Shown here one piece after another: positions 1 to 64,000 of a stretch of 64,000 nt of DNA; the first letter of the stretch is position 1, and the number at the start of each line of letters is the position of its first letter. Both the position numbers and the translations under genes were made by a program. Source of the DNA: Kutzneria chonburiensis (GTDB lineage Bacteria > Actinomycetota > Actinomycetes > Mycobacteriales > Pseudonocardiaceae); contig NZ_CP097263.1 of assembly GCF_028622115.1 (NCBI RefSeq), forward strand, positions 310,001 through 374,000, read 5' to 3'. The notes beneath the pieces are model-generated. The model was not told where the DNA came from. It ran no database searches and saw nothing but the letters and a program-made list of their open reading frames with translations.

Positions 1-398
1 TGGCCGGTGCGGCGACGCAGGGTGTCGACGGCCCGCAGCTGACCGACATCAAGGTGCAGGCGAACGCCACGTTCGACCGGGTCGAGCTGGACTTCGACTC
101 GCTGCCGGTCGCCAGCTGGGAGCAGGTCGACGAGCTGGTGGCCGACCCGAGCGGCAAGCCCTACAGCCTGCCCGGCAACACCTACATCTCGCTGGTGGCC
201 CAGAACTCGAGCAGCTTCGGCACCTACTCCGGCTCCCGGAAGTTCACCACCCCGACGCTGAGCAACGTCCGCGCGGTCGGCATCACCGGCGACTTCGAGC
301 GGGTGCTCAGCGTCGGCATCGGCCTCGATCACTCCGCCGCCATCCACGTTTCGCCCCTCACGGGACCGAATCGCCTGGTAATCGACGTGGACCACTGA
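1..398 (+). CDS. AMIN-like domain protein, 5'-truncated
   Basis: The reading frame is open from the left edge (codons from base 3) to a TGA at 396-398, so the N terminus, with any signal peptide or lipobox, lies outside the window. The visible ~131 residues form a beta-rich domain (TFDRVELDFD, then YISLVAQ, and an end reading NRLVIDVDH), which matches the actinobacterial AMIN-like secreted or lipoprotein family. In that family the domain is thought to bind cell-envelope glycans, but no enzymatic role is established. The next gene starts about 100 bp downstream behind its own ribosome binding site, so this looks like the last gene of an upstream unit. Family assignment is from pattern recognition only. 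Confidence 0.6.
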   Translation, partial: AGAATQGVDGPQLTDIKVQANATFDRVELDFDSLPVASWEQVDELVADPSGKPYSLPGNTYISLVAQNSSSFGTYSGSRKFTTPTLSNVRAVGITGDFERVLSVGIGLDHSAAIHVSPLTGPNRLVIDVDH

Positions 399-459
399 TC
401 GCTGGCAGTGATCGCCGCACCACTCCTTTGACCGATGACCCCGCCGCCGCCAGCCCGTA

Positions 460-493
460 AGTTGGGGCGGGTCAGGGTCCCCTAACTGGGAGG
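460..493 (+). promoter_or_regulatory. hairpin plus strong RBS before the 32-aa peptide gene
   Basis: An imperfect inverted repeat (AGTTGGGG at 460-467, CCCCTAACT at 479-487) ends immediately before GGGAGG at 488-493, which is 7 nt from the ATG at 501. A TTGACC lies at 428-433, but no -10 at standard spacing is evident. The hairpin could sequester or present the ribosome binding site; this is inference. Confidence 0.35.
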
Positions 494-500
494 TTTGTCG

Positions 501-599
501 ATGGAGAGCGGCCTGCTGATCAGCGTCGAGTCCCTGGACGCCGCGGTCGACCGCGGCAAGGCCAACGGCGCCGTTGCCGACAACGACGGCAACGACTGA
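501..599 (+). CDS. 32-aa peptide gene coupled to a JmjC hydroxylase (candidate modified-peptide precursor)
   Basis: ATG at 501 follows a near-perfect ribosome binding site (GGGAGG, 7-nt spacing) and encodes 32 residues beginning MESGLLISVESLD and ending GAVADNDGND. The peptide is acidic, has no Cys or membrane segment, and its C-terminal tail is rich in Asp and Asn. The stop TGA (597-599) directly abuts the GTG of the next gene (600), which lacks an obvious ribosome binding site of its own, so translation of the hydroxylase probably depends on this frame. This is the arrangement of a RiPP precursor followed by its modifying enzyme: a leader-like first half and an Asp/Asn-rich tail that a JmjC enzyme could hydroxylate. 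It could instead be only a leader peptide that couples translation. I do not recognise the peptide family. Confidence 0.6.
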   Translation: MESGLLISVESLDAAVDRGKANGAVADNDGND

Positions 600-1790
600 G
601 TGACCGGCATTCCTCAACTGGCTGACCTCGTCGCACCGATCGAGGTCAGCCAGTTCTTTGCCACGGTGCAGGGCCGGACGCACCGGCGGTTCGCCGGACA
701 GGCCGGCCGGTTCGCCCGGCTGCTGCCGTGGGCGGACCTCAACCGCGCGCTGCGCCAGCACCGGCTGGACTTCCCGCGGCTGCGGCTGGCGCTGGACGGC
801 GCGGTCGTGCCGGTGCACACGTACACCGAGATGGTCGACACCCGCCGCAACGGGCAGGTGCCGCGCCTGCTCAACGCGCCGCTGTCCGAGCAGCTGCGGG
901 CCGGCGCCACCCTGGTGCTCGACTCCGTGCAGGAGATGTTCGAGCCGGTCGGCGACCTGGCCGCCGGGCTCGAGCACGACCTGCGGGAGAAGATCCAGGT
1001 CAACCTGTACGCCGGCTGGGGCACCACGCACGGCTTCGACGTGCACTGGGACGACCACGACGCGTTCATCATCCAGATCGCCGGCCGCAAGCGCTGGCGC
1101 ATCCACGGCGTCAGCCGCCCGTTCCCGCTGATGCGCGACACCGAGCTGCCGCAGCGCCCCGAGGGCGAGCCGATCGACGACTTCATGATGGAAGACGGCG
1201 ACGTGCTCTACCTGCCCCGCGGGCACTGGCACGACGTGTCGGCGGTGGGGGAGCAGTCGCTGCACCTGACCATCGGCTTCAACCGGGCGACCGGCGTGGA
1301 CCTGGTGTCGTGGCTGGCCGACCAGCTGCGGGTGGAGCAGGTGTTCCGCGAGGACCTGCCGCGGTTCGGGTCGACCGAGGAGCGTCAGCAGCGGGCCAAG
1401 GAGATCCGCGAGCAGCTGGTCGCGCGGCTCACCGACGACGTCGTGGACCGGTTCCTGACCGATCGCGACGCCCAGGCGCCCGCGCACAGCCGGCTCGGCC
1501 TGCCGTTCACCGCGACCCCGGGCCTGCTGCCCGAGGGTGACGAGGCCGAGGTGCTGCTGGTCGTGCCGCGTGCGGTCGTGGAGCACGGGAACGGCACGGT
1601 CGCGCTCGCCGCGGCCGGAAAACGCCTGGTCTTCGCCGCTGCCGCGGCGCCGGTGCTGGAGGCTTTGCTTCCCGCGCAACCGTTGTCCGTCAAGACCTTG
1701 GTCGAGCTGGCGGCCCCGACACTCGATCGGCGTACCGTCCGGGCCTTGTTGGGCGAGTTGGTCACACACGGGGTGCTGTCGCCACGGTGA
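600..1790 (+). CDS. JmjC/cupin-4 Fe(II)/2-oxoglutarate hydroxylase
   Basis: This 396-aa protein resembles the cupin_4/JmjC ribosomal-oxygenase family (YcfD, MINA53, NO66), which hydroxylates side chains of proteins using Fe(II), 2-oxoglutarate and O2. The double-stranded beta-helix spans about residues 100-230. It carries the facial triad as HWD (H149, D151) and a distal His in RGHWH (H211). The C-terminal ~50 residues (RRTVRALLGELVTHGVL) look like the winged-helix domain of this family. The GTG start is set by abutment to the upstream peptide gene. The family normally targets ribosomal proteins or RiPP-like peptides; adjacency suggests the 32-aa peptide as substrate, which is inferred. A likely iron-regulated gene follows after 16 bp. 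Confidence 0.8.
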   Translation: MTGIPQLADLVAPIEVSQFFATVQGRTHRRFAGQAGRFARLLPWADLNRALRQHRLDFPRLRLALDGAVVPVHTYTEMVDTRRNGQVPRLLNAPLSEQLRAGATLVLDSVQEMFEPVGDLAAGLEHDLREKIQVNLYAGWGTTHGFDVHWDDHDAFIIQIAGRKRWRIHGVSRPFPLMRDTELPQRPEGEPIDDFMMEDGDVLYLPRGHWHDVSAVGEQSLHLTIGFNRATGVDLVSWLADQLRVEQVFREDLPRFGSTEERQQRAKEIREQLVARLTDDVVDRFLTDRDAQAPAHSRLGLPFTATPGLLPEGDEAEVLLVVPRAVVEHGNGTVALAAAGKRLVFAAAAAPVLEALLPAQPLSVKTLVELAAPTLDRRTVRALLGELVTHGVLSPR

Positions 1791-1795
1791 CTGTG

Positions 1796-1819
1796 TAAGA
1801 TTAGGTATGCCTAAGGTAA
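1796..1819 (+). promoter_or_regulatory. leaderless promoter -10 overlapped by IdeR/DmdR iron box
   Basis: TAAGAT at 1796-1801 fits the actinobacterial -10 pattern TANNNT and lies 5 nt before the ATG at 1807, predicting a leaderless or nearly leaderless mRNA. The 19-mer TTAGGTATGCCTAAGGTAA (1801-1819) matches the IdeR/DtxR consensus TTAGGTTAGSCTAACCTAA at 15 of 19 positions by eye and covers the start site and start codon. Iron-loaded regulator bound here would block initiation. No ribosome binding site or clear -35 is visible. Confidence 0.65.
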
Positions 1820-2742
1820 CTTCCGAGGATGCTGCACGAGGCTGTGCCTTCGTGACCAGGCTGCTCGGTGGCAACCCGGCCGGGACCGCGGCCCTGATGA
1901 CCTCGTGGCTGCTCATCGAGCAGCCCGGGCCGTGGCCGGCCGACGCGCTGGAGAACGTGCTGACCGAGGCGTTCCCGGACGGGCGGATGGAGCAGCTGCG
2001 GGCCCGTGGCCTGCGCCCGCTGCTCATCCGCACGCCGGGACGCCACCAGCGCGACCAGCAGGCATCGCGAACCGTTTTCGTCGCCAGCGGTGTGCCCGGG
2101 GCCCGTTGGCTGGAGCGCCTGACGATCACCGACCTGTCCGACCTGTCCGAGCTGGCCGCCATCGACCTCGAAGCCGTCGTGGATGGGCGGGCCGGTCACG
2201 GCGAGCCGGTGGCCGGGCCGCTGTTCCTGGCGTGCACCCACGGGGCCAAGGACATGTGCTGCGCCGTGCTCGGCCGGCCCGTCGCCGCCGCGCTGGCCGA
2301 GAACCACCCCGGCCTGTCGTGGGAGGTCAGCCACGTCGGCGGCGACCGCTGGGCCGGCAATCTGCTGGTCGTGCCGGACGGTTTCCTGCACGGGCAGCTC
2401 ACGCCGGCCGAGGCCGTGCTGGTGGCCAAGGACGCCTTGAAGGGGCAGGTGCAGCTGGAGCAGCTGCGCGGGCGGACCGCTTCGCCGACCCAGTGGACCC
2501 AGTACGCCGAGATCATCGTCCGCCGGCACGCCAACCTGCGCGGTCTCGACGACGCCGTCGCCACCGGTGAGCGTCTCAACGCCGACGACACCCGTACGGT
2601 GACAGTTCGCTGCCCGTTCGGGGTGTACGAGGTGACCGTCGGTCGCGAGGCCGCGGACCGCGCCGGCACCAGCCGCTGCGCCGGCAAGGTCGCCCCCACC
2701 GGCTTCCACGCCTCCGCCCCCCGCCTCCTCGCCACGGCCTAA
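1807..2742 (+). CDS. sucrase/ferredoxin-like family protein
   Basis: The 311-aa protein belongs to the Suc_Fer-like (thioredoxin-like ferredoxin) family. Diagnostic stretches are WLLIEQPGPW near the N terminus, CTHGAKDMCCAVLGRP in the thioredoxin-like domain, and SHVGGDRWAGNLLVVP followed by the LRG segment. Cysteines around residues 143-152 are candidate [2Fe-2S] ligands. ATG 1807 is preferred because it keeps the N-terminal Cys-Ala segment seen in the family; an in-frame GTG at 1852 is possible but would lose it. The iron box over the start codon indicates induction on iron starvation, so a role in redox or iron release, possibly serving the upstream Fe(II) hydroxylase, is a reasonable inference. 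The exact reaction is not known for this family. Confidence 0.8.
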   Translation: MPKVTSEDAARGCAFVTRLLGGNPAGTAALMTSWLLIEQPGPWPADALENVLTEAFPDGRMEQLRARGLRPLLIRTPGRHQRDQQASRTVFVASGVPGARWLERLTITDLSDLSELAAIDLEAVVDGRAGHGEPVAGPLFLACTHGAKDMCCAVLGRPVAAALAENHPGLSWEVSHVGGDRWAGNLLVVPDGFLHGQLTPAEAVLVAKDALKGQVQLEQLRGRTASPTQWTQYAEIIVRRHANLRGLDDAVATGERLNADDTRTVTVRCPFGVYEVTVGREAADRAGTSRCAGKVAPTGFHASAPRLLATA

Positions 2743-2745
2743 CCC

Positions 2746-2899
2746 CCACCTGAGTGGCTCATTTGCGCTTGGACCCCACCTGAGTGGCTCATTTGAACCC
2801 GACAGTGCCCGAGCGACCCACGTGAGTGGCTCAGTTGGCCGCCAATGCCAAATGAGCCACTCACGTGGCCCGAAAATGCCAAGTGAGCCACTCAGGTGG
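2746..2899. repeat. five copies of a 20-bp TGAGTGGCTCA dyad repeat
   Basis: The 269-bp gap between the ferredoxin-like gene and the DUF948 gene holds five related units: direct copies of CCACCTGAGTGGCTCATTTG at 2746-2765 and 2776-2795, a variant at 2818-2837 (CCACGTGAGTGGCTCAGTTG), and reverse-complement copies at 2848-2868 and 2879-2899. Every unit has the core TGAG-N3-CTCA, itself a small dyad, and the third and fourth units can fold into one long hairpin. The arrangement suits a terminator cluster or a REP-like intergenic element. No coding frame is supported here. Confidence 0.7.
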
Positions 2900-3011
2900 G
2901 GAACGGGGTGGGCAAGATCAACTTCTGGCGGTGGAAGGGCTGGTCGGTGCGGGTCGTCCAAAGGCACGGCGATATGGTGAGCGCCACCCCACGTCTCGCC
3001 TAGGAGGATCC

Positions 3012-3413
3012 GTGTCACCGGAGTGGATCACCGCGCTGGTGGTGGCCGCCGTCGTCGTCGTGCTGGCGGTGGTGGTCGTGTTGGTGATCGTGCTGGTCAA
3101 GCTCGGGCGCACGCTGGACGAGGCGACCAAGGCGATCCGCAAGGCGCACGAGAACAGCGAGCCGCTGTTCGTCGAGGCCAACACCACGCTGACCCACGTC
3201 AACACCCAGCTGGAGCGGGTGGACGGCATCACCGCGAACGCCAAGGCGGTCAGCGGCAACGTCTCCGCGCTCACGTCGCTGTTCACCGCGACCCTGGGCG
3301 GCCCGCTGGTGAAAGCGGCTGCGCTTTCCTACGGGATCAGCAAAGCTGTACGGGCCCGCCGCGCGAAGACGGCGGCCAAGGAGAACCGGCGACCCAAGCG
3401 CGGGAGGCGATGA
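3012..3413 (+). CDS. DUF948 domain membrane protein
   Basis: GTG 3012 follows AGGAGG (3002-3007) at 4-nt spacing, which fixes the start over upstream in-frame codons. The 133-aa product has one strongly hydrophobic N-terminal segment (about residues 8-27, Val-rich), then a helical region with coiled-coil character (LDEATKAIRKAHENSEPL) and a basic tail ending RRPKRGRR. DUF948 proteins are single-pass, largely uncharacterised envelope proteins. In actinomycetes the gene sits just before DUF6167 and alaS, as here. The stop overlaps the next start, so the two are translated together. Function is unknown. Confidence 0.85.
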   Translation: MSPEWITALVVAAVVVVLAVVVVLVIVLVKLGRTLDEATKAIRKAHENSEPLFVEANTTLTHVNTQLERVDGITANAKAVSGNVSALTSLFTATLGGPLVKAAALSYGISKAVRARRAKTAAKENRRPKRGRR

Positions 3414-3691
3414 TGAAGCGGCTGTTCTGGCTCGGCCTCGGCGTCGCCGCCGGTGTCGTCGCCACGCGTAAAATCGCTGGTATGACCTTCAAGGCCACCC
3501 CCGCCGGCGTTGCCGAGAACCTCGGCGACGCCATGCGCGAGATGGCCGGCGCCATCGGCACCTTCGGGGCCGACGTGCGGGCCGGCATGAGCGAGCGCGA
3601 GGACGAACTGGCCCGCGAGGTGCAGGAGAAGACCGGTCACAGCTACTCGCGTAGCGCCGAGGCGCGAGCGCGCAGGGCGGGCGGCAACTAG
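3413..3691 (+). CDS. DUF6167 family protein
   Basis: A 92-residue protein starting [21 protein letters not shown], with a short hydrophobic N-terminal helix followed by a charged amphipathic region. It matches the small DUF6167 family found between DUF948 and alaS in actinomycetes. ATG 3413 is preferred over the adjacent ATG 3410 because GGGAGG (3402-3407) is then 5 nt away; it overlaps the DUF948 stop by one base. Probably membrane-anchored. No function is established. Confidence 0.75.
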
Positions 3692-3746
3692 TTCCCGCCC
3701 GCCGTGTCCGCGCCCACCTTCACCTGACCACGCAAGGAAAACAGCC

Positions 3747-6413
3747 GTGCAGACCCACGACATCATCAAGCGCTTCCGCGAGCACTTCGAGCGCAACGGC
3801 CATACGGTCGTGCCCAGTGCCTCGCTCATCCTGGACGACCCGACGTTGCTGTTCGTCAACGCCGGCATGGTGCCGTTCAAGCCGTACTTCCTCGGCGAGG
3901 CCCCGGCCCCGTACCAGCGCGCCACCAGCGTGCAGAAGGTCGTCCGCACCCCGGACATCGACGAGGTCGGCAAGACCACCCGCCACCTCACCTTCTTCCA
4001 GATGGCCGGCAACTTCTCGTTCGGCGACTACTTCAAGGACGGCGCCATCCGGTTCGCCTGGGAGCTGATCACCAGGTCCCAGGACGACGGCGGCTACGGC
4101 TTCGACCCGAACCGCATCTGGGTCACCGTCTACCAGGACGACGACGAGGCCATCGAGCTCTGGCAGAAGATCGCCGGCCTGCCGCCGGAGCGCATCCAGC
4201 GCCGCGACGGCCTCGACAACTACTGGGACATGGGCGTGCCCGGCCCCGGCGGCCCCTGCTCGGAGATCTACTTCGACCGCGGCCCCGAGTACGGCAAGGA
4301 AGGCGGCCCGGTCGCCGACGAGGACCGGTACCTGGAGATCTGGAACCTGGTCTTCATGCAGGACGTCCGCGGCGAGCAGAGCCCCAAGTACGGGCACAAG
4401 CCGATCGGCGAGCTGCCGGCCAAGAACATCGACACCGGCATGGGCGTCGAGCGGGTGGCCATGCTGCTTCAGGGCGTGGAGAACGTCTACGAGACGGACC
4501 TGATCCGGGCCGTGATCAACAAGGCCGAGCAGCTGTCCGGCAAGCGCTACGGCGACAACGAGGTCGACGACGTCCGGTTCCGGGTCATCGCCGACCATGC
4601 CCGCAGCGGCATCATGATCGTCTCCGACGGCGTGAGCCCGGGCAACGAGGGCCGCGGCTACGTGCTGCGCCGCCTGCTGCGCCGCATCGTGCGCTCGTCC
4701 CGCCTGCTCGGCATCACCGAGCCGGTGCTGGGCGCCTTCGCCGCCGTGGTGCGTGACGAGATGGGCGAGTCCTACCCCGACCTGGTGAGCAGCTTCGAGC
4801 GGGTGGACGCCGTGGTCCGGGCCGAGGAGGACGCCTTCCTGGCCACCCTGACCACCGGCTCCAGGATGTTCGAGACGGCCGCCGACGAGACCCGGTCGGC
4901 CGGCGGCGCCACGCTGTCCGGCGACAAGGCCTTCCAGCTGCACGACACGTTCGGCTTCCCGATCGACCTGACCCTGGAGATGGCCGCCGAGCAGGGCCTC
5001 AAGGTCGACGAGGAGGGCTTCCGCCGCCTCATGGCCGAGCAGCGGCAGCGGGCCAAGGCCGACGCCGCCGCCCGCAAGACCGGCCACGGCGACGCCTCGG
5101 CCTACCGGGCCGTGCTCGAGGGCCACGGGCGCACCGACTTCCTCGGCTACAACCAGCTGGGCAGCGAGGCCCGCGTGGTCGGCCTGCTGGTCGGCGGCGT
5201 GTCCGTGCCGGCCGCCCCGGCCGGCGCCGAGGTCGAGGTCGTGCTGGACCGCACCCCGTTCTACGCCGAGGGCGGCGGCCAGCAGGCCGACTCCGGCCGG
5301 ATCGTCGCCGACGGCGCCGTGGTCGAGGTGCACGACGTGCAGTCGCCGGTGCCGGGCCTGACCGTGCACCGCGGCAAGGTCGTCTCCGGCGAGATCCTGC
5401 TCGACGCCGCCGTGCAGGCCGACGTGGACGTCACCCGGCGCACCGCCATCGCCCGCTCGCACTCGGCCACCCACCTGGTGCACGCCGGCGTGCGCAAGGC
5501 CATCGGCGAGACGGCCGCCCAGGCCGGCTCGCTCAATGCCCCTGGTCGCCTGCGCTTCGACTTCACCTCGCCCGGCGGCGCCGTGCCGGCCAGCGTGCTG
5601 GCCGACGTCGAGGACGAGGTCAACGACGTGCTGCTGCACGACTACGACGTGCAGGCCGAGATCATGACCATGGACGCCGCCCGCAAGTCCGGCGCCATGG
5701 CCCTGTTCGGCGAGAAGTACGGCGACCAGGTCCGCGTGGTCACCATCGGCGACTACTCCAAGGAGCTGTGCGGCGGCACCCACGTCGGCCGCTCCGGCGA
5801 GATCGGCGTGATCAAGCTGCTGTCCGAGGCCTCCATCGGCTCCGGCGTGCGGCGGGTCGAGGCCCTGGTCGGCCTGGACGCCTACCGGTTCCTGGCCCGT
5901 GAGCACGTGCTGGTGTCGCAGCTGGCCGAGCAGTTCAAGGCCCGGCCCGAGGAGCTGCCCGAGCGCATCGGGCAGACCGTCGAGCGGCTGCGGGCCGCCG
6001 AGAAGGAGCTGGAGAAGCTGCGCGGCGCCCAGCTGCTGTCCTCGGGCGGCGCCCTGGCCGACGGCGCCGAGAACCTGGGCGGCACCTTCCTGGTGGCTGC
6101 CGCCGCCCCCGACGGCGTCTCCGGCAACGACCTGCGCGCCCTGGCCATGGACGTGCGTGGCCGCCTCGGCGACAAGCCGGGCGTGGTCGCCCTGTTCTCG
6201 GCCGACGGCGACAAGGTCGCCTTCGTGGTCGCCACCACGGCCGCCGGCCGTGACAAGGGCCTGGCCGCCGGCAAGCTCGTGCCGGTGTTCGGCCCGGCCA
6301 TCGGCGGCCGCGGCGGCGGCAAGCCCGACCTGGCCCAGGGCGGCGGCACCCAGCCGGGTGGCATTCCCGACGCCATCGCCGCCCTGCGGACCGAGATTCA
6401 GCGTGGTTCGTAG
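3747..6413 (+). CDS. alaS: alanine--tRNA ligase
   Basis: This 888-aa protein is a full-length class II AlaRS that charges tRNA-Ala in the cytoplasm. The N-terminal aminoacylation domain opens with the segment [21 protein letters not shown]. The editing domain has the HxxxH zinc motif (HSATH, about residue 571) and the CGGTH motif (about residue 675), and a DHHA1-type C-terminal domain follows, with a Gly-rich [15 protein letters not shown] segment. GTG 3747 gives the expected N terminus. The 3' end overlaps ruvX by 11 bp, placing alaS at the head of an alaS-ruvX-mltG-aroE operon. Confidence 0.97.
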
Positions 6414-6885
6414 CAAGGACAAGCGGCGGCCGGTCCCGGAGTTCCTGCCGGGGCCGGGCCGCCGCCTTGGCGTCGACGTCGGTTCCGTTCGGGTCGGCGT
6501 CGCGTTGAGCGACCCGTCGCCGATGCTGGCGTCTCCGCTGGTCACGCTGCCGCGCGACGGCAGCGTGGATGCCCTGGTGGCGCTGGTTCGGGAGCACGAG
6601 GTCGTGGAGCTGGTCGTCGGGCTGCCGCGGACGCTGGCCGGCAAGCACGGCACGGCCGCCGAGATCGCCACCGAGTTCGCCGGCCAGTTGGCTGAACGGC
6701 TCGACATGCCGGTGCGTCTAGCCGATGAGAGGCTGACCACGGTCACCGCGACCAGGGTGCTCGCCGATGCCGGCGTGCGTGGTCGGCGGCAGCGTGCCGT
6801 CGTCGACCAGGCCGCCGCCGTGGAGATCCTCCAGGCGTGGCTGGACGCGCGGGCCGCCGCACTCGCCAGGGAGGGCAGGCCGTGA
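6403..6885 (+). CDS. ruvX: Holliday junction resolvase-like RuvX (YqgF)
   Basis: A 160-aa RNase H-fold protein with [16 protein letters not shown] near the N terminus, [10 protein letters not shown] in the middle and [14 protein letters not shown] near the C terminus, all typical of YqgF/RuvX. The conserved acidic residues are D in GVDVG, E in LADERLTT and D in VVDQ. The family is implicated in pre-16S rRNA processing and was named as a putative Holliday junction resolvase. The GTG start lies inside the alaS 3' end (11-bp overlap). Its own stop overlaps the mltG start (GTGA), so expression is coupled. Confidence 0.92.
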
Positions 6886-8093
6886 ACGACGTGAACGACC
6901 AGGTCGAGCAGCACGAGGACGGGTTCGATCTCTTCGAGAGCGACGAGGACGCCGGCGGCCGCGGGAAGAAGCGCAAGCCACGCCGCAAGGTCGTGCTGCT
7001 GTCCATCCTGCTGGTGGTGTTGATCGGCGGCGGCTGGGGCGCGTACTACGGCGCCGGCTCCTACCTGGGCATCGGCAGTTACGGCAACTACGGCGGCGAC
7101 GGCGACCAGGACGTGCTGGTGCGCGTGGACAACGGCGCCACCACCCGGGACATCGCCGACATGCTCCAGTCCCAGGACGTGGTGCGGACCGTGCGGGCGT
7201 TCCTGAACGCCTCGGCCGGCAACGCCGAGATCGGCAACGTGCAGCCCGGTTTCTACGTGATGAAGACGCACATGTCCGGCGACGCGGCGGTGACCCGGCT
7301 GATCGCGCCGGCCAGCCGCGTCGGCAACGTGCAGATCAAGGCGGGCACGCAGCTCGACGACACCAAGAACCCCGACAACTCGGTGAAGCCGGGCATCCTG
7401 TCCCAGCTGGCCGCGGCCAGCTGCGTGACGCTCAACGGCACCAAGAGCTGCGTGTCGGCCGACGACGTGAAGAAGGCCGCGCAGACCGCCGACCCGGCCA
7501 AGCTGGGCATCCCCAGCTGGGCCGCGCCGGCCGTGGCCAAGGCCGACCCCGTGCACCGGCTGGAGGGGCTGATGGTCTCCGGCGTGTACGACGTCAAGCC
7601 GGGCACCGACGCCGTCACGCTGCTGCGGTCGATGCTGACCCAGTCCGGGGCCAAGCTGGCCACGCTGCCGCAGACCTCGCAGGACACCGGTATGTCGCCG
7701 TACCAGATCCTGGTCATCGCCTCGCTGATCGAGCGCGAGGCCATCACCTCGGACTTCGCCAAGGTGTCGCGGGTGATCTACAACCGGCTGGCCCAGGGCA
7801 TCCCGATGGGCGACGACTCGACCATCAACTACGTGCTCGACCAGCCGTTGATCCGGACGTCCGACGAGAACCGGGCCAAGCCGGGGCCGTACAACACGTA
7901 CCTGAACACCGGCCTCATGCCGACGCCGATCTCCTCGCCGAGCCCGGAGGCGCTGGCCGCCGCGCAGAAGCCGGCCGACGGCCCGTGGCTGTTCTTCGTC
8001 AAGTGCGACAAGGACGGCAACTCCTGTTTCGCCGTCACCCAGGCCGAGCAGGACGAGAACGCCCACAAGGCCCAAGCGGCGGGAGTGTTCTAG
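6882..8093 (+). CDS. mltG: endolytic murein transglycosylase MltG
   Basis: A 403-aa type II membrane protein: an acidic cytoplasmic tail (about residues 1-25), a basic stretch KKRKPRRK, one membrane helix ([16 protein letters not shown]) and an extracellular YceG domain. The catalytic Glu lies in ASLIEREA (E284), and the C-terminal family signature [20 protein letters not shown] is present. MltG cleaves nascent glycan strands and so terminates peptidoglycan polymerisation. GTG 6882 overlaps the ruvX stop; a second GTG three codons on is possible. aroE begins at the very next base. Confidence 0.93.
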
Positions 8094-8933
8094 GTGGGGT
8101 CACGGCAGGCGGCGGTCTTAGGCTCGCCGATCGAGCATTCGCTGTCGCCGGTGCTGCACGGCGCGGCGTATCGGGAGCTGGGGCTCGACTGGACGTTCTC
8201 GCGCGTGTTGTGCACCGCCGAGGAGCTGCCCGCGTTCGTCGACGGGCTCGGGCCGGAGTGGGCCGGGCTGGCCGTGACCATGCCCGGCAAGCGGGCCGCG
8301 TTGGCGTACGCCACCGAGCTGACCCGCGTCGCCGAGCTCGTCGGTGCCGCGAACACCTTGGTGCCTCGTGACGGCGGTTGGCTGGCCGACTGCACGGACG
8401 TCGAGGGCATCGTGGGGTCGCTGACCGCCGCCGGGGGAGTGCCCGACGGTGGCCGGGCCGTGGTGCTCGGGGCCGGCGGGACCGCGACCGCCGCGCTGAC
8501 CGCGTTGGAGGCCTTCAAGATCCCCGCCGCCACGATCGTCGTGCGGGACCCCGCTCGGGCCGATGAGGCGTTGGCCTGCGCCTCGCGCGTCGGGCTCGAC
8601 GTCGACCTGATCCGCTGGGACACGGCCGATTTCGCCGCTTTGTGCGGCGAGGCGGATCTGGTCGTCAGCACCGTGCCGACCGGGGCCGTTGAAGCGGTTG
8701 CCTCGGACATCGTCCGGGCCGGCTGCGTTTTCGACGTCATCTACCACCCGTGGCCGACGCCCTTGGCTTTGGCGGCGCAGAAGCAGCGCACCCGGCTCGT
8801 CACCGGGTTGGACATGCTGCTGCACCAGGCTTTCGCGCAGGTTCGTTGGTTCACCGGCCAGGACGCTCCCCGTGAGGCGATGCGGGTGGCCCTGCGTTCC
8901 GCCACCGCCACCGAGCTCCAGCTCCCCGTCTAG
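8094..8933 (+). CDS. aroE: shikimate dehydrogenase
   Basis: This 279-aa enzyme reduces 3-dehydroshikimate with NADPH in the shikimate pathway. The substrate site is visible as SLSP (about residue 16), VTMPGK with the catalytic Lys, and TDVEG with the catalytic Asp; GAGGTATAAL is the dinucleotide loop, and the family segment GLDMLLHQA is near the end. GTG 8094 directly abuts the mltG stop. The other shikimate genes (aroC, K, B, Q) lie 5 kb downstream beyond the chitin/PTS block, so the usual aro neighbourhood is interrupted here. Confidence 0.93.
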   Translation: MGSRQAAVLGSPIEHSLSPVLHGAAYRELGLDWTFSRVLCTAEELPAFVDGLGPEWAGLAVTMPGKRAALAYATELTRVAELVGAANTLVPRDGGWLADCTDVEGIVGSLTAAGGVPDGGRAVVLGAGGTATAALTALEAFKIPAATIVVRDPARADEALACASRVGLDVDLIRWDTADFAALCGEADLVVSTVPTGAVEAVASDIVRAGCVFDVIYHPWPTPLALAAQKQRTRLVTGLDMLLHQAFAQVRWFTGQDAPREAMRVALRSATATELQLPV

Positions 8934-8937
8934 GTCC

Positions 8938-8988
8938 CCACATGCGCTTCCTATGTGGCATCTGATGCCACATAGGAAGCGCATGTGG
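8938..8988. terminator. perfect 24-bp hairpin after aroE
   Basis: Bases 8938-8961 are exactly complementary to 8965-8988, leaving a 3-nt loop, 4 nt after the aroE stop. The arm begins CCACATGCGCTTCC. There is no U tract, as is common for actinobacterial terminators. The arm length and perfect symmetry are unusual and could also mark a REP-like element. The rest of the gap to the chitinase (to 9178) holds only the DasR operator and promoter region. Confidence 0.75.
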
Positions 8989-9149
8989 CTTTCGATCCGG
9001 TGCTTGTGGACAGACACGGGTAGTTAGCCCGGGCGTCGCTTTGCGTGACCGGAAGTGCAGTCACTTGGGCAACTCCCTTGGGACGGTTGGCTTCCGACCC
9101 ATGCGGCCTCTTGACTTGCGTGATCGCCGGGCGGAGGGTGTGGCCACCA

Positions 9150-9165
9150 ATTGGTGTAGACCAAC
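9150..9165 (+). promoter_or_regulatory. DasR operator (dre) before the chitinase
   Basis: ATTGGTGTAGACCAAC matches the DasR site core TGGTCTAGACCA at 11 of 12 positions and lies 13 bp upstream of the chitinase ATG, close to AGGGAG (9167-9172). DasR bound here would repress the gene until glucosamine-6-phosphate or a related ligand releases it. A TTGACT at 9111-9116 may be the -35, without a convincing -10. Confidence 0.75.
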
Positions 9166-9178
9166 CAGGGAGCTGGAC

Positions 9179-10558
<1,380 letters not shown>

Positions 10559-10578
10559 TGCTTGGGTAGGAAGTGGTT

Positions 10579-10614
10579 GCCCCGCCCGGGATTTCCCGGG
10601 CGGGGCTTCTTCTT
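10579..10614 (+). terminator. intrinsic terminator of the chitinase gene
   Basis: GCCCCGCCCGGG (10579-10590) pairs perfectly with CCCGGGCGGGGC (10595-10606) across a 4-nt loop and is followed by the T-rich TTCTTCTT. This is the most classical intrinsic terminator in the window. Confidence 0.9.
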
Positions 10615-10737
10615 GTGGTGCGACAGCGCACAAGCCCCAGCCGCCGCACGCCCGCTGTCGAAATGTCACATGAGCGTCGTTGTTGCCTCTATAGGGCACA
10701 TCCGGACCGCATGTGACGTTGAGTGGGGGCGCACGCA

Positions 10738-10776
10738 AGGGCCGCACGTGACCGGGGAGTGGTCACGTGCGGCCCT
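10738..10776 (-). terminator. hairpin terminator of ptsH
   Basis: A 16-bp perfect stem (10738-10753 with 10761-10776, 7-nt loop) begins 15 nt beyond the ptsH stop on the minus strand. No U tract follows. Further left, 10615-10737 shows only a short TGTCACATG/CATGTGACG dyad and no gene. Confidence 0.75.
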
Positions 10777-10791
10777 GGTAGAGCGAAGGGC

Positions 10792-11061
10792 TCAGGCCTC
10801 GTCGTGGTCGGTGGCGATGAGCGCCGCGACCGTCTCAAGGGCCTGGTCCGCACCGGCTCCTTCGGCGGACAGGATCACCTCGTCACCGTGCATCGCGCCC
10901 AGCGTCATCAGGCCCAGCACGCTGGCGGCGTCGACCTGCTCGCCACCCTCCTTGCGGATGGAGACGGGCACGGCCTGCCCGGCGGCAGCCTTGGCCAGCA
11001 GAGCGGCCGGCCGAGCGTGCAAACCCACCTTGCTGGCCACGGTGACCCGAAGTTCCGGCAT
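10792..11061 (-). CDS. ptsH: phosphocarrier protein HPr
   Basis: An 89-aa HPr that relays phosphate from enzyme I to sugar-specific EIIA. The phosphorylated His15 lies in GLHARPA, and the regulatory-Ser region is ASVLGLM, although actinobacteria generally lack HPr kinase. It follows the EIIC gene by 41 bp on the same strand, so dasR-EIIC-ptsH looks like one transcript. Enzyme I (ptsI) is not in the window. Association with dasR and dre sites implies GlcNAc-responsive expression. Confidence 0.95.
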   Translation of the reverse strand: MPELRVTVASKVGLHARPAALLAKAAAGQAVPVSIRKEGGEQVDAASVLGLMTLGAMHGDEVILSAEGAGADQALETVAALIATDHDEA

Positions 11062-11102
11062 GGTCTTTCCCTTTCGTGCGGTGTGGCGGACCCGGGAGAG
11101 TC

Positions 11103-12383
11103 CTAGCTGGACTGGTTGCGGGAGCTGGTCGTCTCGGGCACGGAGCCGCCCTCGGCGATCTGCTCGTCGGCGTCGTCCTCACGACCCGGGGTGCGGAGGT
11201 TCCACTTGATGATCACGAAGCGGAACGCGAAGTAGTAGATCAGGCCGTAGATCACGCCGATGATCAACAACAGCCAGGGCTTCTGGGCGATGCCCCAGTT
11301 GATGACGAAGTCGATGGCACCGGCCGAGAACGAGAAGCCGTCATGGATGCCCAGCGCGTTCACGATGGCCAGCGAGGTGCCGGTCAGGATGGCGTGGATG
11401 ATGTACAGCGGCCACGCCACGAACATGAACGAGAACTCGATCGGCTCGGTCACACCGGTCAGGAACGCGGTCAGCGCGGCCGAGATCATGATGCCGCCGA
11501 CGATCTTCTTCTGGGACGGCTTCGCGGTCTGCCAGATGGCCAGCGCGGCCGCCGGCAGGGCGAACATGAAGATCGGGAAGAAGCCGGTCATGTAGCCGCC
11601 GGCGCTCGGGTCGTGGGCGAAGAAGCGGGTCAGGTCGCCCGTGACCTCCTTGCCGTCGGCGCCGGTGAAGTGGCCGCTGAGGAACCACACCACGGAGTTG
11701 ATGACGTTGTGCAGACCGAACGGGATCAGCAGGCGGTTGACCACACCGTAGATGCCGCCGCCGACGATCGGGTTGTTCGAGACGAAGTTGCCGAACGCGG
11801 TCAGGCCGCTGTTGAAGATCGGGTACAGCAGGCCGAAGATGATGCCCAGCACGATCATGACCAGCGAGTTGACGATCGGCACGAACCGGCGACCACCGAA
11901 GAAGGCCAGGTACGGGGGGAGCTTCGTGCGGTAGAAGCGCTGCCACATCAGGGCCGACACGATGCCGACCAGGATGCCGGCGAGCACGCCGTACGGCCAG
12001 CCGCCGGGCGGGATCGGGGCGTCACCGACCTTCTTGGCCTGCACCGGCGCGAACACCTGGACGACCTGGGTGAACACCACAAAACCGACGACCGCCGCGA
12101 CGGCGGTGGAGCCGTCGCCCTTGCGGGCGAAGCCGATCGCGATGCCGACCGCGAACAGCAGGGGCAGGTAGTTGAACAACCCACCGCCCGCCGCGGCGAA
12201 GATCGCCGCGACCTTCTGCATGAAGTCGTTCTTGAAGCTACCGAGCAGGTCGTCCTGACCGAGCCGCAGCAACAAGCCGGCGGCGGGCAGCGTCGCGATC
12301 GGCAGCATCAGGCTCCGGCCGAGGCGTTGCAGCCCGGCCAGACCCTTGTTGCCGCCGGCCACCGTGGGGGCGCTGGCACTCAT
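11103..12383 (-). CDS. PTS EIIC permease, N-acetylglucosamine type
   Basis: A 426-aa integral membrane protein of the glucose/GlcNAc PTS EIIC family that lacks fused EIIB or EIIA domains. The start is fixed by GGAGG 5 nt before the ATG. Family marks include LPIATLPAAGLLLRLG at the N terminus, GLHNVINSVVWF, and the substrate-loop motif GVTEPIEFSFM. Its start overlaps the dasR stop by 4 bp (ATGA). Separate EIIB and EIIA genes lie just across the divergent promoter, so together they make a complete split permease. GlcNAc specificity is inferred from DasR context and from resemblance to Streptomyces NagE. Confidence 0.9.
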   Translation of the reverse strand: MSASAPTVAGGNKGLAGLQRLGRSLMLPIATLPAAGLLLRLGQDDLLGSFKNDFMQKVAAIFAAAGGGLFNYLPLLFAVGIAIGFARKGDGSTAVAAVVGFVVFTQVVQVFAPVQAKKVGDAPIPPGGWPYGVLAGILVGIVSALMWQRFYRTKLPPYLAFFGGRRFVPIVNSLVMIVLGIIFGLLYPIFNSGLTAFGNFVSNNPIVGGGIYGVVNRLLIPFGLHNVINSVVWFLSGHFTGADGKEVTGDLTRFFAHDPSAGGYMTGFFPIFMFALPAAALAIWQTAKPSQKKIVGGIMISAALTAFLTGVTEPIEFSFMFVAWPLYIIHAILTGTSLAIVNALGIHDGFSFSAGAIDFVINWGIAQKPWLLLIIGVIYGLIYYFAFRFVIIKWNLRTPGREDDADEQIAEGGSVPETTSSRNQSS

Positions 12384-13171
12384 CGGTTTCCTCCGTGGGC
12401 GGAAAGCGGACCGGAACCCGGGTCGCCCCGGTCCAATTGCATGGTTACCTGGTAGAGGTCGCCCCGGTACCAGGACGTCATGTCCTCGATGGCCTCGCCG
12501 TCGGCGGTCGAGATCCGTCGGAACACCAGCACCGGCGAACCGGTGCGAACCCCCAGCAGACGAGCGGTCTCGCGGTCGGCCGCCTCGGCCCACACCGTCT
12601 GCCGGCCGTGGCTGAGCTGCACGCCGAAATGCTCGGCCATCAGCGTGTACAGCGACCGGGTCAGGTCGAGGTCGAGCAGGCCGGACAGCCGGCCGGCGTT
12701 GTACCAGCCGCGTTCGACCGCCAGCGGCGTGCCGTCGGCCCGGCGCAGCCGGAACAGTCGGTACGCCGAGTCGGTGGACTCCAGCCCCAGCGCGGCGGCC
12801 GCCGCGGGCGGCGGCACCTCGTGGGCGCAGGACAGCACCTCGGTGCCGGGCTCGTGCCCACGCCGCCGCATGTCGTCGGTGAAGGACTCCAGATAGAGCT
12901 GGGCCTCCATCCGCCGCTGCGCGGTGAACGTGCCACGGCCACGCGCCCTGGCCAGCAGGCCTTCGGCGACCAGCTGGCCGACCGCGGCCCGCACCGTGAG
13001 CCGCGACACGCCGTACTGCTCGGCCAGGTCGCGTTCGGACGGGATGGGGGAGCCGGGCGGCAGGTCCTGCTGGGCCAGCTTGCGCAGGATTTCCCGCAGC
13101 TGGGCATGCTTGGGCTTGGGGCCGTCGACGATCCGGTCACCGGTGCCCGAAACACCGTCGAACACGGCCAT
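12380..13171 (-). CDS. dasR: GntR/HutC-family regulator, DasR-like
   Basis: The 263-aa protein has an N-terminal winged helix (about residues 20-80, PSERDLAEQYGVSRLTVRAA) and a C-terminal UTRA ligand domain with YRLFRLRRADGTPLAVERGWYN, as in DasR of Streptomyces, which senses amino-sugar phosphates and controls chitin and GlcNAc genes. ATG 13171 has GGGAGG 5 nt upstream on the minus strand. It is the first gene of the dasR-EIIC-ptsH unit, and a dre site lies in its promoter region, so autoregulation is likely. Orthology is inferred from context and operator match. Confidence 0.88.
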   Translation of the reverse strand: MAVFDGVSGTGDRIVDGPKPKHAQLREILRKLAQQDLPPGSPIPSERDLAEQYGVSRLTVRAAVGQLVAEGLLARARGRGTFTAQRRMEAQLYLESFTDDMRRRGHEPGTEVLSCAHEVPPPAAAAALGLESTDSAYRLFRLRRADGTPLAVERGWYNAGRLSGLLDLDLTRSLYTLMAEHFGVQLSHGRQTVWAEAADRETARLLGVRTGSPVLVFRRISTADGEAIEDMTSWYRGDLYQVTMQLDRGDPGSGPLSAHGGNR

Positions 13172-13235
13172 GGCACCTCCCTGACGGTCTCGATTCGGCC
13201 CCACCTGTCGATCCTCGCCGCGAACATTGGTACGT

Positions 13236-13251
13236 TCCGGTCTAGACCAGT
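13236..13251. promoter_or_regulatory. DasR operator (dre) in the dasR/EIIB divergent region
   Basis: TCCGGTCTAGACCAGT contains GGTCTAGACCA exactly, one base short of the full TGGTCTAGACCA core. It lies about 65 bp upstream of dasR (minus) and 142 bp upstream of the EIIB gene (plus), so one site can control both units. The remainder of 13172-13392 shows no gene and no confident -10 or -35. Confidence 0.8.
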
Positions 13252-13392
13252 GGTGCGGGGAGGATGCGCCGCCGGGCGACCGGGTGTCAACCGCCGTTAC
13301 GAGTTCGTGCTGCTGGCGGCGACCATCCGGCCGACTCGGGTGAGACTGGCGGAAGTCGTGTCCAAAACCGACTAGTGAGAGCAGGCGACGAG

Positions 13393-13629
13393 ATGGCAGA
13401 CGACAGGGCGGCGCAGATCATCGCCGCGATCGGCGGCGCTGACAACATCATCGAGATCGAGCCGTGCATCACGCGGCTGCGCTGCGAGCTCGAGGACGGG
13501 TCCAAGGTGGACGAGGCCGCGCTCAAGAAGATCGGCGCGCACGGCGTCATCCGCGCGGGTTCCGTGGTCCAGATCATCGTCGGCCCCGAGGCGGACACGA
13601 TCGCCTCCGACATCGAGGACCTGCTGTGA
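13393..13629 (+). CDS. PTS EIIB component, glucose/GlcNAc type
   Basis: A 78-aa stand-alone EIIB domain with the phosphocysteine in IEPCITRLR (C25) and the typical VVQIIVGPEAD segment. It transfers phosphate from EIIA to the incoming sugar at the EIIC permease. ATG 13393 gives a normal-length domain with only a modest upstream ribosome binding site. It overlaps the EIIA gene by 4 bp and is divergent from dasR across a dre site. Confidence 0.92.
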   Translation: MADDRAAQIIAAIGGADNIIEIEPCITRLRCELEDGSKVDEAALKKIGAHGVIRAGSVVQIIVGPEADTIASDIEDLL

Positions 13630-14081
13630 GTGTCAAAGTCCTGAGCCCCGTCAAGGGTGTGCTCGCGCCGATCACCGAGGTTCCGGACCCGGTGTTCGCG
13701 CAGGCGATGGTCGGCCCCGGCCTGGCCGTGCACCCGGAGCTCACCGCCGGTGACGCGGTGTCCCCGGTGGACGGCACGGTCGTCACGCTGCACCCGCACG
13801 CGTTCGTGGTCGCGACCGCGGAGGGCCCGGCGGTGCTGGTGCACCTGGGCATCGACACGGTCAAGCTCAAGGGCGAGGGTTTTACGCTGCACGTGGCCAA
13901 GGGCGACTCGGTCAAGGCCGGCCAGCCGGTGATCGGCTGGGACCCGAAGGCGATCGAGGACGGCGGCCGCTCGCCGATCTGCCCGGTCGTGGCACTGGAC
14001 GCGACCGCGGAGAACCTGGTCGACGTGCGCGAGCCCGGCCCGGTCGAGGCCGGTGACACGCTGTTCACCTGGCAGCGCTGA
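13626..14081 (+). CDS. PTS EIIA component (Crr-like)
   Basis: A 151-aa EIIA-Glc family protein. The phosphorylated His is H73 in LVHLGIDTVK, and the second active-site His is H58 in HPHAF; the DPVFAQAMVGPG loop is also characteristic. It accepts phosphate from HPr and passes it to EIIB. GTG 13626 overlaps the EIIB stop (GTGA), so the two are translationally coupled. A hairpin terminator follows 12 nt after its stop. Confidence 0.92.
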   Translation: MSVKVLSPVKGVLAPITEVPDPVFAQAMVGPGLAVHPELTAGDAVSPVDGTVVTLHPHAFVVATAEGPAVLVHLGIDTVKLKGEGFTLHVAKGDSVKAGQPVIGWDPKAIEDGGRSPICPVVALDATAENLVDVREPGPVEAGDTLFTWQR

Positions 14082-14092
14082 GCCACCAGCGA

Positions 14093-14122
14093 CGGCGGCC
14101 CTCCCGAACGGGAGGGCCGCCG
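14093..14122 (+). terminator. hairpin terminator after EIIA
   Basis: CGGCGGCCCTCCC (14093-14105) pairs perfectly with 14110-14122 across a GAAC tetraloop, closing the EIIB-EIIA unit. There is no U tract. Confidence 0.8.
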
Positions 14123-14212
14123 AGCTGTCCCATGTGGACGATGACACCGGCGGTCACGGCGGTCCGAGGTGATTTGCAGCGGCGCCCGAGCCGGATGTGA
14201 AAGGATCCAGGG

Positions 14213-15399
14213 GTGCTGCGCTGGATCACCGCTGGAGAATCGCACGGACCCGCGCTGGTCGGTGTCCTTGAGGGCATGATCGCCGGAGTGTCCGTCACCA
14301 CCGAGGACCTCTCGGTGCAACTGGCCCGTCGGCGGCTGGGCTTCGGCCGCAGCCCGCGGATGGACTTCGAGACGGACAAGGTCGAGTTCCTCGGCGGTGT
14401 GCGCCACGGCCTGTCCCAGGGCGGGCCGATCGCCGTGCACATCGACAACGCCGAATGGCCGAAGTGGCAGAAGGTGATGGCCGCCGACCCGGTCGACCCG
14501 GCCGAGCTGGAGGGGTCCGCCCGCAACGCGCCGCTGACCCGGCCGCGTCCCGGCCACGCCGACCTGCCGGGCATGCAGAAGTACGGCTTCGACGAGGCCC
14601 GGCCGGTGCTGGAGCGGGCGAGCGCCCGCGAGACGGCCGAGCGGGTGGCGCTGGGCACGGTGGCCCGCAACCTGCTGCGCCAGGTGCTGGGCGCCGAGAT
14701 CGTCAGCCACGTGGTGTCCATCGGCGCCGCGGAGTGCTCGCCGGACGCCCCGCTGCCCAAGCCGGAGGACCTGGCCGCGATCGACGAGAACCCGGTGCGG
14801 GCCTTCGACGCGGCCGGCACCGAGGCCATGGTGGCCGAGGTCGAGGCGGCCAAGAAGGACGGCGACACGCTGGGCGGCGTGATCGAGGCCATCGTCTACG
14901 GCCTGCCGCCGGGCCTGGGCTCGCACGTGCACTGGGACCGCCGCCTCGACGCGCGGCTGGCCGGCGCGCTGATGGGTATCCAGGCCATGAAGGGCGTGGA
15001 GATCGGCGACGGCTTCACCACCGCGCACCGCCGCGGCAGCCAGGCCCACGACGAGATCGACCGCGGCCCCGGCATCACCGGCGTCACGCGGCGGTCGAAC
15101 CGGGCCGGCGGCCTTGAGGGCGGCATCACCAACGGCGAGCCGCTGCGCGTGCGCGTGGCGATGAAGCCCATTTCGACGGTGCCGCGCGCGCTGGCCACGG
15201 TCGACGTGGAGACGGGCGAGGCGGCGGTGGCCATCCACCAGCGCTCGGACATCTGCGCGGTGCCGCGGGCCGGCGTGGTCGTGGAGTCGGTGGTGGCGCT
15301 GGTGCTGGCCGACGCGCTGCTGGAGAAGTTCGGCGGCGACTCGCTGGCCGAGACCCGGCACAACGTCGAGGGCTACCTGAAGTCGCTGCAGGACCGCTG

Positions 15400-15403
<4 letters not shown>
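14213..15403 (+). CDS. aroC: chorismate synthase
   Basis: A 396-aa FMN-dependent enzyme that converts EPSP to chorismate. Signatures are [10 protein letters not shown] at residue 8 onward, [14 protein letters not shown] near residue 140 and the [13 protein letters not shown] segment. GTG 14213 follows AAAGGA. It starts the aroC-aroK-aroB-aroQ operon, each junction overlapping by 1-4 bp, which is the standard actinobacterial order. Confidence 0.97.
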
Positions 15404-17446
<2,043 letters not shown>

Positions 17447-17469
17447 CCCACACGGGTGACCGGATTCCC

Positions 17470-17507
17470 TACACTGGCCGGGATTCGCCGTCACTCGATC
17501 GTGGAGG
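17470..17507 (+). promoter_or_regulatory. candidate -10 and RBS of the propeller lipoprotein gene
   Basis: TACACT (17470-17475) fits a -10 element and GGAGG (17503-17507) lies 10 nt before the ATG at 17518. No -35 at normal spacing is convincing. Confidence 0.4.
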
Positions 17508-17517
17508 AAGCGCCGGC

Positions 17518-18999
17518 ATGCCGAGACCCATCAGGGCCACTTTCGGCTGCCTGACGCTGGCCGTCGTGCTCACGGCGTGCGGCAGTGCCGAGGGCATCAC
17601 CACGCCGTCCACGACCGGGCCGACAGCCGTGCAGAAGCGGGCGGACCAGCCGCCGGCCGACGCGGCCGAGGCGCCGTTACGCACCGATCGGCCCAGGCCG
17701 CCGGCCGGCACGCTGGTGTCCGGCGGCCCGGAGGCGCCGTACAACTACGCGCCGACCGCGATGTTCGACGGCGGCCGGTACCGGATCTGGTGGTGCAGTC
17801 AGCTGCCGGACGTCGGGGTGCCCGGCGACGACGTGCTGACCTCCTCCGCCGACAGTCTGACCACGGCGTTTCCCTGGGGAACCGCCGTGCTGCACGGTTC
17901 CGGCACCGGATTCGACGGCGAGCACACCTGCGACCCGTCGGTCATCAAGATCAACGGTGTCTACTACATGTACTACACCGGCGCGGCGAGCGACGGGGAC
18001 GACCTGGTCAACTCCATCGGTCTGGCCGTCAGCGGCGACGGCGTGCACTGGCAGCGCCGGCCCGACCCGATCGTGTCGCCGTCGATGGACAAGCTGCGGC
18101 CCAACAAATACGGCGTCGGCCAGCCGTCCGTGCTGCATCTCGACGGCTGGTTCTACCTGATGTTCACCGACACCACCGGCCTCGCCGCCAATACCGCCGG
18201 GGCCGCGCAGTTCGTGCTCCGCTCGCCCGACCCGACCTTCGCCGCGTCCGTGCAAGCGTTGACCCCCAACGGTTTTCGGGACGTTCCCGGCACGAAGGCC
18301 CAGCGTTCGCTATCCGTGGCCAATGCCTTCAGTGCCGACTGGATGTGGGTCGACGCGTTGAACGCCTTCGCCATCGCCCACGAGGTCGATGGCAAGGGCA
18401 CGGTGATCTCGTTCTGGGACAAGGACTTCACCACGCACCCGTACCAGGACGTGGCGCTCGGCGGGGCGTGGAAGGAAGGTCCCGGGCTCGTTCGCCGGGC
18501 CGATGGGCATGCACCCGCGTCGGCCGAGGATCCGTGCGGGCGAGTGCCGCTCGACGTCGTACGGGCCACCGGCGACGCCGGTCATGGGCCCACCGACCTG
18601 CGCCTGTTCGGCATCGACATCACCAATGCCGACGGCTGCAAAACCCTGGCCACCGCCGAGGGTGTGGCCATGCCGTCGCCCGACCGCATGATCGTCATGG
18701 TGTTCGGCGACCGGCTGGTCAAGATCGAACGGCGGTCGGTGTCGGCCCAGATCGCCGTGAAGGTCCTGGACAAGCCGGTGCCAGGGCTCGACTCGCTGCC
18801 CGTCGTGGCGTTGATCAAGGCCGGCACGCCGGCCGTGCACGCCCCGAACCGGCCCTACGCGTTCCTGTTGGACGGCAAGCTCTGGCCCGTCGGTGCGGAC
18901 GCGGTGCAGGCCAACTCCTCGCCGGTCACCGAGACGACGGACGAGGATTGGGACGCGCGGCCCAAGGGCGGCGACCTCTCGGCATTCCGGGGGAATTAG
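17518..18999 (+). CDS. secreted lipoprotein with GH43-like five-bladed beta-propeller
   Basis: A 493-aa protein with a lipoprotein signal peptide; the lipobox VLTAC places the lipidated Cys at residue 21. After a Pro/Thr-rich linker it shows repeated propeller-blade motifs (YNYAPTAMFDGGRYRIWW, CDPSVIKINGVYYMYYTG, GQPSVLHLDGWFYLMFTD), as in GH43/GH117-type glycosidases. It probably binds or cleaves an extracellular glycan while anchored to the membrane. The catalytic triad cannot be assigned with confidence, so enzyme activity is unproven. It lies after the aro operon with its own promoter and before a tandem-repeat array. Confidence 0.7.
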   Translation: MPRPIRATFGCLTLAVVLTACGSAEGITTPSTTGPTAVQKRADQPPADAAEAPLRTDRPRPPAGTLVSGGPEAPYNYAPTAMFDGGRYRIWWCSQLPDVGVPGDDVLTSSADSLTTAFPWGTAVLHGSGTGFDGEHTCDPSVIKINGVYYMYYTGAASDGDDLVNSIGLAVSGDGVHWQRRPDPIVSPSMDKLRPNKYGVGQPSVLHLDGWFYLMFTDTTGLAANTAGAAQFVLRSPDPTFAASVQALTPNGFRDVPGTKAQRSLSVANAFSADWMWVDALNAFAIAHEVDGKGTVISFWDKDFTTHPYQDVALGGAWKEGPGLVRRADGHAPASAEDPCGRVPLDVVRATGDAGHGPTDLRLFGIDITNADGCKTLATAEGVAMPSPDRMIVMVFGDRLVKIERRSVSAQIAVKVLDKPVPGLDSLPVVALIKAGTPAVHAPNRPYAFLLDGKLWPVGADAVQANSSPVTETTDEDWDARPKGGDLSAFRGN

Positions 19000-19033
19000 C
19001 GAGGGGGCGGCCCGCGATCGCGGGGACTGCGCC

Positions 19034-19284
19034 GGGCGACTGTGGTGGGGTGCGGGTGGTGGGTCGGCGTGCGGCGGGCGACTGTGGTGGGGTGCGGGTG
19101 GTGGGTCGGCGTGCGGCGGGCGACTGTGGCGGGGCGCGGGTGGTGGGTCGGCGTGCGGCGGGCGACTGTGGCGGGGCGCGGGTGGTGGGTCGGCGTGCGG
19201 CGGGCGACTGTGGCGGGGCGCGGGTGGTGGGTCGGCGTGCGGCGGGCGACTGCGGTGGGCGCGGGCGGTGGGTCGGCGTGTCGT
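19034..19284 (+). repeat. 42-bp G-rich tandem repeat, about six copies
   Basis: Units begin at 19034, 19076, 19118, 19160, 19202 and 19244, each starting GGGCGACTG. Copies 1-2 share one variant (TGTGGTGGGGTGCGGG) and copies 3-5 another (TGTGGCGGGGCGCGGG); copy 6 is degenerate. Each unit holds at least four G tracts of three or more, so every unit could form a quadruplex on the plus strand. Because 42 is a multiple of 3 the array is open in several frames, but no start, ribosome binding site or family supports translation. The gap 19000-19418 otherwise holds only more GC-skewed sequence. Confidence 0.9.
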
Positions 19285-19418
19285 GGGGGCTGGGCGTTGG
19301 TGTGGCGGCGGTCAGCTGCGTTCTTGGTGAGGTTGGGCTAGGCCGGGACGGTGGGCAGCTGTTTTCTCGGCGGGGGCGTGGTGGATCGGGGTGGGCGTTG
19401 GGTTGGTGTGCCGTGGGG

Positions 19419-19826
19419 CTAGGCGTTGGTTGGGGCGGCGGGCCGGGCCATCTTGCCGAACAGCAGGCCAACTGCCGCCGGGACCAGCACCAGCAGCGCG
19501 ATGAACGCGGCCCCGCCGGTGATCGCCACGGGCAGCGCCTCCGCGCCGGTGTCGTCGACGAACACGCCCTGGCCGATGACGCCGAGCACACCGCCGACGG
19601 GGCCGGCGACCAGGGACGCCTTGAACCAGGCCAGGCCCCGGCCCTCGAGGCCGCGCCAACCGTCGATGCCGCCCCACACCACGGCGACGGCGACCAACAC
19701 GCTCAGCGCGGTCGGCCGTAGCCAGCCGACGGCGGTGGGATCGCCGGCGCGCACCCACGCCTGGGCGGTCTGCACCGCGGCGTGCACCACCGCCAACACC
19801 AACCCGCGCACCAGCCACACCTTCAT
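19419..19826 (-). CDS. small four-helix membrane protein, B-4DMT transporter-like
   Basis: A 135-aa protein with four predicted membrane helices and a short GGIDGWRGLEGRG loop after helix two. The pattern (WLVRG at the start, VVWGGIDG, then WFKASLVAGPVGG) resembles the actinobacterial B-4DMT family of half-size drug/metabolite transporters. ATG 19826 yields an N terminus MKVWLVRGLVLAVVH typical of the family. It stands alone on the minus strand between the tandem array and the HNH element. The substrate is unknown. Confidence 0.6.
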   Translation of the reverse strand: MKVWLVRGLVLAVVHAAVQTAQAWVRAGDPTAVGWLRPTALSVLVAVAVVWGGIDGWRGLEGRGLAWFKASLVAGPVGGVLGVIGQGVFVDDTGAEALPVAITGGAAFIALLVLVPAAVGLLFGKMARPAAPTNA

Positions 19827-19875
19827 AGGCCCAGGGTAAACCCGCGGCTGATTCCGGCTGGGTTGTGCCCCTTGT

Positions 19876-19911
19876 GGGTGGTGGGTGGCGTTTGGTGGGT
19901 GAGTGGGTGGG
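19876..19911 (+). other. potential G-quadruplex tract
   Basis: GGG runs at 19876, 19883, 19897, 19905 and 19909 with loops of 4, 11, 5 and 1 nt lie in the noncoding gap between the B-4DMT-like gene start (19826) and the left hairpin of the HNH element. Nothing else is seen in 19827-19956. Confidence 0.4.
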
Positions 19912-19956
19912 TGGCCGCGCCGCGCGGTTGGCGTTTGGGGGGATTTATTCGGTGTG

Positions 19957-20079
19957 GTCGCGTGGATTTGGTGTGGAGCCTCTGCGCGATGGCCCAAGGG
20001 CTAAAAGCGGGCAGGACGAGCCTGCCCTTGGCCTGTCAATTGTACGCCATCGCGCCCCTCCACACAAAATCCACGCGAC
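19957..20079 (+). repeat. left hairpin copy flanking the HNH gene
   Basis: The outer stem GTCGCGTGGATTT (19957-19969) pairs exactly with 20067-20079. Further in, GTGTGGAG pairs with CTCCACAC and GCGCGATGGC with GCCATCGCGC, and an apical GGGCAGG/CCTGCCC stem has a 5-nt loop (20016-20020). The whole can fold as one long interrupted hairpin. Its core is about 97% identical to the reverse complement of 21452-21570. Confidence 0.8.
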
Positions 20080-20163
20080 TGGTACGAGTTGCCGTGTTGT
20101 GGTGTGGCGGGAGGAAATAAAAGCCTTTCTGCTCGGCGGGATTCACCCGTTAGGGATTCGTGT

Positions 20164-20179
20164 TCGATCTTGTGTTCGA
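20164..20179 (+). promoter_or_regulatory. LexA/SOS-box-like sequence before the HNH gene
   Basis: TCGATCTTGTGTTCGA matches the actinobacterial SOS box TCGAAC-N4-GTTCGA at 11 of 12 fixed positions and ends 14 bp before the chosen ATG. An alternative reading is a direct repeat of GTGTTCGA (20160-20167 and 20172-20179). Confidence 0.45.
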
Positions 20180-20193
20180 GTATTCTCAGAAGT

Positions 20194-21336
20194 ATGGAAC
20201 TCACCTGCGAGATTGAGAACATGGAACCCATCGGGGCCATGTTCGATCTGATCGTCGGTGCGGATCCGGCGAGCCTGACCCAAGAAGACTTGGTCAATTT
20301 TGTGGGGGTGGCCCGGAAGGTGCGGGCCGTGTGTGAATGGGCCGAACATGAGGCCCTCAACCACATCGACGACCTCACCGAATTGGCAATGGCCACGAAG
20401 GTCTCGGAGCCGGCCCTGGCCCGCTCGCAAGAGATCGCCGCCGCCCTGGAGACTCACCCTGCGCTGGCGGAGCGGTTCCGCCGGGGAGAGATCGACCTCG
20501 CCCGGTTCGCGGCGGTCCACGAACGGACCCGCCACCTCTCGGACCCGGCCCAGGTCGCCGAAGTGGACCAGGCCCTGGCTGAGGAGGCCGCTGGTATGAC
20601 CCGGACGCAGGTGTGCCGCAAGGCCACCGCGCTGGTCGCGAAGGCCGATCCGGATGGTTATGAGCAGCGCTGCCACAAGGCCAAAGACGACCGGCAGGTC
20701 GGGCTCTCGGCCTTGCCCGACGGCATGGCCAAACTGGTGTGGATCCTCCCCGCCGCTGAGGCCCACCAGCTGTTCCAGCAGATCTGCGCCGACGCCAAGT
20801 CCCTACCGAAGGACGAGCGCACCACCGACCAGAAACGCTCCGATGTGCTCTGGGACCGTCTGCGGGGCAAGCACACCACCTGGAACGTCCGCACCTTCGT
20901 GACCATCTCCATGGAGACCCTGCTCGGGTTGACCAACGACCCCGGCCAGCTCGCCGGCTACGGCCCGATCGCGGCCGAGGCGGCCCGCGAGCTGGCCATG
21001 CACGGCCCATTCCGAGGGCTCCTGCTGGATGAGTACCAGCAGATCTCCGCGATCAGCACCGACACCTACCGGCCCACGGCGCTGATGAAGGAGACGTCCG
21101 TTGCTCGGGCCGGCGGGACCTGCACTGCCCCCGGCTGCACCCTGCCCATCCAGGAACACGACCACATCACCCCCTGGCCAGCGGGCCCCACCCAAGCGAC
21201 CAACCTGCAAGGGCTCTGCACCTGGCACCACCACCGCAAACACGACAACTACACAGTGACCCAGGATTCAGACGGCACCACCCACTGGATCACCCCGGCC
21301 GGCCGCCATCACATCACCCGCCCCCTGCGACACTAA
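20194..21336 (+). CDS. DUF222 / HNH endonuclease (13E12 repeat family)
   Basis: A 380-aa protein. The N-terminal and middle part (helical, Ala/Glu-rich) is DUF222. The C-terminal nuclease has a zinc-type HNH arrangement: CTAPGC, then HDHITPW and a closing LCTWHHHRKH. The family is thought to nick or cut DNA and in mycobacteria occurs as the REP13E12 repeats, some DNA-damage induced; biochemical targets are largely unknown. ATG 20194 has a weak ribosome binding site; ATG 20221 nine codons later is an alternative. It is flanked by inverted hairpins and preceded by an SOS-like box. No RuvC domain accompanies it. Confidence 0.85.
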   Translation: MELTCEIENMEPIGAMFDLIVGADPASLTQEDLVNFVGVARKVRAVCEWAEHEALNHIDDLTELAMATKVSEPALARSQEIAAALETHPALAERFRRGEIDLARFAAVHERTRHLSDPAQVAEVDQALAEEAAGMTRTQVCRKATALVAKADPDGYEQRCHKAKDDRQVGLSALPDGMAKLVWILPAAEAHQLFQQICADAKSLPKDERTTDQKRSDVLWDRLRGKHTTWNVRTFVTISMETLLGLTNDPGQLAGYGPIAAEAARELAMHGPFRGLLLDEYQQISAISTDTYRPTALMKETSVARAGGTCTAPGCTLPIQEHDHITPWPAGPTQATNLQGLCTWHHHRKHDNYTVTQDSDGTTHWITPAGRHHITRPLRH

Positions 21337-21451
21337 CCGGGGAACGGGCACCGGGAAAAGGACTTCCCGCAGCCACCACAAAAAGGGCGCACAGCGGGAG
21401 CAAAACCCAGCCACCGCCATTCCTTCACACCCCGATCGCCAACTCCCGAAT

Positions 21452-21570
21452 TGGGTCGATTTTGTGTGGAGGGGCGCGATGGCGTACAATTGACAGGCCA
21501 AGGGTAGGTTTGTCCTGCCCGCTTTTAGCCCTTGGGCCATCGCGCAGAGGCTCCACACCAAATCGACCCA
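21452..21570 (-). repeat. right hairpin copy flanking the HNH gene
   Basis: This is the inverted copy of 19957-20079. Its outer stem TGGGTCGATTT (21452-21462) pairs exactly with AAATCGACCCA (21560-21570), although these bases differ from the left copy's outer stem, so pairing is kept while sequence changes. The apical stem differs by one base, which reads as a G-U pair in RNA from the plus strand here. Confidence 0.8.
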
Positions 21571-21671
21571 TAACCCGAAGAACCCCGGGAAACTACGCAG
21601 CACGCGCGCAAAACCCAACCACCGCACAAACACAACCACCGCACAAACACCCCCAACCCTCCCGCACGTAA

Positions 21672-21677
21672 TACCCT
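21672..21677 (+). promoter_or_regulatory. candidate leaderless -10 of pepQ
   Basis: TACCCT fits TANNNT and lies 7 nt before the pepQ ATG (21685); no ribosome binding site is visible between them. This suggests a leaderless transcript; no -35 is clear. Confidence 0.4.
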
Positions 21678-21684
21678 GTTCGGC

Positions 21685-22764
21685 ATGGCTGAGGTGCACG
21701 GCAGGAGACGGAACGCGCTGCGACGGCTGCTCGACGACCGCAGTCTGGATGCGCTACTCGTGACCAATCTGCTCAACGTGCGGTACCTCACGGGCTTCAC
21801 CGGCTCCAACGCGGCGCTGCTCGTGACGAGGGACAACGCCATCTTCTGCACCGACGGCCGGTACGAGACCTCAGCCCAGTCCCAGGTCCCCGACCTGCAA
21901 CGCGTGATCGAACGGGACTGCGCCTTGGCGCTGGCCGCCCGCGCCAAGGGCCGCACCGGCTTCGAGAGCGATCACGTCACCGTCGACGGTCTCCAAGCCC
22001 TCACCGAAGCCGCCACCGCAGGGCTGCACGCAGAGCTGCACAAAGCCCCAGGCCTCACCGCCGAGCTGCGGATCGTCAAGGACGAGACGGAGATCGAGGC
22101 GCTGCGGATGGCCTGCGCGGCGGCCGACCGGGCCCTGGCGGCGTTGATCGAGCACGGCGGCCTGCGCCCCGGCCGCACCGAGCGCGAAGTCGCCCGCGCC
22201 CTTGACGACGGCATGCGTGACCAGGGGGCCGAGGGCCCGGCGTTCGCGACCATCGTCGCCGCCGGCGAGCACTCGGCCATCCCGCACCACGAGCCGACCG
22301 ACGCCCAGCTCAAAACCGGTGACCTGGTCAAGATGGACTTCGGCGCGCTGGTCGACGGCTACCACTCGGACATGACCAGGGTGGTCGTGCTCGGGCCGGC
22401 GGCCGACTGGCAGACCGAGCTGTACGCCCTGGTGGCGGCGTCGCAGGCGGCCGGCCGCAAGGCCCTGAAGCCGGGCGCGACGTTCGCCGAGGTGGATGAC
22501 GCCGCCCGCTCGGTGATCGCCGCCGCCGGCCGGTCCGAGCAGTTCATGCACGGTCTCGGACACGGCGTCGGGCTGGAGATCCACGAGGCTCCGGCACTGA
22601 GCAGGGCCGGGACCGGTACACTTGCCGCCGGCATGGCGGTCACCGTCGAGCCCGGCGTCTACGTGCCCGGGCAGGGTGGGGTCCGCATCGAGGACACTCT
22701 CATCGTGCGCGAGGGTGCGCCCGAGCTGCTCACCTTGACCACGAAAGAGCTCGTGGTCGTCTGA
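21685..22764 (+). CDS. pepQ: Xaa-Pro peptidase (M24B)
   Basis: A 359-aa pita-bread metallopeptidase that cleaves X-Pro bonds in cytoplasmic peptides. The N-terminal domain opens [20 protein letters not shown]. The dinuclear metal ligands are in KMDFGALV (Asp), HSDMTR (Asp), [12 protein letters not shown] (His), TVEPGVY (Glu) and GVRIEDT (Glu). In actinomycetes it precedes efp and nusB, as here (49-bp gap to efp). Proline dipeptidase versus aminopeptidase P cannot be decided from sequence. Confidence 0.92.
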
Positions 22765-22813
22765 CGCACGACCCGAACCCCGGCAGTCCGCGACTACAGG
22801 AGATTCCACCACC

Positions 22814-23377
22814 GTGGCCACCACCAACGACCTCAAGAACGGCCTCGTGCTCAGCCTGGACAACGGGCTGTGGACGGTCGTCGCGTTCCAGCACGTCAAG
22901 CCGGGCAAGGGCGGCGCCTTCGTGCGCACCACCCTCAAGCACGTGCTCACCGGCAAGGTGGTCGACCGGACCTTCAACGCCGGCACCAAGGTGGACACCG
23001 CCACGGTCGACAAGCGCGGCATGACCTACCTGTACAAGGACGGCGCCGACTTCGTCTTCATGGACGGCGACACCTACGACCAGATGACCATCCCGGCCGA
23101 CACGGTCGGCGACGCGGCCAACTACATGCTGGAGAACACCGAGGCGATCGTCGCCGTGCACGAGGGCGTCGCGCTGTTCATCGAGCTGCCCACCTCGGTC
23201 GAGCTGGTCATCCAGCACACCGACCCGGGCCTGCAGGGCGACCGCTCCACCGGCGGCACCAAGCCGGCCACCCTGGAGACCGGCGCCGAGATCCAGGTGC
23301 CGCTGTTCGTCACCACCGGCGAGAAGGTCAAGGTCGACACCCGCGACGGCCGCTACCTGGGCCGGATCAACAACTGA
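22814..23377 (+). CDS. efp: elongation factor P
   Basis: A 187-aa translation factor that relieves ribosome stalling at polyproline. The three-domain length is normal, and the tip loop KPGKGGAF carries the Lys (K32) that is modified in some species. The conserved C-terminal [21 protein letters not shown] is present. AGGAGA (22798-22803) precedes the GTG by 10 nt. The stop overlaps the nusB ATG (TGATG). Confidence 0.97.
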
Positions 23378-23796
23378 TGGGTGCCCGTAGCAAATACCGC
23401 AAACGCGCGGTCGACGTCCTCTACGAGGCCGACCTGCGCGCCGCGGACGCCGTGACGCTGCTCGCCGACCGGGTGGGCTCGCCCGACGTGCCGCCGGTCA
23501 GCGACTACACGATCACCCTGATCGAGGGCGTGACGGCCAACCGGACGCGGATCGACGAGCTGATCTCCGAGCACGCCGAGGGCTGGACCCTGGCCCGGAT
23601 GCCGGCGGTCGACCGGGCGATCCTGCGGCTGGGCGTGTACGAGCTGCTGTGGGAGGCCGACGTGGACGACGCGGTGGCCATCACCGAGGCCGTCGAGCTG
23701 GCCAAGCAGCTGTCCACCGACGACTCGCCGCGCTTTGTCAACGGCGTCCTGGACAGTATCGCCCGTATCGCCGTGCACCTTCGCGCGGCGCTGTAG
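23377..23796 (+). CDS. nusB: transcription antitermination factor NusB
   Basis: A 139-aa all-helical protein ([19 protein letters not shown], then VDRAILRLGVYELLW and VNGVLDSIA) that binds boxA RNA with NusE in rRNA antitermination. ATG 23377 overlaps the efp stop by one base. It ends at a strong bidirectional hairpin shared with convergent bldD. Confidence 0.95.
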   Translation: MGARSKYRKRAVDVLYEADLRAADAVTLLADRVGSPDVPPVSDYTITLIEGVTANRTRIDELISEHAEGWTLARMPAVDRAILRLGVYELLWEADVDDAVAITEAVELAKQLSTDDSPRFVNGVLDSIARIAVHLRAAL

Positions 23797-23809
23797 CGCT
23801 GGTTCAAAT

Positions 23810-23852
23810 CTGGAAGGCCGCACCACCGGAACTCGGTGGTGCGGCCTTCCAG
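23810..23852. terminator. bidirectional hairpin between nusB and bldD
   Basis: A perfect 19-bp stem (23810-23828 with 23834-23852) and a 5-nt loop sit between the convergent stops at 23796 and 23888. A short T-containing stretch follows on the plus strand. Confidence 0.85.
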
Positions 23853-23887
23853 CGTTTGTCCCCAGGCTGTTGCGCGCTACGCGCGCC

Positions 23888-24376
23888 TTAATCCTCCTTG
23901 GACGGCCTTGCCTCAGGCGGCAGGACACCCCAGTCGATGAGCTGCTCGGTGAGCTCGCCGGGGGTCATGTCGTAGATGATGGCCAGCGACCGCAGGTCCT
24001 CGGTGCGGATGGAGAGCACCTTGCCGTTGTAGTCGCCGCGCTGGCTCTGGATGGTGGCGGCGTAGCGGGCCAGCGGACCGACCTTCTCCGCCGGCAGCTG
24101 CTGGAGCCGCTCCAGGTTTATGACGATCTTCGTGGCCGGCTCGGCCCCGGACGGCACGCGGCCCTCGGGCAGCAGCTCGGCCACGGGCACGCCGTAGAAG
24201 TCCGCCAGCTCGGCCAGCTTCTGCACGGTGACCGCGCGGTCGCCGCGCTCGTAGGAGCCGACGACGACCGCCTTCCAGCGACCGCCGGACTTCTGCTCGA
24301 CGCCATGCAGTGACAATCCCTGCTGCTGGCGGATGGCGCGGAGCTTGGCCCCCAGCGCCTTGGCGTAATCGCCCAT
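23888..24376 (-). CDS. bldD: developmental regulator BldD
   Basis: A 162-aa c-di-GMP-responsive transcription factor. The N-terminal XRE-type helix-turn-helix spans residues 1-70 (LRAIRQQQGLSLHGVEQKS, then YERGDRAVTV). The C-terminal domain carries the c-di-GMP motif RGD (113-115), then eight residues, then RTED (124-127); the Streptomyces motif is RGD-X8-RQDD. In Streptomyces, BldD with c-di-GMP represses sporulation genes. ATG 24376 gives the expected N terminus. It is convergent with nusB and divergent from the pyr operon. Confidence 0.95.
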   Translation of the reverse strand: MGDYAKALGAKLRAIRQQQGLSLHGVEQKSGGRWKAVVVGSYERGDRAVTVQKLAELADFYGVPVAELLPEGRVPSGAEPATKIVINLERLQQLPAEKVGPLARYAATIQSQRGDYNGKVLSIRTEDLRSLAIIYDMTPGELTEQLIDWGVLPPEARPSKED

Positions 24377-24549
24377 GTGGCGGTTCTCCGTTCATTCGCC
24401 CCGTCGGCCGGTAGCCATCGCCGCGGGGAGCCTGAGATCAATACGCAGAGTAATGGTCGCTCGCTGTCGTCACCAGGTCAAGCTGACTTCGCTGCGTCAT
24501 GCGGGGGAGGGGGCCCCAACCACCCGGAAGGGCTACGCAGCGTGGCTGG

Positions 24550-24555
24550 TAACGT
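24550..24555 (+). promoter_or_regulatory. candidate -10 of the pyr operon
   Basis: TAACGT fits TANNNT and would start a leader of about 75 nt before pyrR. A 7-bp stem (24565-24571 with 24576-24582) follows. The bldD side of this gap (24377-24549) shows AGAGTA at 24447-24452, a possible minus-strand -10 TACTCT for bldD, and nothing else convincing. Confidence 0.45.
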
Positions 24556-24585
24556 AGGTCCTGAGCTCGGCAGATGCCGAGCCGA

Positions 24586-24630
24586 CCCGACGTCCTTTAA
24601 GGACCCGTCCGGTGAGGCGGGGAAGGAGGT
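24586..24630 (+). ncRNA. PyrR-binding leader RNA of the pyr operon
   Basis: The leader contains UCCGGUGAGG at 24608-24617, an exact match to the PyrR loop motif UCCNGNGAGG, in the loop of a CCCGUCC/GGCGGGG stem. The stem runs straight into AAGGAGGT (24623-24630), the pyrR ribosome binding site. Binding of PyrR with UMP would stabilise this hairpin and hinder ribosome access, the translational type of control known in high-GC actinobacteria. No U-tract terminator is seen, arguing against attenuation by termination. Confidence 0.8.
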
Positions 24631-24635
24631 CCACC

Positions 24636-25220
24636 GTGGCGCCGCGTGTTCGCGACGCGACGGACCCGGCCGAGCGTGAGCTCCTCTCGGCCGGCGATGT
24701 CGCGCGCACCATCGCCCGAATGGCCCATCAGATCATCGAGAAGACCTCGCTCGGTGGCGAGGCCCACCGCCCGGTCGTCCTGTTGGGGATCCCCAGTCGA
24801 GGGGCCCCGCTGGCCCGCCGGCTGGCCGAGTTGATCGCCGAGTTCTCCGACGTGACCGTTCCGGTCGGCGCGCTCGACGTCACCCTCTACCGCGACGACC
24901 TGCGGCGGCGGCCCAACCGGCCGCTGGAGTCCACCACGCTGCCCGACGGCGGCATCGACGACTGCCTGGTCGTGCTGGTGGACGACGTGCTGTTCTCCGG
25001 CCGCACCATCCGCGCCGCCCTCGACGCCCTGCGCGACGCCGGCCGCCCGGCCGCGGTGCAGCTGGCCGTCCTGGTCGACCGCGGGCACCGCGAGCTGCCC
25101 ATCCGCGCCGACTACGTGGGCAAGAACGTGCCGACCTCGCGCACCGAGGAGGTGGCCGTCTGCCTCGCCGAGCTGGACGGGCGCGACGGCGTGTACCTGC
25201 GACGGGAAGACCACCAGTGA
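24636..25220 (+). CDS. pyrR: pyrimidine operon regulator / uracil phosphoribosyltransferase
   Basis: A 194-aa PRTase-fold protein that binds pyr mRNA when UMP is high and also converts uracil to UMP. The PRPP loop is [14 protein letters not shown], and [18 protein letters not shown] is the family segment. GTG 24636 has AAGGAGGT 5 nt upstream and the PyrR RNA motif before it. It overlaps pyrB by 4 bp, heading pyrR-pyrB-pyrC-PH-carA-carB-pyrF. Confidence 0.96.
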
Positions 25221-26149
25221 AACACCTGCTCTCCACCGACGGCCTCGACCCGGCGCAGGCCACCGCGGTGCTGGACACCGCGGACACGCTCAAGCGCACG
25301 CTGCTCGGCCGCGAGGTGCGCAAGCTGCCCACGCTGCGCGGCCGGACCGTCGTCACGATGTTCTACGAGAACTCCACCCGCACCCGGGTCTCCTTCGAGG
25401 TCGCGGGCAAGTGGATGAGCGCCGACGTGATCAACGTGTCGGCCGGCGGCTCCTCGGTCGGCAAGGGCGAGTCGCTGCGCGACACCGCTCTGACGCTGTC
25501 CGCGGCCGGCGCCGACCTGGTGATCGTCCGCCACCCCGCCTCCGGCGCGGCGCAGCGCCTGGCCGGCTGGCTGGAAGGCACCGGAACCGGCGTGGTCAAC
25601 GCCGGCGACGGCATGCACGAGCACCCGACGCAGGCCCTGCTCGACGCGGCCACGCTGCGGGAACGCCTCGGCACCATCGCCGGCCGGCGCATCGCCATCG
25701 TCGGCGACGTGCTGCACAGCCGGGTCGCCCGGTCCAACGTCCACCTGCTGACCGCGCTGGGCGCGGAGGTCGTGCTGGTCGCGCCGCCGACGCTGCTGCC
25801 GACCGGGGTGGAGAGCTGGCCGGTGTCGGTCTCGCACGACCTGGACCCGGAGCTGCCGGCGCTGGACGCGGTGATGATGCTGCGGGTGCAGGCCGAGCGC
25901 ATGCACGGCGGCTTCTTCCCGTCGGCACGGGAGTACTCGATCGCCTACGGCCTCAACGAGCGCCGGTTCAACCAACTGCCCGAGCACGCCGTCGTGCTGC
26001 ATCCCGGGCCCATGCTGCGCGGCATGGAGATCGCGGCGGCCGTCGCGGACTCGCCGCGCGCCGCCATCACCGAGCAAGTCCGCAACGGGGTGCACGTCCG
26101 CATGGCCGTGCTGTACCACCTGCTCGCGGGGGAGGAAGAAGCCGCATGA
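25217..26149 (+). CDS. pyrB: aspartate carbamoyltransferase catalytic chain
   Basis: A 310-aa enzyme joining carbamoyl phosphate to aspartate. The carbamoyl-phosphate loop [11 protein letters not shown] (about residue 53), [15 protein letters not shown] and the aspartate-loop region [11 protein letters not shown] are intact. No regulatory pyrI chain is nearby, as usual in actinobacteria. The start overlaps pyrR (GTGA) and its stop overlaps pyrC (ATGA). Confidence 0.97.
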
Positions 26150-27450
26150 TGCTGATCAAGGGAGTCCGTCTCTACGGCGAGGGCGACCCGGTCGACATCC
26201 TGGTGCGCGACGGCGTGATCGCCGAGATCGGCCCGTGGCTGGACGCCGCGAGCACCCAGGAGCTCACTGATGTCGAGGTCATCGACGCCGACGGTCTCGT
26301 CGCGCTGCCCGGCTTCGTCGACCTGCACACGCACCTGCGTGAGCCGGGCCGTGAGGACACCGAGACGATCGCCACCGGCTCGGCCGCGGCGGCGCTGGGC
26401 GGCTACACCGCCGTGTTCGCCATGGCCAACACCGACCCGGTGGCCGACAACGCCGTGATCGTGGAGCACGTCTGGCGCCGCGGCCGCGAGGTCGGCCTGG
26501 TCGACGTGCACCCGGTCGGCGCGGTCACCGTGGGCCTGAAGGGCGAGAAGCTGGCCGAGCTGGGCACCATGGCCCGCAGCCAGGCGAATGTCCGCGTGTT
26601 CTCCGACGACGGCCACTGCGTCAGCGACCCGCTGATCATGCGCCGGGCGCTGGAGTACACCAAGGCGCTGGACGGCGTGATCGCGCAGCACGCCGAGGAG
26701 CCGCGGCTGACCGTCGGCGCGCAGGCCCATGAGGGCGAGCGGGCGGCCCGGCTGGGCCTGGCCGGCTGGCCGGCGGCGGCCGAGGAGTCGATCGTGGCCC
26801 GGGACTGCCTGCTGGCCAAGCAGACCGGGGCGCGGCTGCACGTCTGCCACGTCTCCACCGCCGGCACGGTCGACGTGCTGCGGTGGGCCAAGGAGCGCGG
26901 CACCAAGGTGTCGGCCGAGGTCACGCCGCACCACCTGCTGCTGACCGACGAGCGCCTGGCCACGTACGACCCGGTGAACAAGGTGAACCCGCCGCTGCGC
27001 ACCGAGTCCGACGTGCAGGTGCTGCGGGAGGCGCTGGCCGAGGGCATCGTCGACTGCATCGCCACCGACCACGCCCCGCACGCCCCGCAGGACAAGGACT
27101 GCGAGTGGTCGGCCGCCCGTCCGGGCATGCTGGGCCTGCAGACGGCGCTGTCCATCGTGGTGGAGACGCTGGTGCGGCCGGGCCTGCTGGACTGGCGCGG
27201 CGTGGCCCGCGTGATGAGCGAGAAGCCGGCGGAGATCGCCGGTCTGCCCGACCAGGGCCGCCCGCTGGCCGTCGGCGAGCCGGCGACGCTCGTGCTGGTC
27301 GACCCGCAGGCCCGGTGGACGGTGCGCGGCACCGAGCTGGCGAGCATCGCCGGCAACACCCCGTTCGAGGGCATGGAGTTGCCGGGGGTGGTCCGCACCA
27401 CGATGCTGCGCGGGCGGGTCACCGTGTCCGAGGGGAAGGTCCAGTCATGA
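26146..27450 (+). CDS. pyrC: dihydroorotase
   Basis: A 434-aa class I dihydroorotase of the amidohydrolase fold. Zinc ligands are in [11 protein letters not shown] residues in HAEEPRL and HVCHVST, and the catalytic Asp is in [14 protein letters not shown] 26146 overlaps the pyrB stop, with GGAGGAAG about 8 nt upstream; ATG 26149 is an alternative. The usual carboxylated Lys position is not obvious from reading alone. Confidence 0.96.
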
Positions 27451-27956
27451 CGCGCCTGGTCTTGGTGCTCGTCGTGCTGGCCTTCTTCGTGCTGTGCGCC
27501 GCGGCGATGTGGTGGGGCTGGCGCAACAAGGGCCGCCGGCAGGCGCGGACGCTGCCGGCCTTCCCGACCGCGCCGGCCGAGCTGGGCAGCGAGCTGCTGC
27601 CCGAGCAGAGCGGTGTGTACGTCAGCACGACGCTGGACGACAGCTGGCAGAACCGGGTCGCGGTCGGCGATGTGGGCTTCCGCTCGGAGGCCACGCTGCA
27701 CCTGCACGACAAGGGTCTGCTGATCGACCGGGTCGGCGCGAGCCCGGTCTGGATTCCCCGCGAGACGGTGCGGGACGCGCGGGTCGGCCAGGGCCTGGCC
27801 GGCAAGGTGATGTTCGGCGACGGTCTGCTCATCGTGCGGTGGCAGGTCGAGGACCAGCTGCTGGACAGCGGGTTTCGCGCGGACGAGAAAGAGCACTACC
27901 AGGAGTGGGTGGCCGCGCTGCGGTCCATGGCAGGCGTTGGAGGTGGCGCGCAGTGA
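27447..27956 (+). CDS. PH-like domain membrane protein of the pyr operon
   Basis: A 169-aa protein with one N-terminal membrane helix ([19 protein letters not shown]), a basic stretch and a beta-rich PH-like domain in which [20 protein letters not shown] is diagnostic. Its place between pyrC and carA matches the mycobacterial Rv1382 neighbourhood, so the association is conserved. Both junctions are 4-bp overlaps. Function is unknown; linkage to pyrimidine synthesis is positional only. Confidence 0.8.
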
Positions 27957-29074
27957 GCGCTCGCGAGCAGGCGGCGTTGGTGGTCGAGGACGGCCGGGTC
28001 TTCCGTGGTGAGGCGTACGGGGCGCTCGGCGCGACCCTGGGCGAGGTCGTGTTCTGCACGGGCATGACCGGCTACCAGGAGACGCTGACCGACCCGTCCT
28101 ACCACGGCCAGATCGTGGTGCAGACGGCGCCGCAGATCGGCAACACCGGCTGGAACGACGAGGACGACGAGTCGTCGCGGATCTGGGTTTCCGGTTACGT
28201 GGTGCGGGATCCCGCCCGCCGCCCGTCCAACTGGCGGGCCACCCGCTCGCTGGACGACGAGCTGGTGCGGCAGGGCATCGTCGGTATCGCCGGCGTCGAC
28301 ACCCGCACGCTGACCCGGCACATCCGGGAGCAGGGGGCCATGCGGGCCGGGGTGTTCTCCGGCGCCGAACTGTCCGATGTGGACACCATGCTGGCCAAGG
28401 TGAAGGCCGCGCCGCAGATGAAGGGCGCGGACCTGGCCGGCGACGTCACCACCGCGCAGACGTATGTGGTGCCGGCCGACGGCGAGCGCCGGTTCCGGGT
28501 GGCCGCGCTGGACCTGGGCATCAAGTCCAACACCCCGCGGATGATGGCCGCCCGCGGCATCGAGGTGCACGTCCTGCCGCTCAACTCCACGCTGGACGAC
28601 ATCCTGGCCGTCGAAGCCGACGGTGTGTTCCTGTCCAACGGCCCGGGCGACCCGGCCACGCAGGACCACGGCGTTGCCTTGACGCAGGGCATCCTGGAGC
28701 GGCGGATCCCGCTGTTCGGCATCTGCTTCGGCAACCAGATCCTGGGCCGGGCGCTGGGCCGCGGCACGTACAAGCTCCAGTACGGCCACCGTGGCATCAA
28801 CGTGCCGGTGATCGACACCGCCACCGGCCGCGTGGCCATCACCGCGCAGAACCACGGCTTTGCCCTGGAGGGCGAGCCGGGGGAGCGCTTCGACACCCCG
28901 TTCGGCGCGGCCACCGTGAGCCACTACTGCCCGAACGACGGCACGGTGGAGGGCCTGCGCTGTCTGGAAGCGCCGGCGTTCTCCGTGCAGTACCACCCGG
29001 AGGCCGCCGCCGGACCGCACGACGCGGCCGCCCTGTTCGACGAGTTCTGCCAGCTGATGAGTGAGGCCCGCTGA
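27953..29074 (+). CDS. carA: carbamoyl-phosphate synthase small chain
   Basis: A 373-aa glutamine amidotransferase subunit. The N-terminal domain includes [17 protein letters not shown], and the class I GATase has the nucleophile Cys in GICFGNQ and a C-terminal [14 protein letters not shown] with the catalytic His and Glu. It supplies ammonia to CarB. GTG 27953 overlaps the PH-protein stop; its TGA overlaps the carB ATG. Confidence 0.97.
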
Positions 29075-32000
29075 TGCCGAAGAGGACTGATATCGAGCAC
29101 GTCCTGGTGATCGGCTCCGGACCGATCGTGATCGGCCAGGCCTGCGAGTTCGACTACTCCGGCACCCAGGCGTGCCGGGTGCTGCGCGACGAGGGCCTGC
29201 GCGTCAGCCTGGTCAACTCCAACCCGGCCACGATCATGACCGACCCGGAGTTCGCCGACGCCACCTACATCGAGCCGATCACGCCCGAGTTCGTGGAGAA
29301 GGTGATCGCCGAGGAGTTGGCGCTCGGCCACCCGATCCAGGCCGTGCTGGCCACCCTCGGCGGGCAGACCGCGCTCAACACCGCCGTCGCCCTGCACGAG
29401 CGTGGCGTGCTGGAGAAGTACAACGTCGAGCTGATCGGCGCGGACATCGGCGCCATCCAGCGCGGCGAGGACCGCCAGCTGTTCAAGGACATCTGCGCCT
29501 CCGTCGGCGCCGAGACCCCGCGCAGCCGGGTCTGCAAGACCATGGACGAGGTCCGCTCCACGGTGGCCGAGTTGGGTCTGCCGGTGGTCATCCGGCCGTC
29601 GTTCACCATGGGCGGCCTGGGTTCGGGCATGGCCCACACCCCGGACGAGCTGGAGCGGCTGGCCACGGTCGGCCTCGACGAGTCGCCGGTGACCGAGGTG
29701 CTGATCGAGGAGAGCGTGCTCGGCTGGAAGGAGTACGAGCTCGAGCTCATGCGGGACCGCAACGACAACGTCGTGGTCATCTGCTCGATCGAGAACATCG
29801 ACCCGATGGGCGTGCACACCGGTGACTCCGTGACGGTCGCGCCGGCCATGACGCTGACCGACCGCGAGTACCAGCACATGCGCGATGTCGGTATCGACGT
29901 GCTGCGCGCGGTCGGGGTGGAGACCGGCGGCTGCAACATCCAGTTCGCCATCCACCCGCGGACCGGACGCATGGTCGTCATCGAGATGAACCCGCGCGTG
30001 TCCCGGTCGTCCGCGCTGGCCTCCAAGGCGACCGGCTTCCCGATCGCCAAGATCGCCGCCCGGCTGGCCATCGGCTACACGCTGGACGAGATCCAGAACG
30101 ACATCACGAGCCGAGAAGATGGGCACAGTACCCCGGCCTCGTTCGAGCCGACCCTGGACTACGTGGTCGTGAAGGTGCCGCGGTTCGCGTTCGAGAAGTT
30201 CCCCGGCGCGGACCCGACGCTGACCACCACCATGAAGTCCGTCGGCGAGGCCATGTCCATCGGCCGCAACTTCTCCGAGGCGCTGAACAAGGCGCTGCGC
30301 TCGATGGAGACCAAGGATGCCGGGTTCTGGACCCGGCCCGATCCGGACGGCGTCACGCTGGAGGACACGCTCAAGGCGTTGGAGCGGGGCCACGACGGCC
30401 GGCTCTACACCGTGGAGCGGGCCTTGCGGCTCGGCGCGACCGTGGACCAGGTCCACGAGGCGTCCGGCATCGACCCGTGGTTCATCGACCAGATCCTCGC
30501 CCTCGGCGAACTCCGCGAGGAGATCGTCGCCGCGGCCGTGCTGGACGAGGCTCTGCTGCGGCGGGCCAAGCGGGCCGGTCTGTCCGACCGGCAGATCGCC
30601 GCGCTGCGGCCGGAGCTGGCCGGTGAGGACGGGGTCCGCACGCTGCGGCACCGCCTGAACGTGCGGCCGGTGTTCAAGACCGTCGACACCTGCGCCGCCG
30701 AGTTCGCCGCGTTGACGCCGTATCACTACTCGGCCTACGAGTCCGACCCCGCGGCGGAGACCGAGGTGCTGCCGCAGCCCGACAAGCCCAAGGTGCTGAT
30801 CCTGGGCTCCGGGCCGAACCGCATCGGGCAGGGCATCGAGTTCGACTACTCGTGTGTGCACGCGGCCATGGAGCTGCGGCGGGCCGGGTTCGAGACCGTG
30901 ATGGTCAACTGCAACCCGGAGACGGTGTCCACCGACTACGACACCTCCGACCGCCTCTACTTCGAGCCGTTGACGTTCGAGGACGTGCTGGAGGTCGTGC
31001 ACTCCGAGCGCGAGTCGGGCACGGTCGCCGGCGTGATCGTGCAGCTGGGCGGGCAGACGCCGCTGGGCTTGGCGCAGCGGCTGGCCGACGCGGGCGTGCC
31101 GGTCGTCGGCACCTCGCCCGAGGCCATCCACCTGGCCGAGGACCGCGGCGCGTTCGGCGAGGTGCTGACCGGCGCCGGGCTGCCGGCGCCGAAGTACGGC
31201 ACGGCGACGTCGTTCCCGCAGGCCAAGCGGATCGCCGACGAGATCGGCTACCCGGTGCTGGTCCGCCCCTCGTACGTGCTGGGCGGGCGCGGCATGGAGA
31301 TCGTCTACGACGAGACCACGCTGGCCGGCTACATCGCCCGCGCCACCGAGGTCTCGCCGGAGCACCCGGTGCTGGTCGACCGCTTCCTCGACGATGCCAT
31401 CGAGATCGATGTGGACGCGCTGTGCGACGGCGAGCAGGTCTACATCGGCGGGGTCATGGAGCACATCGAGGAGGCCGGTATCCACTCCGGGGACTCCTCG
31501 TGTGCGCTGCCGCCGATAACGCTGGGCCGTAGCGACCTGGAGGCGGTGCGCCGCTCGACCGAGGCCATCGCCCACGGCGTCGGAGTGCGTGGGCTGCTGA
31601 ATGTGCAGTACGCGCTCAAGGACGACGTGCTGTACGTGCTGGAGGCCAACCCCCGTGCCTCGCGCACGGTGCCGTTCGTGTCCAAGGCGACGGCGGTGCC
31701 GCTGGCCAAGGCGGCGGCCCGGATCGCGTTGGGCGCCACCATCGCCGAGCTGCGCGAGGAGGGCGTGCTGCCGGCTACCGGTGACGGCGCGGAGATGCCC
31801 GACGACTGCCCGGTCGCGGTCAAGGAGGCCGTGCTGCCGTTCCACCGGTTCCGCACGCCCGAGGGCCACGGCGTGGACTCGTTGCTGGGCCCGGAGATGA
31901 AGTCCACCGGCGAGGTGATGGGCATCGACTTCTCGTTCGGCAAGGCGTTCGCCAAGTCGCAGACCGCCTCGTACGGGTCGCTGCCGACCAAGGGCCGGGT

Positions 32001-32409
32001 GTTCGTGTCGGTGGCCAACCGGGACAAGCGGGCCATGGTGTTCCCGGTCAAGCGGCTGGCCGACCTGGGCTTCGAGATCCTCGCGACGACCGGCACCGCC
32101 GAGGTGCTGCGCCGCAACGGGGTGGCCTGCACCGTGGTGCGCAAGCACTTCGAGGGCGAGGGCAACATCGTGGAGAAGATCCTGGCCGGCGAGGTCGACA
32201 TGATCATGAACACGCCGTACGGCAACCACGGGCCGCGCGTGGACGGCTACGAGATCCGGACGGCGGCGGTGGCGCGGGACATTCCGTGCATCACCACCGT
32301 TTCCGGGGCTGCCGCGGCCGTACACGGCATCGAAGCCCTCATCCGGGGTGACATCGGCGTGCGCAGCCTCCAGGCGCTCCAGGCCGCGTTGAAGGGTGCG
32401 AACGCGTGA
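29074..32409 (+). CDS. carB: carbamoyl-phosphate synthase large chain
   Basis: A 1111-aa protein with two tandem ATP-grasp halves (first near [20 protein letters not shown], second near [20 protein letters not shown]) and a C-terminal MGS-type allosteric domain, where UMP and ornithine effectors act in the family. It makes carbamoyl phosphate for both pyrimidines and arginine. The stop overlaps a small frame leading to pyrF. Confidence 0.97.
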
Positions 32410-32477
32410 GCGAGCTTGCGAGCGAACCAATGGGCACAGTAGCGGCGCTCGCGCTGCCGACGAAGGAGGCGGCGTGA
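32406..32477 (+). CDS. 23-codon linker frame between carB and pyrF
   Basis: GTG 32406 overlaps the carB TGA (GTGA), and this frame's own TGA (32475-32477) overlaps the pyrF GTG, so ribosomes could pass from carB to pyrF with no gap. The product would be [20 protein letters not shown] plus three residues. The opening bases include a GCGAGC repeat resembling intergenic repeats of related genomes. It may be only a fortuitous open spacer; no family is recognised. Confidence 0.3.
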
Positions 32478-33337
32478 GCGAGTCTTTCGGTGTTCGGCTG
32501 GCGGCGAAGGTCGCCGCCAGCGGGCCGCTGGTGGCCGGCATCGACCCGCATCCCGGGCTGCTGGCCGACTGGGGCCTTTCCATCGATGCAAACGGCCTTG
32601 AGCGCTTCGCCCTGACCTGTGTCGAGGCGTTCGGGGCGGAAGTCGCCCTGGTGAAGCCTCAGGCCGCCTTTTTCGAGGCCTTCGGGTCCCGAGGGGTGGC
32701 CGTGCTGGAGCGGACCATCGCCGAGGCGCGGTCGGCCGGCGCGCTGGTCATCGTGGACGCCAAGCGGGGCGACATCGGGTCGACCATGGCCGCCTACGCG
32801 ACGGCGTTCCTGTCCGACGACTCGCCGTTGGCCGGCGACGCGCTGACCGTCTCGCCCTATCTCGGATTCGGATCTCTTGATCCGGCTTTGGAGCTCAGTG
32901 CGAAAACCGGTCGCGGACTTTTTGTGCTGGCCTTGACATCGAACAAGGAAGGCGCGTCCGTGCAAAGGGCCCGTACCGACACGGGTGTTTCCATCGCGCA
33001 GTCGATCGTCGATTCCGCCGCCGAGCGCAATCATGGGGCCGATCCGCTGGGCCATGTGGGTGTCGTCATCGGGGCCACGGTGGGCGAGACAACGTTGGAT
33101 CTGTCCCGACTCAACGGGGCCGTGCTCGCGCCCGGTCTTGGCGCCCAGGGCGGCACCGTCGCCGACCTGCGGCGACTTTTCGGCGGCATTTCCGGCCAGG
33201 TGCTGCCCAGTTCGTCACGGGATGTGCTGCGGCACGGGCCCGATGTGGCGGCGCTGCGCGCCGCCGCCGTCGCGACCAGGGAATCCGTCCGCGAGCTGGG
33301 CGAATCCACAGGCGCGGCAGGGCATTCCGTGAGTTGA
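32474..33337 (+). CDS. pyrF: orotidine 5'-phosphate decarboxylase
   Basis: A 287-aa decarboxylase of the longer actinobacterial subfamily, making UMP. The catalytic Lys/Asp cluster is in VIVDAKRGDIGSTM; GIDPHPGLLADWG and the phosphate-binding VLAPGLGAQGG are present. GTG 32474 follows AAGGAGG at 4-nt spacing. It closes the pyr operon before a hairpin. Confidence 0.95.
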   Translation: MSESFGVRLAAKVAASGPLVAGIDPHPGLLADWGLSIDANGLERFALTCVEAFGAEVALVKPQAAFFEAFGSRGVAVLERTIAEARSAGALVIVDAKRGDIGSTMAAYATAFLSDDSPLAGDALTVSPYLGFGSLDPALELSAKTGRGLFVLALTSNKEGASVQRARTDTGVSIAQSIVDSAAERNHGADPLGHVGVVIGATVGETTLDLSRLNGAVLAPGLGAQGGTVADLRRLFGGISGQVLPSSSRDVLRHGPDVAALRAAAVATRESVRELGESTGAAGHSVS

Positions 33338-33345
33338 TCTTGGAA

Positions 33346-33382
33346 CCCCGCTGGTCGTGCATAGCACACGGGGCCGGCGGGG
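33346..33382 (+). terminator. hairpin after pyrF
   Basis: CCCCGCTGG (33346-33354) pairs with CCGGCGGGG (33374-33382), including one G-U, and encloses a small GTGC-ATA-GCAC stem. It begins 9 nt past the pyrF stop. A second weak dyad lies at 33386-33403. Nothing else is recognised in 33404-33594 before the mihF ribosome binding site. Confidence 0.5.
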
Positions 33383-33604
33383 CACATCACCGGTGGCGGT
33401 GATCAGGCTGTCGGGGGTCCTTGGTAGTACTTCTTTCACGTCGTGACCGCCGCAATGGTCGAGATGCACCCGACCGGGTGGGGGAGTGTCACCGCATTGG
33501 TTGTGCGTTGTCACCACGGGGACCCACGTTGTACCGGGCGATGCTCGATCGGTACGGTCGCGACACCGATCCCACTGAAGAACACCCACACCACGGAGGA
33601 GATC

Positions 33605-33922
33605 GTGGCCCTTCCCCAGCTGACCGAGGAGCAGCGGGCCGCAGCGCTGGAGAAGGCGGCTGCCGCTCGTCGCGCCCGGGCCGAGCTCAAGGAGCGCCTC
33701 AAGCGTGGCGGCACGAACCTGAAGGACGTGCTGACCGCCGCCGACACCGACGAGGTCCTCGGCAAGATGAAGGTCTCCGCACTCCTGGAGTCCCTGCCCG
33801 GCGTCGGCAAGGTCCGGGCCGCCCAGATCATGGAGCGGCTCGAGATCGCGACCAGCCGCCGGCTGCGTGGTCTCGGCGACCGCCAGCGCAAGGCCCTGCT
33901 GACCGAGTTCGGCGGCGAGTGA
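33605..33922 (+). CDS. mihF: integration host factor, actinobacterial type
   Basis: A 105-aa nucleoid protein of the MihF/sIHF family, which binds duplex DNA and affects supercoiling and condensation. It has an N-terminal helix rich in Ala and Arg ([20 protein letters not shown]) and a helix-two-turn-helix segment [26 protein letters not shown] (33595-33600) is 4 nt before the GTG. It overlaps gmk by 4 bp in the conserved order mihF-gmk-rpoZ-coaBC-metK. Confidence 0.95.
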
Positions 33923-34533
33923 CCAAGAAGGACGAGATGGGGTCGGGCACCCGTGCCCGGCCCCGCCTCACCGTGCTCGCCGGCCCGTCCGGCGTCGGCA
34001 AGTCCAGCGTGCTCGACGAGCTGCGCACGTTGGGCACCGAGGTGTACTACAGCGTCTCGGTGACGACCCGGAAGCCGCGACCCGGCGAGGTGGACGGCGA
34101 GCACTACCACTTCGTCGACCGCGACGAGTACGACCGCATGGTCGCCGACGGCGAGCTGCTCGAGCACGCCGAATACGCGGGCAACTGCTACGGCACACCG
34201 CGCCGACCCGTCGAGGCCGCGCTGGAGCGGGGAACTCCAGCGATCCTCGAGATCGAGGTCCAGGGCGCCCGCCAGGTGCGGCGGGCCATGCCCGAGGCGC
34301 TGCTGGTGCTGCTCAAGCCGCCGACGTGGGAGGTCCTGGTGGCCCGGCTGACCGGCCGGGGCACCGAGGATCCGGCGGTCGTGGCGCACCGGCTCAAGGT
34401 GGCCGAGGAGGAGCTGGCCGCCGAAGGGGAGTTCGACGTGGTGCTTGTCAACTCCGATGTTCGTACCGTTGCCCGCCACTTGCTAACCTTGGTGGTCGGC
34501 TCGCCCACCGAGCGTGTGTCCAGCGAGCCGTGA
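33919..34533 (+). CDS. gmk: guanylate kinase
   Basis: A 204-aa kinase converting GMP to GDP. The P-loop GPSGVGKSS, the GMP-binding [18 protein letters not shown] and the VQGARQV segment are intact. GTG 33919 overlaps the mihF stop; ATG 33937, with AGAAGGA upstream, is an equally plausible start and would shorten it by six residues. Confidence 0.96.
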
Positions 34534-34553
34534 CTACCTCCAGGAGCGTTGTC

Positions 34554-34841
34554 TTGACCATCCCGAGCCACCTGTCCGCCATCGGCGAGCCCGTCAGCAC
34601 GCCTGAGGGCATCACCAACCCGCCGATCGACGACCTGCTGGAGCAGGTCAGCTCGAAGTACGCGCTGGTGATCTACTCGGCCAAGCGCGCGCGGCAGATC
34701 AACGACTACTACGCCCAGCTCGGCGAGGGCCTGCTCGAGTACGTCGGCCCGCTGGTCGAGCCGGGTCCGCGCGAGAAGCCGCTGTCGATCGCGCTGCGCG
34801 AGATCCACTCCGGCATGCTCGAGCACACCGAGGGCGAGTGA
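34554..34841 (+). CDS. rpoZ: RNA polymerase omega subunit
   Basis: A 95-aa omega subunit that aids RNA polymerase assembly. The start is a TTG at 34554 (product [14 protein letters not shown]...), chosen because AGGAG (34542-34546) is 7 nt upstream and the family N terminus aligns; no ATG or GTG fits. The conserved core is [20 protein letters not shown] followed by [11 protein letters not shown]. The stop overlaps coaBC (GTGA). Confidence 0.93.
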
Positions 34842-36055
34842 CCTCTCCCCAGATCGTTCTGGGTGTGGGCGGCGGCATCGCCGCCTACAAGGCGTGTGAG
34901 GTGCTGCGCCGGCTGACCGAGTCCGGTCACCGGGTGCGCGTGGTGCCCACCGAGGCCGCGCTGAACTTCGTCGGCGCGGCCACCTTCGAGGCGCTGTCCG
35001 GTCAGCCGGTGGCCACCGGGGTGTTCACCGACGTCCCGGCGGTCCCGCACGTCAAGATCGGGCAGACCGCCGACCTGGTCGTGGTCGCCCCGGCCACCGC
35101 CGACCTGCTGGCCCGCGCCGCCCACGGCATGGCCGACGACCTGCTCACCGGCACGCTGCTCACCGCGCGCTGCCCGGTGCTGATGGTGCCGGCGATGCAC
35201 ACCGAGATGTGGGAGCACCCGGCCACCCAGGCCAACGTGGCCACGCTGCGCTCCCGCGGCGTGGTCGTGGCCGAGCCGGCCAGCGGCCGGCTGACCGGCA
35301 AGGACACCGGCAAGGGCCGGCTGCCCGAGCCGGTCGAGATCGTCGAGCTGGCCCGGCTGCTGCTGGCCGCCCCGACCGCGCTGCCGCGTGACCTGGAAGG
35401 CCGCCGCGTCGTCATCTCCGCCGGCGGCACCCGCGAGGCGCTCGACCCCGTCCGCTATCTGGGCAACCGGTCGTCGGGCAAGCAGGGTTACGCGCTGGCC
35501 CGGGTCGCCGCCCAGCGCGGTGCCGACGTCACGCTGGTCGCCGGGCACACCGCCGACCTGGCCGACCCGGCCGGCGTTCGCGTTGTCCGTATCGGCTCCG
35601 CGGTCGAACTGCGCGACGCCATGCACGCCGAGAGCCCTTCGGCCGATGCGGTGGTGATGGCCGCCGCCGTGGCCGACTTCCGGCCGCTGGGCCTGTCCCC
35701 GTCCAAGATCAAGAAGGGTGACCGGGAGCCGGCGCCGATCCGACTGGCGGTCAACCCGGACATCCTGGTCGAGCTGGTCAAGGCCCGTCCCAGTGGGCAG
35801 ATCGTGGTCGGCTTCGCCGCCGAGACCGGGGACGAGACCGGGGACGTGCTGCACCACGGCCGGGCCAAACTGGCCCGCAAGGGCGTCGACCTGCTGGTCG
35901 TCAATGCCGTCGGCGACGGGCTGGCCTTCGAGATGGAGGACAACGCCGGCTGGCTGCTGTCCGCCGAGGGTGACGAGCGTCCCATCCCGCACGGTTCCAA
36001 GGCGCGCCTGGCGGCCACACTGTGGGACGCCGTGGTTCCGTTGCTCGGGACTTGA
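34838..36055 (+). CDS. coaBC: bifunctional CoaBC (phosphopantothenoylcysteine synthase/decarboxylase)
   Basis: A 405-aa two-domain enzyme of coenzyme A synthesis. The N-terminal FMN-dependent decarboxylase has [12 protein letters not shown], the active-site His in PHVKIG and the PAMHTEMW loop, where many homologues have Asn for the His. The C-terminal CTP-dependent ligase has [20 protein letters not shown] and the [13 protein letters not shown] segment. GTG 34838 overlaps the rpoZ stop. Confidence 0.95.
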
Positions 36056-36082
36056 GTCGGCCACGACGTCACGCCCGATAAT
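36052..36082 (+). promoter_or_regulatory. candidate metK promoter
   Basis: TTGAGT (36052-36057), a 19-bp spacer and GATAAT (36077-36082) form the best sigma-A-type promoter match in the 99-bp gap before metK. No SAM riboswitch structure is recognised in the leader. Confidence 0.4.
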
Positions 36083-36154
36083 GTTGTGGCGATAGAGAGC
36101 CTGATCGAGCAGCCCACCTGGCGCCGCCAAGTGAAATACCTGTGAGGAGTTGTC

Positions 36155-37353
<1,199 letters not shown>

Positions 37354-37357
<4 letters not shown>

Positions 37358-38042
37358 GTTCACCCCTTCCCGACGAAGCCGCCCGTGACCTCTACGGGCG
37401 GCTTCGCCGTTTCCTGCCCGGCCCGCTCTTGGACGTCGGCTGCGGCGTAGGCACCGTCGCCGCCCAACTCGGCGGCCCTCTCGTCTTGCTCGACGCCGTC
37501 GACCTGCGCGGCCCCGACGCACCCGCGGCACCCTTCCTCCGCGCCGACGCTTGCGCCCTACCCTTCGCCGACGGATCTTTCGCCGGCGTGCACCTCGCCC
37601 GGGTCCTGCACCACGTCTCCGATTGGCGGCTCGCCCTGCTCGAGGCCCAGCGCGTGGTCCGCCCCGGCGGCTCCGTCGCCGTGACCCTCGGCGGCCGCAT
37701 GTTCGCCTCCGAGCTGTCCCGCTCCGCGACGCCGTCTTCTCCGAGGGCCAGCGCCTCGGCCTGCACGGTGCCCATCACGTCCACGGCCCCTCCGGCTACG
37801 AGGACGTCGATTCGATCCTCGGCCCCGGCGAGCCCGTCGAGGTGCGGTTCCCACAGCTCGACACCCCGCGCCAGGTCGTCTTCGACGCGGCGAGTCACCC
37901 GTATGCTTGGCTCCCCGGCCAGGACCTGTCGCCGCTACAGGCGATAGCCTCCCAGGTGCTGGCGAGGTCCGGGTTCGAGCCGGACGTGCCGGTCGTGCAC
38001 GAGCGGGTCATCTCGTATCGCGTGTACCGCAAGGGGGAATGA
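37354..38042 (+). pseudogene. class I SAM methyltransferase, frameshifted
   Basis: GTG 37354 overlaps the metK stop (GTGA) and opens a methyltransferase with motif I LLDVGCGVGTVA, an acidic VLLDAVDL strand and LPFADGSFAGVHLARVLHHV. Around 37720-37722 the sense switches to another frame: after FASELSR the continuation LRDAVFSEGQRLGLHGAHH and the end SYRVYRKGE lie in the frame one base earlier, as though one base were missing after CG at 37720-37721. Both halves are of good coding quality and together would give about 230 aa, so the gene was recently intact or the base is a sequencing error. Confidence 0.75.
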
Positions 38043-38045
38043 CCG

Positions 38046-38333
38046 ATGCCGGACGACCCGGCCCCGAACGACGCGCCGACACCGCCGCAGGGCGTGCCGG
38101 TGCCGCCCTACAGCCCGCCGTCGCCATGGCAACAGCAGCCGGAGAGCTCTCCGACGCCTTACTACCCGACGTCGCAGCCCGCCAGCCCGCAACAGCCGTC
38201 GCCCCAGCAGCGGCCGGAGGGCAGCCCGGGCGGCTGGAGCGGTCCGCCCAGCTACCTCGACACGCCGGCGCCGCCCGCACCTGTGGTGAACCGGGCCGAC
38301 CTCGACAAGCCTCCCGCGGATTTCGACGGCTGA
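38046..38333 (+). CDS. Pro/Gln-rich low-complexity protein
   Basis: A 95-aa protein composed mainly of Pro, Gln and Ser (VPVPPYSPPSPWQQQPESS), with a charged C terminus ending KPPADFDG. ATG 38046 lies 3 nt after the methyltransferase end, and its stop overlaps the next ATG (TGATG). It is intrinsically disordered by composition and may be a cytoplasmic partner or tail of the following membrane protein. No family is recognised. Confidence 0.6.
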   Translation: MPDDPAPNDAPTPPQGVPVPPYSPPSPWQQQPESSPTPYYPTSQPASPQQPSPQQRPEGSPGGWSGPPSYLDTPAPPAPVVNRADLDKPPADFDG

Positions 38334-39049
38334 TGGTTCCCAGCACCTGGCTCACAGTCGTCCTGTTCCTGCTGCTGGTCTCGCCCGGCCTGCTGTTCGA
38401 CCTGCTGGCGGTGCGCCGCCGCACCGGGGCGGTGGAGTCGGCGTTCCACGAGACCAGCCGGATCGTGCTGGCCAGCCTCGGGTTCACGGCGCTGGCCGTG
38501 GCCGTGCTGGCGGTGGTCGCGGCGCTGTTCCCGGGACTGCTGCCCGATCCGAAAGGTCTGCTGGATCCGGACGGCCGCTACGCCGCCGACCACTGGCCGG
38601 CGGTGATCGGCGCGCTGGCGGCGGAGTCGGTGCTGGCCCACGCGGCGGCGCTGCTGACGCACGGGATCCTGGTCCGCCGCGGTGGGGCGACGATCCGGCC
38701 GATGAGTGCCTGGACGGCGTTGTTCCGGCGGGATCGGCCCAAGGGCCACCGGCCGTACGTTCGGCTGCGGCTGACCGGCGGCATCGTGTACACGGGAACG
38801 GTCGTGAGCTTCACGTCCGACCTGCCGCTGGCCGACCGGGAGCTGGTGCTTGGGCCGCCGCTGTACAGCAAGACGGGGGACCGGCAGCTGTCCCCGCTGC
38901 CGCCGGACTACACGCGGGTGGTGATCCGCGGCGCGATGATCGAGACGATGGCGGTGGAGTACCGGCCGTCATACGACGGCGAGCCGGATGCGATAGGTCC
39001 ACCACCAGGTGCGGGGGTGGGGGATACGGCGCTCGGCGACCTCGCGTAG
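38333..39049 (+). CDS. DUF6338 family membrane protein
   Basis: A 238-aa protein with an N-terminal membrane helix (WLTVVLFLLLVSPGLLFDLL), the family segment FHETSRIVLASLGFTALAV, a third hydrophobic region and a C-terminal beta-rich cytoplasmic domain (RPYVRLRLTGGIVYTGTVVS). It resembles DUF6338 proteins, whose role is unknown. Its last 81 bp overlap, tail to tail, the minus-strand methyltransferase gene. Confidence 0.7.
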   Translation: MVPSTWLTVVLFLLLVSPGLLFDLLAVRRRTGAVESAFHETSRIVLASLGFTALAVAVLAVVAALFPGLLPDPKGLLDPDGRYAADHWPAVIGALAAESVLAHAAALLTHGILVRRGGATIRPMSAWTALFRRDRPKGHRPYVRLRLTGGIVYTGTVVSFTSDLPLADRELVLGPPLYSKTGDRQLSPLPPDYTRVVIRGAMIETMAVEYRPSYDGEPDAIGPPPGAGVGDTALGDLA

Positions 39050-39724
39050 CCGGGTGAGGCCGATCTCGTCCTCGGTGAGGCCGCGGTCGAGGAGGGCGAC
39101 GACGCCGCCCTGGCTGCGCAGGATGTCGACGAAGCGGGCGGCGTCGCCGGTGTCGGTGGCGTGCAGGGCGAGCTCGGAGACGTGGCGGAACAGGCCGGAC
39201 TCGCGCAGGCGGGCCACATGGTCGGCCTTGGTGGCATAGGCGGGACGAACGCCGTGCCGCACCTCGAGCACCCGGTAGTGAGCCTCGACGGAACGGTAGG
39301 TGTCGTCGCACTCGGGGTCGACGGTGGGCGGCCAGTCGCAGTCGAACGCGGCGAACACGCCACCGGGGCGCAGGATGCGGGCGATCTCGGGGAAGGTGCG
39401 CTCGGGATCGAACCAGTGCAGGGCCTGGCCGGCGGTGACGATGTCGGCGCAGGCGTCGGGCAGACCGGTGGCCTCGGCGGTTCCCTCGACGACCCGGACA
39501 CCCCGAGCGGCGGCGACGGCGCGCATGCCGGGGTCCGGCTCGACGCCGAGGGCGTCCGGCCACAGCACGGTGGACAGTCCGGTTCCGGCGCCGAGGTCGA
39601 CGACATCGGGCTCGGCCTTCCCGGACCACTGGGTGAGCAGCGGGACGAGCTCGGCCGGCGGCTGCGGCCGAACGCGGTCGTACTCCTCGGCGAAGCCGCC
39701 GAAGCGGGCGGTGGCGTCCGTCAT
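38969..39724 (-). CDS. class I SAM-dependent methyltransferase
   Basis: A 251-aa protein with motif I VVDLGAGTGLST, ALGVEPDPGM as motif II, and IVTAGQALHWFDPERTFPEIARILRPGG, typical of the Methyltransf_11 (UbiE-like) group. ATG 39724 has no evident ribosome binding site. A direct repeat CCGTAC-GT-CCGTAC and a TACTGT lie just upstream on the minus strand. The substrate is unknown. The 3' end overlaps the DUF6338 gene by 81 bp. Confidence 0.85.
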   Translation of the reverse strand: MTDATARFGGFAEEYDRVRPQPPAELVPLLTQWSGKAEPDVVDLGAGTGLSTVLWPDALGVEPDPGMRAVAAARGVRVVEGTAEATGLPDACADIVTAGQALHWFDPERTFPEIARILRPGGVFAAFDCDWPPTVDPECDDTYRSVEAHYRVLEVRHGVRPAYATKADHVARLRESGLFRHVSELALHATDTGDAARFVDILRSQGGVVALLDRGLTEDEIGLTRLREVAERRIPHPRTWWWTYRIRLAVV

Positions 39725-39765
39725 GCCGGGCAGGCTAACAGTACGGACGTACGGTTTGCTAGCGG

Positions 39766-41181
39766 TCAGACGGCACTCATCACGTGTTTCACCCGGGTGT
39801 AGTCGTCGAGGCTGTAGCCGGAGAGGTCCTTGCCGTGCCCGGACAGCTTGAACCCGCCGTGCGGCATCTCGGACACCAGCGGCCCGTGCGTGTTGACCCA
39901 GACGCAGCCGAAGTCGAGTGCGGCGCTGACTCGCAGCACCCGGCGGTGGTTGTCCGACCACACCGACGAAGCCAGCCCGTAGGGCACGCCGTTGGCCAGC
40001 TCGACGGCCTCCTCCTCGGACGAGAAGGCCTGCACGGTGATGACCGGCGCGAACACCTCCTCCTGCACGATCTCGTCGTCCTGGCCGACCCCGGAGACGA
40101 CGGTCGGGGCGAAGAAGAAACCCCGGTCGCCGAACCGGTGTCCGCCGCAGTGCACGACGGCCCCGGCGGGCAGGCGCGAGATCAGCCCGGTGACCCGGTC
40201 CAGCTGGGCCTGGCTGTTCAGCGGCCCGAAGTCGGCGGCCTCGCGCGAACCGCGGCCCGTCCGCTGCGCGGAGGCGACCTTGGTCAGCGCCTCGACCAGC
40301 TCGTCGTGCACGTTGGCGTGCACCAGGACGCGGCTGGCGGCGGTGCAGTCCTGCCCGGCGTTGTAGAACGCCGCGCCGACGATCTTCTCGGCGGTGTCGG
40401 CCACGTCGACATCGTCGAACACGATGACGGGAGCGTTCCCGCCCAGTTCGAGATGAGTCCGCTTCAGCGTCGCCGCCGCGCTTGCCGCGACCTGCATGCC
40501 GGCCCTGGTCGAGCCGGTGATGGACACCAGCGCCGGCGTCGGGTGCTCGACCAGCAGCCGGCCGGTCTCGCGGTCGCCGCAGAGCACGTTGACCACGCCG
40601 GACGGCAGGTGTTCGCCGGCCAGCTCGGCCAGCAGCACGGCGCTGGACGGCGTGGTCTCGGCCGGCTTGAGCACGGTGGTGTTGCCGGCGGCGACCGCCG
40701 GGGCGATCTTCCAGACGGCCATCAGCAGCGGGTAGTTCCACGGCGCGATCTGCACGCACACGCCGACCGGCTCGCGGCGGATCGTCGAGGTCAGCCCGGT
40801 GGCGTACTCGCCGGCTGCCTTGCCGTCGAGGTTGCGGGCGGCGCCGGCGAAGAAGCGCAGCGCGTCCACACAGGCCGGGATCTCCTCGTCCAGCATCACG
40901 TGCCACTGCTTGCCGGTCTCCGCGCATTCGGCGTCGGCCAGCAGCTTGGCGTTGTCCTCGACGGCGTCGGCCAGTCCCAGCAGCGCGTTGGCCCGCTCGC
41001 CGGGCGTGCCGCGCCGCCAGGAGCGGAACGCCGTCGCGGCGGCACGCAGCGCGTTGTCCACATCGGACGGTCCGGAGATGGGAGCGCTTCCACGGATCTC
41101 GCCCGTCGCCGGGTCGACCAGGTCGGCCGTGTGTCCGTCCACACCGGACAGTCGCTCACCGTTGATCACGTTGTGCGCCAT
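39766..41181 (-). CDS. aldehyde dehydrogenase, aminobutyraldehyde/guanidinobutyraldehyde type
   Basis: A 471-aa NAD(P)-dependent ALDH closest in feel to gamma-aminobutyraldehyde dehydrogenases. The catalytic Glu lies in LELGGNAP and the nucleophile Cys in NAGQDCTAASRV; the Rossmann loop is SITGSTRAG, and APWNYPLLMAVWKIAP is conserved. ATG 41181 has GGAGGTG 3-4 nt upstream and overlaps the TPP-enzyme gene by 16 bp. With that gene and the ureohydrolase it fits oxidation of 4-guanidinobutyraldehyde to 4-guanidinobutyrate; 4-aminobutyraldehyde is the alternative substrate. Confidence 0.88.
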   Translation of the reverse strand: MAHNVINGERLSGVDGHTADLVDPATGEIRGSAPISGPSDVDNALRAAATAFRSWRRGTPGERANALLGLADAVEDNAKLLADAECAETGKQWHVMLDEEIPACVDALRFFAGAARNLDGKAAGEYATGLTSTIRREPVGVCVQIAPWNYPLLMAVWKIAPAVAAGNTTVLKPAETTPSSAVLLAELAGEHLPSGVVNVLCGDRETGRLLVEHPTPALVSITGSTRAGMQVAASAAATLKRTHLELGGNAPVIVFDDVDVADTAEKIVGAAFYNAGQDCTAASRVLVHANVHDELVEALTKVASAQRTGRGSREAADFGPLNSQAQLDRVTGLISRLPAGAVVHCGGHRFGDRGFFFAPTVVSGVGQDDEIVQEEVFAPVITVQAFSSEEEAVELANGVPYGLASSVWSDNHRRVLRVSAALDFGCVWVNTHGPLVSEMPHGGFKLSGHGKDLSGYSLDDYTRVKHVMSAV

Positions 41182-42797
41182 TGCACCTCCTGGTGGGTCG
41201 GCGCGAACATCTTGAGCACCGCGGGCAGCACGACGACGCTCGGGCCGTCGACCGCCAGCGAGTTGATCATGTCGGACGTTAGCCGGGCCGGACTGCTCAG
41301 GGTCGCCGGCACGCCGAACGACCTGGCCAACGCCACGAAGTCCGGGCGGGTCAGCTCGGTCCCGTACGGGGTGTCCATGTACTCGCGGAGAATCCCATAG
41401 CCTCCATCATCCACGATCAACCACGTGACGCGCAGCTTGTGCTGGGCCGCCGTCGCCAGTTCGGCCAGTCCGTACATGGCCCCGCCGTCGCCGGAAACGG
41501 CCAACACCGGCCGGTTTCCGCGCTGTGCGGCGGCCGCGCCGACGGCCGCCGGGAACGCCCAGCCGAGACCGCCGGAACCCTGCGCGGTGTGCATGCCGCC
41601 GCGCCGGGGGTCCCAGGCTGACCAGGCCCAATAGCCGAGAATAGTCATGTCCCAGAAACTGGGAGCGTCGTCCGGCAGCGCTTCCCTTATGGCGGCCAGA
41701 GTGTCGCGCTCTAACGTCAGCGACTGCCCGTCCAGCCGTGCCCGCACCCGGGCCAGCAGGCCGGCCGTGTCCGGCGCCGGCCGGTCGGCGACAGTGATGT
41801 GTTTGACAACTTCGGACAGAAATTCCCCGGCGTCGGCGTGGATCCCCAATGCTGGGTAGTTCGCCGCCAGCCGGGCTGAGTCGGCCTCGACCTGGATGAC
41901 CCGTCCCGTTGGGCGGAACGTGCCGTAGTTCGTGGACAGTTCGCCGAGTCCGGAGCCGACCACCAGCAGCACGTCGGCCGAGGCCAGGAACTCCGTGGTG
42001 TGCCGGTCCTCCAGCCAGGCCCGCAGCGACAGCGGATGCTCCCACGGGAACGCGCCGCGGCCGCCGAACGTGCTGGCCACGGGCGCGCCGAGACGTTCGG
42101 CCAGTGCCAGCAACGCTTCCTGGGCGCCGGCCCGCACCACGCCGCCGCCGGCGAGGATCATCGGGCGCTCGGCCGCGTCGAGCAGTTTTGCCGCCTCCGC
42201 GACCAGTTCTGCTTGCGGCCGCAAGGTTCTCGGCTCGGCGTCGACCGAAACCACCGGTGGCTGGATGGTCGGCCCGGCCAGCACGTCCTGCGGAATTTCC
42301 ACCCATACGGGGCCGGTCGGCGCGGTCGCGGCGGTTCGCCACGCCTCGGCCAGCGCCGCCGGGATCTGCGCCGAAGTGCGTACCACGTGCACGGATTTCA
42401 CCACATCGCGGAAACTTGCCGCCTGGTCGGGAAGTTCGTGCAGGTAGCCGCGCCGCCGCCCGCCAAGGCCGTCCGACGGGATCTGGCTGCTGATGCCCAA
42501 CACCGGTGAAGAAGATGAGACTGCCTCATGTAGTCCGGCCAACGTGAGCAATGCGCCGGGACCCGTTGACACGACGAGCGGTGTCACCCGTCCGGTGGTC
42601 CGCGCGTGCCCGTCGGCCGCGAACGCGGCCGACGGCTCGGTGCGGTTGCCGACATAGCGCAGGTCGGAGCGGCGCAGCGCGTCGAACAGGGCGAGCGCGT
42701 GCTGCCCGGGCTCGCCGAACACGGTGTCCGCACCGAGCGCCCGCAACGTCTCGACGACAAGATCGGCCCCGATCCGAGGCAAATCTGGCCGAGTCAC
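41166..42797 (-). CDS. thiamine-pyrophosphate enzyme, possible 2-ketoarginine decarboxylase
   Basis: A 543-aa protein of the acetolactate-synthase/benzoylformate-decarboxylase superfamily. The catalytic Glu is in [14 protein letters not shown] (about residue 53), the central domain has [13 protein letters not shown], and the TPP motif starts SGDGGAMYG; the usual Asn near its end is replaced by Asp in LIVDDGGYG. AruI of Pseudomonas, a 2-ketoarginine decarboxylase, is in this superfamily, and the neighbouring ureohydrolase and ALDH are what its product would need. The assignment is inferred from context; an acetolactate-synthase-like role is not excluded. GTG 42797 overlaps the ureohydrolase stop. 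Confidence 0.75.
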
Positions 42798-43738
42798 GCC
42801 GACACCCCCATCGCCAGCAGCGACACCAGGTCGTAGGCCACGTGCGAGGCGGCGATCGACGTGATGTCCGCGTGGTCGTAGGCCGGGGCGACCTCGACCA
42901 CGTCGGCCGACACCAGGTTCGTGCCGGCCAGACCACGCAGGATCTCCAGCAGTTCACGGCTGGTCATGCCGCCGGCCTCCGGGGTGCCGGTGCCCGGCGC
43001 GTGGGCCGGATCCAGCACGTCGATGTCGACCGACACGTACAGCGGCCGGTCGCCGATGCGTTCCCGCAGCCCGCCGACCACCTCGTCGACACCGCGCCGC
43101 ATGACATCGGCCGAGGTCACGATGCCGAAGCCGAGCTCCTTGTCACCGGTCAGGTCGGCACGGCTGTAGAGCGGCCCCCGGATGCCGACGTGGCACAGCG
43201 CCGAGGTGTCCAGCACGCCTTCCTCGACGGCCCGCCGGAACGGCGTGCCATGTGTGTAGGACGCACCGAAGTAGGAGTCCCATGTGTCCAGGTGGGCGTC
43301 GAAGTGCAGTAACGCCACCGGTCCGTGCCGCCGTGCCATGGCCCGGAGCAGCGGCAGCGCGATCGTGTGGTCGCCGCCGACGGTGACCAGCCGTGCGCCA
43401 CTGTCCAGCAACTCGCCGGCTTCGCGTTCGATCGTGCCGATGGCCTGCGGGATGTCCATCGGGTTGGCCGCGATGTCGCCGGCGTCCACCACCTGCGCCC
43501 GCTCGAACGGCGACACGTCGAGGCCGGGGTGGTACGGCCGCAGCAGCCGACTCGCCTCGCGCACCGCCGCTGGGCCGAACCGTGCGCCCGGGCGATAGGA
43601 GACGCCGGAGTCGAACGGGACGCCGACCACGGCCACGTCGGCCCGGCTCACCTGGTCGATGCGCGGCAGCCGGGCGAACGTGGCCAGGCCGGCGAAGCGC
43701 GGGACGACGGACGAGTCGATCGGGCCGATCGGGGTCAT
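42794..43738 (-). CDS. ureohydrolase (agmatinase/guanidinobutyrase family)
   Basis: A 314-aa manganese enzyme. The metal ligands are in [10 protein letters not shown] (His), [11 protein letters not shown] (Asp, His, Asp) and [18 protein letters not shown] (Asp, Asp); [18 protein letters not shown] is the N-terminal signature. It releases urea from agmatine or 4-guanidinobutyrate. The neighbours (TPP decarboxylase and ALDH) favour guanidinobutyrate. ATG 43738 overlaps the symporter stop (ATGA). Confidence 0.88.
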
Positions 43739-45126
43739 GCGGGCACTCCAGCGAGTCGTTGTTCCCAGGTGGTCAGCACGGACGCCGCAGTGCGCGGGGT
43801 GGCCAGGCTGACCGCCACGTACACGACGAGGCTGGCGAGCAGGCCGTAGTAGATGGGCTCGTCGGCCAGCAAGCCGAAAGTCAGCATGCACGCGATGACG
43901 GTGGCCGCGCCGGCGATCATGGACGCCATGGCGCCGACCCGTGTTCCGCGCTTCCAGAGCAGCCCACCGATGATCGCCACCAAAAGGCCGCCGACCAGCA
44001 GGTTGTAGGCCACGGTGAGGGCCGCTACCACGTCGTCCACGATGATCGCAATCAAGATCACCACGACCCCCAGCGCGAGGGTGGCGATGCGGTTCGCACC
44101 CACCCCGCCGCGCCTCAGGATGTCGTTCTGGGCGACGGTCGAGCAGGCGATCAGCGCGCCCGAGGCGGTCGACATCATCGCCGCCAGCGCGGCGGCCAGC
44201 ACCAGACCGCGCAGACCGGCCGGCAGCAGGCCGGTGACGATGGTGGCGAAGGCGGCGTCCGGCTTGGGCAGGTTCGGGTACAGCACCTTGGCGGCGCTGC
44301 CGATCAGCGCGCCGGCGATGGCATAGACGACGCAATACAGGCCCGAGGTGAGGCCGCCGGCCGTGGCCACGCGAGGGGTCCGTGCGGTGAACACGCGCTG
44401 CCAGATGTCCTGGCCGATGAGCAGCCCGAACACGTAGATCAGCAGGTAGGTGACGATGCGGCCGGTGCCGATCGAGCCGACGTCGAAGAAGCTGGCCGGC
44501 AGCCGCGCGTGCAGGCCGCCGAAGCCGCCCACCGCGATCAGCGCCGTCGGCAGCAGGATCAGCAGGATGCCGACCGTCTTCACGACGAACTGCACGATGT
44601 CGGTCATGGTGATCGACCACATGCCGCCCAGCGCCGAGTACAGCACCACGATCACGCCGCCGATGACCACGCCGCCCACCTTGGGCAGGCCGAACAGCAC
44701 CTCGAACACCGTGGCGTAGGCGATGGTGGACGTCACCGACAGCATCAGCGTGTAGCCCCACATCACCACGCCGGAGACGATGCTGGTGGAGCCGCCGTAG
44801 CGCAGATCGAGCATCTCGGGGACGGTGTAGACGCGGAGGCGGACGATGCGCCGGGCGAAGAACGCCGACAGCGCCAGGATGCCGAGGCCGATGGTGAACA
44901 CCAGCCAGGCGCCGGAGATGCCGAACTGGTAGCCGAGCGCGATTCCACCAATTGTAGAAGCGCCGCCCAGAACGACGGCGCTCATCGTGCCGGAGTACAT
45001 CGCCCAGCCGAGCCGGCGGCCGGCGACCAGGTAGTCGCTGCGGGTGGTCGCGCGGCGTGCGCCCCACCAGCCGACGCCGACCATGCCCAGCACGTACGCC
45101 GCGATCACCACGTAATCGAGAGCCAT
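43735..45126 (-). CDS. sodium:solute symporter (SSS family)
   Basis: A 463-aa transporter with about 12-13 membrane helices. The SSS features are an N-terminal Tyr/Val-rich helix, [16 protein letters not shown] in the first loop, the Na-site region [19 protein letters not shown], and [25 protein letters not shown] precedes ATG 45126. It is first in the symporter-ureohydrolase-TPP enzyme-ALDH operon, so it probably imports the arginine-derived substrate. Specificity cannot be read from sequence. Confidence 0.9.
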
Positions 45127-45205
45127 CGGCTTCCTCCTGTCGTTCAGGTCACCCTAGGAAGCGACGGGGTGCGTCCGCTGTGGCCGAAGTGCACAATCTC
45201 GTGCC

Positions 45206-46552
45206 ATGTCACCGGGCAGAACGTCCACAGTCCCTCTCGGCGCGCTGGTGCGTCGGCCGGAGCTGCGGCTGGCCGTGCTCACCGGGTCGGACCAGTTGGA
45301 CCGCCCGATCCGGTGGGCCCACGTCAGCGAGCTGCGGGACCCGGTGCCGTACCTGCTCGGCGGGGAGCTGCTGCTGACCGCCGGCGTGAACTTCCCCGAT
45401 GACGTCGACGGGTACGTGCGCGGGCTGGTCGTGGCCGGCGTGCAGGCACTGGGCTTCGGCGTCACGCCCGTGTACGACGAGGTGCCGCCCGTTTTGGTTG
45501 AGGCGTGCGCGCGGCACGGATTGCCGTTGCTTGCGTTGCCGCCGTCGACGCCGTTCCTCGCCGTGAGTCAGGCCGTGGGCGTGGCGCTGGCCGAGGCCGA
45601 GCACGCGGAGCTGCGGTGGCTGTCCGAGGCGCAGTCGGCGTTGACCCGTGCGGCGCTGCGACCCGATCCCGTACAGGCGGTGGTGGCGGAGTTGGCCACG
45701 CTGGCCGACTGGTGGTGCGTGTTGTTGGACGACGCCGTTGTTGCTGCGCAGGCCGGGATCGATGACGTCGATCCGGTGGTCGTGGAGTTGGCGTCGCGGC
45801 TTCGTGGAGGCAGTGGTCCGCGTAGCGCCGCCACGGAGGTCGGGCCGTGGCATGTCGTCGGCTATCCGGTCGATGCCGCCCGGGTGTTGGTGGTCGGTGC
45901 CCTGGTGCCGTTCTCCGTGGCCGATCGCGCGGTGATCGCGGTTGCCTTGGCGCTGTTGGCATTGGCCGAGCGGGCCGACGGTCGTTTGGTCACGAAAATG
46001 TTGCTCGGCGACGACGACGGCCGGGAGTACCGGGTCGTGCGGGGGCGGCGGAAATCCAGTCAGGCCAAGGACATCGACCTCGGCACCGCGTTCGTCGACG
46101 TCGAAAACGGCGAATTGCGTGCCGTCGTCACGACTTCGCCGGATGTCGTTGCGGCACAAGCGGCCGGTTGGCTGCTGGCGGTGAGCTCGCCGGTCGGTGT
46201 CGGAGAACTGCCGGCCGCTGACCGGGAAGCCGGCCGCATGCTGGACCGGGCCGTGGCCGTCGGCCGGCCCGTGACCGCCGCCGACGGCGTGTCGGCTTTG
46301 GTCGATCCCGGGGCCGCCGCCCGATTCGCCGCCTCGGTGCTGGCCCCGTTGGCCGACCGTCCCGAGCTCGTGCACACCCTGCGAATCTGGTTGGCGTGCA
46401 ACGGGAACTGGGACCGGACGGCCGCCGAGCTCGGCGTGCACCGCAACAGCGTGCGGCACCGGATCGGCGTGGTGGCCCGGGAACTGGACATCGACCTGTC
46501 CGATGTGCAGCGGCGGATGGAACTTTGGTTCGCTTTGCGCTGGTCTGACTGA
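45206..46552 (+). CDS. PucR-family transcriptional regulator
   Basis: A 448-aa regulator with an N-terminal PucR purine-catabolism-type domain (RWAHVSELRDPVPYLLGGEL) and a C-terminal helix-turn-helix of the HTH_30 type (NWDRTAAELGVHRNSVRHRI). It is divergent from the symporter operon across 79 bp that include a GCAC-N6-GTGC dyad (45191-45204), so it likely controls that operon in response to its substrate. ATG 45206 gives the domain-consistent N terminus, with no strong ribosome binding site. Confidence 0.88.
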   Translation: MSPGRTSTVPLGALVRRPELRLAVLTGSDQLDRPIRWAHVSELRDPVPYLLGGELLLTAGVNFPDDVDGYVRGLVVAGVQALGFGVTPVYDEVPPVLVEACARHGLPLLALPPSTPFLAVSQAVGVALAEAEHAELRWLSEAQSALTRAALRPDPVQAVVAELATLADWWCVLLDDAVVAAQAGIDDVDPVVVELASRLRGGSGPRSAATEVGPWHVVGYPVDAARVLVVGALVPFSVADRAVIAVALALLALAERADGRLVTKMLLGDDDGREYRVVRGRRKSSQAKDIDLGTAFVDVENGELRAVVTTSPDVVAAQAAGWLLAVSSPVGVGELPAADREAGRMLDRAVAVGRPVTAADGVSALVDPGAAARFAASVLAPLADRPELVHTLRIWLACNGNWDRTAAELGVHRNSVRHRIGVVARELDIDLSDVQRRMELWFALRWSD

Positions 46553-46655
46553 TTCAAGGGTTCGTGCCAAGGGGTTTCCCGCTTCTGCCGGCCGGGCGTG
46601 CCTCCTTAGCGTTGCCGTGCAGCGTTTTCCCACCCCTGCACGAGGAGAACCCGTC

Positions 46656-47387
46656 GTGAACACGCGCCTGCGTATCGCCATCGCCGTGCTCGCCCCGCTG
46701 GCGTTGGTCGGCTTGGCCACTCCGACCGCCACCGCCGCCCCCGCGCCGCACGTCCACAAGCCTTTGAACCACGGTCTGTCGCACAGCACCAGCGGCAACT
46801 GGGCCGGCTACGCCGTGACCGGCGCCAAGTTCACCAGCGTGTCGGCCAGCTGGGTGCAGCCGTCCGTGAAGGCCACCTCCCAGGACGCGTACTCCAGCTT
46901 CTGGGTCGGCATCGACGGCGACGGCAGCAACTCCGTCGAGCAGCTCGGGACCGAGGTCGACTACATCAACGGGCAGGCAGAGTACTACGCCTGGTACGAG
47001 ATGTACCCGGCCTACCCGGTCAACTTCAGCGACACCGTGCGCCCCGGCGACCACTTCACCGCATCCGTGACCGAGACCACCGGCGGCAAGTTCACGCTGA
47101 AGATCGCCGACACCACGCGGGGCTGGAGCCACACGATCAACAAGACCTACTCGGCGGCCAAGCTGGCCAGCGCCGAGATCATCGCCGAGGCCCCGTCGGA
47201 CAGCAACGGCACGCTGCCGCTGGCCGACTTCGGCAGCGTCGCCTTCAGCAACGCCACCGCCAACGGCCAGGCCATCGGCGGCCAGAACCCCGACCCGATC
47301 ACCCAGGCCAGCGGCGGAGTCACCAAGGACGCCGTGTCCGGCCTGTCCGGCGGCACCAACTTCACCTGCACCTGGAAGCACGTGTAA
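46656..47387 (+). CDS. secreted G1 (eqolisin-like) glutamic peptidase
   Basis: A 243-aa protein with a Sec signal peptide (cleavage near ATAAPAP) and a beta-sandwich of the G1 family. SGNWAGYAV, ASWVQPSV, SSFWVGIDGDGSNSVEQLG and SAEIIAEAPS correspond to the eqolisin core; the Gln in the WVGIDG...EQ region and the Glu in AEIIAEAP are the candidate catalytic pair. Fungal members work at acid pH; bacterial ones are little studied. GTG 46656 follows GAGGAG (46642-46647). A hairpin terminator follows. Confidence 0.82.
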   Translation: MNTRLRIAIAVLAPLALVGLATPTATAAPAPHVHKPLNHGLSHSTSGNWAGYAVTGAKFTSVSASWVQPSVKATSQDAYSSFWVGIDGDGSNSVEQLGTEVDYINGQAEYYAWYEMYPAYPVNFSDTVRPGDHFTASVTETTGGKFTLKIADTTRGWSHTINKTYSAAKLASAEIIAEAPSDSNGTLPLADFGSVAFSNATANGQAIGGQNPDPITQASGGVTKDAVSGLSGGTNFTCTWKHV

Positions 47388-47411
47388 GCGTCGCGTGTGG
47401 ACCTTCGCTTG

Positions 47412-47454
47412 GAAGGGGCCCTTCCTCACGTTGAACGTCAGGAAAGGCCCCTTC
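47412..47454. terminator. hairpin between G1 peptidase and priA
   Basis: GAAGGGGCC (47412-47420) pairs with GGCCCCTTC (47446-47454), with further pairing TTCCT/AGGAA and ACGTT/AACGT inward around short mismatches. It lies 25 bp after the peptidase stop and 37 bp before priA. Confidence 0.75.
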
Positions 47455-47490
47455 ACAGCATTGGCGGGGTGTCTCTGGTAGACCTCAGGC

Positions 47491-49497
47491 GTGGCATCCA
47501 GCGGGCAGGTCCGGCGTGGTGAGCGGCAGCCCGCCGCCACCGCGGCTGTCGCGCGGGTGAGTGTGGACGTGCCGCTGCCGTACCACCTCGACTTCCCCTT
47601 CGACTACCGGATCCCGGCGGAGTGCGATGCCGACGCGCAGCCGGGGGTGCGGGTGCGGGTGCGGTTCCGCGGCAAGCTGACCGATGGTTTCCTGCTGGAG
47701 CGGGTGGCGCACACCGAGGTCGCGGACAAGATCAAGTACATCGAACGGGTGGTGTCGCCGGAAGTCGTGCTGACGCCGGAGATCCACGGCCTGGCCCGCG
47801 CGGTGGCCGACCGGTACGTCGGGTCGCTGGCCAACGTGCTGAGGCTGGCGGTCCCGCCCCGCCACGCCAGGGCAGAGGCGCGCCCGGCTGACGATCCGGT
47901 GGCGCCGCCGGCGCGTCCGGCGGCGGAGGGCTGGCAGCGGTACACCCGTGGCCCGGCCTACCTGGATGCCCTGGCCAACGGCCGTTCGGCCAACGCGGTG
48001 TGGCAGGCGCTGCCGGGGGAGGACTGGCCGGCGCGGCTGGCCGAAGTTGCCGCGACGGTGGCGTCCACGGGCAAGGGCGTGGTCATCGTGGTGCCGGACT
48101 ACCGTGACGTGAAACGCGTTTTCATGGCGTGTGACGCCATCATCGACGGTGTCGTGGCGTTGTCGGCCGACCTCGGGCCGGAAGCGCGCTACAAGCGGTG
48201 GCTGTCGGTGCTGCGCGGCACGGTACGAGTGGTCGTCGGCACGAAGGCCGCCACGTTCGCGCCCATCGCCGATCCCGGGCTGTTCATCGTGTGGGACGAC
48301 GGCGACAGCGGCCATGCCGAGCAGCTGGCGCCGTATCCGCATGTACGGGACGTGCTGGTGCAGCGAGCGCACATGGCCGGGGCGTCGCTGCTCGTGGCGG
48401 CCTTTGCCCGTACGGCCGAGGCGCAGCTGCTCGTGGACACGGGATGGGCGCCGGAGATCGTGGCGTCACGGGAGCAGCTCCGCGCCGCCGCGCCGCGCGT
48501 CACGGCCATCGGCGAGACCGACACGCAGCTGGCGCGCGACGAGGCAGCCCGTACGGCTCGGCTGCCGGCGATCGCCTTCGAGGCGGCGCGCGAGGCCCTC
48601 AAAGCCGGACGGCCCGTGCTCGTGCAGGTGCCACGCCGCGGCTACGTGCCGGCGCTGTCGTGCGCCAACTGCCGCGTACGGGCGCAGTGCCGCAAGTGCG
48701 CCGGGCCGCTGTCCCTGCCCGGCGGCAACGACGACGGCGCGCCACGCCCGGCCGAATGCCGGTGGTGCGGGGCCGTGGAGGTCATGTTCCGCTGCGCCGC
48801 CTGCGGCTCCCGCCGGCTGCGGGCCGTGGTCGTCGGCTCCAAGCGCACCGCCGAGGAGCTCGGCCGCGCGTTCCCCGGCACCGTCGTACGCACCTCCGGC
48901 GCTGGCGAGGTGCTGGCCGAGGTGCCCGACGCGCCCGCACTCGTCGTCGCCACGCCCGGCGCCGAGCCCCACGCCGTCGGCGGCTATGGCGCCGCGCTGC
49001 TCCTCGACGGCTGGGCCATCCTCGGCCGCGCCGACCTCCGTGCCACCGAGGAAGCCCTCCGCCTGTGGATGACCGCCGCCGGCATGGTCGTCCCCGGCAC
49101 GCGCGGCGGCCGCGTCATCGTCACGGCCGAGTCGTCGTTGCCCACCGTGCAGGCCCTCGTCCGCTGGGACCCCGTCTGGCACGCCAACCTGGAGCTGTCC
49201 GGCCGCACCGAGCTCGGCTTCCCGCCTGCTGTGCGGATGGCCACCATCGACGGCGTCCCCGACGCCGTCAACGCCGTGCTCGACGAGCTCCGCCTACCCG
49301 CCACCGGCGAGATCCTCGGCCCCGTGCCGCTCGGCACCGATTCCCATGGGGAGGACAAGGAACGCGCCCTCGTCCGCACCTCCCGCGCCGAGGGCCGCGC
49401 CCTCGCCGAAGCCGTCGCCGCCGCCATCCGCGTGCGCACCGCCCGCAAGGACCCCGACCCCGTCCGCGTCCGCATGGACCCGCTGGAACTGCTCTAA
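47491..49497 (+). CDS. priA: primosomal protein N' PriA, helicase-motif-deficient form
   Basis: A 668-aa replication-restart protein. The N-terminal 3'-DNA-binding domain (VSVDVPLPYHLDFPFDYRIP) and the zinc region with paired Cys (SCANCRVRAQCRKC, then CRWCGAV and RCAACGS) are intact. However, the Walker A region reads ASTGKGVVIV rather than GxGKT/S, and the Walker B region WDDGDSGHAE lacks DEEH, as in other actinobacterial PriA proteins described as lacking helicase motifs. It likely acts as a structural loader, not an active helicase. It ends with a 4-bp convergent overlap with vapC. Confidence 0.93.
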   Translation: MASSGQVRRGERQPAATAAVARVSVDVPLPYHLDFPFDYRIPAECDADAQPGVRVRVRFRGKLTDGFLLERVAHTEVADKIKYIERVVSPEVVLTPEIHGLARAVADRYVGSLANVLRLAVPPRHARAEARPADDPVAPPARPAAEGWQRYTRGPAYLDALANGRSANAVWQALPGEDWPARLAEVAATVASTGKGVVIVVPDYRDVKRVFMACDAIIDGVVALSADLGPEARYKRWLSVLRGTVRVVVGTKAATFAPIADPGLFIVWDDGDSGHAEQLAPYPHVRDVLVQRAHMAGASLLVAAFARTAEAQLLVDTGWAPEIVASREQLRAAAPRVTAIGETDTQLARDEAARTARLPAIAFEAAREALKAGRPVLVQVPRRGYVPALSCANCRVRAQCRKCAGPLSLPGGNDDGAPRPAECRWCGAVEVMFRCAACGSRRLRAVVVGSKRTAEELGRAFPGTVVRTSGAGEVLAEVPDAPALVVATPGAEPHAVGGYGAALLLDGWAILGRADLRATEEALRLWMTAAGMVVPGTRGGRVIVTAESSLPTVQALVRWDPVWHANLELSGRTELGFPPAVRMATIDGVPDAVNAVLDELRLPATGEILGPVPLGTDSHGEDKERALVRTSRAEGRALAEAVAAAIRVRTARKDPDPVRVRMDPLELL

Positions 49498-49889
49498 CCG
49501 ACCAGCTCGACCCGGCAGAAGGACATCGCGGTACGGGCAAGCCGGCCATCCGCGGTCACGAGGGTCACGCCGCGCGCCTCGGCGAGTGCGACGTACGCGG
49601 CGTCGTAGCCGCTGACGTTGCCGCGAAGCTCCCACATCCTCGGCAGCAGCTCGTCGAGCGAAACGGTCTTCACCCCGACACGCGGCAGCAGGCCCACCAC
49701 GCGAGATGCCTGTGACTCAGTGATCTTTCCGCCGAGCGTCAGCCCTCGAACGACGGAGAAGACCTCGGCCTTCCAGTGCTCCGGCGCGATCCATTCGATG
49801 TCCCTGGCCAGTACGGCGCGAGCCTTTCGACCGCGCTCGTCGGTGTATACCAGCATGTTCGACATCGCCGAGGCGTCGACCACAATCAC
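49494..49889 (-). CDS. VapC-like PIN-domain toxin
   Basis: A 131-aa PIN-domain ribonuclease. The acidic residues are D in VVDASAM (residue 5), E in HWKAEVFSVV, D in SGYDAAYVALAE and D in LVTADGRLA. VapC toxins cut tRNA or rRNA. The GTG start overlaps the antitoxin stop by 4 bp (GTGA), the normal coupling of such pairs. The target is unknown. Confidence 0.92.
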   Translation of the reverse strand: MIVVDASAMSNMLVYTDERGRKARAVLARDIEWIAPEHWKAEVFSVVRGLTLGGKITESQASRVVGLLPRVGVKTVSLDELLPRMWELRGNVSGYDAAYVALAEARGVTLVTADGRLARTAMSFCRVELVG

Positions 49890-50173
49890 GCGGCACCGCC
49901 GTCCCCGTGCGTCCGGCGGCCGCTGTGCCCGGCCTCGCGGCGAGCCGCGTCCAGCACATCAGCCGCGTCGGGTGCGTCGTCCCCGGCCCCGCCACCCTCG
50001 GCCAGATCCCGCTCGATTTCAACGAGCAGCTGTCGGTTACGGCTGAACGCAGCCTGTTGCTTGAGGACGGCCAGTAAATACGCCTGGAGCGACTGGCCGC
50101 GCTCCCGCGCTTCCAGGGTGAGCGCGGCCTTCACGTCGTCGGGCACGTCGCGGATGGTCAGAACGGAGGTCAT
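49886..50173 (-). CDS. VapB/FitA-like antitoxin
   Basis: A 95-aa antitoxin. The N-terminal ribbon-helix-helix domain (MTSVLTIRDVPDDVKAAL, then ARERGQSLQAYLLAVL) binds DNA, and a disordered acidic tail should wrap the toxin. The ATG lies at the predicted transcription start, so the mRNA appears leaderless. A palindrome over the start site is the likely operator for autoregulation. Confidence 0.9.
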   Translation of the reverse strand: MTSVLTIRDVPDDVKAALTLEARERGQSLQAYLLAVLKQQAAFSRNRQLLVEIERDLAEGGGAGDDAPDAADVLDAARREAGHSGRRTHGDGGAA

Positions 50174-50209
50174 GACTGCATTATGCAGTCATTTTAATGG
50201 CAGAGTCAA
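50172..50209 (-). promoter_or_regulatory. vapBC promoter with operator palindrome
   Basis: On the minus strand TTGACT (50209-50204), an 18-bp spacer and CATAAT (50185-50180) form a near-consensus promoter; six bases later comes the ATG (50173), so transcription probably starts at the start codon. A palindrome ATGACTGCA-TTA-TGCAGTCAT (50172-50192) covers the -10 and start site. Confidence 0.75.
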
Positions 50210-50210
50210 T

Positions 50211-50822
50211 TTAGTTCACCGTCCCCTGCCCGACGATCCGGCCCTGGGCGTCGCGGGCGATGAGGGTGAACGGCCCGGAGGCCTCGGCGAGGAACATGCC
50301 GGTGTCGAAGGCTGCGGGGGCGTTGTCGACGGTGACGGAGGCGACGTTGCTCGCGGTGACGCCGTAGGCGAGGCCGAGGTCGTGGAAGGCGGTGTAGCTG
50401 GTCGGGCCGATGCTCTGCCAGGTGGTCGAGGACCACGTGCCGTGCCCGCCGGTGATGACGCACAGGCCGAGGGTGTTGCTGCGGGTCTCGAGGGCGAGCT
50501 GGACGCCGCCGCCGTCGGGGCGCGGCAGGTAAGGGCCGGTGACCCAGGAGCCGGAGCCGTGGTCGGGGCAGTAGGTGCTCAGGCGCAAGCCGGCGGCCAA
50601 AGCGGGAGCCGACGACGGGGACACGGAGGGCGAGGCGACGGGGGCGGGGGTGCGAGCAGGGGATAGGAGCAACGCAGTGGTGACGCACGCGGTGGCGATG
50701 AGGGCGGCGGCGACAAGGTAGGCGCCACGGTGGCTGGGGCGTGGGCTGAACGCGGGCAGCACACGGGCCCGCAACCGCAGCCGGACCTCGGGCGGCATCT
50801 CCCGGTACGGGGGCAGTTCCAC
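50211..50822 (-). CDS. single-pass membrane protein linked to an ECF sigma factor
   Basis: A 203-aa protein: about 30 cytoplasmic residues (PPEVRLRLRARVLPAF), one membrane helix (AYLVAAALIATACVTTALLL), a Pro/Ser linker and an extracytoplasmic domain (LRLSTYCPDHGSGSWVTG). GTG 50822 is placed by AGGAGGAG at the sigma gene's 3' end. The topology and position after a sigma gene suggest an anti-sigma or sensory partner, but the HxxxCxxC zinc motif is absent and no known anti-sigma family is recognised. Confidence 0.7.
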   Translation of the reverse strand: MELPPYREMPPEVRLRLRARVLPAFSPRPSHRGAYLVAAALIATACVTTALLLSPARTPAPVASPSVSPSSAPALAAGLRLSTYCPDHGSGSWVTGPYLPRPDGGGVQLALETRSNTLGLCVITGGHGTWSSTTWQSIGPTSYTAFHDLGLAYGVTASNVASVTVDNAPAAFDTGMFLAEASGPFTLIARDAQGRIVGQGTVN

Positions 50823-50824
50823 GG

Positions 50825-51379
50825 CTACATCTCCTCCTGAAGCAACGAACGCAGCCGCGCACGGGCCCGGGACAGCCGCGACCGCACGGTGACCTCGGCG
50901 ACGCCGAGCACGACGGCGGCGTCGGCGGTGGAGACGTCGCCGAGCAGGCACAGCCGCACGGCCTCCTGCTCGGCCCGGGGCAACCGGTCGACGGCGAGGA
51001 GCACTCGGCTCATCCCCTGGTCGGAGTCGACCTGGTCGGCGACGTCATCGGCATGGTCGACCTGGTCACGGCCGAGCGGCAGCCGGGCGATCAGTGAACG
51101 GAACCGGTGCGCCCGCCGGAACTCGGTACGGGCGAGGAAGCCGGCGACGGCGTAGAGCCACGGCCGGGCGCTGTCCCGCACCAGGGTGAGCTCGCGACGC
51201 CGCCGCCACGCGGTCATGAAGGTCATGGACGTCAGGTCCTCGGCCAGCGACCACGAGCCGGTCAGCCGGTAGGCGTGGTTCCACACGGCCTCGGCGTGCC
51301 GCTCGAACAGCTCGGTGAAGGCCTCGTCGGCCCACAGCTCGCCGTCACTGGGCCCCAGCACCTGTTCCCCCTGCCTCAT
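50825..51379 (-). CDS. ECF-family RNA polymerase sigma factor
   Basis: A 184-aa sigma-70 factor with region 2 (FTELFERHAEAVWNHAYRLTG, SLAEDLTSMTFMTAWRRR) and region 4 (LPRAEQEAVRLCLLGDVSTADAA, GVAEVTVRSRLSRARARLR), and no regions 1 or 3. ATG 51379 lies in a CCTCATG-C-CATGAGG dyad; GTG 51361, with AGGGGG 5-6 nt upstream, is an alternative start. It is two bases from the membrane protein gene, which it probably shares a transcript with. Confidence 0.9.
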   Translation of the reverse strand: MRQGEQVLGPSDGELWADEAFTELFERHAEAVWNHAYRLTGSWSLAEDLTSMTFMTAWRRRRELTLVRDSARPWLYAVAGFLARTEFRRAHRFRSLIARLPLGRDQVDHADDVADQVDSDQGMSRVLLAVDRLPRAEQEAVRLCLLGDVSTADAAVVLGVAEVTVRSRLSRARARLRSLLQEEM

Positions 51380-51412
51380 GCCATGAGGTGTCCGGCAACC
51401 GCGAGGTTGTTG

Positions 51413-51434
51413 CGGTCATCCCGAGGGATGACCG
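51413..51434. promoter_or_regulatory. 22-bp palindrome between sigma gene and small membrane protein
   Basis: CGGTCATCCC-GA-GGGATGACCG is a perfect inverted repeat in the 134-bp divergent region. A second dyad, GCAACC with GGTTG(T)TGC, lies at 51395-51413. These could be operators or hairpins in either leader. Confidence 0.5.
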
Positions 51435-51513
51435 ACGGAATGCGACCGCACGCCGACGCCCGATGACGACCGCGGGAGCGAACCTTGAGTCACGATCCAC
51501 CGGAGGAGACACC

Positions 51514-51666
51514 ATGACCACGCTGACCGCCACCCCGACCACCATCACCGTCCACTGGCCGGCGCAGCTGCTCAAGGCCCTCCTGACCGCGGCCAGGTTC
51601 ACCGGGCACTTCATCCTGGCCCTGGCGACCGTGCTGTTCGTGGGGGCCGACTACGCAGAGCACTGA
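51514..51666 (+). CDS. 50-aa single-pass membrane peptide
   Basis: ATG 51514 follows GGAGGAG (51502-51508) at 5-nt spacing. The product starts MTTLTATPTTITVHWPAQLL and has one hydrophobic helix (FTGHFILALATVLFVG) and a short polar end. It is divergent from the ECF sigma gene and 45 bp from def. No family is recognised; the strong ribosome binding site supports translation. Confidence 0.65.
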   Translation: MTTLTATPTTITVHWPAQLLKALLTAARFTGHFILALATVLFVGADYAEH

Positions 51667-51711
51667 TCTCCTAAACTGGGGCGGCCAGACCGCCACAGCC
51701 CAGGGAGACCA

Positions 51712-52260
51712 GTGACCGTCCAGCCCATCCGCCTGTTCGGGGACCCGGTGCTGCGCACCCGCGCCGCCGAGGTGACCGACTTCGACAAGGAACTCCGCGG
51801 CCTGGTCGCCGACCTCTGGGAGACCATGGAGGACAAGGGCGGCGCCGGCCTGGCCGCGCCGCAGCTGGGCGTGGGCCTGCGGGTGTTCACCTACCACTGC
51901 GACGGCTTCGAGGGCCACCTGGTCAACCCCACCTTCGACGTGGTCGGCGAGGAGATGCAGGAGGGCCCGGAGGGCTGCCTGTCCATCCCGGGCATGGCCT
52001 GGGACTGCAAGCGCCACCTGCACATCGTGGCCAAGGGCTGGAACATGCACGGCGAGCCGGTCGAGATCGAGGGTAGCGAGCTGCTGGCCCGCTGCATCCA
52101 GCACGAGAGCGACCACCTCGACGGCGTGCTGTTCCTGGACCGCCTGGACCAGGCGACCCGCAAGGAGGCCATGAAGGCCATCCGCGAGGCGGAGTGGTTC
52201 ACCGGCGCGGCCCCCGTGATCAAGCAGAGCCCGCACAGCCTGTTCGGCGGTGGCCACTGA
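51712..52260 (+). CDS. def: peptide deformylase
   Basis: A 182-aa metalloenzyme removing N-formyl groups from nascent proteins. Motifs: [19 protein letters not shown] (metal Cys) and HESDHLDG (the HExxH variant). GTG 51712 follows AGGGAG; TAAACT (51672-51677) may be the -10. The stop overlaps the fmt ATG (TGATG). Confidence 0.96.
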
Positions 52261-53189
52261 TGCGGCTGGTGTTCGCCGGCACGCCGGAGGTCGCGCTGCC
52301 CTCGCTGCGGGCGCTGATCGCCTCCGAACGCCACGAGGTGGCGGCCGTCGTGACCAGGCCGGATGCCCCGGCCGGCCGCGGTCGGCACCTGGTCCGCAGC
52401 CCGGTGGGGGCGCTGGCCGACGAGCACGGCATCGAGGTGCTGACGCCGGAGAAGGCCGGCGCGCCGGAGTTCCTGGACCGGCTACGTGAGATCAACCCGG
52501 ACTGCTGCCCGGTCGTCGCGTACGGGGCCCTGCTGCCGCAGCGCACGTTGGACATTCCGCGGCACGGCTGGGTGAACCTGCACTTCTCGCTGCTGCCGGC
52601 CTGGCGTGGCGCGGCCCCGGTGCAGGCGTCGGTGCGGGCCGGTGACGAGATCACCGGCGCGAGCACGTTCCGCATCGTCAAGGAGCTGGACGCGGGCCCG
52701 ATGTTCGGCACGCTGACGGTCGAGGTCGGCGCGCACGAGACCGCCGGCGAACTGCTGGACCGACTGGCCGTCGCCGGCGCGGACCTGCTGGTCGCGACCC
52801 TGGACGGGATCGAGGACGGCACGCTGGAGGCCCGGGAGCAGCCGGCCGCCGACGGCGTCAGCTACGCGAGCAAGATCACCGTGGACGATGCGCACCTGGA
52901 CTTCTCCCACCCGGCGCAGGCGGTGGACCGGCTGGCCCGCGCGGTGACGCCGGAGCCGGGGGCCTGGGCGGTGTTCCGCGACGAGCGGCTCAAGCTGGGG
53001 CCGGTGCGGCTGTCCGATGTGGACGACCTGGCCGCCGGCGAGATCCGGGTGGAGCGCAAGCGCGTGCTCGTCGGCACGTCTACTGTCGCCGTGCAGCTGG
53101 GCGACGTGCAGGCGCCGGGCAAGAAGCGAATGGCCGCGACCGACTGGGCGCGCGGCTCGAGGATCGAAGCAGGGGAGCGGTTGGCGTGA
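52260..53189 (+). CDS. fmt: methionyl-tRNA formyltransferase
   Basis: A 309-aa enzyme formylating initiator Met-t[19 protein letters not shown] opens the Rossmann domain; [17 protein letters not shown] carries the catalytic Asn and His, and KELDAGPM is the family Asp region. It overlaps def and rsmB (GTGA), matching its role opposite def. Confidence 0.96.
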
Positions 53190-54613
53190 CGGAGCGAAGC
53201 GGCGGACCGAGCAGGCGTCCGTCCCGGCCGGAGCGCCAGCACCCGCCGGCCCGCCGCCAGGGACCGCGCCGCCCGCCGGAGGACGACCCGGCGCGGCAGG
53301 CCGCCTGGGACACGCTGAAGGCGATCCGCGAGCGCGACGCGTACGCCAACCTGGTGCTGCCGAAGCTGCTGCGGGACCGCCGCATCAACGGCCGCGACGC
53401 CGCGCTGGCCACCGAGCTGGCCTACGGTGCGGCGCGGGCCAAGGGGCTGCTGGACGAGATCATCGCCGCCTGCTCGGACCGTCCACTGTCCGAAATAGAC
53501 GGACCTTTCCTCGACGCGATGCGGCTGGGTGCGTACCAGTTGCTGCGTACCAGGATTCCGGCTCACGCCGCGGTGGCGTCCACTGTGGACCTTGTACGGG
53601 GTGCGCACGGATCCGGGCCGGCCGGCTTCGTCAACGCCGTGCTGCGGCGGGTCGGCGAGCAGGACGAGCAGGCGTGGGTCAAGCAGCTCGCCCCCGAGGA
53701 CCCGGTTGGCTACCTGGCCTTCGCCAACGCCCACCCCAAGTGGATCGCGCAAGCGTTTGCCGATGCCTTGGGGGACAAGGGCGACGAACTCGCGGCCGCG
53801 TTGACGGCCGACGACGCCCGGCCGCTGGTCCACCTGGCCGCGCGGCCGGGCGAGGTCAGCAACGAGGAGCTCGCCGCCATCACCGGCGGCGACGTCGCCC
53901 CGTACTCGCCCTACGGCGTGCACCTGGAGCCGGGCTCCGGCGACCCCGGCGACCTGGAGCCCGTACGTGAGCGGCTGGCCGCCGTGCAGGACGAGGGCAG
54001 CCAGCTCTGCGCCCTCGCGCTGACCACGGCCCCGCTCGACGGCCGGGACGAGCGCTGGCTGGACCTGTGTGCCGGTCCCGGTGGCAAGGCGGTGCTGCTG
54101 GCCGCCCTGGCCCGGTTGCAGGGGGCCACGCTGGACGCCGTCGAGAAGGCCCCGCACCGCGCTGAGCTGGTGCGCAAGGCCACCACCGGTCTGGAAATCA
54201 CCGTGCACGTCGCCGACGGCCGCGACTCCGGGCTGCCCGAGGGCAGCTTCGACCGCGTGCTCGTCGATGCCCCGTGCACGGGCCTCGGGGCGCTGCGCCG
54301 CCGGCCCGAAGCCCGCTGGCGTCGCAAGCCCGATGACGTCTCCGACCTGACCAAGCTCCAGCGTGAACTGCTCACCGCCGCGCTGAAGCTGGTCCGCCCC
54401 GGCGGTGTCGTGGTGTACGTGACGTGCTCGCCGCACCTGCGGGAGACGATCGGCGTCACCAGCGACATCGTGCGCAAGGGCCTGGCCGAGGCCGTGGACA
54501 CCCGGGAGTTGTTCCCGGGTGTCCCGCAGCTCGGCGACGGCCCGCACGTGCAGCTCTGGCCGCACCGGCACGGCACCGACGCGATGTTCTGCCAGGTGCT
54601 GCGCCGAATTTAG
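53186..54613 (+). CDS. rsmB: 16S rRNA (cytosine-C5) methyltransferase RsmB
   Basis: A 475-aa protein with an N-terminal NusB-like domain ([19 protein letters not shown]) and a C-terminal methyltransferase with [34 protein letters not shown] and the catalytic Cys region VTCSPHLRE. It modifies C967-equivalent 16S rRNA. The first ~35 residues are Arg/Pro-rich and disordered. Its 3' end lies opposite an antisense extension of the next gene. Confidence 0.95.
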
Positions 54614-56348
54614 GGAAGCTCACCAGGTCCTGGACGGTGTGTCCGGGACCGGCGGCGGCGCCGGTGTTGTTCACGATGTGCGTGATCGTGCCGGCGTTGC
54701 TGCCGAGCATCACGGTCACCATGTCGTGGAACTTGACGCCGCTGCTCGGGGTCTCGATGGCGTGCGCGTTGGAGATGCTGGCGTCGTTGACGAACAGGCA
54801 GTAGACGCCGAGTCCCCACGCCTCATGGCTGGTCACCGAGCTGCCGACCTTGTACGACGCCCAGCCCTTGGTCGAGCCGTTCATGTACGCGCCCTGGTTC
54901 GGCGGGTCGTAGGGCATCTCGGACTGGTAGAAGATGGTCTTGCCGCCGTTGCCGTTCCAGATCACCTGGTACTGCTGGTAGTGCTCGGCGAACAGCCCGT
55001 ACGCGGTGACGTTGTTGCCGTTCACCACCAGGCCGTTGGCCGCGGTGTTGCTGTTCCAGCCGACGCCGTTGCCGTGGTCGGCCCGCCACAGCCAGGTGTC
55101 GTCGGTGATCACGTTGTTGCTGTTGACGACCAGCGACTGGGTCGCCTTGCCGACACCGGCGCCGCCGATGCGGAAGTGCACGTCGGACAGCACGGTCGGG
55201 TCGGCGGCGTGGTTGGCCGTCGAGCCGGTCGGACCGACCCGCATGAGCACCGGCGAGTTGGTCGGGCCGGCGTCGATCAGCAGCCCGGCGATCTTCACGC
55301 CGTTCACGTCGGCGGTCTGGATGGCGGTGATCCCGTTGTCCGGCACCAGGGTCGCGATGCCCAGCCCGAGCACCACGGTGTCGGCCCGGGTCACGTTCAG
55401 CGTCTGGTTGAGGTGGTAGATGCCCGGCGTGACAAGGAGATTCTTGCCGGCGGCCAGCTGCGCGTTGATCGTCGCCGCCGAGTCGCCCGGCTTGACGATG
55501 TAGAAGCCGCTGATCGGCAACGACGTGCCGGCCGGATTGCCGTTGGCCCACGACGTGCCGGAACTGTTGGTACGCAAGGCCGGCACGAACACGTTGTAGT
55601 TGCCGGCGCTGTCCACGTACAGGAACGGCTTCTCGGCGATCACCGGAGTCTGCGCGACCGCGGTGTACGGCGGCTTCGGGAACGAGTTGGCTGCCGGCGC
55701 GCCCTGCACACCGGAGAACACCATGTTCCAGTTCTGGCCGGTCCACGCGCCGATCTGGTCGTTGCGCGACAGCCACTGCTGCTGGCTGCCCGACCGGACC
55801 TGGCCCGTCACCCGGGAATCGGCCAGGAAGCCGCCCGACGACCAGCCGCCGTCGTCCAGCTTCAGGTTGCCGTTGACCTGCACCCGTCGCAGCGGGTCGG
55901 CCTGGGACACCGCCCAGGTGTCGGTGCCGCCCGGTGGATTGATGGTCAGGTTTTCCGCGTCACGCCAGAAGTTCAGTGTGGCGTTGCCGCCCTGCCAGTC
56001 GGCCTCGGCGTGCACCTGGCCGTTGATGGTGACCTGGCCCGGAAGTAGACCAAGGCCCGAGACCTGCTCGTAGAAGCCGACGTTCGCGTCGACGTTGTAG
56101 GTGCCGGGCTTGAACAGCAGGGCGGTGCGGGCGTTGCCGAACTGCGCCTTCTCCTGCGCGGAGAACACCGAGTTGAGCTTGCTCTGGATGGACGACGCCG
56201 ACATGGAGGGGTCGAAGATCGTCACGTTGGGGCCGAAGTCCGGCGTCGCCTGGGGTGCGCCGGCTGCCGGCAGTGCGCCGGCGGCGGTGGAGATCGCGGT
56301 CAGGGTCAGGGCTGCCGCGGCGATCGCCGCGGTCCGCATACGGGCCAC
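54456..56348 (-). CDS. secreted right-handed beta-helix protein (adenylyl-cyclase-like annotation family)
   Basis: A 630-aa protein with a Sec signal peptide and a repetitive beta-helix (NVTIFDPSMSASSIQSKLN, VNGNLKLDDGGWSSGGFLAD, VWNG-type turns). Homologues are often labelled adenylyl cyclase in error; the fold suggests carbohydrate binding or lyase activity. GTG 56348 is chosen for GGAGG 7-8 nt upstream. The expected end is VQDLVSFP near 54610, but the frame reads on 51 codons, Arg-rich and of antisense composition, through the 3' end of rsmB to 54456. A one-base loss in CCC-TAAA would explain the missing TAA. Confidence 0.65.
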   Translation of the reverse strand: MARMRTAAIAAAALTLTAISTAAGALPAAGAPQATPDFGPNVTIFDPSMSASSIQSKLNSVFSAQEKAQFGNARTALLFKPGTYNVDANVGFYEQVSGLGLLPGQVTINGQVHAEADWQGGNATLNFWRDAENLTINPPGGTDTWAVSQADPLRRVQVNGNLKLDDGGWSSGGFLADSRVTGQVRSGSQQQWLSRNDQIGAWTGQNWNMVFSGVQGAPAANSFPKPPYTAVAQTPVIAEKPFLYVDSAGNYNVFVPALRTNSSGTSWANGNPAGTSLPISGFYIVKPGDSAATINAQLAAGKNLLVTPGIYHLNQTLNVTRADTVVLGLGIATLVPDNGITAIQTADVNGVKIAGLLIDAGPTNSPVLMRVGPTGSTANHAADPTVLSDVHFRIGGAGVGKATQSLVVNSNNVITDDTWLWRADHGNGVGWNSNTAANGLVVNGNNVTAYGLFAEHYQQYQVIWNGNGGKTIFYQSEMPYDPPNQGAYMNGSTKGWASYKVGSSVTSHEAWGLGVYCLFVNDASISNAHAIETPSSGVKFHDMVTVMLGSNAGTITHIVNNTGAAAGPGHTVQDLVSFPKFGAAPGRTSRRCRAGAARAARAGRRRAAGHPGTTPGCPRPRPGPCARCRW

Positions 56349-56407
56349 CTCGGGTCCTCCTGCATCGGTGGGAGAGGACGGTGTCAGGGCGGCTCCGACG
56401 GCTTCGA

Positions 56408-56437
56408 ATGCTATTGGGGGACAGGAGGAAGCGTCAA
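56408..56437 (-). promoter_or_regulatory. promoter of the beta-helix gene
   Basis: On the minus strand TTGACG (56437-56432), an 18-bp spacer and TAGCAT (56413-56408) form a good sigma-A-type promoter about 60 bp before the GTG at 56348. Confidence 0.55.
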
Positions 56438-56540
56438 TACACGACTTAATGCAAGAGTGAAGGAATGAATCCGATAGGTCGGAAGGATGCAACGGTGCCG
56501 AGGCACCCTCGCACCCCTGGGCACAGCCGACAACCGGACG

Positions 56541-56568
56541 TATAGTGCGAGATATGGGAGCGCTTCCA
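56541..56568 (+). promoter_or_regulatory. -10 and CebR-like operator of the GH3 gene
   Basis: TATAGT (56541-56546) is a strong -10. TGGGAGCGCTTCCA (56555-56568) matches the CebR box TGGGAGCGCTCCCA at 13 of 14 positions and covers the expected start site. CebR of Streptomyces represses cello-oligosaccharide genes until cellobiose or cellotriose binds. Confidence 0.7.
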
Positions 56569-56625
56569 GGAGCGCACGCCGCCTCTCATCGGGTCGTCCG
56601 CGCACTTCCCTGCCAGGAGGTTCCC

Positions 56626-58467
<1,842 letters not shown>

Positions 58468-58528
58468 ATGTGACCTACGGCCTATCGGGACGATCGGCGC
58501 GCGGCCGGATACATGCGGGTCCGGCAAC

Positions 58529-58534
58529 TAGACT
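58529..58534 (+). promoter_or_regulatory. leaderless -10 of rpe
   Basis: TAGACT lies 6 nt before the rpe GTG (58541), and no ribosome binding site intervenes, so the transcript probably begins at the start codon. No clear -35. Confidence 0.5.
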
Positions 58535-58540
58535 CGGTCT

Positions 58541-59200
58541 GTGCCACAGTCGCCGCTGATCGCCCCGAGCATCCTGTCCGCCGACTTCGCCCGGTTGGGC
58601 GAGGAGGCCAACGCCGTGACCGGCGCGGACTGGCTGCACGTGGACGTGATGGACGCCCACTTCGTGCCCAACCTGACCCTGGGCCTGCCGGTGGTGCAGG
58701 CGCTGCGCAAGGCGACGGACATCCCGCTCGACTGCCACCTGATGATCGACGACCCGGACCGCTGGGCCATCGGGTACGCCGAGGCCGGCGCCTACAACGT
58801 GACCATCCACGTCGAGGCGGCCGCCGATCCGGTCAAGATCGCCAAGGACCTGCGGGCGGCCGGGGCCAAGGCCGGCCTGTCGGTGAAGCCCGGCACCCCG
58901 CTCGAGCCCTATGTGGACGTCCTCAAGCACTACGACACCCTGCTGGTGATGTCGGTCGAGCCGGGCTTCGGCGGCCAGTCGTTCATGCCGGAGGTGCTGG
59001 ACAAGGTCCGCACCGCCCGCCGACTGGTCGACACCGGCCACCTGACGCTGCTGGTGGAGATCGACGGCGGCATCAACGACGACACCATCGAGCAGGCGGC
59101 CGACGCCGGCGTGGACTGCTTCGTGGCCGGCTCGGCGGTCTACGGCGCGCAGGACCCGGCCGAGGCGGTCCGCAAGCTCCGGGCCAAGGCGGCCCGATGA
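58541..59200 (+). CDS. rpe: ribulose-phosphate 3-epimerase
   Basis: A 219-aa TIM-barrel enzyme interconverting ribulose-5-P and xylulose-5-[56 protein letters not shown] and EIDGGIN are all intact, including the metal His and Asp. It leads the riboflavin operon: its TGA overlaps the ribD ATG, supplying ribulose-5-P, which RibBA consumes. Confidence 0.97.
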
Positions 59201-60206
59201 CCGACGCAATGCGGGCGGCGATCGAGGCCAGCGAGGCGACGCGGGGCGTCACCAGCCCCAACCCGCCGGTCGGGGCGGCGATCGTGTCGGCCGGCGGCGA
59301 GATCGTCGGCATCGGTGCCACGCAGCCGCCCGGCGGCCCGCACGCCGAGGTCATGGCGCTGCGCGCGGCGGGGGAGCGGGCCAGCGGCGGCACCGCCTAC
59401 GTGACGCTGGAGCCGTGCTCGCATTACGGCCGCACGCCGCCGTGCACGCAGGCGCTGCTGGCGGCCGGCATCAAGCGCGTGTTCTACGCGGTCCCGGACC
59501 CCAACCCCGAGCGGCCGGCGGTGCTGACGTGCTGCGCGCCGCGGGCGTCGAGGTCGAGGGCGGCCTGCTCGGTGAGGACGTGGAGCGGGGGCCGCTGCGC
59601 GCGTGGCTGCACTACGCCCGTACGGGCCGTCCGCACGTCACGTGGAAGTACGCCGCCAGCCTCGACGGCCGCGTGGCCGCGGCGGACGGCACGAGCCGCT
59701 GGATCAGCTCCCCGATGTCCCGCGCCGAGGTGCACGACATCCGCCGCAAGGTGGACGCCATCGTCGCCGGCACCGGCACCGTGACCACCGACGACCCGCA
59801 GCTCACCGCCCGTGAGGACGACGGCACGCTGTCGGACCGGCAGCCGCTGCGCGTGGTCGTCGGCACGTCCGAAATAGACGCGGCCGCCCGCGTGTTGGAC
59901 GACGCGGCGGAGACGCTGCACGTGCGGAGCCACGACCCCGACGAGGTGTTGGCCGCGCTGGCCGAACGGGGTGTGGTGGACGTGTTGCTCGAAGGCGGGC
60001 CGAGACTGGCCGGTGCCTTCCTCAAGGCGCACCGTGTGGACCGTGTGCTGGTCTACGTCGCCCCGATACTGCTGGGGGCCGGGCCCGCCGCTCTGCTGGA
60101 CGCCGGCGTGAACACCATCACCCAGGCGCTGCCTTTCGCCATCGAAGACGTCACCATGAGCGGACCCGACGTGCGGATCTCCGCAGTGCCGGTCAAGACC
60201 GAGTAA
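59197..60206 (+). pseudogene. ribD: ribD, bifunctional deaminase/reductase, frameshifted
   Basis: ATG 59197 opens a normal RibD: deaminase zinc ligands in HAEVMAL and EPCSHYGRTPPC. After YAVPDPNP the correct continuation (RAAGGADVLRAAGVEVEG) lies in the frame one base earlier; one C appears to be missing from the CCCC run at 59505-59508. The reductase half (VTWKYAASLDGRVAAADGTS, VVDVLLEGGPRLAG) is then intact to 60206. Since rpe, ribE, ribBA and ribH are intact around it, an essential gene broken here suggests either base-calling error or a real loss compensated elsewhere. Confidence 0.85.
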
Positions 60207-60216
60207 GGGGATTCCC

Positions 60217-60824
60217 GTGTTCACCGGGATCGTCGAGGAACTGGGCGAGATCGTCGCCGTCGAGCAACTGCCCAACGCCGCGCGGTTGACAGTGCGAGGG
60301 CCGCTGGTGACCTCGGACGCCAAGCACGGCGACTCGATCGCCGTCAACGGCGTGTGCCTGACCGTGGTGGAGACCGGCGACGGCACCTTCACCGTCGACG
60401 TGGTGGACGAGACGCTGCAGCGGTCCAGCCTGGACAAGATCCACGAGGGCGACCGGGTCAACCTGGAGCGCGCGATGGCCGCCGGCCAGCGCCTCGGCGG
60501 CCACATCGTGCAGGGTCACGTTGACGGCGTCGGCCTGTTCCTGGAGCACCACGACGGCGGCCTGACCAAGTTCGGCATCCCCGCGTCGCTGTCCCGCTAC
60601 CTGGTGCAGAAGGGCTCGGTCACCATCGACGGCATCTCGCTGACCGTCGTGGACGTCACCGACGACACCTTCTCGGTGGCGCTGATCCCGACCACGCTGG
60701 AACTGACCACCATGGGCCGCCGCCAGCCGGGCGACCGGGTCAACATCGAGGTCGACGTGCTGGCCAAGTACGTCGAGCGGCTGGCCACGCCGCACCTGGC
60801 CGCGCTGGGCAACAAGGAGGTCCG

Positions 60825-60828
<4 letters not shown>
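60217..60828 (+). CDS. ribE: riboflavin synthase alpha chain
   Basis: A 203-aa protein with two tandem lumazine-binding barrels, beginning [12 protein letters not shown] and [20 protein letters not shown] respectively. The catalytic VNGVCLTVV and [11 protein letters not shown] are present. It dismutates 6,7-dimethyl-8-ribityllumazine to riboflavin. It overlaps ribBA by 4 bp. Confidence 0.95.
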
Positions 60829-63048
<2,220 letters not shown>

Positions 63049-63157
63049 CCGAATGCGCGGATGCCTCATAGGGCAGCGATCTCCTTTTATGGTGGGGATG
63101 TCGGGCAACGCCCGGGATGCTGTGGCTCACTGACCACTGAGCCAGGAGACATCCGTG

Positions 63158-64000
63158 ATGCGAGCCGTTCGACGGCGCGCGGTGCTGGGCGGGCTGCTCG
63201 CGGCAGCCGTGCTCGGCACCACGCTGGTCGTACCCCCGCAGGCCTCGGCCGCCGCGATCGACGACAATGCGTTGGCCAACGTCCTTGTCGGCGACTACGT
63301 GCGCTTCGCCGACAAGGACCGGGACTACGCCAAGCACCTCGTCGCCAGCGCCGAGCTGCTCGACTACCGGGCCGCGCACCCCGACAAGGACGAGCAGGCG
63401 CTGGCCAAGCACCTCAGCGACGTGCAGCTGGCCATCGAGAAGGCCGTGCCGTCCTCGCTGGGCCAGGACTACGAGATCGCCGGTGCCGCGCTGGTCGCCG
63501 TGCACAGCGTCGCCGACGCCACGATGACCGGGCCACAGATCGAGAAGCTGCTGGTCGCGCTGACCGCGCGCGACATCCGCCCGCAGTCCGGCCTGATGGT
63601 CGACCGCCTGTCCGGTGAGTTGCAGGTGTACTCCTGGACCGTCGGCTACGAGAATGCGCAGGCCGATGTGTGGGCCGGCGTCGCCGGCTCGGCCCGGGCC
63701 GACGCCAAGTTCGACAACGCCTGGTTCTCCGCCCTCGGCGCGCAGGTCGGTGCCGGCGGGTTCCACGCCAGGTCGACGGCGCTGGACGTCTCCAAGATCC
63801 CCGAGTTCAAGCTGGCCTTCAACGCGGCCGACTACCTGGCGCTGCGCGACGATCCGACGCAGCTGAAGGTGTACACCGAGAAGAAGATGCAGGACCAGAT
63901 CGCGCAGACCGAGCTGGACATCAAGAACGGCAAGATCAAGCTCGAGGCGGCCAAGCCCGACGGGACGAAGACCAAGGAGCAGCTGACCAAGGAGCAGGAG
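63158..64000 (+). CDS. secreted protein of unknown family, 3'-truncated
   Basis: ATG 63158 (or GTG 63155) follows AGGAG (63144-63148). The N terminus MRAVRRRAVLGGLLAAAVLG carries an RRxxL pattern, so a Tat signal is possible, with cleavage near ASA. The mature part is Ala/Asp/Lys-rich and helical (FADKDRDYAKHLVASAELLD), ending in a Lys/Glu coiled-coil-like stretch at the window edge. The frame is open for 281 codons with no stop. No family is recognised. Confidence 0.65.
   Translation, partial: MRAVRRRAVLGGLLAAAVLGTTLVVPPQASAAAIDDNALANVLVGDYVRFADKDRDYAKHLVASAELLDYRAAHPDKDEQALAKHLSDVQLAIEKAVPSSLGQDYEIAGAALVAVHSVADATMTGPQIEKLLVALTARDIRPQSGLMVDRLSGELQVYSWTVGYENAQADVWAGVAGSARADAKFDNAWFSALGAQVGAGGFHARSTALDVSKIPEFKLAFNAADYLALRDDPTQLKVYTEKKMQDQIAQTELDIKNGKIKLEAAKPDGTKTKEQLTKEQE

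Follow-up and report, generated by a model that had tools for sequence, protein, structure and literature searches.

The window, by which we mean the whole stretch of 64,000 nucleotides from Kutzneria chonburiensis that was analysed, contained an open reading frame (20194..21336) spaced 114 and 115 bp from two hairpins that enclose it in inverted orientation. An initial annotation of this DNA had described two inverted flanks of ~120 bp around a centred gene, and gave both distances correctly. The inverted arms (19962-20074 and 21455-21567) were 113 nt long and 96% complementary, and each flank also formed a hairpin of its own, with 19957-19978 pairing with 20058-20079 on the left and 21452-21471 pairing with 21551-21570 on the right (95% paired in each case). 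When all four strands were folded, the hairpins had an MFE of -70 to -81 kcal/mol (z -6.8 to -8.1), and for each strand none of 200 shuffles reached an energy as low. The element comprised the following features:

19856..19956 (approximate limits), no strand assigned: G/T-rich left arm, with TTCGG at 19948-19952 adjoining the hairpin
19957..20079 (core 19962-20074), minus strand, the strand reading outward from the gene: left hairpin
20194..21336, plus strand: DUF222-HNH gene, 380 aa (DUF222 at 78 bits and an HNH PHROG profile)
20320..20655, plus strand: predicted ParB/Noc-like DNA-binding fold, residues 43-154
21079..21261, plus strand: HNH nuclease domain, residues 296-356
21452..21570 (core 21455-21567), plus strand, the strand reading outward from the gene: right hairpin
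21571..21668 (approximate limits), no strand assigned: A/C-rich right arm, with CCGAA at 21575-21579

The right arm also contained a CA-rich 17-nt tandem repeat (21607-21650). Elsewhere in the window, a 42-nt unit was repeated six times in tandem (96% match) at 19028-19280, close to the left side of the element, and intergenic DNA at 2746-2899 carried another palindromic repeat, a TGAGTGGCTCA-like word in both orientations.

The encoded protein matched PF02720 (DUF222) with 78 bits against a cut-off of 24.4. Its HNH domain was recognized by PHROG profiles (best E 4e-8); the Pfam HNH model gave no report for this protein, and neither PADLOC nor NCBIfam matched it. An IscB HNH profile matched residues 296-356 only (E 4e-4). 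Pfam found DUF222 alone in the single gene of the unit, with no Y1/HUH tyrosine transposase, and RuvC halves around the HNH domain were likewise absent from the Pfam result and from the IscB match, which was confined to those residues. A plain Foldseek search returned nothing significant (unspecific rows only). Two structural models predicted a ParB/Noc-like fold together with an IscB/McrA-like HNH fold, the ParB match lying under the caution level of the tool for helical folds. The protein would accordingly couple a DNA-binding part resembling ParB/Noc to an HNH part resembling IscB/McrA. ParB/Noc proteins also have a CTP-binding N-terminal domain and bind parS/NBS sites. Rfam gave no match in the window at the gathering threshold, and one chance-level match (E 1) lay inside the gene. 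With no domains beyond DUF222 and HNH and no Rfam match, the earlier speculation that the element might be guided by RNA was unsupported.

Copies, constraint and covariation of the hairpins

In the Kutzneria genome (10.4 Mb, one contig, with the window at 310001-374000), blastn identified 15 left and 15 right hairpins with a DUF222-HNH gene inside each pair, and as the arrangement recurs 15 times it cannot be ascribed to chance. The gene copies were dispersed, 15 of them at 94-100% alongside further relatives, and a further one-sided copy at 8.77 Mb had a left-type hairpin at a 78%-identical copy of the gene. Plasmid copies of the unit were not found by blastn. A covariance model gave 62 matches in the host genome; among the matches listed, these agreed with the 31 hairpin places above, each read on both strands. 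TTCGG outside the left hairpin and CCGAA outside the right were present in 15/15 copies. Averaged over these copies on the gene strand, G+T was ~0.80 in the 60 bp beyond the left hairpin, and A+C was ~0.80 in the first 60 bp beyond the right one.

The same architecture was found in four congeners (G001, G002, G003 and G006). At the loci examined, left hairpins were present at 15/15 in G003, 17/20 in G006 and 8/8 in G001, and right hairpins at 12/15, 13/20 and 6/8, respectively. It had been noted from the window that the outermost stems differ between left and right while each remains self-paired, and the other copies bore this out. The left stem was GCGTGGA on both arms in 13/15 host copies (the two remaining left ends being one change each from it), 14/15 in G003, 4/8 in G001 and 4/4 in G002; the right stem was GGGTCGA on both arms in 15/15 host copies and 6/6 in G001, and GGGCCGA in 10/12 in G003. 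G006 had GGGTGGA at both ends (left 15/17, right 11/13). Since stem types are fixed per end across copies, the compensatory difference between left and right is an old, maintained feature. The asymmetric internal loop beside the stem (CCTCTG) had its exact sequence in 98 or more of 106 hairpins. Five loci of G006 (L097, L119, L120, L124 and L127) had no 3' hairpin and shared a different, C-rich 3' tail, and L119 was missing the 5' hairpin too. Several DUF222 copies in G002 were decayed (stops, fragments), unlike the 15 open copies of the host (G000).

All 15 host genes were open, with a mean dS of 0.32 and dN/dS of 0.084 (105 pairs). Pairwise difference among the 15 units was 25.6% at fourfold sites of the gene, 2.9% at codon positions 1+2, 5.9% and 13.9% in the two spacers, 0.5% in left hairpins and 1.6% in right hairpins (0.5% without one copy), making left hairpins ~50 times less variable than fourfold sites. 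With edges as sharp as these, selection acting on the hairpin seems a better explanation of the conservation than a conversion tract. Copies also recombine, because near site pairs were less often incompatible than when permuted (0.605 versus 0.680, with 0/1000 permutations as low). At 4/15 loci, one or both flanks were shared with a fetched unit of another species. Proteins at the same site were 52-67% identical across species, roughly equal to their identity to the non-corresponding copies in the second genome (49-59% on average, at most 51-67%), and copies within the host genome were 95-96% identical. Same-site identity that is no better than other-site identity, combined with such similarity within the genome, indicates concerted evolution: within a genome, copies recombine and become homogenised.

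Covariation of the hairpins was strong. We evaluated a Kutzneria set of 65 of 91 distinct hairpins under two versions of the structure, which differ in the pairing of the apical stem: there, a GGGC block has two possible partners. Under these versions, 94.8% and 95.9% of cells remained paired, and 199 and 231 cells were doubly changed compared to 69 and 79 in shuffles (0/500 as high); displacing the partner 1 to 3 columns reduced pairing to 34-43%. For 34 hairpins from across the taxonomic family, 228 cells were doubly changed; shuffles gave 76, and sliding gave no more than 78. Two weaker measures on this set were less clear: 19/24 pairs were doubly changed versus 16.8 in shuffles (reached by 16/500), and pair types numbered 50 versus 46.7 (61/500). 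Unpaired motifs around TA(A/C)GCT and AGRGG were well conserved across the family. The compensatory change proposed from the two flanks of the window was thus confirmed in both of these larger alignments, and a selected fold, which may be one of DNA or of RNA, in a unit with structured ends, is supported. Quasipalindrome template switching exists in bacteria, and by copying changes from arm to arm it would yield stems that are self-paired yet varying, in which case the covariation would be unselected and the hairpins passive. Given the ~50-fold lower variability of left hairpins with its sharp edges, an asymmetric internal loop that is nearly always exact and unpaired motifs conserved throughout the family, we consider this origin very improbable.

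A further possibility is outward transcription from the unit, which would make the hairpins RNAs with a regulatory role or bound by the nuclease. The RNA-like covariation, the conserved unpaired motifs and a constant outward sense are in keeping with this, as is a lean of left-hairpin wobbles to the outward strand: in tree-based counts, wobble-creating events in left hairpins numbered 19 on the gene-antisense strand versus 2 on the other. Right hairpins, however, gave 6 versus 5, and unpaired sites of left hairpins, which serve as a mutational control, had matching substitutions at 24 versus 13, against which the left bias had p 0.06 by a Fisher test and 0.01 by a binomial test using the control ratio. 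Other genomes gave 12 versus 6 distinct events (p 0.24), the opposite strand folds equally well, and Rfam had no match, so that transcribed RNAs appear a distinctly unlikely explanation. The apical G-U pair on the plus strand of the right copy, previously taken as a hint of which strand may act as RNA, is real, being one of three C-to-T changes private to the right end in the window (1 of 15); as a strand hint it does not generalise, because right hairpins show no wobble bias. A single-stranded role of the hairpins is possible, and the strand preference is no more than suggestive.

Distribution, association with DUF222 and mobility

The hairpin family is real and largely limited to one taxonomic family. 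A model of Kutzneria hairpins (R2) matched 26/200 genomes of this family, in 10/46 genera; outside it, a broader model (R3) with stricter filters gave only two single marginal matches among 395 other genomes of the phylum. Recurrence of the hairpin near other DUF222 genes, on which the initial annotation had staked its proposal, was found, and hairpins are tied to DUF222-HNH genes in Kutzneria and two other genera. Hairpins adjacent to DUF222 occurred in three further genomes of the family (G005, G063 and G035). The hairpin lay 5' of the gene at 5/8 loci of G005 (loci picked by gene) and at 7/7 loci of G063 (two picked by gene, five by a nearby hairpin), where 9/10 hairpins among the matches listed (15 found) were adjacent to a gene. 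It lay 3' of the gene at 6/6 loci of G035 picked by a nearby hairpin, one of which had a second, 5' hairpin. At the loci of all three genomes, it was always the same strand of the hairpin that faced outward from the gene. G035 had 30 DUF222 hits, and 7/18 of its hairpins had one of them at <1 kb, for which a uniform model gives a chance of 4e-10; only 6/30 of those hits had a hairpin.

Outside type A, hairpins were often one-sided, and they also occurred without the gene. G190 had 92 hairpin matches and no DUF222 hits, and G171 had 31 hairpin matches and 11 DUF222 hits. Among hairpin-positive genomes outside Kutzneria, DUF222 was found in 17/20 and missing in 3/20 (G190 being one of these), and 11/16 hairpin-negative genomes had DUF222. 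No hairpin stood at the top-scoring DUF222 hits in G035 and G171 (L205 and L206; 0/2). The host also encodes a second DUF222 family (family B, ~32% identical; G000:C1 3643974, 4024080, 4388169, 9824981 and 10237793), and no hairpin was present at the four of its loci tested (0/4). DUF222 without hairpins (11/16 negative genomes; 24/30 hits in G035) and hairpins without DUF222 count against a strict link between the two. At eight loci of G171 (L153, L178, L182, L186, L190, L194, L198 and L202), hairpins sat inside arrays of a GGCGCGCC-like word with ~20 bp spacing. Three loci of G190 (L208, L210 and L211) had a REPIN-like arrangement, in which a few hundred bp separate the two hairpins of an inverted pair and nested GTCGCC/GGCGAC palindromes lie between them.

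Such patterns raise the alternative that the hairpins are independent REP- or MITE-like repeats moved by another protein, and that DUF222-HNH genes were captured beside or between them and travel as a composite. The dispersed gene-less hairpins (foremost in G190 and G171), the inverted hairpin pairs of G190, the one-sided association in G063, G005 and G035 and the genomes rich in DUF222 without a hairpin would all fit. Across 43 loci, however, no other gene recurred beside lone hairpins, leaving aside the repeats as such and loci that overlap at one place; in G035 and G063, hairpins and DUF222 coincide much more often than expected by chance, and left and right types are fixed in Kutzneria. 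We therefore regard independent repeats as possible and on balance unlikely.

At the locus in the window, the genes that flank the unit are ~1.8 kb apart in the host. Without the unit, the gap between the same genes was ~86 bp in G002, 175 bp in G006, 358 bp in G003 and 500 bp in G001; no clear counterpart of the locus was found in G004 or G005. As the site is empty in four congeners, insertion is supported. No junction or exact empty site was seen there, the intergenic DNA of the congeners being too diverged, and no target-site duplication was detected, the own flanks of units matching no better than swapped ones (2.2 versus 2.7). The suggestion of a mobile unit thus holds in part: judged from one locus that is empty in four congeners and from many dispersed copies, mobility is likely, and the search for empty sites in relatives succeeded without defining the exact ends.

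All 15 units lay within 2.01 Mb of a dif-like site, which has a probability of 6e-7 if placement is uniform. Of these, 12/15 were oriented against the replication fork (p 0.035), compared to 17/47 flanking genes and 13/52 genes in the window (crude caller). Units were also against the fork in G006 (18/27, p 0.12) and G003 (9/11, p 0.07), and type-A units overall were head-on in 39/53 cases (p 8e-4, the copies not all being independent). Hairpin-less family-B genes were alike, with 13/15 against the fork (5/5 in G000 and 8/10 in G006). The neighbouring genes of units showed no single convergent or divergent context under a crude GC3 gene caller. These positions could be read as DNA sites maintained by the host, with a protein of a ParB/Noc-like family acting at sites in the terminus area in chromosome organisation or terminus repair; the clustering, the orientation, the strong purifying selection and the predicted ParB/Noc-like fold are all compatible with such a role. 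For K. albida, however, the region of the chromosome distal to oriC is described as generally rich in acquired DNA (PMC4210621), and the clustering of units near the dif-like site may reflect only this. A flank was common with another fetched unit at only 4/15 sites, and family-B genes share the orientation (5/5) without a hairpin. We give host-maintained sites very little credence.

Interpretation and comparison with known systems

The unit occupies 15 places in the host genome with fixed left and right types, and its covarying hairpins are far more constrained than its gene. We postulate, with about an even chance of being right, that it is a multicopy unit resembling a mobile element, whose hairpins would be the recognition ends of its own nuclease. 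The predicted ParB/Noc-like domain of the encoded protein would bind the hairpin ends, and the HNH domain would nick or cut them, probably when extruded or single-stranded. Repair of the breaks from sister copies would then homogenise the family, with occasional copying of the whole unit or of a single hairpin into another intergenic site. On this view, the hairpins without a gene in relatives would either be non-autonomous derivatives or have outlasted genes since lost. Copies that are old, intact and strongly selected are unusual for a transposon and count against a mobile unit. A bolder version, which we think rather unlikely, is mobile DNA of a new class that depends on single strands: a ParB-like/HNH protein would replace the HUH transposase, recognise extruded hairpin ends on the lagging-strand template, move the unit and spawn gene-less hairpins, a system resembling REP/RAYT and built from unrelated parts within one actinobacterial family.

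A search of the open-access literature returned no description of a hairpin-ended DUF222-HNH unit, which appears to be repeated DNA of a type that is little known and probably mobile. Among its close parallels are the REP13E12/13E12 repeats of Mycobacterium tuberculosis, which similarly combine DUF222-HNH, several dispersed copies and frequent gene conversion (PMC13061034, PMC10589994). REP13E12 loci are listed among gene-conversion hotspots and described in the same source as lacking a defined biological function (PMC13061034). Flanking covarying hairpins are the feature established here for Kutzneria. A phage attachment site has been noted within REP13E12 copies. Many actinobacteria carry DUF222-HNH genes in high copy number (as many as ~50 hits per genome in this analysis), and for one branch of these proteins the structured cis element is a concrete candidate substrate.

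The IscB systems with omega RNA (HEARO) also place a related HNH domain beside a conserved structured sequence; in Kutzneria, only the HNH region matches IscB, Rfam has no match, and two inverted copies of the structure flank the gene. Like the Kutzneria unit, IS200/IS605 elements have secondary structures near both ends; they also show a replication-strand preference (PMC6006769), which the unit may share. The Kutzneria unit differs in having no TnpA and in ending in long inverted hairpins, and its single-strand preference is suggestive only. A further feature of IS200/IS605 and REP/RAYT systems is a guide tetranucleotide (GTAG/GTGG) 5' to the hairpin foot. REP/RAYT systems (REPtrons, REPINs) share inverted hairpins around a gene, with some hairpins dispersed alone, in intergenic DNA (PMC6006769). 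Their gene encodes an HUH tyrosine transposase, in contrast to the HNH and predicted ParB/Noc-like domains found here, and their hairpins are 21-65 nt long compared to ~120 nt in Kutzneria (PMC6006769). REPtrons are also said not to transpose as a unit (PMC6006769), whereas the Kutzneria unit is multicopy as a whole. The Kutzneria unit thus suggests a parallel to REP/RAYT systems that is built on another class of nuclease.
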